DNA of 64,000 nt from Tilletia caries (Eukaryota; Basidiomycota; Exobasidiomycetes; Tilletiales; Tilletiaceae): the NCBI GenBank assembly GCA_032718865.1, contig JALUTQ010000040.1, forward strand, positions 868,001-932,000, given 5' to 3'. The translations under genes and the position numbers were made by a program. Positions 1-64,000 of the stretch are shown here, piece by piece. Numbering within the stretch: position 1 is the stretch's first letter; each line of letters begins with the position of its first letter. The notes below the pieces were generated by a model that did not search any database, was not told the DNA's origin, and saw nothing but the letters and a program-made list of their open reading frames with translations.

Positions 1-594
1 GCCCGGGCGAACTCGTCCGTCTTGGCGAGGGCCACTGAGGAGACGGAACGTTCAGAACTCGGTGCCGAGGGTGAGAGGGTGAAAAACGACTTACTCAAAG
101 AAGGATTGTTGTAGCCGATTCCGATCGAAGCAATCTGGGCAAAGACGTCCAGCATCTTGTTGCCATCAGCGTCGACGATATAGTTCCTGAAGATGACAGA
201 CACATGTGAACTTGGCTGCCGGCTACCCTCATAGGCAGAAAGAACAAGAACTCACCCGTCGCATTTTTCATAGTCTGGAGATCGAAAAGCAGGCTGACCA
301 GCGATCAGCATGGGACGATATTCTGCGAGGACAGAGCGTGAAGTACGCACCGACTACGAAAGTATGGGCCAGGGTTGAAGAGAAGGTATCGATTTCAGCA
401 CTGAGCTCTTTGGACCGGGGCCCTGGCACAGATGTGGAGAGCGAAGGCGCGGTGGGTTCGGAGGGGAAGAAGCTCGACTTCGTCTTCAGCGGGATTGACG
501 GCGAAGGGGCAGCATGAGTTGCGAGGGAGCGGACACAGAGCGAGGTCTGCTTTGCCCGGCTGAGCATCCGACTTCGAAGGACGTGCGCAGACAT
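1..594 (-). CDS. UGA1: 4-aminobutyrate aminotransferase, N-terminal part (gene runs off the left edge)
   Basis: Pyridoxal-phosphate enzyme that moves the amino group of GABA to 2-oxoglutarate in the GABA shunt. Four exons can be read on the minus strand: 358..594, 256..293, 95..186 and 1..34, with introns of 64, 69 and 60 nt. The joined frame gives GPRSKELSAEIDTF, DYEKCDGNYIVDADGN, FAQIASIGIGYNNP and LMALAKTDEFAR, which is the conserved N-terminal block of eukaryotic GABA transaminases. The catalytic lysine lies beyond the window. The first 40 or so residues (MSAHVLRSRMLSR...) are basic, hydroxylated and free of acidic residues, as in a mitochondrial presequence. The first exon's 3' splice site partner is the least certain: the acceptor at 293/294 keeps the frame, and a second acceptor lies about 30 nt upstream. 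Family call firm; exon 1/2 junction moderate. Confidence 0.85.
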
Positions 595-1092
595 CTTGTG
601 AGTTACTTATGGTTGACGAGATACAAGATATGTATAAATGGTCAGGACAGAGGAGAAGGGGAAAGGGAAAGGGAAAGGAGAGAGGACAGGAGGGCAAGGC
701 GAGAGGGAGATGAGGCGATGAGGTGCTACAGCTGGTGAGAGGTCCGAGCGACGACAGACTGACCAGCCTCGCCACGTCGTTCGTTCACCTTCGCCGCTGC
801 TTCGGTCCCGACAGCATGAAGCATCTCGCTGCCGGAGGAGAACTCAGAACAAACTTTCCCTTTGTCTCGCGTCGCGCTCGCGGAAGAAGATGGTGTCGCG
901 TCAGATAAGATGTAATCGCTGTCGCTCGTCCTCGGCTGACGTGAGGACGTGACGCGTGTGGATGTGACACGTGGCACCGCGTCGCGTCGGGTGCGTGGAA
1001 AACTTTTGAGTCGAGCCGACGAGCGTCGGTGCCACTGACCGGACGACCATCTCCTCAAGGTCGTCCTTCTCACATCACACTCAGTCCTCACT
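595..1092. other. Intergenic DNA upstream of the GABA transaminase
   Basis: No convincing gene. The stretch holds a purine-rich run (about 655-720, repeated GGGAAAGG-like units) and CGTG/GTGAC-rich sequence at 950-975. It presumably carries the promoter of the minus-strand GABA transaminase gene. The DIRS-like element appears to begin at its right edge. Confidence 0.5.
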
Positions 1093-1112
1093 GTTGCGTC
1101 AAGTGCGCAGTT
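1093..1112 (+). repeat. Candidate left inverted terminal repeat of the DIRS-like element
   Basis: GTTGCGTCAAGTGCGCAGTT is the inverse, with 3 mismatches in 20, of AACTGCGCAACTCACGCAAC at 8524-8543, including a 9-base exact core. The pair brackets the element's coding region, as expected for DIRS-type inverted termini. A match this good could still arise by chance at about the percent level, so this is a candidate only. Confidence 0.35.
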
Positions 1113-1222
1113 GAGTAGTACGTTCGATTCCTCTTTTCTTTGCCCTCTTCAACTCTACCATCATCACATCTACATCTTCTTCGCTTTCATCCCTCTCTCC
1201 TTCCTCGAGCAGCTCTATCGTC

Positions 1223-3887
1223 ATGGCACCTCGGCCCACCCGTAACTCTGGTGGCCTTGGCAACCTCGAAACCCCGCTCCTGCTGCTTCCCGAGCCCAGT
1301 CTGGCTCTTCTCCCAACTCCACGGTCGAGCAAATGCAACAAGTTCAAGCGCAAGCTCGGCTGGTCGACAACTCTGCTGCTGGTGCGGGTGCGGACGTGGT
1401 CGAGGACGACCTGGTTGAGGCGAACGAGCAAGAGGACGTTGCCCCGGAAGACAATCGTGCTCCGGTGGCTGACGAGGTGGGCATCCAGGACGACCTCCAG
1501 CGCAACGTCATCGAGTACGCGCCCCGTCGTATCCCCGACTACGCCAATCTCGACCTCGAAGAGGACGTTCGGCAGTTCTTCAAAAGCTGTGATCCGGATG
1601 CGCTGGCCCACAAGAAGCGCGTTGAAGACGGTCTTCGTGGCGCGCTCCAGGATCCATTCGAGGAGCCCCAACAAGGTCCTTTCCCCAAGCACCGGGAACC
1701 GGAGCAGCACAAGGTCACAAAGACCTACGCCTCCAAAGGGAAAGCTCGCCGTCGCTCCTCCGACTCGGACTCGGAGCTCAGTGAGGAGGTGCGTCGACAG
1801 ATCCGTCGACAACTCAAGTCTCAACGGCCTAGAACTCCGGAGCGCACCAATGTCGACGACCTCTTCAACCTGTTCAAGCAGCTCTCGCCGAGCTCGAAGC
1901 AGGAGGCGGTCGGTCGACTGGCGACGAAGGGTCAAGATGCCGCGGACTCGGACTCTGATGCGTCCTACGGTAATCCTTACACCAAGAAGAAGCCATCATT
2001 CGCGGCGCCTTCCGCTTCGGCGTCGTCGTCAAAGCACAAGCTCTCCCCCCTTTGGGGATCGTCGATCAAGAAGAAGAAGGTGGCGCCTCCACTGTCCCGT
2101 TACGACAGTGAGCCCTCAGTGCTCCGCGGCCGGCCCTTCCAGCAGAAGGCAAAGAGCTCCGCATCAATCGACCTGCCGTCTCTGGTGGTCGTCAACAAGC
2201 TCAGGAGCTCCCTCTACGTGCCCTTGTGGCACTTTACTCAGGAGGGCGTTGCGGACGGTCGTGCTCGGGAGGCCCACGTTCTTCAAACGACCAACCACAC
2301 ACTCACTCAGCTCCTCGAAACCTCCGGCAATCATGCGCCCCTCGGTCAACACAAGAAGCAAGACCGGGCCATGACCTACCGGGAGATGTCGGCTGCCTTC
2401 AACACCTTCATCAAGACGATGGAGAAGGTCGTGCACGAGGCCTCGGGGGAGGAGAAGGAGTGGTTGGGGATTGAGAAGGATGCCTGGGTGGAGATGTGGA
2501 CCATGATCCGGGATCATGAGTTCATAGCGAAGCCAAACGGATGGTCGATCCTTGCGCTTTATGTGGACTTCCTTCGCCACGACTACTACGACGCGCCATA
2601 CGGCAGCAGACTCGATCCGAGCTGCTGGCAGAAGGACATCATGGCAAACATACGAGCTCAGTTCGAGTTCGGCGGGATCCTTTCGGCCTCCTCTTCCTCT
2701 GCTGCTCAGTCTGCGGCCTCCGGCATTAACATCATCGGCCAGGCCTCCTCGTCTTCCTCAAGTCGGTCGCAGCGCAAGAAGGAGCGCGCGGCACAGGGCG
2801 CGCAGCCCTTTCAACAAGGCCCCTCGGCGTAATCTCCACACGCACTTGGGGCTAAGGAAAGGCGCGGAGGAACTCCGCGCCTCCGCGCCTCCGCCCGCCT
2901 ACCTCCGCCAAAACTCCGCGCTCATTTTTGGGCGGAACATTCCGTCCGGCCAAGACAGTGGTGTCAGCAAGGCCGGTATCATTCCGTCCGCCGTAGCAGG
3001 GTGGTCCTCACCGAGGCCGCCTCCTCCGTCCGCGGTGGGTAGCCGGAGTTTTTCAAGGAGGAGACCTCCGTCCGCCTTCCTCCGGCGGAGTTCCGGCGGA
3101 GTTCCGCGCCTCCGCGATCCCAACCTGCCGACCGAAGTCATGGTCTCAGACTTTGGAGTTACATGCTTAAATCGGCGAAAAAAATCATTTGAAGAGGGGT
3201 CTCAAGTCTTGAGACTCCGGCGTGACTAGCGATCACGTGATATGAAACCCGAGACTCCGTCTTCTGAGATCCCTTCAATAGGAGAGACCCTGTGTAACCC
3301 CTGGGTTTTCAGTCTCAGAGCGGAGTAAGCGCGGAGGCGCGGAGTTCCGCCGGAACTCCGCCGAAGTTGGGGCCGTCGACACCTCCGTCCGCGCTCAAGT
3401 CCGGGAACCTCAAACTTCTCCGCCCTCCGTCCGCGTTCAAGTCGTTGGCGGTACTTCTCCGTCCGCCCCTCCGCTGTCAGCCTCCGCGGTACGGAGGACG
3501 TCCTCCGGCGGAGGAAAATCGGCGGAGTTTTGCGGTACGGAGGCGCGGAGGGCGCGGAACTCCGCCGAGAGCGCGGAGGTGACGCCTTTCCTTACTTGGG
3601 GCCTGTTTCGTCTGTGGATCACGAGCTCGCCACAACATCGAGGAATGCAACCTTACACCAGAAGGTCGAGATGCGGCCCACGCCAAGCGCGGAGCGGACC
3701 GGTCCCTCGTCCGTGCTTCCGACGGTACCACAAGAATCTGTCACCGATGGAACCTGCCCACGGCTGCTACGTCAAGAGTGGCACGTGCAAGGCCGGAAGA
3801 CACGAGTGTTCGGTCTGTGGAGCTGCCGGTCACGGCTGCCAAGAGTGCGCCGTCGGTGAAGCCAAGCCCAAGCCCACTCAGGGCTGA
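1223..3887 (+). pseudogene. DIRS-like Gag with C-terminal zinc knuckles (broken)
   Basis: A good ATG lies at 1223 (MAPRPTRNSGG), but the long open frame (1333..2832, 499 residues) is one frame away; in-frame sequence can be followed back to about 1275, so a small indel near the N-terminus is likely. The body is acidic, then Ser/Lys-rich with bipartite basic stretches. A TAA at 2830-2832 ends the frame just before the MITE at 2853-3594. The MITE plus one target duplication is 750 bp, so the frame is preserved across it, and the same frame reads on into a zinc knuckle, CFVCGSRARHNIEEC (3604-3648). A second cysteine block, CYVKSGTCKAGRHECSVCG followed by a C-x2-C-x4-H-x4-C knuckle, sits in the -1 frame at about 3760-3887. 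The copy therefore carries a stop, an insertion and at least two frame changes. Confidence 0.65.
2853..3594. mobile_element. GC-rich hAT-like MITE inserted in the DIRS-like gag
   Basis: The element is 742 bp and has no coding capacity. Its ends are a perfect 12-bp inverted repeat, TAAGGAAAGGCG, at 2853-2864 and inverted at 3583-3594. It is flanked by a perfect 8-bp duplication, CTTGGGGC, at 2845-2852 and 3595-3602. An 8-bp duplication with TAAGG-type ends fits the hAT superfamily. The interior is built from many short GC-rich units of the type GGCGGAG, CGGAGTTCCGCC and GCGCGGAGG in both orientations, the dense subterminal repeat pattern typical of transposase binding sites. Removing the element and one duplication joins the host frame exactly. 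Confidence 0.85.
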
Positions 3888-4296
3888 GGGGTTTGCGTCG
3901 GTGATCGCGGAGATGGACTTGCTGCATGCCTTCCCGACGGTGGTGGAAGGCATCGAGAGGGGATTTGGGTTTGGCATCCCTCCACTTCGGTCAACTGTCA
4001 TCAACCCAAATCACGCAACAGCTGAGGAGGATCTCAAGATCCTCCACGAGATCATATCGAAGGAGATGGGGATGGGAAGGGTGCTTGGGCCGTTCACGCG
4101 GGAGGAGGTCGAGGCGGAGGTCGGTTGCTTCCAGACCTCGCCTCTGGGTCTGGTTCCCAAGCCGGGGGGCAAGTGGCGCATGATTCAGGACTTCTCTTAC
4201 CCTCGGGGTAATGATGCGGTGGCTGCGATCAATGGGTTCATCGACTCGGATGAGTTTGTTTGCGGTTGGGATGGCTTCGTGGCCATGTTGGATGAG

Positions 4297-4532
4297 GTCA
4301 GTGTTTCTTGATGACTCGCATGCTCTATGAGCCTCTGCCTCCCCTACTCTTCCCCTCTATCTCTCACTCTGTGATGAGCTCTGGCATGGACTCTGTCCCT
4401 CTGCAATCATAATCCGAGCTTCGCCTCGTTGATCTCCTGATTGATTCACTCGCCTACACACTGCTCTGGGATGCGTGTTTGGCTAGCAGCAGTAGCTGAC
4501 TCTCTTGGTTCATTCTCTCCTCTGGCTCACAG
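4297..4532 (+). other. Apparent spliceosomal intron inside the reverse transcriptase
   Basis: The RT frame reads MLDE at 4285-4296, then GTCAGTG, and resumes after CTCACAG at 4533 (VRSAAPDSFAAM...AQEAF). Both sides are conserved RT sequence and splicing restores the frame (236 nt, phase 0). The interval has stops in the RT frame and is pyrimidine-rich upstream of the acceptor. It could instead be a later insertion, but no duplicated flank is visible. Confidence 0.6.
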
Positions 4533-5053
4533 GTTCGCTCTGCTGCTCCGGACTCCTTCGCGGCCATGGCAGACGCGCAGGAGGCGTTCCGCGCGATCAG
4601 CGCTCGGAAAGATCAATGGCCAGGCTTGGTTATCGCGCTGCCGCTGGGAGGCTTCGGCATCGACACCCGTCTGCCGTTCGGGCTCGCATCCGCCACGGGC
4701 GTCTGGGGAACGGTGGCTGACCTGGTGAAGGTCATGCTCGTCCATCGAATTGCTGGTTTAAGGGTCATCAAGTGGGTCGACGACTTCATCTTCGTCAAGC
4801 CGCCGTCCTCTGAACTCCAACTCAAGGACATTCACGCTGCGACAGAGAGCCTTGGCTTCCCCTGGCACCCGTCCAAGTTTTCGGAGTTCGGCCCCAAGGT
4901 TACGTACCTGGGGTTCGAATGGGATTTGCACAAGATGACGGTAAAACTCCCGGACGACAAGAGGGACGCTTTCAGGCAGCGCGTCGCGGCCTTCCGGCAC
5001 TCAGATGTCAAGTCATTGAAGGAGGTTAGGGAGGTTTGCGGCTCTCTACAGCA

Positions 5054-6210
5054 CAGGGCTCGGCAAAACTAAGGCGACTAAGAAACTAAGACTATTCGAC
5101 TAAGCCTTAGTCCCGACTAGACTAGACTATGACTAAGGGTTTTTGGCATCCGACTATGACTATGACTAAGGCCCCGCCAGGTCCGATTATAGTCGGTATT
5201 AGTCTGTTAGTCAGACCCTTTTTTGGGTTTTTCGTCCGGGCTGAGATGCTTGGAAGGTCCTCCTTTGCATTCACAAACTATTTCGAGTCGTGCATTTCGA
5301 ATTAGTAGGTACACATAATTGTGACAGATATCTCAGACTAACATCCGACGATTCGTCGGATTAGTCCGAGAAATAGTTTGACTTGTCCGACATCTGTGAT
5401 CTGACTAACATCGCATTAGCTGAGTCTCTATTACATAATGTGTTATGTAGTTATGTACACAGCTTTCCGGGTGTGGTACCACGTCCACCTCTGCACGTCT
5501 GCTTGCGATTTGCGAACGGTACGGGGGTCATACTCTTTATACGACGATCTCAGTACCAGACTACCAGTATCCAGTGGCCAGTACTATACTAGGACTATAC
5601 TAGGACTATAGCACCAGTGGTCAGTGCTATGCTACGACTATAGCAGGACTATAGTAGGAATATAGTAGGACTATAGTACCAGTGGCCGGTGCTATAGTAG
5701 GACTATAGTACCAGTGATATAGTTGGTGCTATAGTACTAGTGCTATAGTCATTACGATAGTAAGTATTACATTCGTACAGACAGAATTGCTATAGTAGGT
5801 GTTATAGGAGTGCTATGGGAGATACTATAGTAGTGCTATAGTACTGTCTGTCCGAAAATGGCTGCAAAACAGTGTGAGAACGGCTCAAGAATGGCCTGTG
5901 ATTCAGGATCTCGAATCACAGGCCATTCTTGAGCCGTTCCGCAGTATCGGCCGTAAGTCTCAAGACTATTTGTCGATCAATAGTCCCATAGTCGGACTTA
6001 GTCTAAACTCTAACTAGGGAAACTAATAGTCGGTTAGTGACATGTTAGTCACACGCTAGTCAGGTCCGCTTCCGACTAAGCCAAACTAAGAAACTTAAGT
6101 GACTATTAGTCCCGATTAGACTAGACTAACGGACGGTCCGGGTCAATGTGACTATGACTATGACTAAGGATTTCAGAAAAGTACCGACTATTAGTCGTTG
6201 CCGAGGCCTA
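5054..6210. mobile_element. AT-rich hAT-like MITE inserted in the reverse transcriptase
   Basis: The 1157-bp element has no coding capacity. Ends: CAGGGCTCGGCAA at 5054-5066 and, inverted, TAGGCCTCGGCAA at 6198-6210 (11 of 13 identical, the C/TAGGG form of hAT termini). Flanks: CTACAGCA (5046-5053) and GTACAGCA (6211-6218), an 8-bp target duplication with one changed base. Both subterminal regions are packed with GACTA/TAGTC/CTTAG units. The centre (5570-5850) is a run of CTATAGTAC and GACTATAG units. A long hairpin lies at 5878-5939. Excision with one duplication restores the RT frame exactly (CGSLQHITMMARDL). Confidence 0.85.
5878..5939. repeat. Perfect 27-bp hairpin within the AT-rich MITE
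   Basis: Arms at 5878-5904 and 5913-5939 are exact inverse copies around the 8-nt loop AGGATCTC. The hairpin has balanced base composition, unlike the TA-rich iterons on either side. Confidence 0.9.
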
Positions 6211-6879
6211 GTACAGCATATCACCATGATGGCTCGAGATCTCGCCCCCTACCTGTCGGAGTTCTACAACTTCCTCGCCGCCTGGTCTGCCAAGTCGCAG
6301 TACCAGAAGCTATACGTCCCGGTCCCGGTCCAGGATGAAGCCAAGGTGTGGTACAAGGCGCTTCAAAACGAAATGATTCGTACGACCAGGATGCCCAAGA
6401 ACGTCTTTCCCCTCACTCTCTACGTCGACGCATCCACAGAGTGGGGCATCGGCCTCACCTGTGAGGACAAGTGGGCGGCCTGGATGTTGCTGGCAGGATG
6501 GGATACGAATGGGCGAGGGATCGGCTGGGCTGAGGCCGCCGCCCTCGAGCTCGGGGTGCGCCAGGCTGTGGAGCTGGGCGCCTCGAACTGTGTCCTGAAT
6601 ATTTTCAGTGACAACAAAGGCGTCATTGGCGCGTTCAAACGAGGACGGAGCCGCGGGCGCTCCTCCAACTCCATCATGAGGACGCTCATCGCATTCCAGA
6701 TGGAACATCAACTCGACGTCCGGGTGGAGTATGTCTCCACCCACGTCAACCCGGCCGATGCGCCCTCCCGTGGAACCATGTCTGGTCCGCGTCTTCCTGT
6801 CTTTGACACTCCAGCCCCCCTCCGACCCTTCATCCATGCGGTTCGGCTCGATTGAGTGGTTCAAGACGAACCGTCGTAG

Positions 6880-8139
6880 GGAGGACAAGACTCGGAAGCA
6901 AGAGATGGTCCGGCAGGGGGCTGCGGGGCGCTCTTGCACTCTTCCGACTCGGACTTCTCCCTCATCGAGCGGCAGTGGTCGATCCTTCGACCCAAGACTC
7001 TTCGCTCCGCAGGCTCGCCTGGCTCGCCTGACTTCAAGCCTATCATCAAAAACAAGATTCTGGCGAAGGATCGGATGCTCGCTCTGGCCCCCATCAGTGG
7101 GGACCAACCGGTGCTCCGGACTACATCTGGGTTCAATTTCGACCCGCACGGCTGCCACTGGCAGGCGGTAAAGCGCATCCTCTCCACCTCGCTCGAGGCC
7201 TCTACCCGTTCCAACTATGGAGCGGGCATCGATCACTTCATCCTGTTCTGTCATGAACTCGGAATCCCTCATCGTGACCGGTACCCGGTTTCAGAGGGCC
7301 TGCTTCTGGCCTTCGTCGCCCACATGGGCTTGCGTGTCCGGGCCGGTACGATTCGGAACTACATCTCCGCTCTCGCTACATGGCATCGATCCTGGAACCA
7401 ACCTTTTCACCGCGGCGAGGCCGTGAATCTCGCTCTCCGCGCGATCGAGAAGGCGGGTCCTCCCAAGAAGCCTCTCCGTCCTCCGGTCACTCAAGATGAC
7501 CTGCTCGCGATCTTCAGGATCCTCGACGTCTCAAACAACTCCTTTCACGCGGCCGTCTGGGCCTGCGCTCTCTTCTCCTGGTGGTCGATGTGTCGCCTTG
7601 GGGAGACTACAACGGCCAACCAGGTCACCTGCCCGACGCGCAACGTTATGCGTTCACATCTGCGCGGGATTGCGACGGATGATGCGGGTCTCTCGGTGGC
7701 TACGGTCTGGCTCCCCTGGACCAAGACCACGCTCGTCAGCGGCATGGATAAGTTCATCCTCGACGCCTGCGGGTGCCTCAACCCTGTTTTCGCTCTCCGG
7801 CATCACCTCAGACTCTCCCCGGTCGACCCGACCCTCTCATCTTCAACTCCTCTCTTCGCGTTCCGGGAACGGACTGGGTCGCCCCTCCTTGCTCTCACCA
7901 AGAAGGAGTTTCTCGCTACGGTCAATTCTGCCCTTGCTGCTGCCGGCCGAGAAGCACACGTCGGCCACTCCTTCCGGATCGGTGGGGCAACGGTGCACTG
8001 GCGTGCCGGTGTCCCCATCGACTCCATCAAGCTGATGGGAGGATGGAAGTCGGATACTGTTATGCAGTACCTCCGCAATCTTGACTTGGGCTTGGCCGGT
8101 GCTCATGCACTCACGGCTGCCTTCCTCGGTAGCCCTTAG
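6880..8139 (+). CDS. Tyrosine recombinase of the DIRS-like element
   Basis: Catalyses integration of the DIRS-type circular DNA intermediate by a phage-integrase-like mechanism. The frame is open from 6880 (after TAG 6877-6879) to TAG 8137-8139; the first in-frame ATG is at 7075. The N-terminal half is the SAM-like core-binding domain (LEASTRSNYGAGIDHFILFC, RAGTIRNYISALATWHRSW). The catalytic domain has the first arginine in CRLGETT, the H-x-x-R box in GHSFRIGGATV, and the tryptophan box plus tyrosine in MGGWKSDTVMQYLR. All residues needed for catalysis appear present, so this is the best preserved part of the element. It shares frame 1 with the RNase H block, so the upstream stops 6853-6855 and 6877-6879 may be later mutations in a once continuous polyprotein, or the recombinase may have its own start. 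Confidence 0.85.
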   Translation, partial: GGQDSEARDGPAGGCGALLHSSDSDFSLIERQWSILRPKTLRSAGSPGSPDFKPIIKNKILAKDRMLALAPISGDQPVLRTTSGFNFDPHGCHWQAVKRILSTSLEASTRSNYGAGIDHFILFCHELGIPHRDRYPVSEGLLLAFVAHMGLRVRAGTIRNYISALATWHRSWNQPFHRGEAVNLALRAIEKAGPPKKPLRPPVTQDDLLAIFRILDVSNNSFHAAVWACALFSWWSMCRLGETTTANQVTCPTRNVMRSHLRGIATDDAGLSVATVWLPWTKTTLVSGMDKFILDACGCLNPVFALRHHLRLSPVDPTLSSSTPLFAFRERTGSPLLALTKKEFLATVNSALAAAGREAHVGHSFRIGGATVHWRAGVPIDSIKLMGGWKSDTVMQYLRNLDLGLAGAHALTAAFLGSP

Positions 8140-8523
8140 GCCCCCGCCCCCCCTCTCTGGCTCTCAATCTCTCTCTCTCGTCGGCGATGCTCTTCCGCCT
8201 TGACTCTCTTCCAAACTCTCATAAATCTCAATCACTCTCATCGATCTCAGTCTAACCTCTCTGGTTTTCGGTTTTGACTCTTCCTAGACTTGTCTCTTGG
8301 TTCTCTATTACGATCAGATTGATCCCTGCGTGTTGCTAGGTTGTCGGCTTTGCCCATTCATTCGTCTGGCCGCCGCGGCATGTTCCATACCTTCCTTCGG
8401 GATCATTGGGACGGCGGGCCAGCCGGATAGAATCGGGACTCAGTCGACCAGACCGTTCAGGTCTCCTAACATACACGTGTATCGCTGATCCACGTTTCGT
8501 TCTAGGTCTCTTTCACTGATTCA
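8140..8523 (+). other. 3' untranslated part of the DIRS-like element and flank
   Basis: No gene. The first 150 bases are very C/T-rich with repeated CTCTC and ACTCTC units. An internal region complementary to the termini, expected for a DIRS element, was looked for and not recognised. Confidence 0.4.
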
Positions 8524-8543
8524 AACTGCGCAACTCACGCAAC
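8524..8543 (-). repeat. Candidate right inverted terminal repeat of the DIRS-like element
   Basis: AACTGCGCAACTCACGCAAC, the inverse of 1093-1112 with three mismatches. It lies 258 bp before the next host start codon. No flanking duplication is visible, and DIRS elements do not usually make one. Confidence 0.35.
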
Positions 8544-8800
8544 TAAGCCGAGGATGAGAAAACGCGTCCGGGGCAACCGGCAACACCTGAGACACAAACG
8601 GGAGCTCGTCCTCGCCTTGCTCACTCCCTGTCCCACGACGATCAGCAAGCAGCTATAGTGAGTGGCAGAGTCAAGGAGCCTGCGGTACTTACATACAAAT
8701 AGCGAGGTCGACGCGTCGCGCCGCGTGTCCATCATTCTGTCTGCTGCCCAGCGCGCCTCAACCCCCCGGCCGGTTCGGTAGATTCCAATAGGCAGTAAAC

Positions 8801-10888
8801 ATGACTTCCACTCAGCCTTTCCCCACGGGCCCGGGCTCCTCCGTCGACATCTCGCCCGCGCGCAGCCGGTACAGCGGCTCAAACGATGCCTCCTTCGATA
8901 TCAGCATCACCTCCCAAGATCCCACCCGGACCATAGCCATCCTCATGCGCTCCGCTGCCAAGGTTCATCGGCTCGCCATCACCTCCAAAATTACCGCAGC
9001 AGGCTTCGACATCCTCGCCGAGCGTCTCGAGACGTGGGAAACGCCGGCTGACGATGACTTTCTGAGCGCGTTCCTTGCTTGCGAGGCCGACGAGAAGAAG
9101 TGGGTCATGCGCTTGACGAACACGCCGATCTATGTCATGCTCCTCGAGCGGAAGCGGTCCGCCCAGGCTTGGCTCGAGCTTCTTGGTACCGAAGATCCAC
9201 ATGGACAGGTCGATGAGGACGGTCTGCCGCTTGCGCACAGTAACCAGACGCTCAGGGGAACGTACGGCGTTGAAAACTTCTACGGGTCCCCTGTCACGGG
9301 TGCCGAGCAACAGATCGCAATCGCCTTCCCCGAATATGCTACCTCCGAAGCTCTTAACAATCTCGGGCTCAAGTCGCCGGTCGACGAGCACGGGGTCGAG
9401 TACATCGACAGCCACGATGTTGTCTATGACGAGCACGGCCTTGCATACGATGCTCGCACGGGCGAGGAGCTCGACCTCCAAGCCGCCTACGACGAAGACC
9501 AGGAGCAGGACGAGCACCACGCTGACAATCAGCCTATCGATCGGACTGGCACCGTGTATCGCGCCTTGCGCTTGCCTAAGTCGCATCTCAAGCCGGACAT
9601 AGAGCCTCGTCTGTCCAAAGCGGCCGCTCTCCGGATGGGCATTGAGCTGCCTAAGATACCGCGTGCCAAGCGGACAAGTTCGGATGCAAGCTCCGGAAGC
9701 AAGTCCAACCAAGGGCCCTTGGGTATCTCGGGCCTGCCCCTCGCTGACAAGCCTTTGCCCAAGAGTCTCTCCCGACCCAGTCTGGCTCCTAGGTTGAACA
9801 AGGCCGCTGCGGCGCGAATGGGCCAAGGGGCCGCTGGGGAGGAATCTCATGGTGCGAATGGGAACGGGAACAATGAGGTCCTACGACCTCGGCAGGCGAC
9901 AGATTACTCCAATACGCCAGGCCACAAGCGCAATCTCATCCCCTCCGGCCTGGCCTCGCTCCAAAAGCCGACCATTGCTCCGCGTCTGAACAAGGCCTCC
10001 GCAGCGCGGATGAGCGGAGGAAGTGTCGGAGCCAACAGCCCCACGACCGTGCTCAGCCCCAGCTTCTCCTCTCCTGGCTCTCTCTTCCGACCCTCGCGGA
10101 CCTTCTCCGGCTCGAGTGCCACGTCGGCAGGCTCGTCCGAGTCGGGCCCTCGTCCCCGACAAGCGACGGATTACAGCAACACGCCTGGGCATAAGCGGAT
10201 GAGTGTGCCGGGTATGTCGAAGGTGGCTTCCTTGGCTGCGCCTTCGATTGCTCCGAGGGTGAATAAGGCTTCTGCTGCGCGGATGGGTGGGGGAGGGCCG
10301 TCTGGCTCGTCATCTGCGGTGGCCGAGGGTCGGAAGGAGGGGCCTGATGGTCGAATTCATGGGCGAGCGAGCTCCTTTTCGACGGGTGGCAGTGGGATAG
10401 CAGCGCAGCGGGAGAAGGTGCCTGTCGATTACAGGTGAGTGCTCTTCATGTTCCGCCGCGGGCGGGTCGGAAATTACTGAATGCAGTATTCATCTGACTT
10501 CCCCCCCTTGATCAGCAACACGCCTGGTCATCGACGAGCCTCGCTCAGCTTGGCTGTTGCCTCTCTTGCGCCCCCGACAATTGCGCCTCGATCGAACAAT
10601 GCGGCCGAGGCCCGTTTCGCAGCTGACAAAGTAACACGTGATGGCGGCGAGGCAGGTCCGCGTCGACCGGGTTCAGCGTCCGGTGCGCGACCTGGGTCCA
10701 GCAATGGTAGCAAGAGCTTTTCTCGTCCTGGCAGCGCGATGGGTGCGGGTTCGTCGCCTGCCCAGCCGACCGACGGGAGGAACGCGAAGGCGAAGGGCGC
10801 GGCGCCGCCGAGTAGCTACCGGATGGCTTCGGGATCTGCGCCTGTGAGCGTGGGCGTGGTGCCTGCGCGACCTTCGAGTCGGGCATGA
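8801..10888 (+). CDS. Hypothetical protein with repeated DYSNTPGHKR / APRLNKAxAARM motifs
   Basis: Two exons, 8801..10434 and 10516..10888, with an 81-nt intron (donor GTGAGT); splicing completes DYS-NTPGHRR, matching the other repeats. The product is 668 residues. Residues 1 to about 160 look like a folded acidic/helical domain (SAAKVHRLAITSKITAAGFD, LLERKRSAQAWLELLG). Residues 160-250 are acidic and His/Gln/Asp-rich. From about 265 a motif of the form (I/L)-x-P-R-x-N/S-K-A-x-A-x-R-M-G occurs five times. Three of the copies are preceded by DYSNTPGHKR or a close variant and a short Ser/Leu/Ala-rich spacer. The C-terminus is Ser/Pro/Gly-rich and disordered. No membrane segment or signal peptide is seen. 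I do not recognise the family; the repeats suggest short linear binding sites. Confidence 0.8.
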
Positions 10889-11552
10889 AGCGTTTACTGG
10901 GCTGGCCCTGAGCGGCGACCAGTCGAGTCATCGTCACTTTTTCGTTTCACTCTCATGCACTCTTCACCCAGGCGCCGGGCGCGGTGCGACTTTCTGTTCG
11001 ACTTCCTTCCCATGCCAAGGTGCTCTCAGCTCGTTCTCGCGCGTCAAAGCTGTATTTGCCTCAGGAGGTCACAACATCACGTTGGTCGCCCCTATGTATA
11101 TCGCCAAGAACCCTTCCCTTCTCAAGAACGACACAGGCTCCAAATTGCATTCATCCAGAAGCTTCCCCGAATCGTACCAACCCAAAAAAAAATGGCTCCT
11201 CGGACGCGCTCCTGATCGAACTTGACCGTCCCCAAGGCTCTCCCACATTCCCTTTCTCTTCCGCTTTTTTCGCTGTGTCACGTTGATCGAACACACTCCC
11301 GGCCTCCGCTTGCAAAATGATTTCCTGAGATGTGGTGCATTCCCGCTACCCTCCTTCGCTCGCTCGGCCTGTCTCCCTCATTCCTCTCTCGCGGCGCTTC
11401 TCAATTTCCCCAGCAATGGCAACAACATCAGAAGAGTGATCAGAAGTGCAAGAAGCTCAACAGGGTTTTATTAGCGATGACGGGGAATGAATGTGTCTAT
11501 CGTTTTGAGTATGTGACCGGCGATTATGTATGTACTGGGGAAAGAGCTCGGC
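10889..11552. other. Convergent intergenic region
   Basis: Lies between two converging genes (8801-10888 plus and 11553-12581 minus). No coding block is supported. It includes a run of A residues near 11187 and T/C-rich stretches consistent with 3' untranslated regions. Confidence 0.5.
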
Positions 11553-12581
11553 TTAGAGCCCTCGATACGCCAGTGTGAGGGCATGCATGCGCCTGTTTTG
11601 TCCTTTGGTGAATTCGTTCATACAGGAGTCGATGGAGTAGCTGTCGATGGAGAAAGGGCCACCAGACGGCATCAGTAAGGAAAGCAAGTACATACTGTTC
11701 AGATCGAGAGCATTGCGTGAACTCACTCCATGAAGTTGTGAATAGAGTCGGCACCGCCGCCTGCGCACGAGTCCTGGGAAGTAGGGCAGCCGAAGGTGTG
11801 ACGGCTTTGAGGAGCTGGAGAGGGGAGAGCAGAATGACCAGTGAGGGGAAAAAAAAAGAAGGTCAGACCTGCGATGAGTTCTGGTCTCTTTGATTCTTCA
11901 TAAGATCGGTAACGTACGGGTGTCGTCAACCAAGTCGCCACCGCCGCTGCAGCCGCCTTCGAAGACATGAAAAAGTCCGAGCCAGTGTCCGACCTCGTGC
12001 GTTGCCGTGCGGCCGAGATTGAAAGGCGCCATATGGCCACCAGGCAGGGTACCGTAATTGATCACGACGCCGTCTCTCCAGGGGTTGGTCGAGTAGTTAA
12101 AAGGGCCCATGGCGAATCCGAGTTCTCCATTGTCGAACCCGACCGTATAAAAGTTGAGCGCGTCGGCACTGCCGCGATGCAGGCTCGTCTTCATCGCTCG
12201 CTCCTGCGGTTGACCAAGGTCCAAGTTGTGGAACCAGTCCGGGTTCGAGGTCGAGTCCGAGTCGGCGAGGTGGAAGACGTACCCAGACTTGGCGTAGTCC
12301 TGGTTGAGCACGTCGATTTGGGCTTGGATCTGCGACGGCGTAAGGGCGCCTGTGGCGCCGTCGGTGATGGTGTGCCAGTAGACGGGCACGGATCGATTGC
12401 GAGGCGCATGGAGGACGGCCTTTTGGCTGTAGGCCTGGATGAGTTGCTGGTTTCTGGCCTCAACGGCGGCGTCGAAGTGGGTGTTACCACACCTGCGAGC
12501 GGGAAATAGGTTTTGCACGCTGGCAGCGAGGGCCGGGGCGGCGCCGAGGGTGAGGATGGAAGCAAAGACAGCGAGCTTCAT
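11553..12581 (-). CDS. Secreted M43 (pappalysin-type) zinc metalloprotease
   Basis: Three exons: 11918..12581, 11727..11814 and 11553..11640 (introns 103 and 86 nt), 279 residues. A signal peptide, [19 protein letters not shown], is followed by a short propeptide-like segment. The zinc site is [13 protein letters not shown] at residues 195-207 (HExxHxxGxxH). Downstream the family's disulphide and Met-turn region is present ([27 protein letters not shown]), with M in the expected Met-turn position. The length is typical for compact fungal extracellular M43 proteases such as MEP1-like enzymes. The gene would act outside the cell in nutrient acquisition or host interaction; that role is inferred from the family. 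Splice joins fall inside conserved codons (D-T-P and M-D-Y), which supports the model. Confidence 0.92.
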
Positions 12582-12860
12582 TTTTGATGAAGGGGGAAGG
12601 GTAAACGGTGATGAGAGGAGGATATGTGTCGAGAGGGGATATGAGAGGGAGGGAAGAAGAACGAGAGGGCCTGGCTGTGCCAGACGGGGGTGTCGGCGTG
12701 ATCGACAACCTGCGCGAGGGTCGGGTTTTTGAGGAAGAGATGAGGGGTAGTGGGCGAGAGCGAGGAGGAAGTAAAGGAGCGCAAGCGGCGAAGAGGAAGA
12801 GGAGAGAGTGTGAGAGGAAGGTGTAAGTTGTGACCTCCCCCCTGGAAGGGACCTCGCCTC

Positions 12861-12866
12861 TTTATA
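12861..12866 (-). promoter_or_regulatory. TATA box of the M43 protease gene
   Basis: TATAAA on the minus strand in the context CTATAAAGAGG, 280 bp upstream of the start codon. It would imply a 5' untranslated region of roughly 240-250 nt. Purine-rich repeats of GAGAGG type fill the interval. Confidence 0.5.
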
Positions 12867-13601
12867 GGAGCGAGAGCGACGGCAAGATGAAGGAGCAAAT
12901 CAACATTTTACGAGGCTGTGTCCCTCTGCCAGGCACGCTGAGCAGGAATTCCCCTAACTACTATAATGAATGGCTGAGAAGAGAGAGATCAGCGACTACT
13001 ATAGCGAGGCGATGCCCGAGTGAGAGCGAGATGAAGCGATAGAATGAAGGCAACATCCGACGGGAGTGGCAAAACATATGAAAGCCAATGAGACGCATGA
13101 TGAGGTTGGATCGTCTTGGATCTGTAGCAAGCGCCACCTCATTCCGTGACCTTGATAAGACTGACGCTCCTGAGCCATGCGACTTGCGAGATTCGAGAGC
13201 GACCTCGTCAGCGCGGCGGAAGTCCTCGGCCGCCCGCTGTTGACGAAGCAGAGCGGCGGAAACGGACGGGAAGAGGAGGCGGAGGAAACGGATGGGAGGC
13301 GAGGAAGCCGGAGCGGGGCGGTCGGCCGTCGAGAGGAAGAGGGTGGAGGAAAAGGCAAGGGAAGCAAAAAGAAGGGAAAGGAGAAGGCGAAGAAGAAGGA
13401 GAAGGAGAAGGAGCAGCGTGAGTTGCTGTAGAAATGAGAGTAAGCGTTTGAGAGCGTTCATTTGTGTATGCGAAATGCGATGTTTTCTTTGCATTTGCGT
13501 TACAGTGGCTTTGATCTGGAATCTGGAATCTGAAAGAAATCATCAGAGGCCCGAGTCGTCTATGTGTATTTCGAAACTGCCCAAAAGTGTGTGCAAATAG
13601 G
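12867..13601. other. Intergenic region with a purine-rich tract
   Basis: Upstream of the protease gene and downstream of the minus-strand gene at 13602. Positions 13255-13425 are an almost pure A/G tract (GAAGAGG and GGAGAAG units), which creates Lys/Glu-rich and Leu/Ser-rich chance frames on the two strands. No gene is supported. Confidence 0.5.
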
Positions 13602-14382
13602 TCAAGCAAAAGCCACACGCCGCCGCTTGGCTGTGGGTGCGGAGTCTGCCGACGACGGTTTGGAGCCAGCCGATTTGGATGCTGCCCCGCCTGGCTGGGT
13701 CAAGTCTCGCTGATTCTGTTTCCGACTGTTCTTCCTATTTTTGGCTCGCTCGCGCTCCTTTTGCTTGATCTCGTTGCGGAAGGCGGCTTTGGACTGTCCG
13801 TACGCATGAGATATGTCAGGCCATGGGAGGAAGATGGAAGTTGAAAAATCGGAAGAGATGAAAACGTACCTTGAGCGCAGGTAGATCTTCGCCTGCTGGT
13901 TTGGGTGGCAATGAGGTCGATCGCGGAGCTTTCTCGACCTCTTCGAATTCCTGTTCCTCGGCGTCATCATCCCCATCTTTACCCTTCGATTTGCTCTTGC
14001 CTACAGGAGTCTTTCCCTTCGGCCCCTTCGCCTGCTGAGCCGTGGTAGCAGGAAGGGTCCCCTTCTTCTTGTGTTCCCTAGCCACTTTCCGCTTTTTGGC
14101 AGCATCGTCCAAAGCGGCGCGGACTTCCTTGGCATGGTCGACCCTCTCCTGTTCTTGAGCGTCCCTGCCAGAGGCGATGGAGAGGGCGAGATCGAGCAGG
14201 TGGGAGGTTCCGAAGGATTCGGAGAAGGTCTTCTTTTGTTTGCCACGCGGCGGGGGACGAGGCTGTCGTTGATTCTTGGGCTGAGGTTTGGGCTCGGTGG
14301 CGACGGCGGGGGTCGCGGTGGACGTGGAAGCAGCGGGAGCCTCGGATGCGCCTGACTCGCGCTTGCGCTTTTCGGCGGCCAT
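13602..14382 (-). CDS. Basic, nuclear-type hypothetical protein
   Basis: Two exons, 13870..14382 and 13602..13793, intron 76 nt with GTACGT donor; 234 residues. The start at 14382 (GACATGGCC) is preferred over an in-frame upstream ATG at 14514 because of its context and the unlikely sequence before it. The protein is Lys/Arg-rich and charged: an N-terminal Pro/Arg/Gln segment, a helical block KTFSESFGTSHLLDLALSIA, long basic helices (AKKRKVAREHKKKG), an acidic patch (DGDDDAEEQEFEEVE) and a conserved-looking C-terminus SKAAFRNEIKQKERERAKN. Several nuclear-localisation-like clusters are present, the last being AKRRRVAF at the end. The style resembles ribosome-biogenesis or RNA-binding factors, but I cannot name a family. 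It shares a 238-bp divergent promoter with the PQ-loop gene. Confidence 0.75.
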
Positions 14383-14620
14383 GTCGATGTCGAGTGTTGT
14401 GCTGAATTGTATGGTTCTGTATGCGATGTTGATGTCGAGGCCCAGCCACAGAAAAAAAGGTGGATGAAGGGAAGGTCTTCGCATGATCATATCTGTCTTT
14501 CGATGATCACTCACTCACTCACTCACAGCATGGACACCTTCTCTCGCGCATGTCCAACGTCGATCTGCAGTCAGTCGCTCATTCTCGACCGAACACGCAG
14601 CACGCAGCAGAACGAAAGAA
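14383..14620. promoter_or_regulatory. Divergent promoter region
   Basis: These 238 bp separate two start codons facing away from each other (14382 minus, 14621 plus). Four direct CTCA units occur at 14510-14525. No clear TATA box is seen for either gene. Confidence 0.4.
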
Positions 14621-16643
14621 ATGTCGCGCAGCCCATCGTCAGCGGCACCACTCGCAGTCGCAGCCGCAGCCGCAGCCGCAGTGGGCGTCCTGCTCGCGTC
14701 ACAAGCAGCAGCAGCAGCAGCAGCAGCGTCGCACACCACACCATCACCATCACCGACGAACCCGCTGCCCATGCCTGCGCCTACGCCCGTCCCAGGACAG
14801 CCTTTCCGCGACCAGCCAGGAACCTGCGCACCGGAACACGACCCCATCGCCCTCGCCCTCTCCATCTTCCTCTGCGTCGGCCTCGTGGTCTCCTACCTGC
14901 CCCAGATCATCCGCATCATCCACAAGAAGTCATCCCTCGGCTTCTCGCCCTGGTTCTTGCTCTTGGGAGCGACCTCCAGCTCCAGCAGCTTCCTTAACCT
15001 CGTCGCTCTTCAGTGGGGGCTCGTCCGATGCTGTGGAGTCGTCGTGAGTACCCTTCTGTCTCTTTCGTCCTTTGACCCCTTCCGCTGATCCCACATCCTC
15101 CGCTCTCACAGTCCGCCGGATCCTGCGCCGAGTCCATGATGGGCATCGTACAAGTCATGATCCAGTGGCTCCTCTTCAACGTCGTGTAAGTCTCCTCCCA
15201 GCACTCTCGTACAAATAGCCTCCTCTTTTTCTTTTTTGTCCATTCTGACTCAAATACGGCTGTCTTTCTCGATCCAAAGCCTGGTCCTCTTCCTCGTCTA
15301 CTACCCCAAGGAACTCCGCTACGACCGTCCGAACGGGACCTATTACGTCCAGCCACCAAACGACTCCGCCCTCGGAAGCACACACAGCCACCTCACCCAG
15401 ACCACCGACGGCGGGCCCGGCGACCTCGACTCCCTCGACTCCCACATCGCAGCCAACTACTCCGGAATCACCTCCCCAGGCGAATCAGGTCTCGAGGGGC
15501 CCTCCAGCGGCTCCGCCTTCGAGCGTCTCGTACCCACCTTCTGGCCCATGTGGAAGGCTCCCAAGCGGCAGCAACAGGCCCTCTCCGCCCACGAGGAGGA
15601 CGAGGAAGAGGAGGAGGAGGAGGATGAGGATCAGGAGGAGATGCTGAGTGATGTTGAGGAAGGCGGGGAGAGCGATGTTGGCGCTTCGGGTCTTCAGGCT
15701 GGCGATGGTTCTGGGCAGAATGGCGAACGTGCGGCTTTGCTTGGGATCCCGTCTGAGATGCGTGGCTGGCGGAAAAAGCGAGGTGCCAAGCGGAGGACTG
15801 CTGAGTGGAGTCTTGCCCTTGCCCTGGCCTGGGTCGTGGTCCTGCATTTGTGAGTGCTTCCTCTCTCTCTTTGTCCCACCCCTTCGATTCCTCGCCGAAC
15901 TTAACCCATCTTAATTTCCCGTCGTTCTAGCCTCTTCATTCTGGCCATCACCATCCTCCTCGTATCCACCGTGCCAGACTCGGCATACCCTGATCCAATC
16001 ACATACCCACCCGTCTTCGCACCCGCGATCGCCTTCTCCCCCGTCCAACTCGTCCTGACCGACTGGAACCAACAGTCGCTCCTCTTCACCAACATGACCG
16101 CCTCAGCAGCATCATCGTCGACATCCCGCGCTGTCGTTGCCGCAGTGGTCGACCTCGCCGCGCGCGATTCGCGTAAGGTCATCTCGCGGTGGGCGGCCTT
16201 CTTGGGGATTACTGGTACCATCCTTGCGGCGGGGCAGTACGTGCCTCAGATCCTGCACACCCAGCGCGTCAAGGCTGTCGGCAGTCTGAGTATCCCGATG
16301 ATGTGTCTCCAAGTGCCTGGCAGCGTCATCTTCGTGTACTCGGTGAGTGCACATCCAAATCTCCAATCTCCAATCTCACGCGTTCCCAATTGTTCTTTGT
16401 TCGCTGATCGTTCATTCTAACCTTGGCTCTGTTTTCTCTCTCGCGCCCCCCCAGCTCGCAATCCGGCCGGGTGCAGAATGGTCGACGGTCGCAGCCTACG
16501 TCGCCACGGGCGTCTTCCAACTCGTGCTCCTCGTCCAATGCGTCTTCTTCTACTTCCGCCAGAAACGGCTCGGCCTCGACGACTTCGGTCGTCCGCTGGC
16601 TCCTCCGGCCGAGCGTGTCCAGCCGGATGCGACTACTTCCTAG
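14621..16643 (+). CDS. PQ-loop repeat membrane protein
   Basis: Five exons: 14621..15043, 15112..15185, 15280..15849, 15931..16342 and 16455..16643 (introns 68, 94, 81 and 112 nt), 555 residues. After an Ala/Ser/Pro-rich N-terminus comes the first PQ-loop repeat (VGLVVSYLPQIIRIIHKKSS) with its following membrane helices. A long acidic cytosolic insertion (residues about 190-330, with a run of Glu/Asp) separates it from further helices. The second repeat is ILAAGQYVPQILHTQRVKA. Seven or so membrane segments are expected. Both PQ dipeptides are intact. The family contains vacuolar/lysosomal cationic amino-acid exporters and cystine transporters; assignment to one of these is not possible from the motifs. 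Every intron joins inside hydrophobic helices with the frame kept. Confidence 0.9.
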
Positions 16644-17219
16644 GGAGCTGCAAGAGGTCTTCGTTTTTTTTTGCAAGATGAGGGATTGGAAGCGACGACG
16701 AGGACGACGGTGGCGACGACATTTCTCAAAATGCGGGATAAATGGAGAGGCTTTTCGTTTAGGCCCTTCTCCATTCCGCTCCGCACGCGCACGTGTACGC
16801 CCTTCCTTGTCTCCAGCGACTCGACTCGGTGGGCTTTCTTTCCATTCTTCCACCAACCACTCTTCGGTCTTCTCTCTCTCAACTCTCTCATCTCCCTTCG
16901 CAATCATGCCCCTTGTTGACGCGTGTTTCTCTCTGCGGTTTCTAAGGGTGGGTTGGGTCTTTCTACATACACAGATATTTGTCTTTTCTCCCCTTCCTCC
17001 CGACTTCCTTTTACTCTCATCGTTATCCTCGGACACATCTTATTCTCTCTGATCAGTGGTTCATGGCGGCACAGGTGTGGGGACGGGCATACAGGAGCAA
17101 GATCATATTGACAGAGCAAGTTCGTATACAAGGGTGGGGGAAGGGCAACTATGTTAAAGGGGAATCCAAATCCTGGAACAAAAGCAAAAAGGGTCGGCAA
17201 GCCAAGGAAACGTAGGCGC
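16644..17219. other. Convergent intergenic region
   Basis: Between the ends of the PQ-loop gene (plus) and the annexin gene (minus). Contains a T8 run after the PQ-loop stop and C/T-rich DNA. No gene is supported. Confidence 0.5.
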
Positions 17220-18721
17220 TCAATTTCCGATGATGGCAAGGAGCGCGCGCTCGTAATCGCCACTGGTCTCGCCCTTGACGCGATTGGCCAGACCCTTCTT
17301 GTGATACTTGAGCGCGTAGCATCGCTTGATCTCCTCGAAGCGCGGCCGGTTCCAACTCGCGCGGACGATGCGGGTGATCATAAGCTCGTCCCTGTTTTTT
17401 TCGGAAGAAAAGACGAGTTTGGTCAGTCACTCTAAAAGGGGAGAGGAGGAAGAAAACGAGAGAAGGAAAACACTCACTTGGTGCCCATCCCGGCCATGGC
17501 GTCGTTAATCAACTTGGCATCCCGCTCGATCCCGCGTCCGTCTCCCTCGGCTGCGAGGACGATCTGCAGCAAGGCGTCCTCCATGTGTCCTGAGAATTCG
17601 GAGAGGATCATCTTGGACAGCTTGGTTCGGTGGGCGTGTTCGTACCGGAGGCAGAGCGCGGTTAGGTGGGCTGCGTTCCGGTTGACGAGGACGCTGGATG
17701 GTGTGGAAGAGAGAGGGAGATGTGTGAGTGTGTGCGGTAGTGGAGTGGAGCGTGCGATGGGGGGAGGAGTGTATGTATATACGTACGCTGAGATCGCGAT
17801 TTCGTCTGTGCCCGCCCCTTTGGCGGCCCTGTAGAGCGTCTGTACGTCCGACTCGACCAAGTTCTGATCGACGGGGACCGAGTCCGGGGGCACGTTACCC
17901 TGCATAGCCATCGAGAACAGTCTCTTCGTCTTGTACGACAGATCATCCTCAACGACCCTCTCGAGCGGTTTCCCGTACGTCTGGACGTACGCCTGCTTCA
18001 AGTGCCACATATCCTGCGCGCTCCGACCGAGCAGGACCTCGTTCAAGAGCGATTCGTTCGTGCCCGCGCCCGCCGTGGCATTCTTGACCAACCACACATC
18101 ATACCCGACCGCACCGAGCACTTTGGCGCGCAGGACCCATTCAAAGTATCCCGAGGTCTCCTTCTCGATCACCGCCACGAGATCTTTGCCCGTACTGCTC
18201 TTGAACGCGTGTCGGAGCGTGTCGGCCTGCCACGAATCGAGCGGCGCGATCGCGCTGATGAGAGCTGACTCGTCCGTGCCGAACCCTTTTGTCGCCTTGC
18301 GGACTTTTTCCACGGCGGAGACGGCGTCGAAGCCTGGCGCGGGCGGGGGTGGGCCTTGGGAGGCGAGAGGCGCGACGGGGACGCCCATGTAGTACGTGGG
18401 TCCGCCTGGGGCGGGTTGAGCGCCGTACGCACCGCCACCGCCGTAGGCCTGAGGAGGCGGCTGGTACGCCTGCTGGTGCTGTGGCGGAGGAGGGCCGCCG
18501 TGTGGGTAGCCATATGGCTGCTGTTGTTGGGGCGGGTAGGGAGCCTGCTGGTACGGCTGGTGCTGGGGTGGTGGTGCGCCGTATGGGTTGCCCGGGGGTG
18601 GTGGGTATGCGCCGGGTGCTCCTGGTGGGGGAGCATAGGCAGGGGCTCCGTACTGCTGTTGCTGAGGGTATCCTCCGGGTGGGCCCTGGGGGGGAGCTCC
18701 GTATGGATTGTTGTATGCCAT
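17220..18721 (-). CDS. Annexin with a Pro/Tyr/Gly/Gln-rich N-terminal tail
   Basis: Three exons: 17787..18721, 17478..17693 and 17220..17391 (introns 93 and 86 nt), 440 residues. The tail (residues 1-135) consists of PYGAPPQ and QQQYGAP-like units, as in annexin A7/A11 and other fungal annexins. Four annexin repeats follow, each starting with a calcium-site signature: KGFGTDESALISAI, AGAGTNESLLNEVL, KGAGTDEIAISAVL and GMGTKDELMITRIV. The protein ends in SGDYERALLAIIGN, the usual annexin terminus. It should bind acidic phospholipids in a calcium-dependent way, at the cytosolic face of membranes. Repeat 2 has N instead of D/E after GT, and repeat 4 has KD, so those sites may be weaker. Both splice joins occur inside repeats and keep the frame. 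Confidence 0.95.
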
Positions 18722-18822
18722 CGCTGGAATGCTTTGTTTTGCTGGGAGAGAGAGAGAGAGAGAAGCAGAGACGCGTATGAAGGGGGTGGATGCAGCGGAT
18801 GGTTAGCTGGCAAGTACGCGTG

Positions 18823-18830
18823 TTTATATA
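18823..18830 (-). promoter_or_regulatory. TATA box of the annexin gene
   Basis: TATATAAA on the minus strand, about 100 bp upstream of the annexin ATG at 18721, a usual position for a fungal core promoter. Confidence 0.6.
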
Positions 18831-19029
18831 CCCTGCTGTACGCCAAGCGGGACCCTTGGCTGCAAGGCTGTGTCCAAACCAAAAATGCTGTGCACGGACG
18901 GAAGACGGATGCGGTTCACTGCCTCACTCACTCTCCTCATCGCCTCACTGGGCACTGCCTCACCACGCCATCTGCATTCACTCATTCACTCGAAGACTAC
19001 ACCGCCAAATCTACGTTCCCGGACAGAGC

Positions 19030-20855
19030 ATGTCCAAATTGGTCCCACACACAGACGCCAAGGGCCGGACCTACTCCAGTGCGCAGCTGCGCGCGCTCTT
19101 GGTACCCGTACCCAAACCACCCTTCTCCAACAATCCCTCCGCTCCGCCTCCTTCAGGATCAACTGTGCCTACTTCCGCTCCCGCTACCACAACATCTGCG
19201 TCAGCTCCAACCCGCTCCTCTCCCACCCCTGTCCGGGCCGCTGCCAAGCTAGCTCTGGAAGGAATTGATCCCACTCCGGATCGCTGCGCGGCTTTCATCC
19301 GCACAACGCTCCTCTCTCACTCAGCGCGCGCCACGGGACGAACTGGGCGAATCACGCTCGTGGCAGAGGAGGTGAAGCATCTCCTTGCCGCTGCCAACTT
19401 CCTCCTGCACCAACAAGAGCAAGACATCTCCTCAAAACTCGACAAGGCCAACGCAGCCATCGACGTCATCGCAACCTCCCAGGCTTCAACCACCGTCAAA
19501 CTGGAAGAGCTCAAAGAAGAGCTTCAAGCCATCAGCAAATCTCCCCCCTCCCATCCCAGCGCACTCAGCACAGAGGAGAACGCTTCGGCGTGGAAAACTG
19601 TGCAGTCACGCAAGCGCACAAAACCACGCAAGGCTCCCTTGGTGCAGCGTCTCCCCTCCACAGACATGCTCATCACCGCCGGAGACTCCAAGTCTCCGAT
19701 ACTCAAGGGGCTGTCGCCAAAAGCGGTCGTCGCAAAAGCTCGCGCCGCCATTCTCACCCACAAGTCCAAGGAAGGGTGGTCCAGGCTCGACGACCATCCA
19801 ATCGAGCACATCGTGCGTGCGGCGCGCTCCCTTCCATCCGGAGACTGGATCCTGTCGATCGGAACGGTGGGCTGGGCCAACCACCTCTCGATGCGCCGGA
19901 AGGACTGGATTCCAGCCTCGACCCTAGCGCACGGCTGAAGGATGCCAATTTTGAATTGGCAGTACACCTGATGCCGAGGGACTTCGACCCGGAGAACATG
20001 GACCACATGCAAGAGTTCTGGGACCAAAATCCCCACTCATTCCACTCCTCCGGCTTCAAATGGGCGGGAGGTCAAAACGGCAAGAGGCACGGCACTCTTT
20101 TGATCTCTTTCCGCCGAGCAGCAGACGCCAACGCTCTCCTCAAGGCTTCAATTGTGTGGGATCACCGCTTGCTCGAAACTCGTCGCTCAGTCCGCCGTCC
20201 CAACCAATGCAACCGGTGCCAAGGCTTTGGTCATGTCGCGCAAGGCTGCACAAAACCACAGAAGTGCGGCAAGTGCGCAGGTCCCCACCCAGCGTCCTCC
20301 TGCAGCTGCCCTGTGGAGCCGCCCGCAGTACGGTGCCAGACAAGCCATGAATGCGCACACCTGACCTTCAAATGCGCCAACTGTGACGGTCACCACACTG
20401 CCGCAACTCGATCGTGTCCCGCGCGCGACCGGGCATACCAGGCCGCGAGGGAAGAGGAGCTCGCAGAAGGCGACATGCTTCCGGTGACAGACACCTTCGA
20501 AGCACTGTCGAGCTCGGGACTGGACTCCGATTTCTACATTGGTGCCCAGAATCAACAATACCTCTCAGACGACGACGAGTCATCCGTCGATAGCTCCTCT
20601 CATTTCGTCCAGAAAATGGCAGCAGCAGAGAGGCCCGAGCCCCGCTCTCCCCCCATTGCGGGTCCCTCTCGCCGACGCTCAGCGTCTTTCAGCATCACTC
20701 ACACTACTCAAGGGCAGGCGGCCCAGGCAATGGACAACCAACCTGAGAGCCGCAAAGCAAGACACACCCTTGGAACGGGCGTACATCTCATGACAGAACA
20801 CTTGGACGACGCTTCCAGTGTCCCTAGCATTGACACAGTATGCCCGAAAGTGTGA
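19030..20855 (+). pseudogene. LINE ORF1, Gag-like nucleic-acid-binding protein (one frameshift)
   Basis: Starts MSKLVPHTDAKGRTYSS at 19030. A Pro/Ser/Thr-rich region is followed by a helical coiled-coil segment (VEEVKHLL-like through LKEELQAI, about 19360-19540). The frame stops at 19938, but the coding sequence continues in another frame from about 19915 (DPSARLKDANFELAVHL), so one base has probably been lost near 19905-19920. The second part holds the zinc-knuckle region: NQCNRCQGFGHVAQGC, KCGKCAGPHPASSC and FKCANCDGHHTAATRSC, the CCHC array typical of ORF1 in Tad1, Jockey and I elements. It ends TVCPKV at 20855, three bases before ORF2. Confidence 0.88.
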
Positions 20856-20858
20856 GTT

Positions 20859-23800
20859 ATGCCACCCTTACAACGTTTGCATCGTGACTGTCAGGCACCC
20901 CCTCACTCATCTCCTCCGTTCTTTCCCAACTTATTACCTCACTCATCGTCTCCAGTCCAACCTACACCTTCTCCACCACCCACAGTCACAGGGGTAAAGC
21001 CAGTTCGCTCCATCCAGCTCAACTGTGCCAAAAGGCGAACCGCCTTCCACTCGCTGTTCAACACCGCCCCCTCAGACCGCTTCGACATGATCTTCCTACA
21101 GGAGCCCTATGTCATCACACAAACATCCCAACCACCCTACTACGCAGGATGGCGTCCGATCTCTCCCATCTTCGATGCGCCTCCGGCTCAGGACACTCCT
21201 GTGGGCCCCAGAGCCATCTCATACATCTCTGCCACTCGGTTCTCCCCAAATTCAATCACTCCCCTCGCCACGAACTCCTACGATGTCAGCGCGTTCGTCG
21301 TCGCGGAAGGCGCTGGTCTTCCAGCACGAGCCTTCATAAACATATATAACCAAAAAGACAATATCGGTACACTCGAAGCGGTCGATTCCCTTCTGGACCG
21401 TATCTTCACGCGTCATAACAACCCCGCAATTTTTCTCTTGGGCGATTTCAATCTCCACCATGAGCTCTGGAATCCTCACGACTACCTCTCATCAGACCCG
21501 CGAGCCGAAACTCTTCTCGACATCGCGGGCAAGCACGGGCTCGAACTCCGGTCGGAGGAGGGAGTCCCCACCTTCCAACATATCAGTGGCCAATCACGGG
21601 CCACTACCATCAATCTTGTGTGGGCGAATCGCCTTGGCGCCGACCTGATGTTCTCCTGCCGCACCGACGTGGACGGTTCTTTCAGCCAGCTCTCCGACCA
21701 CCGCGCGTTGGTGCACGAAACTCTCAGCCAGCACGAGGTCCGTTCGCCTATCCGATCGCCGTACCAGTGGGACAAGGTGGACTGGACCAAGCTCACAATC
21801 AACCTCGAGGCCTCCTTCCCCTTGTCCCAGACCCCTCCAACCATTCTCTTCCCCACCGAGCGCAGCGGGAGCTACTTGATGCATCAGCCCAGGGACTAGT
21901 TGACACACTACAAGCCGTGGTCAAGAAGATGGTCCCCGTCGCCGAGGTAGGACCGCGGTCCAAGCGTTGGTGGAACAGCAGCCTCAGCGCGCTGAGAGCT
22001 ACGTGCGCAAAGACAGAGCGGGGAAAGCAGAGAGCAAACAGGAGGGGAGATGAGACGGTCAAAGCAACAGCAGCAGCAGCGTGGAGGAAGGCGCGTGCTG
22101 TGTACACCAACGCCATCAAGCACCATAAGGCACAGCACTGGGACGAGTTCCTGGAATCTGTGGACGACCGCACAATATGGACGGCTGCCAAGTATAAGAT
22201 GGCCGGTCAACAGTTCGATCGCTTCGTTCCACCCATCTCCTCACGCCCAGAGGATCAAGCTCAGGCCTTCCATAAGGCCTTCACACAAGCAAGCGCTCCC
22301 GCCAATCTCAGTGACACCAGAGCAGCCTCTTATCCCACACCTCTCCCTGACCTCGCCATCCGAACAGAACATTTGTCCGCAGCCCTGGAGCGGATGTCAC
22401 CTTCCAGAACGGCGGACCCGCACGGCGTAACCACACTGGTGCTAAAGAAGGTTTGGCATGTTATCCTTTCCTTGTTCAGCAACATTGTGGCGGCCGGCAT
22501 GCGCCTGGGACACTATCCTCCGGTCTTCAAGTCAGCACACACCCTCGTGCTACGCAAGCCTCGCCGCGGCGACTACTCATTACCATCATCTTGGAGGCCC
22601 ATCGATCTCATCAGCAGGCTCGGCTTGGTATGGGATTCAGCCCTCACAGCGAGATTGAGCTTCCTCGCGGAGACTCACCACCTCCTCCCAAACTCCCACT
22701 TTGGTGGTCGTCCCGCTCGTCTACTGCGGATGCGTTGGTGTGTATGGAAGAGAGGGTGTTCGACGAGTGGAGGAGAGGCAGAATGTGCGGGTTTTTGTCT
22801 TTTGACTCGAAAGCAGCATTTCCGAGCATGCGCCGCGACCGGCTGTGCCACAACCTACGCATGGCCGGGATACCAGCCAACGTCGTCGAACTCATCCGAT
22901 CGTGGCACAACAACCGGTGGGTCCGCTACATCATCAGCGAGTATCTATGCCAGGCCCTGCATAGACAAGATGGCTGCCCGCAAGGGTCTCCCTTGTCCCC
23001 GCTCCTCTCCCTCTTCTACAACGCACCGCTCCTCAACCGTATCGACGAGCTCGGCCCTGAATTTCACTCGACGGGCTACATCGACGATATCGGCGTGTTG
23101 GTGACGGGAAGGGACGAGGAGGAGGTACAAGAACGTCTCCAGATGGTAGCACCTCAGACGCGCTGGTGGCAGGATTCACATGGCACGTTGCTCGATCTCA
23201 CGAAGACACACTTCACCATCTTCTCCCGTTCCCTCTCAGACCCACCTCCACAGGATCTCCCATTCGATGGCGAACTGATCCCGTGGCAGCCTACAGTTGA
23301 GCTGCTGGGGGGGGGTCATTTTTGGATCATCAACTGCGTTTCCGGGAACAACGAGCGAGAACGGTACAACGCGCACAAGGAGCATGGCTGGCGATCACAT
23401 CCCTGGGCAATTCAGTCAAAGGGCTGGGCCTCAGCCACTTGTTGCGACTGTTTCGATGCATAGTAGTGCCAAGAATCGAGTACGGGGCGCTGGTATGGGA
23501 CCGCTTCGAATCAAACTCGACGACCGTCAAAAAGCTTCAAGCGATCCAAAACACTGCACTACGACGAGCACTAGGCGCCTTCCGGACCACCCCAGTAGAC
23601 GCTCTGCACTTTGACTCCAACCTCCCCCCCATCGGCGCCCACCTTGACATCCGAGTCTCAGAGCAGGCCGTGAAGCTTCTCACCGGCAGCTCCTCCAATC
23701 CAGCTGCAGTCGCCGCACGTAAAGCTCACAGGCGCCCCACCAAGCGATTTACTACCAACATGGCTCTCATATTTCGTCAACTCGCCGCAATCGGGGTCCC

Positions 23801-24864
23801 TTTAACATCCATCGAACACCTCTCCCCCATAGCTGCAGAACCGGGCTGGACCAGCCGCTTCCTGGCAGACATCAGTCAGGAACGCGATCAGGCTATTGCA
23901 ACGAGCTCCAGCATCAGGGGCGACGCATTCAATCCTGTCTTCTTCTGCGACGGATCTTTGGTCGACGAAGGAGTAGGCGCAGCGGCTTACGATCCGTGGT
24001 CAGGTCGTGCAGAATCAAGCTTCCTTGGGGGGGTCATGGGCGCACACGGTGTTCGAAGCGGAGCTAAAGGGCATTGAACTGGCTCTCAGGATGGCGAAGG
24101 CGGACTACGAAGAATTGTGGTCCATTACCATCGTCGTCGACAACCAGGCCGCCATTAGGTCACTGTCAACACCACCCAGAAGAGCAGCAGGCCAGCACCT
24201 GGCTATCAGCATTCATCACTTGGCCGAGGACATCCGTCGCCAACACCCCGGTTGTTCATTCCAGCTAATATGGTGCCCAGGACACGAAGGGGTTGCTGGG
24301 AATGAGGTTGCAGACGGGCTGGCAAAATCTGCAGCAAGAGCCACCGAAGATGGTAGCAGCACCGAACCCGCGAGCCTAGCCGCAATCAAGATGACGATCA
24401 AGCAGCATATATCTGGGTCGGCGACCTACTGGACGGGTAGCAGCGGCGGATTTCATCGCCGGATCAGGGCTCAAACCAGCAGCGGCAGCACGAGGGATGC
24501 GTTATCTCGGTTGTCTCGGGCTGGAACCTCAGCTGTGGTACAGGCTCGGACAGGGCATGCAGGCACCAACGCCTACCTTCACCGTTTTGGCCATGTCGAC
24601 TCTCCCATCTGCACGGTGTGTCGGGTGCCAGAGACTATGCAGCATCTCATAATGACCTGCAGACGGCACGGCGATGCTCGGTCCACGTTTCGGCGGGCGC
24701 TCCGAGCAAAAGGTTTGCCCGACACTCAGCTCGTACATCATCTCAGCCCCGCAGCATTCCCAGCCTTGGCCCACTTCCTCTTGTGCACCGGCAAGTTCAG
24801 GTCGTCCAGGCTCCAGCCAGCCCACGCAGATGTGCGGTCAACTATTCTTCCCATCCAGCTCTAG
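20859..24864 (+). pseudogene. LINE ORF2: endonuclease, reverse transcriptase and RNase H (several frameshifts)
   Basis: Reading frames used: 20859 to about 21830, about 21830-22725, about 22715-23310, about 23315-24030 and 24020-24864. The endonuclease block has LNCAKRR,  FLQEPYV, LLGDFNLHHELWNP and LSDHRAL. The RT block has SWRPIDLISRLG, FLSFDSKAAFPSMRR, QGSPLSPLLSLFYN and the catalytic GYIDDIGVLV. RNase H has FFCDGSLVDEG, FEAELKGIELAL, IVVDNQAAI and WCPGHEGVAGNEVADGLAK. A C-terminal Cys/His cluster follows (CTVCRVPETMQHLIMTC). At least four single-base shifts break the ORF. Two coincide with G runs (about 23308-23316 and 24028-24034), where removing G residues would give the conserved readings LLGVIFDH and LGSWAHTVFE. 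No in-frame stop is needed to explain the breaks. Confidence 0.88.
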
Positions 24865-25136
24865 TTTCCCTCTTCATTTCACCCACATCCGAGGATGTGT
24901 CTCTTCCCATCGGCTTTCTCATCACCCTTCGATTCCTTTCCCCTTGATACTAGTTTCCCTTGCCCCGTAGCCGTGCCCAGCTGGGCTTTCTCGTCCCAAT
25001 GATCTCTCTCCTAGTGATTCTTCCTTCTCCTTCCATCTCCTTCTGTTGATCCTTTAAAGGCTCCGGCCGACTGTCATAGGCGTTATGCCCTCACACAGCA
25101 ATGATAACAACAACAACAACAACGCCATCTGCATTC

Positions 25137-25680
25137 CAGACGGTCGCGAGTCAACAGTCAGCAGTCAGCAGTCAGCCGCTCGGACATGGGCATGTAAACA
25201 AGAGTACCGACTTCGATTTGGCATTTAAGAACTGTAAGAGGAGGGCCGGGACAGGGGAAAGGGGGACACACTTCCGATCATAATAGAGAGCGCTTTGGCG
25301 GGAGGGCTGGGGGGGGGGGAAGGGGAGAAGGACGGAGACCACAGAAGGACGCAGAAAGAGAATGGAGAGGAGAGAGAGAGCAAAGGTGGGACTGGCCTGG
25401 GAACGTGCGGTCCGCGGTCTTTCCGTGAAAGGTCCGGGTGGGAATTGGAGAAGGGGATAAAAGGCAAAGGGGGGGCCTCGTCGAAAGGGCTGCGGAAGAC
25501 GAGGGAAATTTCGCGTCTTCGGCTGATGTCGAGTTGTTCATGAAATCATGTTGTTGTTTTTTCTTCGGAGGTCGTGTTGTCATGAGGAGAGCTTGAGGAT
25601 GAGGAGGAAGGAAGACCGCGCGTCCGTTCTCGAGGACCGGCGGACGAGGGTTTGCGAAAAGGGAGACTTGGGTTCCGCCC
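25137..25680. other. Region between the LINE and the VTC4 gene
   Basis: Begins with tandem CAGTCAG units (25155-25180). It contains a long G run near 25310 and purine-rich DNA downstream of the VTC4 stop. No gene is supported. Confidence 0.5.
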
Positions 25681-28537
25681 TCAGTTGGCTAGCCCACGCG
25701 CCTGCCGACTCTCGTGCGTCTCGTGGAAGCGCAACACAAAGTTGACAATCGTCCCCGCCAGCAATACCGCGCACAAAAAGCTGGGCCCAACCGCATCAAA
25801 GTACACATTCGAGCTCTCCTTCGCCCGGATCTTCCACGCCCGAATCATGTAGATCGTGCCCGAGTACGCGATGCAGAACAGCGCAATCACCGTGAAGATC
25901 GAGGCCGAGATCAGACCCGATTTGTCGCCCGGGGTGCTGAAGTTCAACAGACCGACGGCCAGCGCAGAGATGAACACGCTGAACTCGAGCCACTTCAGGA
26001 ACGTACGTTCGTTCGCGAAGTACACTTTGGGCTCCACCCGGACCGGGATCGAGATCTTCTTGCCCGGTGCCGAGTGGAACTCCGTCGTGTACGTCACACC
26101 CGCAGGCGGACCCATACCCGTCCCGCGAGGTTCCTCCTCATCACGACCGAGCAACGCATTCCGGATCCGACGCTCCTCCGCCGTCATCTCCTCCTCGTCA
26201 TCGTCGCCATCGGCAGTCCGGCCCGCGGCCGAGGACGAGGACGCAGACGAGGGTGCACCCGCATCGCGCGAGTACTTCGCCCGCCACAGTCGCTGGATTC
26301 CCTTCGGCGTCAACTTGGAGAAGTACGTCTTGTCAAACGCGGAACTCGTGCTGAGGATGTCCTCCCGCTTAGGAGCCTTGTTCCGAGCCTGCCCCGATCC
26401 GCTCGCACCTCCTCCCGCTCCTCCACTTCCCGCAGCAGCAACCCCGCTCGTCCCAGCGACGCGGTTGAACGTGCTCGCATTGGCAAGCCGGTCAGCCGCC
26501 TCCGGGTTCTCCCGACGCAGACGCTCCATCTCGTCCTTGGACGCCTTCATGCTCTGTTCCCGCTGCGCCTTGAGTTCCTTCAGCTTGGGATCGTGCGAGG
26601 CCATCCCCAACGACTTGGCAAGCTGCGCGTCGTTCGCAATCGCAGCACGCCCGCGCTGATCGTCATCGTCGTCATCCCCGCCTTCAAACTCGTCCTCAGA
26701 GACCGGCTCGGCGTACGCGGTAGCCGCACTCAACCGACTGTTGTCCACTAGCGCAGGCGTCTCCGGCCTCGATGCCGGCTCGGAGCCAGGGGCCGACGAC
26801 GTGGGACGCTCGATGGCCAGGTTCCGAGTGACGGGCTTGCGGATGTCGATGTCCATCTGGGGCAGCCAGAAGGGCACCAAGTCGACCCGGTTCGCAAGCA
26901 GTGTGGCGCATCCGTGGATAAACTTGGAGAACTTGGGCACGGCCTCGACAAGGTGCGAGCCTACCAGCTCACGCACCCATTCCGGGGGTTCCTGGCCAAA
27001 CTGGGTCTGGAGCTTGACTTCGAGGACACCGTAGGGGAATCGCTCGATGTCCTCGGCGAGGAGCTGGTCGAAGGGATAGTCGATACCGATGTCCATCCGG
27101 CGCCAGTTATCACCGGCGCGCCGACGGCCGTCCCAGTTGTCTTCGCGAATCAGACTGAGTTCGGTGTCGAGGGAGATCCGGACGCGGGCATCGCCCGGCA
27201 GCTGGAAAGCAGTCCGGTTGTAGAAGGAGCGCATGACGGGTATGAGCTTGCGGGTGAGAACCGAGTACTGGACCTCGGATGCGAGCTGGATCATGCTGTC
27301 GACCTCCTTGTCTGACTTCTTGCCCTTCTTGCGGATGGCCTCGAAGGTCTCGTCCATGCGGTAGGAGCCGTTCATGAAGCCGTTGAGGTTCTCTTCCTTG
27401 ATGGGGAACCGGGCCTTTACAGATTTCTCGCCGGTCCAGTCTTCGCGATGGGTCTTGCGCTCGACGAAGATCTGCTTGGTGTCCATGCCGCCGTACCAGC
27501 GCATCCGGATGGCCTCTGCGCCCTCGGTCTTCTCCAAACGGCCAAGGTAGAGCTCGAGATCCTCGTTGTCGTAGTAGATCGAGGTGATCGCGCTATCCTC
27601 GACTTGGTAGTCCTTGTCCGGGTTGAAGACGAGGACGGGGAGGTGCTTGAGGATGACGAGCTTGAGGGGCACGATGTTGTCTGGGTGGACCCAGTACTTG
27701 GTCGTCTGACGGACAAAGGCGGACTGGGAACCACCGGCGGCCGAGTCTCCCTGGATGGGGTTTCCGCGGGTGCGGACGAGGTCGAAGAGCTTGGAGAGCT
27801 TGACGATGAGGGCATCGTAGTTCTCCTTGTAGAAGGGCCGGGCAGCGAGGTAGTGCTGGACGAACTCTTTGCGAAGAAGACGTCCGGTCTGCTTGTCGTG
27901 CTTCTTGACGATCTTGTGGAAGCCGGTGTAGTTCAGCTTGGTGAAGAGAGCGAGGTCGTGTACGTCTGCGATGATGATGGCAAGACGCTCCTCGAGCTCG
28001 ATGAAGTGTTCTTCGATGGCGTCGGAGTCTTCGCCGTCGGAATCGAACTCGTCATCGGATCCAACGTCGTCGTGCGCGTATACGACGTCGCGGTTGGAGT
28101 GGTGATGAGAAGAGGATGACCCGTGCTCGGGGGCGGCGCCTGTTGCTGAGTTAGCTGAGGATGGTAAGGACGCGTTTGACGATGGCCGACTGGAGACGAG
28201 GAGGTAGACCTCTGCCTGTGCCTTCTTGATGCGGCTCTCGAGCTCGGCGACCTTCTCCTTCTGGAAGGCGTATACCTTCTCGAGTTCCTTGCTGAGCTCC
28301 TGGAGGAACTCGTCCTCGTCCTTGTCTGACCATGCGGAGCGCTCGGTGCGGCCCTTGATGAACTTCTTGAGCTCCGAGTAGCGGATCTGAGGGAGGGCGA
28401 GGAATAACACATACGTTGGTAAGCTGTGTGCTTTACCATTTACCACACCGCTGGGGGAACAAGGAAGATGATGAACTCACATACTTATCGGACCACTCGG
28501 AGTAGAGGCTGGTCTTGATCGTCTGTCCGAACTTCAT
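25681..28537 (-). CDS. VTC4: Vacuolar transporter chaperone 4, polyphosphate polymerase
   Basis: Polymerises ATP gamma-phosphate into polyphosphate and feeds it into the vacuole as the catalytic subunit of the VTC complex. Two exons, 28481..28537 (MKFGQTIKTSLYSEWSDKY) and 25681..28386, intron 94 nt, 920 residues. Domains: N-terminal SPX (IRYSELKKFIKGR, then LNYTGFHKIVKKHDKQTG), with a Ser- and Asp/Glu-rich insertion between its halves. The triphosphate-tunnel catalytic domain follows (TSIYYDNEDLELYLGRLEK, IRMRWYGG, IFVERKTHREDWTGEKSVK) and retains the basic R-x-R and K residues that make it VTC4 rather than the inactive VTC2/3. A disordered linker precedes three C-terminal membrane helices (VYFANERTFLKWLEFSVFIS and following). 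It is longer than the roughly 720-residue yeast protein, mainly through the linkers. The 19-residue first exon is supported by the canonical MKFG start. Confidence 0.93.
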
Positions 28538-29299
28538 CTGTGGCTGCTGCTGCTCTCTGGCGTCTGGCGTCTGGCGTCTGGACGTGGTGTGTGGCCAGGT
28601 CGGGGTCCGCGCCTATGGTCAAGGTGCAGATCGAATGCGAGGGTGTTGTGAACGCGAACGCGAAAGGGTGAAGGAGGTCAATCGATCTTCGCCGTCGTTC
28701 ACTCCAGGCACAAGCAACAAGTTACAAGCAGCAAGCAGCAAGCAAGGAGACCTTCCTCACTCCAATTATTGATGAGACGGCCCCAGGGCGAAGATTGCTG
28801 CCGCGCCGTGCGTGGAAACGAGGGAATGAGAATATTCATCGCACGACGCACGTTGCTCAACGACCTTCCCCCCGATTCGTTTCATGCAGGCCGCCAGGCG
28901 CCAGGCACTGTGACACACTCGCATTTATGCATACCAGACCCCTAGCACATCGGTCTCACAGGAGTCTACGGAAGTCTCAACACTTATGATTCGGCGCTCG
29001 AGCTGGGAGTCTGAAGCTGGACGGAGGGGGTCATCGAGACCTTATGCATGCACGGAGGCCGAGCGGGACGCACAGACGCCTCCCAGGGTTGTGGGTGGCT
29101 TGCAGGCACGTGGGCCTGAACTCTAAACAAATTCTCTCAGCGCGCGCTGCAGCCGTCGACACGGTGTTGCGAATCGGGTCACGTCCAAAGTCCAAACACC
29201 GCAACACCCCGCCGCCTTCTGAAATCTGGAGAGCAACATTAATGATTGAGTTGGCAGACGAGCTCGAGAGATGCGATCTTGAGACTGAGAGGGTCAACG
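28538..29299. other. Divergent intergenic region between VTC4 and ETP1/BRAP2
   Basis: Holds the promoters of two diverging genes. Small direct repeats are visible at 28715-28745 (AAGCAGCAAGCAGC units) and 28555-28582 (GGCGTCTGGCGTCTGG). No CACGTG phosphate-response site was noticed next to VTC4. No gene is supported. Confidence 0.5.
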
Positions 29300-32200
29300 A
29301 TGAGCAGCAGCGCCGTCACAGTCGCAGCTTCCTTCCGCGTCCATCTCTCACTCTTCCAATCAGAGCCTGCCTCGTCTTCTGAACAGTCCTCTGATCCAGC
29401 TCCCGCTCCAGCTTCAGGTCTCCGCATCTGTCCACGAGACATCTTCCATCCTCTGCCTGCTCACAGCGACGGCAGCGAAGACACAGCACCGACAGACGAC
29501 GCACTCGCACTGCGCATCAGGAAGGAACAGGTCCACGTAGATCAGCGCTTCGGGCCCATCACCCTCGACTGGGCAGACAACGAGACGCTCCTCGAGATCA
29601 GTCGGCACCACACCGACGACATGCATCCCTCCCGTAATGCCCACTCGAGACCGCCGCATGCGCGCACCCCTGCCCATTTGCAACCTCAACAGCCTCCACA
29701 CAATGTTACTCAGAGCGCGTCGGATACGGCCGGGACATCACGCTCAGCGCCCGTAGCTTCCCCATCTGCCTCAACCTCCACGTCAGCATCAGCATCAGCA
29801 TCAGCTGGCACTCCTACCCCTACACCCTCTTCATCTGCCGCAAGACCACAAACAGCGCATCCTCATCCTCATAGCGCAGCAACAATAGCAGCAGCAGCAG
29901 AATCGCCGATCCCCGTCGCAAGGTACACCCAACAAAGCACATTCTCCACCGACGCAGAGTCAGAATCAGATCCAGATACCACTGCCCCTCCAGACCGCTC
30001 GGCAGCCGTTTCCGCACAAGCCTCCGCCAGTACGTATTCCATTGGCCGCACTCACGTCTCCTTTGGCATCGTCCACCTCTTTCGTGACCAGTCCGAAGCC
30101 GACCAGGCCAGCTCTCTCCAGCATGATTCCCAATTCCCCGCTCTGGCCGCTTCTAGCCCTGCGTCCTCATCTGCCGTGGCCACCTCGTCCAAGACGCTCA
30201 TATCTTCAACACAGTCATCATCTTCATCTGCAGTTACAACAACAACAACAATGCCGCCAGCGGGAGCGGTTCAGGTTACGACGGACGAAGAGGCCGGATC
30301 GATTCTCGGCATCCTTGCCGTCCCGGGTTATATGACAGCAGCCGACTTCCTCGCCTTCATCGAACCCGCAGCTGACGCGATAAGCCATATCCGCATGATC
30401 AGGTGGGTGCCCTCAGCTGATGCTCCCTTCTATGCGAGTAAAAAGTGGGCTCAAATTCGATCTTGCCGCGTCCGTCCATTCTCAGAGAGCTACAAACGGA
30501 GAAATGCATGGTGCTTATCAAGTTCCGTGACCCGTCCGACGCCGAAGAATTCCACAAGATGTATAACGGCCAGCCTTTTAACGCCATCAATGTACGTTTA
30601 CAATTTGCGTTTAGAGCGTTACATCGGTGAAAGCTGAAAACAGGGTGTTCTTTTCGTTATTATGGGCTATGCTGATAGGAGGACGAATTGTGCCAGGTCG
30701 TCTATATCACCTCTGTCACCGTCTCAGCATCCTACACTCTCCCTCACGCATATCCCCTCCTTGCAAACTCAGACCCCTGGCCCATGCTTCCCCCGTCCTC
30801 CTCCCCCTCCACTCCGTCCGCTCCTGTTACCAGCAGTCCTAACACAGCGACAGCAGCAGCAGCGGCCACGGAACAGCGGCTCGCGGCCCATCTGACGTAC
30901 GAGCTCCCCACGTGTCCTGTCTGCTTGGAACGGATGGACTCGAACGTGACCGGCCTGATGACGGTCACCTGTCAGCATACGTTCCATTGTGCATGTCTGA
31001 GCAAGTGGTCAGTAGTCCCTCTTCCCGTTCTGTGTTGAATGCAAGGTTGCGCACTCAGACTATATGCTGAGACCAAAATTCCCTCTCTTTATTTGTTCGC
31101 CCCTCTTCGCTTCTCTTGCCGCTTTGCAGGATCGACAGCAGGTCAGTAAGGACGGCACCTCCCCCTCTGCTCCGAGCCTTCCGAGACTATCACTCTGGCT
31201 TCTTCATCTGACACACTTCTTCCGATCTCTATCCCTCCCTGTTCATAGGTGTCCAGTATGCAGATATTCCCAAACGCGACAACGGAATGGTGCAGCTGGC
31301 TCTTCCCTTAACTCAGCGCAGAGCCGGTGTACGATATGCACAACAGCGACCGACCTCTGGGTTTGGTGAGTGGGAATCCCCCTTAGAAAGTACGTCTGAA
31401 TCGACATGCTGACGTTCCTTCCCTTTTCCCTTTTCTTAGTCTCATCTGTGCTTCTGTCGGATGTGGGCGGTACAAGGCTGGTCATGCCCAACAGCACTTC
31501 CACGAATCGGGTCATTTGTACAGCTTGGAGGTGAGTCCTAGCCGCACGAGGCATGGTCCGCTTCTCTTTCACATGACACTCCTGTGACAACTCACTGACG
31601 CCATGTGATCCCCATCTGTGCTGTGGTTGATTAACAGCTTGAGACGCAGCGAGTGTGGGACTATGCCGGCGACGGATACGTGCATCGGCTGATCCAGAAC
31701 AAAGCCGATGGCAAGCTTGTCGAGTTGCCCTCTGGCTCGTCCGCAGCGTCTACTCCCGTCCGAGGTGGTGGGCAGCGAAACATCCGAGGAGCCGGCGGCA
31801 CTGCCGAGTCGGAGGATATGTCCTTCCCAGGAGGGAGTGGGAAGGGCGGTAGCAGCCACCGGATGATGTTGGGCGGTGCCGGCGGCTCGGACCCGGAGGA
31901 CAAGGTGGAATCGCTCGGACTGGAGTACTCGTACCTGATCGCGTCCCAGCTGGAAAGTCAACGCTCCTTCTACGAAGAACAGGTCCGACTGCTCCAGGCC
32001 GAGCTCGAGTCGAGCCAGCATGCACAGGCGCAGAGCCGGGACCGTCTCCACGAGGCTGAGGGAGCGCTCGCCTCCATCCAACTCCGGCTGGGCGAGATGG
32101 AAGTCTCGCAAGCCCGGCTGGGTCAAGAGCGGGATCGAGCCGAGAAACGGGCCGAAAAAGCACTCGAACTCATGCGCAAGCACGAACGCGACCTACACAC

Positions 32201-32645
32201 CGAGCGATCGCAAACCGCAGGCCTGATGAAGAACCTGTCCGCCATCCGGACCGAGCGGGCGTCCGTCGAGTCCGAGCTGAACGCCCTCAAAGCCGAAATG
32301 ACGGATGTGAGGGAGCAGATGCGCGATTTGATGTTCTTCGTGTCTGCACGGGATAAGGTTGAAGGGGATGAGGAGTTAGTTGGGGGAGATGTTGTTGGTG
32401 TGCCGGCGCAGCAGGGGAAGGGTGGTAGCGGTGCGAGCGCGGGTGTGGGTGCGGGTGCGACGGCGACGGGGGTTGGTGGTGCCAGCAAGAAGAATAAGAA
32501 GAAGAGCAAGAAGCCTTCGAGTGGGGTGGTGGCGCAGTTGGCGGCTGCTCAGCAGCAACAGCGGCAGTCGAGTGGGAGTGGGAGTGGTGGTGGTGGGGAG
32601 GGCGCAGATGGGCATGAGGACGCTGTTGCTGGAGAGCCGTCTTGA
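29300..32645 (+). CDS. ETP1: ETP1/BRAP2-type RING-H2 and UBP zinc-finger ubiquitin ligase
   Basis: Seven exons: 29300..30402, 30486..30591, 30679..31007, 31130..31141, 31249..31365, 31440..31530 and 31638..32645; total 921 residues. The fourth exon is only 12 nt and completes the RING motif (LSKW-IDSR-CPVC). Order of domains: a long Ser/Ala/Thr-rich N-terminus; the BRAP2 RRM-like domain ([37 protein letters not shown]); RING-H2 ([11 protein letters not shown] through [13 protein letters not shown] and CPVCRYSQ); the UBP-type zinc finger ([36 protein letters not shown]); and a C-terminal coiled coil ([20 protein letters not shown]). A low-complexity Gly/Ser/Gln tail follows. Family members modulate Ras/MAPK signalling in animals and ethanol tolerance in yeast. 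All seven exons join in frame at consensus sites. Confidence 0.93.
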
Positions 32646-32956
32646 CGGCTCTACGACGACAGGGGGCTTTCTGCTGCGGTCTCCTTCGACTGCCTGGCCC
32701 ATCATGGGGCTCGTCGTCTGTATTTCTAACTCTTTCTCTCCGCGAAACATCAGTTCCGGTCAATGCAGGCCGAGGACGTGAAGGGTAGTTTGCAAGTTCA
32801 TGGAGATACATTGTGGCAGGGTCAAGCTCTCAGATACTTTGATTCATTGCAGCTCTCTGTCGATCCATAAGGGCCATTGTGTAGCATGTCGATGCGAGGA
32901 GTCACCTTGCAGTGTGGGAAGGAGTGGAAGCCGGGAAGAACAAAGATGGTAATCAA
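32646..32956. other. Convergent intergenic region
   Basis: Between the ETP1/BRAP2 stop and the start of the duplicated unit. No gene or repeat recognised. Confidence 0.45.
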
Positions 32957-33165
32957 TGATGCTTATGATGATGATTGGAATGTCAGGCTGAACAGCACAA
33001 CATTGTGCACGAGGAGAAGAAAAATAATGTCCTATTGCTGAAGCAGATCCAGAGAGAAGGAGAAGAGCGTTGGTATGCAGCCATGATATGGCGAGGATCG
33101 TTCGTGTCGTGATGTCAGGGCAGGTTGAATCACCGTCCTAGGAGAATGTGTGAACTTGTGTCGCA

Positions 33166-33735
33166 TTAGATGGCGACCAGGGCGGCACCGAGAGCTATGG
33201 CCCCTGCGACGAGTGCGACAGCCGAAGCGCCGTAGACTCCACGACCAGCAGCGTTCGTGCTGTTGGAGGAAGAAGGCGCTGACGTAGATTGAGGCGCGAC
33301 ATCCGTGTCAGTCTGTGTTGGCCTGGAGGCGCGAGTGGGCAGAACCCTGGTGATACCGAGTCCGACGATCGTCGTGACACCGTCGTTCACCTGGGTAGTC
33401 AAGAGTTTCGGAACCAAGGCGGTGCCAGTGGGGAGAACCCTGGTGATACCGAGTCCGACGATCGTCGTGACACCGTCGTTCACCTGGGTAGTGTAGAGCT
33501 TAGGAACCAAGGGACCAGCCCCACCCTTGCCGTTGATGGCTGTGTAGCCAGGTCCGATGACGGTGGTGAGGCCAAAGTTCACGTACCGGGTCGTGCTCGC
33601 TGCTTCGGTTGGCCGTGGCTGGTCACCGTTGATGATGCCGGTGTTGCCATTGATGATGAAATCGGTCGGAAGCGCCAGCGAGGTGGACGCCAGGGCGGAC
33701 ACAAGCAGGACGGTGGTAGTGATGATGGAACGCAT
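33166..33735 (-). CDS. Small secreted GPI-anchor-type surface protein, paralogue 1
   Basis: Single coding exon of 189 residues. It has a signal peptide (MRSIITTTVLLVSALASTSLA), a Thr/Ser/Val-rich body, and a C-terminal Ser/Asn region (SSSNSTNAAGRG) followed by a hydrophobic tail (ASAVALVAGAIALGAALVAI), the pattern for GPI anchoring. The body has two direct 31-residue repeats beginning ALVPKLLTT/LVPKLYTT, encoded by the tandem repeat at 33341-33526. The start at 33735 is chosen because an intron with GTACGT donor and CTGCAG acceptor (33758-33845) occupies the leader, so the longer frame upstream is not translated. Paralogue 2 is at 45302-45910. I do not recognise a named family. Confidence 0.8.
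   Translation of the reverse strand: MRSIITTTVLLVSALASTSLALPTDFIINGNTGIINGDQPRPTEAASTTRYVNFGLTTVIGPGYTAINGKGGAGPLVPKLYTTQVNDGVTTIVGLGITRVLPTGTALVPKLLTTQVNDGVTTIVGLGITRVLPTRASRPTQTDTDVAPQSTSAPSSSNSTNAAGRGVYGASAVALVAGAIALGAALVAI
33341..33526 (-). repeat. 93-bp tandem duplication in the surface-protein gene
   Basis: Two near-identical 93-bp units (33341-33433 and 33434-33526) encode two 31-residue repeats. The central 50 bases (CTGGTGATACCGAGTCCGAC and onward) are identical between units. Paralogue 2 has diverged single-copy sequence here. Confidence 0.85.
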
Positions 33736-33967
33736 TGTCAAGGTAAGGTGGATTTGGCTGCAGGGAGTCAGAAAGGGAGGATAGGAAAGGGTGGATGTCA
33801 GCGGGAGATGTGTGGGAAGGAAGGAGGGGAAAGGAGAAGACGTACGTTTTGGGTGAGAAGTTGAGATCAAAGTAGTGAGGTAGTGTTGAGCGTTGAGAAT
33901 GGATGGAATGCTGTATGTAAAGCTGATGAGGGATCGAAAAGAAGGATTCAGCGGTGGAGGGGTCAGC

Positions 33968-33974
33968 TTTTATA
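33968..33974 (-). promoter_or_regulatory. TATA box of surface-protein paralogue 1
   Basis: TATAAAA on the minus strand, 233 bp upstream of the ATG and about 120 bp upstream of the leader intron donor. The same site in paralogue 2 (46143-46149) reads TACAAAA. Confidence 0.6.
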
Positions 33975-34189
33975 CGCAATGGAGACGAGCAACAAGGATA
34001 GAAGGATAGAAGGACGAGAAGGAACGGAAGGCTGGAGGAAGGAAGTGCAACCAGTCGAGGTCGCATCCTTGCATCGGACAACGCCCACAGGGATCCTCGA
34101 GCAGCACTTTGCACTAAAATTGCGCCACAAAATTGCGCGTTCGGCGCAATCAAGAAACATAGCGCACATCCGAAAAACAACAGTGAGCC

Positions 34190-34502
34190 TGTTGGATTGT
34201 TGACTAACTTGCCACGCTACCAAAGTCTTGATGCCGTGTGTGAGGCCACGAGTCTCGAGTTCGCACAGTCGCTCGTCGCCGAGTTGATACGACACAGAGA
34301 GGGTAACACGGTTAACTTCATTCATTCAGAGGGGGGGAAATAGTAAGGACAGTCGTTCTTATACACAGTAGCCATCCATCGCAATGCACCCATTCGTCCC
34401 ATGGCTCCCAATGCGGTCAACCCCTTGTGTGCTGAGTCTGAGACCGTGAGAGTCCGAAGCCATCGCGTGGACCTCTCCTCCAACCTCCACCTTCCCTCAA
34501 CA
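34190..34502 (+). mobile_element. Solo LTR (Copia-like ends)
   Basis: 313 bp starting TGTTGGATTG and ending CCCTCAACA, so it has the TGTTG...CAACA inverted ends of LTRs. It interrupts the duplicated unit: copy 2 reads ACAGTGAGTCAACTTG without interruption at 49781-49796. The flanks are GAGCC (34185-34189) and GAGTC (34503-34507), a 5-bp duplication with one changed base. No internal domain is present, so it is a recombination remnant. Confidence 0.82.
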
Positions 34503-34570
34503 GAGTCAACTTGCGCCCCGGCGGTGGTCGTTTCTGGTCCCACCTGCTTGCCTTGAGGCATTCCAGGGTT

Positions 34571-35164
34571 AAGATCTCGCCTTACTGACTCTCCCAGCCC
34601 GGTTCCGGGGCAGACTTGCGATGGTGTTCTGGGTTTCGCAGAGCATAGCGTGTACTCGGGGCTGGGTTAGATCACTTCGCGTGCTCGCACGCCGATGCAG
34701 TCTGACCCCGAAGGGTATTGGGCGACGCAGACGCAAATGGGGAGGATCCGGGGAGGTGGGTGGGATTTCGAGGCGCGGAGAGCGCCAGGTGAGCCTGGTG
34801 AGCGACGTGGTGGTCGTGCGACGCGTTTGCGCGTCTCTATTCGTGTACTCTCTCTATGCCCGCTCGCTGTCTCCAGCAGTTGGCAAACCTATAAAGCTAT
34901 CAAGGCATCAAGGATACATTTATTATTGACGCTCCTTGTCGATCCGCAAGGGTCAGTGTGTACTCGTAGCATGAAAGGGTGGGTGGCTCTCGAGTAAGGG
35001 TATGAGATACATTTGAGATGGCGGCGAGTGACGATGAGGTCGAGGTTGCAGATGAGGCGATGAGGAGATGAATGCGAGATGAAGCGATGAAGTGTGTGCA
35101 ATTTGAGGGACAGTTCACCACAGAGACCCCACAAAAAGACAGACCACAGAGAGACTGAGAGAGA
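34571..35164. other. Unassigned DNA between the duplicated unit and the KDZ-like element
   Basis: No gene is supported. Short frames lack recognisable motifs. The last 60 bases contain GAGAG repeats next to the first copy of the terminal motif of the following element. Confidence 0.4.
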
Positions 35165-35324
35165 GGGACACCAGGTGGTCTCATGTAAACACGGCGCGGC
35201 CTGTTGACGATCGAAAGGACCACCAGGTGTCCCTTCAGCCCATCGTTCCCTACCGGCACAATTCTCCCTTTACAGCTCTCGTATCTCTCCCGAGGATAAC
35301 ACAGAGCTCTGCGCAAGCTCTGTT

Positions 35325-37006
35325 ATGGCTCGTGCGCGTCAGTCCGTTGCGGTGGAATCGCGCGTCAAAGACGGTATGTCTCTCTAGTCTCTGCTCAAGC
35401 CTCAAGCGCATCTCCATTCTCTGACCTCTGTACTGACATGACCCTTCCTCTCTTCCTATTCAGGTGTACGTCGCTGCAGGCTAGGTTGCATGGACGAGGC
35501 CGATCCCTCTCAGCGTGCCCCCAGTACCGTGCAAGCACAGCAAGAACAAGAAGCAGCGAGGCGGTGAGCATCAGACCAAGTCAGCTTTACTTATGTCGTC
35601 TTGCTGATCTTATATTCTTATTCTTCTCTCCTACCCTCTCTCCCTCCCTCTCTGATCCCTCTCCTCATTATCTCTTGCAGCAGCAGATAAGATCAATGCG
35701 GTTCAGACAAGTGCGGTATCTGCAGGTCCAGTGCCTTCTCCCACGGCCGCAGCAGACGAATCCCCCTCCTACGACTCTGGTGGCATCAAATCGTCGGCTG
35801 GTGCTGCGGGAGAAGACACTGGACCGGCAGGTACGGAGATGCCCACGGATCCTGCGCCCCTTGGACCCTCAGCTTCAGCCGATACACCCGCCTTTCTTGG
35901 GTCTATGAATCATGACGCGGCCAATACAAACGCTCGTTCTTTGGTCATCCAACCTCGTCTGCCGTTTCCAGACGTGACAAACAATCAATCGACCGAACAG
36001 ACTTCTGTTCAAGTTCAAGTTCAAGGGGAGGAAAGCATCGTGACTACGCGTACGTTAAATGCAGAGATCGACAAGCTGGTACCAAAGCTGATTCAATGGC
36101 TAACACTATTTACTCTGTCAATTCTCTTCCGATCTATACGGAATTTCAGAGCGCCACACCGATACCGGAGAAACGGAGAGAGCGGGCAATGAGGAAGAGG
36201 ACGAAGGAGAAGGAGAGGAGGAAGAAGACATCGGTATCATCAAGGAGGGCCAAGAGGGCGAGGCAAAGCAGAAGGGAGTGAGAGCCACAGAGGCTCAAAG
36301 GCGTGCAATATGGCGTGAGTAATACCCTCAGATACCCTCTCTAGGTTCTGACGTGAGCTGATGACCATTTTTCTATCCAAAATCGAAGTCAACATGGACA
36401 AAGCTCACGAACACGCGCAAAAGATGCACGACTATGAGGCAGATACGGCGGCCCGTAATAGAATCATTGGCAGGCAGTTGCATCGCATCATTGAAAAGGT
36501 CAGGATTTAGGAATACTGTGCTGCGGTACATCAGCGTGAATGAATCTGACATATAGCTTGTGTCTCATCTCTCCCTCGCTTCGACAGGCTGCTGTGCTCT
36601 GCCAGGTCACAGGAACTGCGATGTTCGTAGGATTTGCACACCTCGAGCACGGACGACACGAGACGAAGGATGTTGTGTGGGCCAGCCCTAATATCTGCAA
36701 TCCGGACCACGCGACGCTGCGAAAGATGACTCAAGACATGCACGACTCATTCATCTCGGGCACCGCCTTGTATAGGAGGCTGGTCGCGCGCTCAGGGCGG
36801 ATGAGCTTCGCGAACATCAAGCATGGATTGCGGAGAAGATCGCGTTCAAGCGGAAGCAGGACAGGTTGGAGGATGAGAACAGGAAGCTGAGAGCCCAGCT
36901 GGAACGAACCTCGAGCGTTGCGAGTACAAACGTCGTCTCTATGCCAACGTCTTCCACATCAACACTCAGTCTTTCAAGCCGCTCTCTCCCTCGTGCTAAT
37001 GAATGA
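35325..37006 (+). CDS. Accessory protein of the KDZ-like element, multi-exon (model incomplete)
   Basis: Supported exons: about 35690..36049, 36150..36314, 36389..36498 and 36588..about 36790, with introns of 100, 74 and 89 nt that join in frame. A further coding block, 36790..37006, is read in another frame and ends at TGA 37004-37006. Possible 5' exons are 35325..35373 and 35464..35563, but their phase does not fit the next exon. The product is Ala/Ser/Pro-rich, then strongly acidic (EEEDEGEGEEEED). A conserved-looking block LCQVTGTAMFVGFAHLEHG is followed by a basic coiled coil (EKIAFKRKQDRLEDENRKL). The change of frame near 36790 has no intron of plausible size, so a frameshift is likely. 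I do not recognise the family; its position suggests a second transposon-encoded protein. Confidence 0.45.
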
Positions 37007-40000
37007 ATGATGCACTTTTGTAGATCTATTTCTTCTTAATGCGAAGCCGGTTCCAGATGCACAGAAAATGCTTGATGAGCAGAACTGCATGCTCTTGACC
37101 AGAATACGAGACGGACTTCTTGATGCGGCTCAAAGCAGAGTTTCCGCACTCAGCTGCAGAGCTATTGAGGTGTCGTAGGGAAGGATCCGTGGCCATGTAC
37201 GAAGAGAGGAAGCTGGACAGTGTGCACTTTGAATGGCCGTGCTGGTGCATCTGGTCGATGACGAAGAGGGTGTCCTTAAAGAACTCTGCCTCCCTTCGCA
37301 AGCAGTAAGGGGCAAGTTGGCAAGCAAAGTCGTAGACCACGACCTGCGGGGCAGTGGTCCAGTGCGAGAACAGGGCGGAGAAGACGTCGTTCCGTCCTTC
37401 GGACTCGGGAATGATGTGGAAGCCCACGCAGACGGTATGAGGGCACCATAAGGCCATGATGCCGCCCGTACGTCGCTGCTTGACGTACGCATCGTAGAAT
37501 TTGCGGCAGCCCTCATCACCAGCGACACTGCTGTCTCGATTCTTCGCTGTGTCCACTCCGGTGTAGTACGGACGCTGCCGAGACTTCAACGAGCCGTAAT
37601 ACGATCCAGTCTGAGTGTAGGGAATGCTGTAGTCTGAGAGGGCAAGAGGCATGGAAAATGGGGGGGTTCTGAATCAGCTTCAAGTATTCGCATCTATTTC
37701 AAGCCAGGTACTGACTTGATTCATTGGAAGACGAGAACGAACCAGCTGTAACAGCGCTACTCTGCTGTTGCAAAAGTACGTCCTGTTGGTGCTGGATGTA
37801 TTGCGCGCATGCCGAAAGGAAAGGGCGAAGGCTGGAAGGAAAAGGAACGATGCTGCTGAAGCTGGAGGTCTGCTGGAGATGGCTACGGAGAAGGAGGCCA
37901 AGTGCTGGGCAGTGACGGCTGAGGGTCGTGGACAAGTTGGAGAACCGCGGAGACGAGACGGACAGTTGGGAATCGGCAAGCTCCTTGAGCAGCGGAACGC
38001 AAAGAGGTCGACAGAACTGAAAGATGCCTTCCTCAGCTGCAAGCTGCTTCAAGAGATAGTCGTACGAGTCTTCAAGGCTAGGGTATAGACGAGTGTACGC
38101 AAACGTGTCGCGAAGGAGGGAGAGCAGTGAGGTCGTCCACGACTTGATAATGGTGCTGGTGGTGTTTGAAGAGGTGTTGATTGCAGAGTATTCTGTGAAT
38201 GCGTTGCGGAACGCAGCCAAGGCCTCACTTTGGTCTTCTGTAGGCAATGGCAGGGCGTCAACACATCGACGCAAATGGCCGCGCAGTGCCTTTGTGGGCA
38301 AAAAGGCAAGGATTGGCGAGGAACTTGGGCGCGCTGCAAACAAAGAAGACGGTGTTGTCGGAGGACAAAGATGTTCGTGGCGAAGCCGGGTACTGTGCGC
38401 CAAGACAACCCCATCTGCAATAACCGTCGACGGACTTGGACCGCAAACTGGACAGGAGAACGAGATGTCCATTGCTTGAAGCTGAACGAACGCAAAGAAG
38501 ATCTTGATGAAGGTGGATCGAGCCAGAAACTTTGGCGGACTGTGCTGCGATTGAGAATGCTCGTCGTAGGCGTTCTGGACCGTGGTGCAGAAAGCTGAGA
38601 GCGGGGTGGGCGAACTGTAAAGCTGAGACGAATACGAGTTGAGCAGCTCATGAGTCACAACTATTTCGTTGTTCCAATTGAAGAGTCCCAGTTCAGACAG
38701 ATCTGGACCAATCGTTCTGCATTCCCCTCGAGACCGGCACGTGCACTGCTGAGCCTCGATCACCGTTCGCAGCATGCCTTGGCTGTGGAATAGCCTGCAG
38801 GATCGAGTGGTCACTGTGACTGTCGCCCCTGCCACCGCACCGCAGTGACAGCGCGCGTGGGAGCCGAGCGGGAGAGGACTGGGCAGATCGGCAAGTCGAG
38901 GCGCTGCAACTCTCGCGAGATCGGTCTGAATGCGACAAAAGGCGGGGGGAGGGGATGGCCGATGCGAACAGGATCTTCTTTGCGCATGAGCCTGGATGTT
39001 GAGAACGGAAGACCTAATCTCGTCCAGGTCATCTTGATCTAGGCATGCGGAAGAGATTGAGGATGAAGGGAAATGAACAACAAAACGCAGAAGGGTCAGC
39101 AGCACATCCAGACACATGCCGCAAGGCGCAGTTTCGTATTCCAAAGCCAGGCGCGAGCTGCCAGAGAGAGATTAGCCTGCTATTTACCTGAAATGTCTCC
39201 GTCTTCTTCCAGGCCAAGAGTGTCCTGACGAAATTGGTGAGCACGGCGCCGGTGAACACATGCCGATGGTGACTGCGTTTCGAACGCATCCAAGAGCAGA
39301 GCAAAACCAGCTTTGAGATCCAGCGCTCGAGACAACGCACCGCTTTTGATCGTGTCGGCTGAGGCTAACCTCTCCTCCGTCTTCTCTTCTCGTTGACAGA
39401 ACTGAGTACCACGAACTCCGACCGTGCATGGCTGGGGCAAATGCAACGGCAAGAGGAGCCGCTGCAAACAGTTTGAAATGGAAGTGTGAGAAACTGAGCA
39501 GACACGAGTCACACGTGTACATTCCTAGCTGCTCTCATGGCCCATGGACTATCTTACCAGTGGCAGAAAGGGGCTCCATGCTGAGGAGTCGAGCAGATGT
39601 CGACCGCGCAACCTGCTGATGCAGACATTTCTCTCCGCTCCTTCCGTCCATACAGTCGCAGGACGACATCAACTCCAGATGGTCGTGTTCATCGAGGCTT
39701 TCAAACAAGGAAACGTGATGAAACGTCCCGAACTGTAAGCGTTGAGTGTAAAATAATGTCAGAATTCCAAAGTAAGGAAGAAGGCCTCCGAATCAAAACA
39801 CCAGCAACAGCAAGGCAGCAACCGTGCACCAGCTGTCTGCAGGGCTCTCACTCGCCTCTGCCCTTAAGAAATCCAAGTCCACTCACATCAGGAATCCCTT
39901 CCCTTGCTCCTTCCAAGATCCAGGTCGCAGTGTCGAGGCGGACGACCAAAGCTGCTTCCTCTTCGAATATCATGCGCGCGTAATCTTGCATTTCGGTTAT

Positions 40001-40016
40001 GACTTCATGTCCAGCT

Positions 40017-40374
40017 TGTTATGAACATTCTACCACTATACTAAAAGGTGAGACCAGTCTCAACCCAAGTGTCATGGATGATGCATATATCCAACACTCC
40101 CTCTCATCATCATGACCCTTTGGTCTGAGACGCGAGACCCCATAGGACTAGGGGCGAGACTCTTTCGGCCCGGAGTACCCGGAGCACGTGCTGTGGAAAA
40201 AAACCCGACAAGCACCCGACAAGAAAATGGTCGGAAAAGAAGTCTGGAGATACCGGGAATCGAACTCACGACAGAGTCGATCAGACTCTTAATCTGTTGT
40301 GAACATTCTACCACTATACTAAAAGGTGAGACCAGTCTCAACCCAAGTGTCATGGATGATGCATATATCCAACA
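40017..40374. mobile_element. Miniature LTR retrotransposon (TRIM-like) with 80-bp LTRs
   Basis: Two 80-bp direct repeats (40017-40096 and 40295-40374) differ at one base. Each begins TGTT and ends AACA, and the element is flanked by a perfect 5-bp duplication CAGCT (40012-40016 and 40375-40379). The 198-bp interior has no coding capacity. These are the defining features of terminal-repeat retrotransposons in miniature. The near-identity of the LTRs indicates a recent insertion. It sits inside exon 1 of the KDZ-like minus-strand gene. A tRNA-like sequence on the minus strand spans the junction of the right-hand LTR and the interior. Confidence 0.85.
40247..40329 (-). other. tRNA-like Pol III promoter spanning the LTR/internal junction
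   Basis: On the minus strand, TAGTATAGTGG (40311-40321) fits the A box and AGTTCGATTCC (40256-40266) fits the B box, 45 bases apart. Between them lies an anticodon-like stem-loop CAGATTAAGAGTCTG and a small hairpin CGAC-TCT-GTCG in the place of a class II variable arm, most like tRNA-Leu(AAG). The acceptor and T stems do not pair well, so it is not a functional tRNA. A T7 run lies downstream on the same strand (about 40205-40197). The A box is inside the LTR and the B box is in the interior. Confidence 0.55.
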
Positions 40375-41376
40375 CAGCTGCGTCTTGTGTGAAGGATCGA
40401 GAAAGAGGGAAGCCTCGTGCATCTGCGGAAGAGGAGGAGACGGGAACATTGGCGTCGACGTGGTCGTCGGGGGGGGGAGCTCCAAAGTCCATTCCGCAGT
40501 CATAGTCGTCCTCGAAACCGGGGAAATTGCTGGCAGGGTCGCCATCCGTTGAACCCGAAACTTGCGCGGTCAATTCCTGCCCAGCTGGCAGGCGACGACA
40601 TGAGGGTGCGTCTCGTTTCGGCCGTTTTGGCGCGGGACGAACAGAATTTGCGCGGCTTGATTTTGACCCTGTTCCGTCTGGCAAAGACGTCGCTGGGGAG
40701 GAAACAGAGGGCAGGGAGGGAAAAGTTCGAACTGTAGAAGGGACTGGTAGAGAGGGTGGGGAGAGCGTCGGGCGAGAAAAGGCAGGAAACGGACTGGAGG
40801 GCCGGGCGGCTGATCGTGAGAGGTTACCACGATCCCGCATTGCTGAATCTGTGTGGAAAAAGGGGGATACAGAAAGGGGTTGCCACAGTACAAAACCAAA
40901 GTGATGAACCTACCTACACAGGTAGTGACATTGGCGATACTCATGCTACGTACCAGAGGATTGATTCATTCTCAGACCGACCGATGTTGAGCTCCCGCGT
41001 CAGCTTGTAAGGGGACACCTGGTGGTCAGATGAAGGAAGAAAGGGACACCTGATGGTCCTTACTAGCCACGTCATGGCCTCATTTTTATTTCAGACGTGT
41101 CATGGTTTTCAGTGGTTTTTTAATGGCGGTCTATCCGGTATTCGAAGTGATTCGCTGCCTGACATGTGAGCAATTTGTGTTCGCAATGATGCATATAGGG
41201 ACCTTCAAGATTCAATTTAAGATCGAGGAAGTGCGTCAGAAAAACCGGGGGAAAGCCTGGCATCCTTGAGAGTTCCCGAGAAGAGACACGCACCACTTTG
41301 ACAGTCTGAACTGCACCAGCTTGCCCACCTTGAGTATCTTCCTTGCAAGTCCACAAGCTAAGCTCCGCGACACGAT

Positions 41377-43200
41377 ATGCCGGCAGGCACAACAGGAACA
41401 GGGTCGCGTCGCTCTACAAGAAGCAAAGGGCAGAAGGAAGATCTTGGAGTCAGTCAGGTGAGTACGACATCACGATTGCCACTTGCCTCGTCGTGTGCTG
41501 ACGCCTTTGCGTCTTCATCCCCTCAGGCGCCTGTCCCGCCTACTGCTCCGTCGGCCGCTATTGCCCCACCGCCTACTGCTGCCGCATTGACGCCTGCTGC
41601 TGCTGCTCCATCGTCGGTCATCGCCCCGCCGCCTGCTGCTGCTGCTCCGTCGCCTGCTGCCGCTACGCCTGCTGCCGCTGCGCCGACGCCCGGTGCTGCT
41701 GCTGCAGTCTCTACACCGGCCGCGAGTGTTCCCCGTCGGCCTCGAAAGCGTCGAGCCGGCAGCGCAGCGCCTCGTCCCCTTCACCTTCCCCCTCGAGAAG
41801 CCATCCCGCAAGCAACGCATGCGCAAACCCCATCTCTCGCCCCTCAAGCGCGCACCACCGCCCAAGACGATACCTCCAACTCCATCTCCTCCATCCCTCG
41901 CGCCCCCGACCCTCGGTCGGCCTCCACACCACGCCAAGTCGACTCACTAGAGGGAAGGAGCGCGTCGAAATCGAATGTGGCGGTTGATCGAAGGTCTGTT
42001 GAAGGAGGAAGAGGAGAAGATGGCAGTGTGAGTATGCTAGACCTAGTCAGTGGTCATCAATTGATGGCAACAGATACATGTACTGACCCTTGGGTTCCGG
42101 ACTTGTGTGGGAGCTGTAGGACACTGAAAACGACAAACACAGTACGAGACCAAGATGGACAGAGACGGAGGAAAGGGAGTTGGCAGCGGCTGTGTGGGAT
42201 TCTACGACGCTGCAGAGTATGATTCTTCCAGGTCGGGCAGCAGAGGATAACACTTCTGCTCCGAAGATCAAGCTCAACCAGGTGCTCCGCGACGTCATCA
42301 AAGTCCTCAGACAGGCCGGCATCGATCGGAAGCTCACGGCAGATTCATGCGGCAATAAAATACGAAGCATGACAAAGGCCTACATGAGAGCTCGAGACGC
42401 TCTCTGGGAGACGGGACAGAGCAAGACGGCAGACGAGATCAGAGGCAACAGTCGACTGGAAGAAGAGCGAGCGGAGTCTTGCCGCGTTTGCCATTTCTTC
42501 GAGACCTGGCACGAGATGATGCTCGATCGGCGCTCTCAACCCCCGCCGCGCATCAGAAGGCCCATTCCACGCGGTCAAATCGTGGAGAGCCAACAAACCA
42601 GGGTCGCTCAGGAGCAGGAAGGAGGGGTTATGAGGTCCATGGACCAAGACGAGTTCAACGATGGGTTGACTTCGAATGAAGACGACGGAGAGGGAAGTCA
42701 TGCGGACAATGATGGTGAGCGGCATAAGGATGGAGAGGATGGGGAAGAGGATGGCGTGCATGATCCCGAACCAACTTCAAGGAAGGGGAAGGGGAAGGGG
42801 AAGGGGGTCGTCCGAGACTTTCAGCCACTCGGAGAAGGTATCGAAGACCTTGAGACCGACGACGCCGCTTCCCCTGCTCCCGGTCCATCAAGGAAAGCCC
42901 TCGCCGATACCTCGGGAAAGCGTAAGAGACCCGGTCCGAGCAAACCGGATGCTCTGGAGGAAATGACATCTTTTTTCAAAGAAAGCAGCCAGGCTGCAGA
43001 GGCTCGACGTCAGAGATGGGAGGCGGAGCAGGAACAGCGGGCAGAGGACAGCCGTCGACGAGAGGAAGCACTTCAAGCTCGCCACGATGCCGAGATGGAC
43101 GTGCGACGTCAAGAGGCCGCCGCAAATCAGAACATGGCCAAGGCTATCTTCGCACTTGTTCAAGCCAATCAAGGACGACCTTCGCATAGTTGTGAGTATA
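41377..43200 (+). CDS. Myb/SANT-like protein of the PIF/Harbinger element
   Basis: Second gene of the element; in this superfamily it binds the ends and helps import the transposase. Exon 1, 41377..41457 (MPAGTTGTGSRRSTRSKGQ), is followed by a 69-nt intron and a Pro/Ala-rich exon from 41527 (APVPPTAPSAAIAPPPT). A further intron ends before the SANT-like domain (WTETEERELAAAVWDSTTLQ, 42155-42215), but its splice sites could not be fixed. The next block is open from there: KIKLNQVLRDVIKVLRQAG, CGNKIRSMTKAYMRARDAL. An acidic linker with short Lys/Gly repeats and a C-terminal helix (ARRQRWEAEQEQRAEDSRRR) follow. The 3' end is placed near 43200; beyond it the plus frame overlaps the transposase gene in antisense and is probably not coding. 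Confidence 0.65.
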
Positions 43201-43238
43201 AAACAGATGCTATTCAACCTCGTGCTATGTACATATCA

Positions 43239-44810
43239 TCATCGGCGCTGACTCTGCTCTTCCCTTTGCACACGACGCCTCTCTTGACTCAGAAGCTGTT
43301 GTCGTTTCTGCCTCCGGTCCGCCGCTGCCTGCTGCTCTGCCGTCCTCTCGTTGAATCGAGAACGGCTCGTCGTATCCTCGAACGTGTAGGAGTGGGCACG
43401 GTTCAAGGCTCTGTGGAGAGTCTCTCGGACCGTCTTCGCCTCCTCGATACGAGCATTCTTGCGGGCGTTGGCGGTCATTACGCGCTCCCTGTTTCGCTCC
43501 GCTGTTCGTCTCGTTCCCTCTTCTTCCGCTCGTCTAGCCCATGCCCTTCGTTGCTCCTGAGAGTCTGTATCGTCCATCTCCCACCAGATGTCCTCCTCAG
43601 CCAGCTCCTTTCCTAGTCCGTCCTCGATATAAATCTTGTACTTAGCTGCATCATCCCATCCCATAGCCAAGTTATGAAGACAAATGCAAGCCAAAATGCT
43701 GTCTTGAGTTCGAAGCTCTCCCTCCTCGGAGACTATGATCCCCCTCATGCCCTTCAGACACGCAAATCGTCCCTTTATGTAGCCCATTGAGTGCTCAGCC
43801 CGTACGCGAAGATGACTGAGCCAAAAGTTGAAGCGTCGAAGGTCTTTGGATTTTCGAATCTCTTGATGCCTGTAGGGAGCGACGATGTACGAATGGTAGG
43901 GGTAGCCCTTGTCGGCCCAAATCCATTCTCCTGGCTCCAGATAGTAGTATGGAGCCTGCGCGACCGCTGATTCTGCCCATGCGCTCTGGTCTCCGGTCGC
44001 CCCCCTTGGCCCAATGCAATATGAGATGATTCGCAAGGTGGTGGGCAGAGCGACGAGCTGGACGTTGAGACTGTTCCGATGTTTTCGATTGAAGAATCCT
44101 TCGCCGTGACCGAGTCCTGGCGCCCAAGCAAGGTTGACGTGCGTACCATCCACAGTCGCGAACCCGTCCCTCCATTCTGGCACTCCAGACCTCACTTCGA
44201 TCCAGTCCTTTGCCTGCTCCTTCTCCTCTTCGCTCGCCCAATCTACCAGATAGCTCTCCAATGCCACCATCCCCCTGATCACGGCCACTGTCCAGTTGTA
44301 CACCGAGCCCACACCACAACCAGCAATGGCAGCAATCTGCTCGGCAGATGCTGCTTGTCCGTCGTGCCCAAGACGAAACAAGGCAACCGAGAGCTTCTCC
44401 TCGACGGAGGCAGGGGCTCCTCTCCGGCTCTGGAATGCGGGTAGGGTTGGTAGTGCTGCTGCTGCCGCTTTGAAAGCACCGGGTTCCATTCGAACATGCG
44501 ACCGATATCGCAGCAGCTCCTTGTTTGACTCGTAGGCCTCCAGGCGATCGATGAGACGCTCTGACGGACGCCAGAGAGGGTTCCGCGGGACAAGATACCT
44601 TCCAGAAGCAACCGAAAGAGTGCGCTCGAGGATTCCCACTGCTTGCTGATAGCAATCGACCTGATCTTGATATGTCGTTGCCTCAGAAACGTCTCCATAT
44701 TGGCAAAGAAGCTCAGCGTCCGTGGCATCTTCAACGAGCTGAATTGCAAGCCCAACACCGCAGGCATAGAGAGAGTTGACGATGCGAGTGTGCTGCGTAC
44801 TTGATGGCAT
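43239..44810 (-). CDS. PIF/Harbinger DDE transposase
   Basis: Single exon of 523 residues with no stops or shifts. An N-terminal helical region is followed by a helix-turn-helix-like block (AEQIAAIAGCGVGSVYNWTV) and a DDE_Tnp_4-type catalytic core. The catalytic residues lie in FATVDGTHVNLAW (D), WIWADKGYPYHSY (D) and VRAEHSMGYIKGRF (E). ACICLHNLAMGW follows, as usual for the family. The C-terminus is a long charged helix rich in Arg, Glu and Gln. It would cut at the 41197/45050 ends together with the SANT-like partner. No disabling change is visible. Confidence 0.93.
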   Translation of the reverse strand: MPSSTQHTRIVNSLYACGVGLAIQLVEDATDAELLCQYGDVSEATTYQDQVDCYQQAVGILERTLSVASGRYLVPRNPLWRPSERLIDRLEAYESNKELLRYRSHVRMEPGAFKAAAAALPTLPAFQSRRGAPASVEEKLSVALFRLGHDGQAASAEQIAAIAGCGVGSVYNWTVAVIRGMVALESYLVDWASEEEKEQAKDWIEVRSGVPEWRDGFATVDGTHVNLAWAPGLGHGEGFFNRKHRNSLNVQLVALPTTLRIISYCIGPRGATGDQSAWAESAVAQAPYYYLEPGEWIWADKGYPYHSYIVAPYRHQEIRKSKDLRRFNFWLSHLRVRAEHSMGYIKGRFACLKGMRGIIVSEEGELRTQDSILACICLHNLAMGWDDAAKYKIYIEDGLGKELAEEDIWWEMDDTDSQEQRRAWARRAEEEGTRRTAERNRERVMTANARKNARIEEAKTVRETLHRALNRAHSYTFEDTTSRSRFNERTAEQQAAADRRQKRQQLLSQERRRVQREEQSQRR

Positions 44811-45097
44811 GGTTGAAGTAAAGTGGACAAGAGTAGAGGATCAAGAGGAAAGATAATAGAGGGTGATGCTGTGAGGAGAAGCCGCGAGGCGACGCTGAAC
44901 GCCGTGGATCTGGGCTGTTTGTGGTGATCATCTCGGGAAAAAAGTACGAGATTCGTTTGTGGTAAAATTTCACCACATCCAGTGACGGATGTGGCGTTTT
45001 GGCTCGTTCTCGTGGGTTTGTGGTCAATTTGGTGAACCTTGAAGGTCCCTTATCCTCCTTCCCAGTCGACTGAACGAGCGAGCATAATAATCGTAAT

Positions 45098-46226
45098 GAT
45101 GCTGCTGATGATGATGATTGATGCATTGTGCACGAGGAGAAGAAAAAAATAATGTCCTATTGCTGAAGCAGATCCAGAGTGCAGGAAAAGGGAAAGAGAA
45201 GAGCGCTGGTATGCAGCCATGGCATGGCGATAATCGTTCGTGTCGTGATGTCAGGGCAGGTTGGATTACCGTCCCAGGAGGGTGTGTGAACTTTTGTCGC
45301 ATCAGATGGCGACCAGGGCGGCACCGAGAGCTGCGGCCCCTGCGACGAGTGCAATACCAGAAGCGCCGTAGACTCCACGAGCAGCAGCGTTGGTGTTGGA
45401 AGGACTGGACGAAGAAGAAGCCGAAGGTGTGGACGAAGCCGAAGGTGTGGACGAAGCCGAAGGTGTGGACGAAGCCGAAGGTGTGGACGTAGAAGAAGAT
45501 GTGGACGAAGTAGAAGAAGATGCCGTAGACCGAGTCGTCGAGAAATCAACAACCGTTTTCGTCTCGGTAGGGCTGGCGGTACGAGTGGGGAGGACGGTGG
45601 AAGTACCGGGTCCAAAGACAGTCGTGACACCGGCGGTCACCCGGGTAGTAAGGATGACAGGAACCAATGGACCAATGTCACCGTCGCTGCTGATGGATGT
45701 GTAGCCAGGTCCGATCACGGTGGTCACGCCACTGTTTACGTACTTGGTTGTGCCCGAGCCCGAGCCCGAGCCCGCGCCGCGGGTTGGCCGGGGCTGGTCA
45801 CCGTAGATGGTACCGGTGTTGCCATTGATGATGAAGTCGGTCGGAAGCGCCAGCGAGGTGGACGCCAGAGCGGACACAAGCAGGACGGTGGTAGTGATGA
45901 TGGAACGCATTGTCAAGGTAAGGTGGATTTGGCTGCAGGGAGTCAGAAAGGGAGGATAGGAAAGGGTGGATGTCAGCGGGAGATGTGTGGGAAGGAAGGA
46001 GGGGAAAGGAGAAGACGTACGTTTTGGGTGAGAAGTTGAGATCAAAGTAGTGAGGTAGTGTTGAGCGTTGAGAATGGATGGAATGCTGTATGTAAAGCTG
46101 ATGAGGGAAAGAAAAGAAGGAATCAGCGGTGAAAGGGTCAGCTTTTGTACGCAATGGAGACGGGCAACAAGGATAGAAGGATAGAAGGACCAGAAGGAAC
46201 GGAAGATTGGAGGAAGGAAGTGCAGC
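45098..46226. repeat. Segmental duplication, copy 2 (first part)
   Basis: Direct copy of 32957-34048 with the surface-protein gene, leader intron and promoter. The match stops at GAAGTGCAGCTA (46218-46228), where a TA-flanked transposon nest begins. It resumes at 49655. Confidence 0.9.
45302..45910 (-). CDS. Small secreted GPI-anchor-type surface protein, paralogue 2
   Basis: Single coding exon of 202 residues. The first 38 residues match paralogue 1 except near the end (signal peptide, then LPTDFIINGNTG). The middle has diverged (GVTTVIGPGYTSI, then GVTTVFGPGTSTV). A Ser/Thr stretch near the C-terminus contains four tandem STPSAS hexapeptides (18-bp units at about 45417-45490) in place of the 31-residue repeats of paralogue 1. 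The GPI-type tail (NTNAARGVYG-like linker, hydrophobic end) is conserved. The same leader intron is present (acceptor CTGCAG, donor GTACGT at about 46020). The sequence at the TATA position is TACAAAA, so this copy may be transcribed differently. The Gly/Ser dipeptide run GSGSGSG is also unique to this copy. Confidence 0.8.
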   Translation of the reverse strand: MRSIITTTVLLVSALASTSLALPTDFIINGNTGTIYGDQPRPTRGAGSGSGSGTTKYVNSGVTTVIGPGYTSISSDGDIGPLVPVILTTRVTAGVTTVFGPGTSTVLPTRTASPTETKTVVDFSTTRSTASSSTSSTSSSTSTPSASSTPSASSTPSASSTPSASSSSSPSNTNAAARGVYGASGIALVAGAAALGAALVAI

Positions 46227-46582
46227 TACACCGCCGTCGTACATTGAGGGTCGAGTGTTTCCCACAAAATTGAACGTCACTTGTTCGTCCGAATTGTGGG
46301 TCACATGAGAAACAAAGCCGTGAGACTCACATGAAGGACAGGTTGTCGCTCAAGTGAACCTCAACTTGAGAATCAAGTGAGCAACAGACTGACCTTCACA
46401 TGCGATTCAATTTAGAAACAACAGCCTGAGGGACGAGAAGGGGGCTACGTCCCTCGCAAACAGTTGAAGACACCATGTAGCGACGTCGTCTACAGGGTAG
46501 GAAGCTATGACAGCCCGTCACTCGTGTTTTGAAAGTTTACACAATGGTATATATAACACAATTTTTCAGGTCTTTTATCATT

Positions 46583-46659
46583 GTGATGCGTGCGTCACAG
46601 TGGTAGAGTGCCCGTCTGCGGTTTGGACCTCGTGAGTTCGAGCCTACCGTCGGATAACC
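46583..46659 (+). other. tRNA-like / SINE-like sequence with Pol III terminator
   Basis: AGTGGTAGAGTG (46599-46610) fits part of an A box and GAGTTCGAGCC (46634-46644) fits a B box. A long T run (46660-46669, then about 20 more T after one G) follows and would terminate Pol III. The acceptor and D stems do not form, so it is a tRNA-derived repeat or relic rather than a tRNA gene. Its motif order resembles the tRNA-like module in the miniature retrotransposon at 40247-40329. Confidence 0.45.
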
Positions 46660-46864
46660 TTTTTTTTTTGTTTTTTTTTTTTTTTTTTGGCCTAATGCGG
46701 TTGAGAAACACTTGAGCCTCAAGTTGAGAATCACATGAACCTCAACTTGACTCTCAAATGATCAACACGTATGAGGTTGCCCCTGTTGACTCTCAACTTT
46801 TTGAATTGCTTGAGGCTCATGTGAACTCAAGAGTTGATACTCGGTTGAGCCTCAAGATATTATA

Positions 46865-48271
46865 GGGGTTTTCGTCAGTTCCGCTTTATCTTCATAGTAC
46901 GATGAGTTACTGGTAAACTTTTTCCTGCGAAATGAAACCCCCCGACATCTTCCACGTCTTTCTGGAAGAAGCGATGTGGGATATGAGATGATGGGAAAGG
47001 CCAGATGAGATGATGGGACTACGATGAGGATGAAGTGAGCCAAAAAGGTGCACCTGAGCACGTTTTTGCATTTCCGACAACGATATCGTACTCAATTGGG
47101 GAAACACCGAATCGCCGTGTCGTACTTCATCTGGTGAGATATCGTGGAAGTACGATTTAGCACTAAGGGGTGTCAGATCTTGTAGTGCTAAATCGTACTT
47201 CCACGTCTCACCGAGATGAAGTACACGGCAGTGGTGTTTCCCTCAATTGAGTACGATATCGTTATCCGGAAAATGCCAAAACGTGCTCGAAAATTAGGTT
47301 GTCCCGGAGTTGACGCGGAGCTGGGGTTTTGCGGACTCCGTACTCCTCCGACGGAGGGCTCCGCCGGAGGCGGGAGCGCGGAGCTCACTTTTGAGATTTT
47401 TTGACCTTAAAAAGCACGGGTGCCTGCGGAGAGGACTCCGCCGGAATTACGCGGAGCGCGGGCCAATCCTGGGCCCACTAGTCAAAAGTACGGAGCGCGG
47501 AGTCGTCAAAATTGTGCGAAAATTCCGGCGGAATTTCCGCGGAATTCCGTCGGAGCTGTGAGGTCACGTGATCGTCGAAAATAGGGTCACGTGACCTTGT
47601 GCAGGTGCTCGCCGGAATTCCGTCCAAGTTCCCGCGGAAATGTGCGGAATTCCGAGAAAATAGGCATCGCCGAGACACGCGCAGGAGATAAAACAGGCAT
47701 CATCATCCGTTGAGAGCTTCAGAATAGCACTGGAGTCAATACCGCAACAATGTTGGATGGTGAATGTATAGCTCTGATTGTGTTAGAGTCATTCTGAGAG
47801 CAAATTATACCACCACTGCGCTCCGACGGAATTCCGCGGAATTCCGAGCTCCGCATACACGGAGCACGGAGGAGCATTATGAAAACGCACAGAAAAAACC
47901 GCGGAGCGCGGAGCTGGGATTTCAACTTTTTGTATAATTCCGTCGGAACGCGGAGCTGAGTTTTTTCAGCTCTGTCTTAGTCTGCGGAGGCGGAGCTCGC
48001 CTCAAAAAGTCAAAATTCCGGCGGAATTTGGAAGTGCGGAGGCGGAGCCCTCCGCGTTACTCCGGGGACAACCTTAGCTCAGGTGCACCTTTTTGGCTCA
48101 CTTCATCCTCATCGTAGTCCCATCATCTCATCTGGCCTTTCCCATCATCTCATATCCCACATCGCTTCTTCCAGAAAGACGTGGAAGATGTCGGGGGGTT
48201 TCATTTCGCAGGAAAAAGTTTACCAGTAACTCATCGTACTATGTAGATGAAGCGGAACTGACGAAAACCCC
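46865..48271. mobile_element. Long palindromic (foldback) MITE, TA target
   Basis: Both ends read GGGGTTTTCGTCAGTTCCGC inward, and TA flanks both sides (46863-46864 and 48272-48273). The left arm 46865-47178 and the right arm (47195-47290 plus 48077-48271) are near-perfect inverse copies around a centre near 47187 (AAGGGGTGTCAGATCTTG), so the element without its insert is a hairpin of about 625 nt. No coding capacity. TA targets suggest mobilisation by a Tc1/mariner-type transposase. A GC-rich element interrupts the right arm. Confidence 0.85.
47294..48076. mobile_element. GC-rich hAT-like MITE inserted in the palindromic MITE
   Basis: About 783 bp, with ends TTAGGTTGTCCC and, inverted, TAAGGTTGTCCC. 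The next bases on both sides read (C)GGAGT..ACGCGGAG. The interior uses the same vocabulary as the MITE at 2853-3594 (GCGGAG, CGGAATTCCG, GGCGGAGCTC), plus AT-rich patches. The undisturbed left arm of the host palindrome reads AACGTGCTCAGGTGCACC (inverse of 47049-47066). Here it is split after GTGCTC and resumes GCTCAGGTG, so only 4 bp (GCTC) of duplication is clear. An 8-bp duplication may have eroded. Confidence 0.65.
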
Positions 48272-48311
48272 TACTACAAGATCTGACGAAACCTCTTATT
48301 ACGGCGGTGTA

Positions 48312-49652
48312 CGAGGTGGAGGGCAGAAGTCTTCGAATGAAATCAAAATTCACCAAAACCACCACCTCACCACACCCTCTCCCAACTTCACACACTTAGC
48401 ATCTCTACATTTTCTCTACACAAACAATATGCCGCGTGTTGCTGCTGCTCGTAGACCTCCTCTGACGCCTTCCAGGCGTGGCCGTATTCAATATATGATT
48501 GAAATGGGCCATACATACGAGTACATTGCCAAACAAATCGGCTGCAGCCCCAGTACCGTTGCCTACACAAAGGCACGCTGGGAAAAGACAAAGTCACATA
48601 ACACACTCCCGCGCAGCGGCCGTCCTCCTACGCTGTCTGCACGGGACTGTCGTCGGGTAGTCCGCACCGTGCTGTTGATGCGATGGGCGACATGGCGAGG
48701 CGTCGCCGAAAATCTGACCCGACACGGCCTACCCATCAAGCCGTGGAAGCTGGAAGGTTAGGCGCATTGCTCACAAGCATGGCATAGCGCGCTATATCGC
48801 CCGCGAACGTCCAGCACTGAGTGTTGCTGCGGTCAAAAAGCGAAAAATCTGGGCAAATAAGAACCGGATTACTGACTGGCGCCGAATTATCTTCACGGAC
48901 GAGTGTTCTTTGGACACTTCTAACCTTAGGCGCAAGCCCTTCGTCAGCCGCTTTCGAGGAGCCGCTGCGGTTCCTCAGAACACTTCTAGAGCTTCAGAAC
49001 GGCTCGCAAAACGGTTATGATCTGGGCAGCAATCGCCTACGGGAAGAAGTCTCCACTGGTACGATTGTCGGGAACGGGCTACCGCAAGGTCGATTCGAAA
49101 CGCTACATTGAGCACGTCATTAATGGGGCCTTACGCCCCTTTGTGCTGCAGTGTGAGCTCGAGGAGTTCACGCCCTACAAGGTCGTGGAAGATAACGCTT
49201 CCATTCATAACTCGAAGGCTACCAACAAGGCTCGGAAGGAGGCGGGTATTCAGCGCCATTCTCACGCCACTTTCTCCGGATCTCAACCCGATCGAAAAGG
49301 CTTGGCGCCTGCTCAAGTCCCGTCTTCGTGCTCGTAACCTCAGCCAGACCAAGCCCGACGAGCTTTGGGAGGCGGCCAAAGAGGAGTGGGCAAAGATCGA
49401 AGTAGCTCATCTCAACAAGTACATCGACGATATGCCCCGACGTGTCAAGGTCGTCAGGCAGCGCCACGGTCAATTTTCCGAGTAATTTTTTTTTCTTACT
49501 CTCAAACATCTCCATTGCTTCAACTTCTACTATTGTCATATTTGTGGTTGTGACTGGAAAGTGTGAGGTTGGTATTGTGGTGAACGGAGAGAGTATGAGA
49601 AATTATGGTGTTTGGTGTTGTGTTCATTCGAAGACTTCTGCCCTCCACCTCG
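48312..49652 (+). mobile_element. Tc1/mariner element with perfect 30-bp inverted repeats
   Basis: 1341 bp. The 30-bp ends at 48312-48341 and 49623-49652 (starting CGAGGTGGAGGGCAGAAG) are exact inverse copies. TA duplications lie at 48310-48311 and 49653-49654. It encodes one transposase, broken by frameshifts. It used the TA at the right edge of the outer nested element as target. Perfect ends with a broken gene mean it could still be moved by a transposase supplied elsewhere. Confidence 0.92.
48429..49485 (+). pseudogene. Tc1-type transposase, frameshifted
   Basis: Starts MPRVAAARRPPLTPSRRGRI at 48429. The N-terminal paired-like helix-turn-helix is clear (GHTYEYIAKQIGCSPSTVAY, PRSGRPPTLSARDCRRVVR). 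An extra base near 48757 (GGAAGGTTAGG) causes a stop at 48761. The catalytic part continues in the next frame (WRRIIFTDECSLDTSN, first D), shifts again near 48985 (TVMIWAAIAYGKKSPLV, VVEDNASIHNS, second D) and once more near 49262 (PLSPDLNPIEKAWRLLKSR, E). The D-D-E spacing is of the DD34E type. It ends MPRRVKVVRQRHGQFSE at 49485. Three single-base shifts make it inactive. Confidence 0.88.
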
Positions 49653-49654
49653 TA

Positions 49655-49850
49655 CTCGAGGTCGCATCCTTGCATCGGACAACGCCCACAGGGATCCTCG
49701 AGCAGCACTTTGCACTAAACTTGCGCCACAAAATTGCGCGTTCGGCGTAATCAACAAACATAGCGCACATCCGAAAAACAACAGTGAGTCAACTTGCGCC
49801 CCGGTGGTCTTTTCTGGTCCCACCTACACCTTGCCAAGGCACCCCAGTAA
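49655..49850. repeat. Segmental duplication, copy 2 (second part, empty site for the solo LTR)
   Basis: Continues copy 2 after the 3.4-kb nest. Matches 34052-34189 and 34503-34570 of copy 1, so it lacks the solo LTR; the target GAGTC is at 49786-49790, present once. Confidence 0.88.
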
Positions 49851-51590
49851 GAGTCCTTCATGCACTCCACCCTTCGTGCAATGATGTCCCATCGTGCCTC
49901 GCGCTGAACGACCAGGCGGAGGATGGTAGCGAGGCCGTGTCAGCTCGGGGCGTCGACAGAGACAAGGTATAGACCAAAACGCAAGCACCAAGCGAACAAG
50001 GAGAGTAAGGAGATGCATACTCGTCAATGGTGGACGCCTGCACGCCTGTCGAAGCTTCCGCTGATTATGTTACCTGTGCCGATGGCGCCAGATGTGCTTT
50101 GGAAATATGCGTCGATCAACATGGTGAGGCTCATGTATGTAAGAGATGGTGGCTGTCGGGCGGCGAGCGACTCACCCACACTGTTCGGAATGCGCATCAC
50201 TATTGGCCGGATGGGGCTTTTAGAGAGAGGTACCGCAGTGACGGAGGCAAAAGGCCTTCCGATCGTGCCTCAAGGAGGGCAGTGTTTGTTCGAGCCTCCT
50301 CCGCCGTCTTCGATTTCGTCTTCCTCATCGACCTGACGCCTGCGCTTGGACCTTGATCGACTTATTTCGGGAATATCGTCTGCGCATCGTCCCGGATGGA
50401 GGGAGAAGAGGCAGGGAGCGAGAGGTTAACCCTAAGCCCCTTAGTGAAACTGGCCCACGACTGGGAAGCGCAATGCCTCGGATTCATTGGACTTGAAGCC
50501 TGATTTGCATTTGACCAAGGAAGGACCGACGTTGAGTATCCCATGCGAGTAGGCGGCCGACCCCAATACCGAACGTCGAGAGCATGGGATCCAGCGTTAC
50601 TGCATCCTGCTGGTTCTTGAGCTGTCCTCGAGGACAAGTACGACGGACGTGATGTAGCCCACGGTGTCGATCTTGACGAACGCAGAAGGTGGAACTTGCC
50701 GTTGGTCCTGGAGATATCTCGAAGAACTGGAGGAAGAGAGGAAGGTGGTGAGGGCAGCAGCATGATCAGGATGGGTTCATAAGGGGTGGGATATAGGAAG
50801 TGATGTGGTAAAAAGATGCCTTGGAATGGAGGAACGAAGAAAGTCAGCATGTTCGACCTGCTTGTATGCACTTATTACTCGCGTGTAAGGACGGGAGCGC
50901 CCGCAGACCTTTCTTCCTCCGCAGTATCGAGTCGAGAGGCATGTGAGGGCTTGGAGGTCTGTGTCGAGGGTGTAGGGGACGACTTGGGGGTAAATCCTCA
51001 AGACTTTGACGGGATGGAGAGTGCTTGAGTTCGGACAGAAGTTGGGCACGCGGTGGTACAGTGGCGGCGACGATGACGGCCATCGCGAGCAGTAGGACAA
51101 AACCGCAGGGGTCAGATCCATTGGTTGGCGAAGGGTGGTGATGGCATTTGCCCCGTGGTGAGCTTGGAGCTTGCGAACTTGGTGACGCTGTCGATGTTGA
51201 CCACGTAAGCTCAGGCATGTCTCGCGGCTCGGCGGATCTTCGCACCCATGAAGCACAACTCAAAATCTGTCAAGTTACGTTGCGGTAGCAAAGCCTGGAG
51301 GCGGGGACGGACTAGGGTTCAGGACCAAAGAGTATAAGGAGAGAGAGAGCAAACAGAGGATAGACGAGAAACGTGGTGTGGAGTGCTGAAGGGGGGAAGG
51401 GCGAGAGCTAGTTGGGGAAAGAGAGGGAAATAAGTTGGCATTGGTGTGTTGGACGACGCGCCGTTTCCCGCACTCGAACCGGCCTTGCGGACGTCCCCTG
51501 TCCTCTGACAACGACTTGAGGCTCGTTCCTTTCTTTTTTTTTTTCTTTTTGCCGACTTTCTTTTCGTTTCCAATGGCTGGGCGCTTTCGC
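49851..51590. other. Unassigned region between the transposon island and malate synthase
   Basis: No well-supported gene. It contains short open frames on both strands without recognised motifs, and a T/C tract at 51530-51570 just after the malate synthase stop. One small Cys-containing frame at 50027-50356 is listed separately. Degraded exons of an unknown gene cannot be excluded for 50800-51260 minus. Confidence 0.35.
50027..50356 (+). CDS. Possible small Cys-containing hypothetical protein
   Basis: A 109-residue frame starting MVDACTPVEASADYVTCADG. Its first 40 residues have evenly spaced cysteines (CADGARCALEICVDQHG, then HVCKRWW), unlike chance sequence, but there is no signal peptide, no homologue I recognise, and the second half looks random. 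It could be one exon of a longer gene or a relic. Confidence 0.2.
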   Translation: MVDACTPVEASADYVTCADGARCALEICVDQHGEAHVCKRWWLSGGERLTHTVRNAHHYWPDGAFRERYRSDGGKRPSDRASRRAVFVRASSAVFDFVFLIDLTPALGP

Positions 51591-54037
51591 TTACAGACGG
51601 GCGGGGCCGGAGTTCTCGTCGAGGTGGGGAGTCAGGTCGGTGGTCAAGAACCTGCAATGACAGAAAGGTTCAAAGTCAGTCATAACGATCCCTCAACGGC
51701 GAAACCCAGAGACTTCGTAGAGGTCGCTTCTACGCACTCAGAGGGTGCCTTGGCGCGGACCTGTTGGCTGAGGTAGCGCTTGGACAGATCGAGACGCTTG
51801 GGGTTGAGCTTTGTGAGCTTGGCAGCCTCCTCGTCGAGGATGCGGTCAATGAGGGAGGCGGTGATCGGCTTGCCATCGTTCTGTTCAAAGAGTCACAGAT
51901 GTCAGTGAAGGGAACTTGCATGAAGACGCGTCAAACATATGCAACTCACAGTCGATGCGCCGTCTGTATAGATTTCAGAGCAGAATGCAAGGAAGGAGTT
52001 AGAAGGCGGTGTGATATCAGCATGCGGACTGACTGCGTATCCGTTTTCACTGTCACAACTCACGGTAGACCCAGTGCCAGAGCATGACACGCGAGATCTC
52101 AGCAGTGGCAGCGTCCTCCATCCTATGACGCGACCCCGAAATGTCGTCAGCAAGATGAATCACTACCTGAGGGTCTTGAATGCAGCGCGGAACTCACATG
52201 TAGTTGATTGGCACGCAGCCAAGACCACCAACCCAGTGGGTGCAGTCTGTAAAGAGACGCGTCGATGTGCGCGGATCACAAGCGACATAAAACGCATTCA
52301 GTCAATCTTTTTGCGTTCAAATCAGCGTCAAGTCAGAGCGTCACTACTCACAGCCGAGAAGGGCGGCAACGTTGGAGCGGATACCTTCCTCGGTGATCTT
52401 GCCGCCGGCGATGTTGGAGTTAAGCAGGTCGAGAGCGGTGACGCTGACCTCCTGGCGACGAACGTGGTACTGGTTGGGGCCGACTGTATGCGCGTGAAAG
52501 AGGTCACAAAGAGGTCAGTCGGGGGCCATCACACTGCAAAGAAAGCAAGCTAAGGCCAGAAGGTACGCACGCATGTGCTTGTTGAAGATCTATTGGAGAC
52601 AAAAAAAAAGGGAGGCTCAAGTGTCAGCGAGCGTACGTTGCTAAGGATGATTCGCGTGATGGAATACTCACCTCGAGGGCGATCTTGACGAGAGCGGGGT
52701 GGGCAACCCAGGTACCATCATGGCCAGCCTTGACCTCGCGGAGCTTGTCAGCCTTGACGCGCTCCATGGCGGCGTCGTTGGCCTTGGGGTCGTCCTTGAT
52801 AGGAATTTGGGCGGCCATACCACCGATGGCAGCGACACCGCGGCTGTGGCAGGTCTTGATGAGCAGGTTGACGTAGGCGGTCATGAAGGGCACGGTCATG
52901 GTGACGTCACCACGGTCGGGGAGGACAGCGGCCTTGGTGAATCGTTGGCGCTTGATGAAGCTGAAGATGTAGTCCCATCGGCCGCAGTTGAGACCGGACG
53001 AGTGCTGGCGGAGCTCGTAGAGGATCTCGTCCATCTGGAAGGCGGCAGTGATGGTCTCGATCAGAACGGTACCGCGGATGATGCCGCGGGGGAGATGGTG
53101 GTAGTCCTGTGCGGTGTTGAATGCGTCGTTCCAGAGACGGGCCTCGAGGTGGTGCTCCATCTTGGGAAGGTAGAAGTAAGGCCCGAAGCCGGTGCGGACG
53201 AGCTCGCGCGCGTTGTGGTGGAAGTAGAGACCAAAGTCGAAGAGACCGCCGGACATGGGCTTTCCGTCGACGATGAAGTGCTCCTCGTTAAGGTGCCAGC
53301 CACGGGGGCGGACGATCAGGGTAGCGAGCTGGCCGGCGGGGCGGAGCTTGTACTCCTTTCCGTTGGAGGCCTTGAAGTCGACCTTGCGGAAGATGGCGTC
53401 GTGGAGGTTGACCTGTCCGTCGAGGTTGTTGGACCATGTGGGGGAGTTGGAGTCCTCGAAGTCGGCCATGTAAGTGTATGCGCCAGAGTTCAAGGCGTTG
53501 ATGACCATCTTGCGGTCAACCTGGAATAGCACACGAGGAAAGAGTCAGCTATCGTTATCAGAAGAAGGACGCGTCTTCTGTGAATGGGCGTACGCACGGG
53601 ACCTGTGATCTCGACGCGACGGTCAGTCAAACCGCTGTTGGTATGGCAAACAGAGTAGAAGACGTCAGAAGGAATTCGCACAATGCGACGGTTCAGGAGA
53701 AGGTTAGTATGAGCTCACGGTGCAGGGGGTGCGCATTGCCAAGTTGCGTTCTCGCGAATGTGGGCAGTCTCGGGCAGGAAGTTGAGCATGGCACCGCCAT
53801 CGAGGGCAGTCTGGCGAATGGCGCGTGCGCGGAGGAGGTCCTGTCGGGTAGCCTCAAAGTTGCGGTGGAGCACGGCGAGGAACTTGACAGCCTCGGGCGT
53901 GAGAAGGTCGGCGTGGCGGCCCTGGACGGGACCTGTCAGGGGAAAGAAGAGGGTCAGCTCCAGCAGGAGGTGTTGGCGTGTGTGAGAGCGAGTGCATGGA
54001 ACGTACCTGTGATGCGGACACCTTCGACCTGCGACAT
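51591..54037 (-). CDS. MLS1: Malate synthase, peroxisomal (glyoxylate cycle)
   Basis: Condenses acetyl-CoA and glyoxylate to malate, allowing growth on C2 compounds and fatty acids. Eleven exons: 54007..54037, 53719..53932, 53598..53634, 52672..53520, 52571..52589, 52352..52483, 52198..52246, 52064..52122, 51950..51963, 51738..51880 and 51591..51651; total 535 residues, the normal length of the A isoform. Landmarks: [20 protein letters not shown] start; [60 protein letters not shown] (catalytic Arg); [58 protein letters not shown]. It ends SGPARL, a PTS1-type peroxisomal signal (ARL). Exon 9 is only 14 nt and exon 5 is 19 nt. All joins are in phase with consensus sites. The intron-dense structure contrasts with the neighbouring two-exon gene. 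Confidence 0.96.
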
Positions 54038-56703
54038 GTTGGTGAATAATCTAGGGTTATGGGTACTTGCAGACAGACGGAAGGAAGTACGGAGACGAGA
54101 TGCTAACAAGAGCGATATCGTGAAGAGAGAGGAGGGTGGTGGTGATGGTGGTGGTGCGTAAGAGGGAGATGAAGGCAGAGGTCGATGCTCAACTGACTCA
54201 CTACTAACTCACTGACCTAAAACGCTTTCGCCTCAAGCGGACTTCCTGCAGCCAAAAAAAAGGACATCCAGTCGTCGGTCACCTTGCCCTTCCCCGCTCC
54301 CACTCCCTGGCCCATGCGCATCTGAGCCTTTGCAAGGGCTCGCACCGTGCTCTAGCATCACGCTGAAATCATCGCCATCCCGACAAATATTATGACTCCC
54401 AAGGTCCCAGCAGAGGAGTGGATTGCACAGCAGCCTGGCTGCCAGCCTGGCCTGAACCGCTCTATCCCGGTCGCGTCCCTCTCTCCAGCATCAATCTGAA
54501 TTCTGGAGTTCTGGAGTTCTGGTCTGCTCCAGAGGACGCCGTCAATGTCAAAACGCGCGTGCGGAGTGATTAATCCCGCTTCGTCCGTGAGGTCGGCTCG
54601 CTCGGTCAGTGGAGTTTCCGGAGGTAGCCGAATCTTGCACGTGAGGAGGAAGGCACAGCACGTGGCCACGTGGGTGAAGAACAAAGGGAGATTCGCATTC
54701 GAAGCACCTTCACTTCTCGAACTTCTTTCTCCGCCTTGACTTCCTCGACGACGCCGAATTCTTGTCCCAACCTTCGATCGCACACCTATATGTGGGCCTC
54801 GAGCGCACACATGTTTGGAGTCTGGACGAGCTACGCTGAGTGCCAAACAAGAAATCACAGTGATGAGGACGTCGAGGGCCGAGACACAGTGAGCGCTGGG
54901 CCAACCTTTCCGTGCGCGGTGACTTCTCACACAAGTTCAGATGGCGAACGCTCTACTTACTGCTACAAACACAGCAGGAGAGTCCGGCTGCCGTTCGGGC
55001 TGTGCGGAGCATGCTCACGTTGCAAAGAAGTCCTCACGCCTCACATGGGACGTGGCCGTTGCGCAGATAATCTGCCCGGTTTACTTTGCCTGCAAACTGC
55101 CTCAGCCCCGACCTTGAGACCCAACCGCAGACCCCACCCGCATGATCACCTGATGCCTCCGCCAGGCGCCAACCGCTTCACCTGTCACCACCTCCTTGAC
55201 TCCGACCTCGCGACCGCTCGACTCAAGCAAAAAAGAAGCTCTCGTCTCTCTACACACACGCGTCTGGCCCCCGTTCGAACTTACACCTCCTTCTTTTTCC
55301 CTCACCTCTCCCATCGCCATCCGATCTGCGCACCGCCAGGAAGTCGCTGTGGAAGCCGCAGCCAAGTCGGCTCTCTCCTTCCCCCCTGGAAAATACCGTT
55401 CCGATGCTCCTGTCACCGATGCCTTTCGTCCGATCGTCATCATTGGTCAGTAGTAATGCACCTGACTGCTGAACTATTCTCCTTTACCTTTGCAGTGTCG
55501 AGCCGTGCGACGCAGCAGATTCCTCCTTTTCGCGTTCACGAGCGATCAATCGCAAACTCCCCCTTATGGACTTCTGCTGAAAATCCAGGCGACATCTTGC
55601 TGACTTGCTCGCCTTTGAATATTCCAGCCCAGCTCAGCGTCCAGTATTTGAACCAATGCTGGTCTTCAACATTCTACGGCCTATGGTCTATCAGCGCCGC
55701 GATGAGGAGACCAATCCCGACTCGGCGGAACACTAGAAGCAAGAGTGCTTGGTTTCGTTGAACGCCCATCAATAATGCACCGAACGCTTGGTAAATGCAT
55801 GCACGTCAGGATTCTAAACATACGCCCTCCAACGGAACGCTCTGCCCTGGCTTAGCGGTTCCTTGCAGCCTCAGCCCAAGCACTAGCCACAGAACGTCCT
55901 ATCCACGGTAAACCGGTTCTCCCTCCCTTTCTTTTTGTTTTTTTGCTCGTGTGTTTGCCCCGTCCGTTGGGTCTGCACCCTGGCCTTGATCACTGCTCCC
56001 CGCCTCGCATGCCTGGCCGCGGACCACGACCGCACTAGACCGCTAATTCTCTCTCTGTGTCTTCCTGAACCCTAGGCAACAGAAGCATCGGAACAACGGA
56101 ATTGACACCCTCACGTCTCCGATTCGGGTCGGGCGAAATCCTTCGGGCCCGCAAGCTAACTGGCCCGGCTCGAGCGTCACTCGAACCTGTCCGCCAGAAT
56201 TCATATTGGCCGCTGACCGTGCCCCTCCTCTTCTTGCAGCTGTTTCCCCTTTCTCTTCCTTCCTTCCTCAGCGCAATTCTCCGCCAAACATTGACATCGC
56301 CCGTGCGGTCTCGATCTTCTCTAAACCCGTTTTCCAACCACGACCGTCTGTCCGACACTTCACTTGAACGACTACCACGACGTTCCCTGAACGAGTCGCC
56401 ACTTATCGTCCACCGAATCTGGCTCCGATCGGAAAAATCCTAACAAACAAGTATCGGCGACCTCTACCATAGCCCACCGAGCTCCCATCGCTGGGTCCTT
56501 CATATACCGCCACTCTCGTCGGTCCCCGCTCAATTTGGGTCCATTCCAAGCCCGCCCTCTACCACGATTGACCTCCTTACTCGTGTCCCTTTCACGGAAA
56601 GGGAAGTGCAAAGGAGAACGCATCGTGCTTCCACGACAACCAACACGGACTCAGAAGGGGTCCTTCTCCGAACCTCACCCACACCAACACACTCGACTTC
56701 AAG
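54038..56703. other. Long intergenic / leader region
   Basis: Between two diverging genes. A plus-strand frame of 363 codons (54670-55761) crosses it but has no motif, biased composition or conserved-looking block, and I treat it as chance. Because the next gene starts at 56704, much of 55400-56700 may be its promoter and leader. C/T-rich stretches with possible splice acceptors (for example TTGCAG near 55495) suggest a leader intron. Nothing else was recognised. Confidence 0.4.
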
Positions 56704-59269
56704 ATGTCCACTCGAGACATCACCGTCCGATACCACCATTCTCATAAACTTTCTACAGGATCAGCGACCTCAACTGGGACGTCGTCCTCAAGCGGATCGG
56801 ACTCGAGCACACCGCCCTCGTCAGCCCAGACGCACAGTCACAATCCTTTCAGGAATCGACCAAGGAGACCTACCACCAGTGGAGACTCACTCTCACGGAA
56901 GTCACCAGTGAGTTCACCCGGTTCTTCCCCTCTGTGGGCCATCGTCTTGCATGTCAGAGCGAGCGGCAGCACATAAGGCCTGTTGGGCGAGTACATGAAC
57001 TGACTTTATTCGCTTGTCTCATCAGCCGAACTCGCCGCGAAGTGGATTCTTCCGTCACAAGTTTCACGGGGAAACGCAAACCTCGTCCTCTTCAGCTGGA
57101 TCCTCTACCCTCGTCTCTGTCGAGCTCAGCAGGATCGAGTCCGCAGGGATCACACCAACACAGGCGACCTTCGCTCCTACACAACAATCATCTCACCATG
57201 TCTCTCAGTCCTGGTTTCATCGTCGTAGACATGAAGATGTAGACAATGACGATGCAGCGGGCGAACGAGACGATGCCGACTCGGATGCATCCTTCGGCTG
57301 CGGCCTCGCAGCCGACTTTGACAAGCACGTTGACATCCTCCGAGCCGATCCCACCTCATTTCCTACTTCCACACTACTCCCTCGCGAGCCCATCTTGGCC
57401 GCAGCATGGAAGGCGAAGATGTCTCAGGCCGATGAGCGGCAAGTCTGGCTCGACACCGTCTTCTTTCGATTGAAAGCACGAGCCGACGGAGCTTCGGGGC
57501 AAGAACTCCACAACATCCATGCACCAAAACCAGGAGCGGGCGTCTCTAGCGGGTCCGAGAAGAAAACGGTGGGCACAGAGACCTCCGACAGTGCCGGCAA
57601 ATCGAGTAGCGCAGATAGCTTCCTCGACTTGGCCCGCTTGATAAATCCCTGTCCGCGACCTGGCTCGGTCTACCTTTCCAAGTTTGCCCAGGAGCGCGCA
57701 GCGATGGCCAATAACCGTCCCAGTCTGACACCAAAGCCGTCCAAGATGCTGAACCAAGGCCTGCCGAATGCGTCCTTCTCGAACTTTGTGTTCCCGCCTC
57801 AAGCTGAGCCTGCTGGATCATCCCTGATGGTAGCGGCGCCGGGAGCAGGAGCAACAATGAACATCACTCCCAAAGCACCGCAGATGCAGCGCTTTGCTTC
57901 TTCCGATCAAATACTGGTCAGAGGTCGGGCACCATCCAATGCCGCCTTGCGCCAAACTGCAATGACCAATGCGGCTGCCAGCATTCATTCGAACCAAATG
58001 CAGTACGGAAGCGTCAGAGGACTACCGTCACAAGATGTGCATTCGATGTACGCTGCGCAACTAGCGATGCAACAACAGCAGCGAGGGGCCAACCGACTCG
58101 CCACAAAAGTTGCACCCGTGCCAGTCCGTGAGAGAAGCGTATCAGACGCTGCCAAGCGGCATCGGCCCACTCACGGCGGATCATCCGGAGATGCTCCAGC
58201 TTGCATGGTGCCCGACCTGCCAGACTGGGCGAAGCAGAACAACCGCACCCTTCATCAGAGTCGTCAGAGCGGCGGCTCCATCGGTGGTGATTCCGTCCGC
58301 TCGAGACAATCGCAACCAACCGAGCTGCCGTACTTCAACTCGAGCGCTTCGTTGGAGTTCCTCGAACCGGAACCGATGGCTCGGGCAGTCAGCCATGATA
58401 CCCGTCTTCAACCTTCTCGGCCCACTTTGCTTTCGAGAGCATCGTCGAACTCGCTCAGGAGGGCACGACAACCCGAAGCGTTGCAGATTTCGCCTGTCCC
58501 AGGCTACTTGGCCCGCTCGTCTCCGTCGTACGGCGTCGACATGGAGGTCTCCCTGTCTTCTCCCGGATCCATCATGACAGCGACGGGCAGCGCATCGTCT
58601 CGCGAATCATCTGGCTCGATGCATTCTCATTCCACATCGGGTTCAAGTCCGCTTACACCTCGTACCCCCGAGTATTATCTGGCTCCATTGCCTGTGCCTC
58701 ATCACCAACACCACTTCCCGGGCGCACACATCGCAGGCAACTGCCCGTTCCCACTGCCCACGGCCGGAGGAAAGGAGACGATGGCTGGCGCTGGCAGGAT
58801 CACCGTTGTTCGAAGCGACGCACTCGGCTCGATCGAGCTCGATGCTGAGGACGAAGCTGCCTTGCTCTCCGGTACCGGTCGCTTTGCACTGACACAAGGT
58901 GCACCTTACTCAGCCATGTCCAAGCAACAATTCTTGTCGCCCAAGTCGTCAGCAAGCTCTTCCTCCTCCTCTTCCATGTCGTCGTCTTCGTCTGCTGCGT
59001 CGTCGTCGCCGCCAAAGCAGCAGCCTCTGCTGGCGCCCGAGGAGCTCATGCCCATCTCGCGCCAGCTCGATTTCGAGGCGGCAGCGCCGGCAATGGCATC
59101 CGCAGGTCGGTCTGCTTCCATCGGCTTGGGTCCACGGCAGCCTGAGCCCCAGTTCCCATCGCACATGGGCCGATGCGCTGATGCAGCGCCAGTACAGATG
59201 ACACGACCTCGCGCCAACACGATCGGCACAGCTCGCTTGCCACTGGCTCAGATCCAACTGCAACAATAG
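56704..59269 (+). CDS. Large low-complexity hypothetical protein
   Basis: Two exons, 56704..56907 and 57026..59269 (intron 118 nt, GTGAGT...CATCAG), 815 residues. It starts MSTRDITVRYHHSHKLSTG. A short folded-looking segment, FDKHVDILRADPTSFPTSTL ... LAAAWKAKMSQADERQVWLD (about residues 155-200), is probably helical. The rest is Ser/Pro/Gln/Ala-rich and likely disordered, with Ser runs near the C-terminus (58950-59010), several SP/TP sites (PLTPRTPEYY) and RxxS-like sites. No membrane segment, zinc site or enzyme motif is seen. This style fits a basidiomycete regulatory or cytoskeleton-associated protein, but I do not recognise it. The start at 56704 is the first ATG in frame. Confidence 0.7.
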
Positions 59270-60130
59270 ACTTTACCTCCTTCGACTCTCTCCCAACGAT
59301 TCACGATTCCTGGACTTCCCACCGCATACCCGACGAGTACCTCCATCTCCCAACCCCAACCACACTCCACTCCGACGATCCCAACACCTCCCAAACCCAA
59401 CTAGACCTCAAAAAGTCACTCCACACTCATTCAGTACGGCATCGACCGCACTCTGCATCTCAATGCATATACACACTCTTTCGATTCGGTTACCTTCTGC
59501 CCTCCGGCACAACCTTGAGCCCTTCTCCGTCCTCGACGCTGCACTTTCGCGGTCGGCCGGCGCTGGAACATCTCAACACCACACTCATTTGCTCAACACC
59601 ACACTCATTTGATACCCCCAACCTGCTCCACCTCACACTCTCATCAAGTCACCAAACTCGTCATCGTCACTCATACCCTCTTCGCCCTGGTTGGGATCAG
59701 GCGCATGAGGGCCTCGTCGGTATGCCCCAGACGGCCCAAGGAATCAAGTTTCAACGGGGAATCCCCCAACCTTCCCTCTCCCCATCCTTTCTATCTCTTT
59801 TGGCGAATTAATGTATGTACACTGTCGCAAGAACTCTCCCACCTTTCCCCTCGTGCATACCGGACACCTCCGTCTCCCGCGATCGTCCTCTTCTCCCGTC
59901 CATTCCCATGCTGCAAGCACTTGTCACCTCTCGTCCGATGTCTCCTGTATACACCGCCAACGAAGTCTCAGTCTCAATAGGACTTGGGGAGAGACTTGAC
60001 AGATTCTTGGGAAACATAAGACCCGAAAGGCGCAACAAAGTCTAGCGCCCCTTTTCTCTGAGTCTTTTCAAGATGAAATAAAATGGTTGTCGCAGTCTTT
60101 CACGAAGATCTTCGATCGGCATAGGTCACA

Positions 60131-60190
60131 ATTCTTGGACAAGTCTGGGAGGCCATTCTTGGACAAGTTTGGGAGGCCATACTTGACCAG
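60131..60190. repeat. 24-bp tandem repeat
   Basis: ATTCTTGGACAAGTYTGGGA plus GGCC, two full copies (60131 and 60155) and a diverged third (60179). On the minus strand it encodes repeated GLPxLSKN. Confidence 0.8.
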
Positions 60191-61431
60191 ATACTCGCTA
60201 TACTCCTGGTGAAGTTCCCAGATCATATCTGCCTGGAGACCTTCAAGCAAGCCTAGGCCCATCCACATGATAGAGTCTGGACAAGATCTCATCACAAATC
60301 TCATATCGATTGCTACCCTAGTCTCATTCATCTCTCATGCCTACTCTGCTGTATGACTTTCTAGAAGTCTGCTCTGAGGCACAAAGCCTATAACGGGACT
60401 GCAAATCAGGGATGAGAGCGGGTATGGCCGCACTGCTGCAGTGTATTTCCTAATACGGACGTGATATGAATACGTGGGTCGGATACCCCACAGCCCACGC
60501 CTCCAGCCCCCAGGCCCCAGGCCCCAGCTGCCAGCATCGGTCATCGTGAAGATGGCTGAAGGAGGTTGGCCGTTGGAATGGGATCTGAGGGAGAAGAGGC
60601 AAGAGGGTGAGAAAGAACAAGGGGGTTGTGGACTGTGGTGATCAAAAAGGTGAGGGACAGGGCCAAAGGGGTGAGCTGACGCCTTTAGATCTGTTTCTGC
60701 TTGACCATAGAGATTGGGTTGAACGGATGAGGGATGAAGGGATGAGCAAGCCGGGAATCGGGAGTGAGAAAAAGGTCAGCGGTCAGCTTAGATGTTAGCG
60801 CAAAGGGAGAGTCGGCCGTCAGAATCCTGGTGGGTAGCAATAATCAAAGAGAATAGAGAGATGAACTGCATGGAGATGAAACTTTTATGTTGGCAGTCAG
60901 TTGGAAGTTGGAACTTAAAAGCCCTACAAGGCTTTGCCGGTGCTAAACATCTTCATGAATCTTTGCTCTTCCTCGGATTGGCGAGGGACGTTGATGAAGG
61001 TGCACCTTCCGAACTTCGACTGGCACTTGCTGAGTGCCGACTCCAGCGACCTGTGCAAAAAAGATGCAATTGGAGGTCGGAGAAGGTCAGGTTGTCAGTA
61101 GGTGACTGGCATTGGAAAGAGATTGAAATAGAGTGTGGACTTGCCTTGTTGACGTTGCGATCTCTTCTTCCGTGCCAGAGGCTTGATCCACCACTTCCGC
61201 GACCGCCGGGTCCAGCTCTGTGCTGGCAACCAGCTCCTGAGTATAACAGCTTCCTTAATCCTTCTCTGTGATTCCGTTCCGCTCCGATCCGATTCCCGAT
61301 TTCTCTCAACACTTTTCCTCACTCAACACTTTTTCCGCTCACTGCTTCAGAATCGTTACGCAACGCTCCACTTTTCCTTCCTCTTTTTCCTTCACTCGCC
61401 GCAGCGGCCTCACTCACTCGCACCTCATTTG

Positions 61432-61438
61432 TATTTAA
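61432..61438 (+). promoter_or_regulatory. TATA-like box upstream of the 61.8-kb retrotransposon ORFs
   Basis: TATTTAA in a C/T-rich context (CATTTGTATTTAAGCCGC), 429 bp before the ATG at 61861. It may be the promoter within a left LTR, but the LTR cannot be defined because the right end is outside the window. Confidence 0.35.
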
Positions 61439-61860
61439 GCCGCTGCGCCTCATTTCCTCCCTCGCTTAGAATTAATCCGTCCTTGCATTGTTCTACTTTT
61501 CTTCTGTCTGCTCTCGGCAACGGGTAAGACTCTCTTTCCGAACCAAGTGTTCGCACATGGTGATGAGAGGGTTCTCTCGCTGACGTGCACCGACCACCTA
61601 CAGCGAAACCCACAGACGGCACCGACGAACTCAACAGTTCCAGCGGCCTCTCCCAACTTCAAGACGGCCTCGTCGAGACTTCGAATCCAGTGGCCTCTCC
61701 CTTCTCTTTCTGCTCTCTCTTCCCTCCCTGCGTCGACCACCCAGTAGGTCCTTGAGTCGAGGCATCTCCTCGGTTTCCCTGGGTCCGTGTCTACGCAGCA
61801 CATCTCTTCTCCTCTTCACGACTTCACCATCAACACCTACACCTTCTCGACCTACACGCG

Positions 61861-62295
61861 ATGAACTCGTCTCCAGCATCGGCCACATCCAGTCGCGGAC
61901 GACGCCGAGGTCGTGGCGCTCGCGGAGGATCGCAATCGGCCGCTCTTCAAGACCCACTCGTTCCCGTCTCGTCCGTTTCCGACCCGCTCGTCTCTGCCTC
62001 GTCCCCTCAAGTTCCGCTCGTCTCCGCCTCGTCCCCTCAAGTTCCGCTCGTCCCCGCCTCGACCATCACACACCCCGACCTCACCGCTGTCGCCGCTGAC
62101 TCCTACAACATGTCGATGATCGCTGAAGTCCGCGCTATGCGCGATGAACTCGCGAATCGATTGGACGGCTTCAACATACGGCTCGGTGAGGTGGAACAGT
62201 GGCAGCGCGGCGAGCCCGAGGACGACGAGGACGACGACGAAGTCGCCGATGGGACCAACCAGCAACCTTGGACGCCATCTGTGCTGGTTGAGTAG
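61861..62295 (+). CDS. Gag-like small ORF with 10-residue tandem repeats
   Basis: 144 residues, MNSSPASATSSRGRRRGRGA. After a basic Arg/Gly-rich start come 10-residue repeats of the type VSASSPQVPL (30-bp units at about 61990-62060). A coiled-coil segment (AEVRAMRDELANRLDGFNIR) and an acidic stretch (EPEDDEDDDE) follow. The coiled-coil layout parallels the N-terminus of the Gag at 62653 (RVLERFDRFETRLDDLEGRL). It may be an extra ORF of the same retrotransposon or a diverged 5' copy of its gag. No catalytic domain. Confidence 0.45.
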   Translation: MNSSPASATSSRGRRRGRGARGGSQSAALQDPLVPVSSVSDPLVSASSPQVPLVSASSPQVPLVPASTITHPDLTAVAADSYNMSMIAEVRAMRDELANRLDGFNIRLGEVEQWQRGEPEDDEDDDEVADGTNQQPWTPSVLVE

Positions 62296-62652
62296 CTACG
62301 GTTCTCTTTCTATTTCTCCAATTGCTTTCCATTTTCCCTTTGTTCTCCACACGTGGCTCCCACGTGTTTCCTCCACCTCCACTTCTTCCCACGACTCGAT
62401 GCCTCTCTTCCTCCTCTCTTGATGACTTCCCACTTGTATTCTCTCTCTTCTTCCCTTTCTGCCTTGCAATCAATCCTCAGACAGCTTCTTCTTACCATAA
62501 AACTGAGCATCAGGATTGCTCATACTGACAGGTCCGGACTCCTGTCTAGTATATGGTGATAAGAGTGAGTTCTGTGGACTGACCGACTCGGAAGTCAACA
62601 AACCCAACCGCCCTCGAACATCCTTCTCCCTCCGTCGGTTGCCACCCTCACC
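62296..62652. other. Spacer between two retrotransposon ORFs
   Basis: T/C-rich DNA without a gene. A primer-binding site was looked for after TATA-like and TGG-containing stretches (for example TGGTGATAAG at 62554) but could not be matched to a tRNA 3' end. Confidence 0.35.
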
Positions 62653-64000
62653 ATGGCCCCTGCCGACCCGCTTTCCTCCTCCTTGACCAGCTTGGACGAC
62701 TCTGCCGACCGTGCCGAGCGTTCTGCTACTCGTTCCGCGGCGCCCATTCAAGCCGTGGAAGCCCCACAAGCTCCCCTTCCTCCTTCTCCTGGCTCGCAAG
62801 CGGTCAACCGCGTTCTTGAACGTTTCGACCGTTTCGAGACTCGCCTGGACGATTTGGAGGGCCGCCTCTCCATAGGCGGCGTCACGGCTTCGGCATCCAG
62901 TGTCGCCCCGGCTTCCATGGCTCGCGTCGCGTCCGCGCCCGCCGGCATTATCCCGCCGAGCACCGCGTTTGCCACCCCTTACCGAGGCCAGCAACAAAAC
63001 TCCTCGATCCCATCGGGCGTCACAAGCAGTGGTCCTCCCCACTTGCTTCCCCGACACTCCACCCCCGCTCGCCCTTCGGATGTCGACCGTCTCGTGAACT
63101 CCTTCCGAAGCCTCGACGACGAGGACAAGGATTCGTTCCGCCTCCTGTGCCAGAAGATGGGCGTCCGGTCCCACAAGGTCATCGATGCGCTCGGCGCCAT
63201 CTCAGCCGAGGACGGCGCATTCGACGCGACCTTCGGACCCCCCTCCATCGGTCCCTGCGCTGTCGTCCGATCGGATGCAACCGCATTCATCCTCCACGAC
63301 CCCACCACGCTTCATCCAATGCAAACCAGAGTGGTTGCCCAAGTTCGACGGTGTGCCGGAGAATTTGGAGCATTTCCTTGGCCGCATTCTCGACATTGCT
63401 CGGTCGAACGGTACCGAAGCGTGGGATTCCGCGATGGCACGTACGTTGCCACTCGTGTTGACGGGGGGGACGCCGCCTCCTGGCACGAGGGTTTGAGTCT
63501 TCCAGTCGCTCGTTCCCTCGACAGCGTGGCCGCGTATGCCAAGGCTCTTCGACAAGCTTTCCCTGTGGACGAGGTCGATCAGCGTCGTCGTGCTCAGGAA
63601 CGCAAGTGGATCCCCGAGGACGAACCTGCACAAACGTACCACTTCGACAAGATTCGTTTGCTGCGGACCGATGATCCTGAGACGGCATTGTCCGAGGTTC
63701 GCCTCGTGCAAGACCTCCTCGATGGTCTCCCACCATCTTTCCGTGCACTCATGCACTTGCCTCGCCGCACCGCCACGCGCGACGATGTTCGTCTCGAACT
63801 CGTCGAGGTTGAGTCTCTCTGGAGGAAGTTGAACCCGGATCGCGCACTGCGGACCGCCAAGTCGGCGGCGGCCGAGTCCTCTGATCGCACCGCGTCTTCG
63901 TCTTCCGGAGGCCGGGGGTCTCGCTCGGCCCCTGCGGGTCTTTCTACACCGGCTCGTGCCCCTGCCGCTGTTCCGCCCGCGGCAGTTCGTCCTGGTGGTC
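62653..64000 (+). CDS. Ty3-like Gag, running off the window (two frame changes)
   Basis: Starts MAPADPLSSSLTSLDDSADR at 62653, frame 1. A coiled coil (NRVLERFDRFETRLDDLEGR) and a Ser/Ala/Pro linker lead to a helical region (DVDRLVNSFRSLDDEDKDSF). From about 63229 to 63465 the meaningful frame is frame 2 (KPEWLPKFDGVPENLEHFLG, ILDIARSNGTEAWDSAMART). It then returns to frame 1 for a capsid-like domain (AAYAKALRQAFPVDEVDQRR, ERKWIPEDEPAQTYHFDKIR, LVQDLLDGLPPSFRALMHL), which resembles Retrotrans_gag of Ty3/gypsy elements. Frame 1 itself is open to the end of the window. The switches lie at a C6 run (63229-63234) and a G7 run (63463-63469). No zinc knuckle or protease is reached before 64000. Confidence 0.65.
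   Translation, partial: MAPADPLSSSLTSLDDSADRAERSATRSAAPIQAVEAPQAPLPPSPGSQAVNRVLERFDRFETRLDDLEGRLSIGGVTASASSVAPASMARVASAPAGIIPPSTAFATPYRGQQQNSSIPSGVTSSGPPHLLPRHSTPARPSDVDRLVNSFRSLDDEDKDSFRLLCQKMGVRSHKVIDALGAISAEDGAFDATFGPPSIGPCAVVRSDATAFILHDPTTLHPMQTRVVAQVRRCAGEFGAFPWPHSRHCSVERYRSVGFRDGTYVATRVDGGDAASWHEGLSLPVARSLDSVAAYAKALRQAFPVDEVDQRRRAQERKWIPEDEPAQTYHFDKIRLLRTDDPETALSEVRLVQDLLDGLPPSFRALMHLPRRTATRDDVRLELVEVESLWRKLNPDRALRTAKSAAAESSDRTASSSSGGRGSRSAPAGLSTPARAPAAVPPAAVRPGG

What the first reader, a model, noticed from the sequence alone, without database searches (positions are those of the whole stretch)
40017..40374. Miniature LTR retrotransposon whose tRNA-like Pol III promoter is split across the LTR boundary
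The 358-bp element has 80-bp LTRs that differ at one position and a perfect 5-bp target duplication. On the minus strand an A box lies in the LTR end and a B box lies just inside the internal domain, with an anticodon-like stem-loop and variable-arm-like hairpin between them. Plant Cassandra TRIMs carry 5S rRNA promoters inside the LTR; a tRNA-type promoter straddling the LTR/internal junction, where a primer-binding site is expected, is different. It could drive Pol III transcription that starts in the 5' LTR, making it a SINE/TRIM hybrid.
Basis: partly seen in the sequence, partly recalled or inferred. Interest (0 to 1): 0.75.

Follow-up and report, generated by a model that had tools for sequence, protein, structure and literature searches.

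The report
Mini-retrotransposon with tRNA-like promoter across LTR
A 358-base jumping element in a Tilletia smut fungus appears to borrow the machinery of larger copia elements, carries a tRNA-type promoter motif split across its terminal repeat and core, and has recombined with the larger elements; it is a new variant of a recently described kind.

Summary
At 40017-40374 lies a miniature LTR retrotransposon (TRIM): 80-bp LTRs with one mismatch and a 5-bp target duplication. The genome (Tilletia, T. controversa group) holds 154 LTR-core and 68 box-B matches. The element reads on the minus strand. Its primer site is the exact 14-nt complement of the anticodon arm of spliced tRNA-Lys(CTT), which explains the 'anticodon-like stem-loop'. 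Box A lies in the LTR, box B 28 nt inside; the pair is the best in the window. The stretch from box B on resembles the 3' end of a tRNA-Pro and is followed by TTTT. A copia family with an unrelated 607-bp LTR shares LTR tips, primer site and polypurine-tract joint, so it is the likely mobiliser; hybrids with TRIM LTRs around its gag-pol carry target duplications. Closest known: Helenus/TRIMp3 (Kojima 2024), where both boxes lie in the LTR; strict membership therefore fails. Pol III use is undecided: motifs favour it; dispersed copies sharing T7-T8 runs, and TRIM LTRs on 5.7-5.9-kb hybrids, speak against Pol III making the genomic RNA. New variant of a known kind.

The parts
40012..40016 (.). 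target site duplication, CAGCT
40017..40096 (-). 3' LTR of the element (80 bp, TGTTGG...TAACA)
40033..40043 (-). box A copy in the 3' LTR (no box B in the element follows it)
40097..40111 (-). polypurine tract GATGATGAGAGGGAG next to the 3' LTR
   Evidence: sequence; its end is shared with the autonomous copia
40097..40294 (-). internal domain, 198 bp, no gag or pol
40197..40203 (-). T7 run on the sense strand (T3-T8 among copies)
40224..40227 (-). T4 run
40235..40238 (-). first TTTT, 7 nt after the acceptor-like end; where tRNA genes have a Pol III terminator
   Evidence: tRNA-Pro gene L074 for comparison
40246..40272 (-). T-arm and acceptor 3' strand like tRNA-Pro(TGG), 22 of 27 identical
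40256..40266 (-). box B AGTTCGATTCC
40281..40294 (-). primer-binding site GATTAAGAGTCTGA, complement of the spliced tRNA-Lys(CTT) anticodon arm
40295..40374 (-). 5' LTR of the element (80 bp)
40311..40321 (-). box A TAGTATAGTGG, in the end of the 5' LTR
   Evidence: unchanged in the 115 full-length LTRs compared
40361..40369 (-). GATATATGC, TATA-like stretch at the LTR start
   Evidence: inference from sequence
40375..40379 (.). target site duplication, CAGCT

Best explanation
A copia-dependent TRIM of the Helenus-like (TRIMp3) kind. Its RNA is taken up by a resident Ty1/copia family (here 'A'), reverse transcribed from a 5' fragment of tRNA-Lys(CTT) ending at about C40, and integrated with 5-bp TSDs by A's integrase, which accepts the shared LTR tips (TGTTG...ACAACA). 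Shown: structure, TSDs, primer-site complementarity, cis signals shared with A, hybrid elements. Inferred: mobilisation in trans. The A/B-box module is most likely a tRNA-derived relic (tRNA-Pro-like 3' part) that makes an internal Pol III promoter only at the 5' LTR/core junction. I put about 0.35 on Pol III using it in cells, giving mainly a short RNA ending at the first T-runs, and take Pol II as the likelier maker of the genomic RNA. The first two rivals below differ only in this last point, so the confidences overlap.
For: 154 LTR-core and 68 box-B matches, reversed-pattern control 0. TSD at 16 of the 20 complete TRIM insertions or arrays with host flanks among the fetched loci (hand count). 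PBS complementary over 14 nt to spliced tRNA-Lys(CTT); its 4 genes carry an intron inside that stretch. Family A has RVT_2 and other copia domains, the same primer site, and a PPT/LTR joint sharing TGAGAGGGAGTGTTG with the TRIM. Hybrids with TSD: C9, C36, C39, C19, C7. At C7:587700 the joint is TRIM LTR + exactly the 14 primer-site bases + LTR of A. At C3 a TRIM strand ending at the first T-run is joined to T20 and antisense A, as expected if both RNAs were in one particle. Box A/B. tRNA similarity.
Against: No Rfam or ARAGORN tRNA hit; fold no better than shuffles. No sign of special conservation of the boxes: box A is invariant in 115 LTRs, but with 12 substituted sites in 80 that is expected about one time in six (by hand); box B has three variable sites in 68 cores, one of them at the free position. 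4 of 20 insertions lack a TSD. Box A may be chance (5 of 300 shuffles, best match an organelle tRNA). Only one tRNA-Pro gene was found to compare with.
Confidence: 0.8

Rival explanations
1. Ordinary Pol II TRIM; the boxes are by-products. The anticodon-like part is only the primer site, box A a chance match, box B a tRNA-Pro scrap picked up by template switching.
For: The same LTR is at both ends of 5.7-5.9-kb gag-pol hybrids with TSDs, hard to make with Pol III; T7-T8 runs are shared by near-identical copies at C35 (this one), C4:165592, C5:901987, C3:494847 and in the C27 array; TATA-like GATATATG at the LTR start; no special conservation of the boxes.
Against: The only A+B pair at this stringency in 64 kb has tRNA-like order, acceptor end and TTTT. 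Hybrids may have formed anew in the particle and need not have been transcribed as such. Two of the five T7-T8 places (C4, C5) lack a TSD, and T-runs can lengthen by slippage.
Confidence: 0.45
2. SINE/TRIM hybrid: Pol III makes the full-length RNA from the 5' LTR to the T-run in the 3' LTR (CACCTTTTAG), giving a short R region.
For: Box A/B; 358 bp is within Pol III reach; T-runs 1 and 2 are only T4-T5, which fungal Pol III may read through (recalled).
Against: The third T-run is T7-T8 in copies that seem to have spread; the 5' LTR has the same TTTT just ahead of box A.
Confidence: 0.15
3. The TRIM is a deletion derivative of the hybrid gag-pol element through the 23-nt repeat TTCACAACAGATTAAGAGTCTGA, not its parent.
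For: Hybrids hold that repeat (or a form with one to two changes) twice, at the 5' LTR/PBS and before the TRIM-type core.
Against: The second copy follows the LTR of family A, so the hybrid itself needs a TRIM-like parent with LTR, primer site, core and PPT in a row.
Confidence: 0.1

Closest known systems
Helenus (TRIMp3), Kojima 2024, PMC10886601
   Same: Tiny TRIM, copia-linked in fungi, tRNA-derived boxes A and B, 5-bp TSD, primer site against the anticodon loop of a spliced tRNA, LTRs unlike those of the partner
   Different: There the tRNA-like sequence lies within the LTR; here box A is in the LTR and box B beyond the primer site. tRNA-Lys anticodon primer, not among the anticodon primers named there for fungi; Tilletiales host (Tilletia, Ustilag, Exobasid absent from the main text; its supplements not read); gag-pol hybrids with the TRIM's LTR
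Cassandra TRIMs of plants, PMC7215508
   Same: TRIM with a Pol III promoter; long tandem arrays sharing LTRs
   Different: 5S rRNA promoter in the LTR; partner unknown; plants
copia (Drosophila) and Ty5, anticodon-primed copia elements (as cited in PMC10886601)
   Same: Primer is an anticodon-side tRNA part
   Different: Autonomous; other tRNA (recalled)
tRNA-derived SINEs (recalled)
   Same: Box A/B module and short length
   Different: Here LTRs, PBS, PPT and TSD of an LTR element

Membership tests
TRIM | two short LTRs, short non-coding core, PBS and PPT | tested here: met
TRIM | dispersed copies with TSD | tested here: met
   TSD at 16 of 20 counted insertions
TRIM | mobilised in trans by an autonomous element | tested here: inconclusive
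   shared PBS, PPT joint, LTR tips and hybrids; transposition itself not observed
Helenus / TRIMp3 | tRNA-derived sequence with boxes A and B inside the LTR | tested here: not met
   box A in the LTR, box B 28 nt inside the core; no box B in the LTR at <=2 mismatches
Helenus / TRIMp3 | fungal type: 5-bp TSD, copia-like PBS against the anticodon loop of a spliced tRNA | tested here: met
Helenus / TRIMp3 | active Pol III promoter | not testable with these tools
   needs RNA data; also unproven for Helenus according to PMC10886601
Cassandra | 5S rRNA sequence in the LTR | tested here: not met
   no Rfam family at gathering score in the window, none at E<=10 in 40100-40400
functional tRNA gene | passes tRNA detectors | tested here: not met
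Ty1/copia (family A, the partner) | copia-type pol | tested here: met
   RVT_2 E 6.8e-60, gag_pre-integrs, Pol_BBD, SH3-like domain

The most novel reading that the evidence does not exclude
A Pol III-transcribed LTR element whose promoter exists only where the 5' LTR meets the core: box A comes from the LTR, box B from the core, with the primer site between them. The 3' LTR and solo LTRs would then be silent by design, each unit of a tandem array a gene, and reverse transcription itself would re-assemble the promoter. The same LTR, once exchanged onto gag-pol, would work as a Pol II LTR.
Probability: 0.25. Interest if true: 0.75.

Novelty: new variant of a known kind. Interest (0 to 1): 0.5.

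Why it matters
Which polymerase makes the RNA of such TRIMs, and how they stay tied to their helpers, is open (said so in PMC10886601, discussion). Here likely helper and parasite sit in one genome with young copies, and the junctions look like records of tRNA priming, co-packaging and LTR exchange. A box-A/box-B pair split by the LTR boundary would give an LTR element a promoter that only its 5' end can have.

Tried and rejected
Rejected: functional tRNA gene; 5S or other known RNA; a well-structured RNA. An alga as host was my first guess from contig C18 with many tRNAs; one ORF there looks like a fungal mitochondrial nad2 (judged by eye), and a window protein is 100% identical to one of Tilletia controversa. 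Preference for tRNA genes: no LTR, core or family-A match at E<=1e-6 in 39 loci fetched by tRNA searches; 9 of them lie on C18, at least 3 are pattern hits without a tRNA called, and flanks are at most 1.5 kb. My first tRNA-Lys patterns missed the genes (intron; wrong gap); one search found them, among 17 hits against 36 for its control, the 4 exact ones being tRNA genes. A shorter box-B pattern gave 77 matches, control 4. Copies elsewhere: exact 38-base junction pattern, 0 in viral contigs and 0 in genome contigs; these hold viruses and prokaryotes, so this says little. One search gave one chance Rfam hit far below its cut-off. No 3' LTR of the C22 hybrid was found in C22:193000-194500. LTR haplotypes of 6 hybrids overlap those of plain A copies, which suggests several origins but rests on about 90 nt; a first try of that comparison failed by an offset error.

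Full report
OBSERVATION. The element at 40017-40374 is real. Its 80-bp LTRs differ at one position; CAGCT is repeated at both sides. The window's genome, G000, has 38.1 Mb in 40 contigs. The LTR core (30 nt, up to 3 mismatches) occurs 154 times and the box-B stretch (30 nt) 68 times, with 0 for the reversed patterns. Only part of these was read: 121 LTR and 76 core features in fetched loci; 115 LTRs were full length with 15 distinct sequences, 68 cores with 41. The fetched loci were mostly the best matches, so they lean to young copies.

HOST. A window protein (25681-28446, VTC domain) is 100% identical over 98% to one of Tilletia controversa. Tilletia lies in Exobasidiomycetes. T. caries and T. 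laevis are very close, as I recall, so I name the group only.

ORIENTATION AND ANATOMY. The minus strand is sense: LTR TGTTGG...CAACA; primer site; core; GATGATGAGAGGGAG; LTR. Directly after the 5' LTR comes GATTAAGAGTCTGA, the complement of TCAGACTCTTAATC. The four tRNA-Lys(CTT) genes carry an intron after CTCTTA; splicing it out as ARAGORN places it in three of the four (it gives another length for L080) yields the full 14-nt match. So the primer would be the anticodon side of mature tRNA-Lys, as in copia-type priming. At C7:587700 the TRIM LTR is followed by exactly these 14 bases and then by the LTR of A, as if plus-strand synthesis had stopped at tRNA base 26, often a modified G (numbering and modification recalled). 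At C25 the same kind of joint holds 8 of the 14.

THE tRNA-LIKE MODULE. Box A (40321-40311) is a full match to the recalled consensus; box B (40266-40256), 28 nt inside the core, misses one of 10 set positions. They are the only such pair in the window, mean 0 in 6 shuffles; at looser limits the window does not exceed shuffles. The sequence from box B on matches tRNA-Pro(TGG) of contig C33 at 22 of 27 positions including the 7-nt acceptor strand (0 of 300 shuffles). The LTR end matches D-arm sequences with 5 of 300 shuffles reaching the score. TTTT follows the acceptor end by 7 nt. No matching 5' acceptor strand is seen by eye; no tRNA detector fires.

THE PARTNER. Of 28 matches to a primer-site pattern (control 3), 8 lie behind the 607-bp LTR of copia family A, two of them in composites with a TRIM; 11 behind the TRIM's LTR; 5 behind other LTRs; 4 were not fetched. 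A's pol holds RVT_2 and related domains; its closest long named relatives are from Tilletia indica and T. walkeri, 84 and 80%. A and the TRIM share the LTR tips, the primer site and TGAGAGGGAGTGTTG at the PPT/LTR joint; I saw little else in common.

HYBRIDS. The 11: ten read in sequence (at C4:1369755 a partial second LTR lies between), one (C3:2137063) inferred from spacing. Type 1: TRIM LTR, primer site and coding region of A, LTR of A, then TRIM core and TRIM LTR: C9 (5808 bp), C36 (5673) and C39 (5876), each with TSD, and in a C7 composite of 11,877 bp with TSD. C9 was read throughout in pieces; of C36, C39 and C7 only the ends and joints. Right-hand joints of the same type are at C4:304461 and C21:441519, left ends not sought. 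In C9 49 nt of the core including box B are missing. Type 2: C19, A between two TRIM LTRs, followed by a TRIM, TSD ACCCT. Type 3: C25, TRIM and A joined LTR to LTR with TSD AGCAC outside, so one end of the insert is a TRIM LTR and the other an LTR of A. Type 4: C3:494847-499999, TSD ATATC, where a TRIM strand ends at the first T-run, runs into T20 and continues as antisense A from inside its LTR back to just before the gag start; its middle was not read. This is what a poly(A) tail of A mRNA joined to a TRIM strand would leave. Type 5: C22, TRIM LTR before the leader of another copia family (L100 against L098). The shared stretches at the two joints (up to 23 nt, and 15 nt) make exchange by template switching or recombination likely (inference).

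ARRAYS. C27:906708-912398 has 20 box-B matches in units sharing LTRs inside one TSD, GGCAT. C23:665150-667889 has 9 cores inside TSD GTCAC. Cassandra and one Helenus family make tandem arrays too (PMC7215508; PMC10886601).

TSD COUNT. Complete TRIM insertions or arrays with host flanks: 16 of 20 with a 5-bp TSD (hand count). The three copies of one duplicated segment at C4:1784271-1787543 count once, without TSD; the others without are C39:1762903, C4:165592, C5:901987. Dropped as truncated or compound: C27:542995, C4:1363383, C34:42469, and single-ended pieces. Composites: TSD at C3, C19, C7:1177456, C23:895217-895941 and C25; none at C7:587389, where the far LTR end is cut. Solo LTRs: 4 of 6 (the two without are in the C4:1782287-1788726 repeat).

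POL III OR POL II. For Pol III: motif quality, order, acceptor end, TTTT. Against Pol III for the genomic RNA: T-runs of 4-5, 4-5 and 3-8, with T7 or T8 in near-identical copies at five places including this one, so the RNA intermediate presumably passed it; two of the five lack a TSD, and slippage could lengthen runs. The LTR also bounds the 5.7-5.9-kb hybrids. Against any strong claim: the family is too young for conservation to speak. One pointer to a Pol III-type 3' end is the C3 joint at the very first T-run, but a poly(A) tail annealing to that run explains it as well.

LITERATURE. Kojima 2024 (PMC10886601; seen: abstract and outline, most of the methods, results 3.1 to part of 3.7, discussion, legends and tables, find passages) names TRIMs with tRNA-derived LTR sequences Helenus and groups them with others as TRIMp3; most fungal ones have anticodon primer sites and copia-like PBS. 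In those parts I saw no box B outside the LTR and no Tilletia; the supplements were not read. PMC7215508: abstract and passages. Other papers: listings only. Searches for TRIM with tRNA, Cassandra with Pol III, Helenus, TRIMp3, Tilletia with retrotransposon terms, and LTR swap showed no report of this family in the rows listed; some searches listed only part of their hits, and the library lacks most subscription journals.

Noticed in passing
C3:494847-499999 (L007, L122, L127, L131): Composite insertion with TSD ATATC joining a TRIM, copia sequence in antisense and a poly(T)20 joint: a likely fossil of TRIM and copia RNA in one particle.
   Followed up: partly
C25:563481-569983 (L107, L124, L129): One insertion with a TRIM LTR at one end and a 607-bp copia LTR at the other, with TSD AGCAC outside.
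   Followed up: partly
L006 (both strands), L018, L109: Variant cores with an inverted repeat (11-bp arms, 3-nt spacer) ATCGAACTCAC-GAC-GTGAGTTCGAT over box B, probably a template-switch mutation, at 5 places.
   Followed up: no
C23:895217-895941 (L011): Two TRIMs in opposite orientation inside one TSD, CAGAC.
   Followed up: no
window 37699-39144 (-): CxC4-like cysteine cluster domain, associated with KDZ transposases.
   Followed up: no
window 43239-44810 (-): DDE_Tnp_4 transposase-like ORF.
   Followed up: no
window 20859-21899 (+): Exo_endo_phos_2, endonuclease-reverse transcriptase type domain.
   Followed up: no
C4:1784271-1787543 (L030-L035): A host segment repeated with a TRIM in each of three repeats, same flanks each time.
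   Followed up: no
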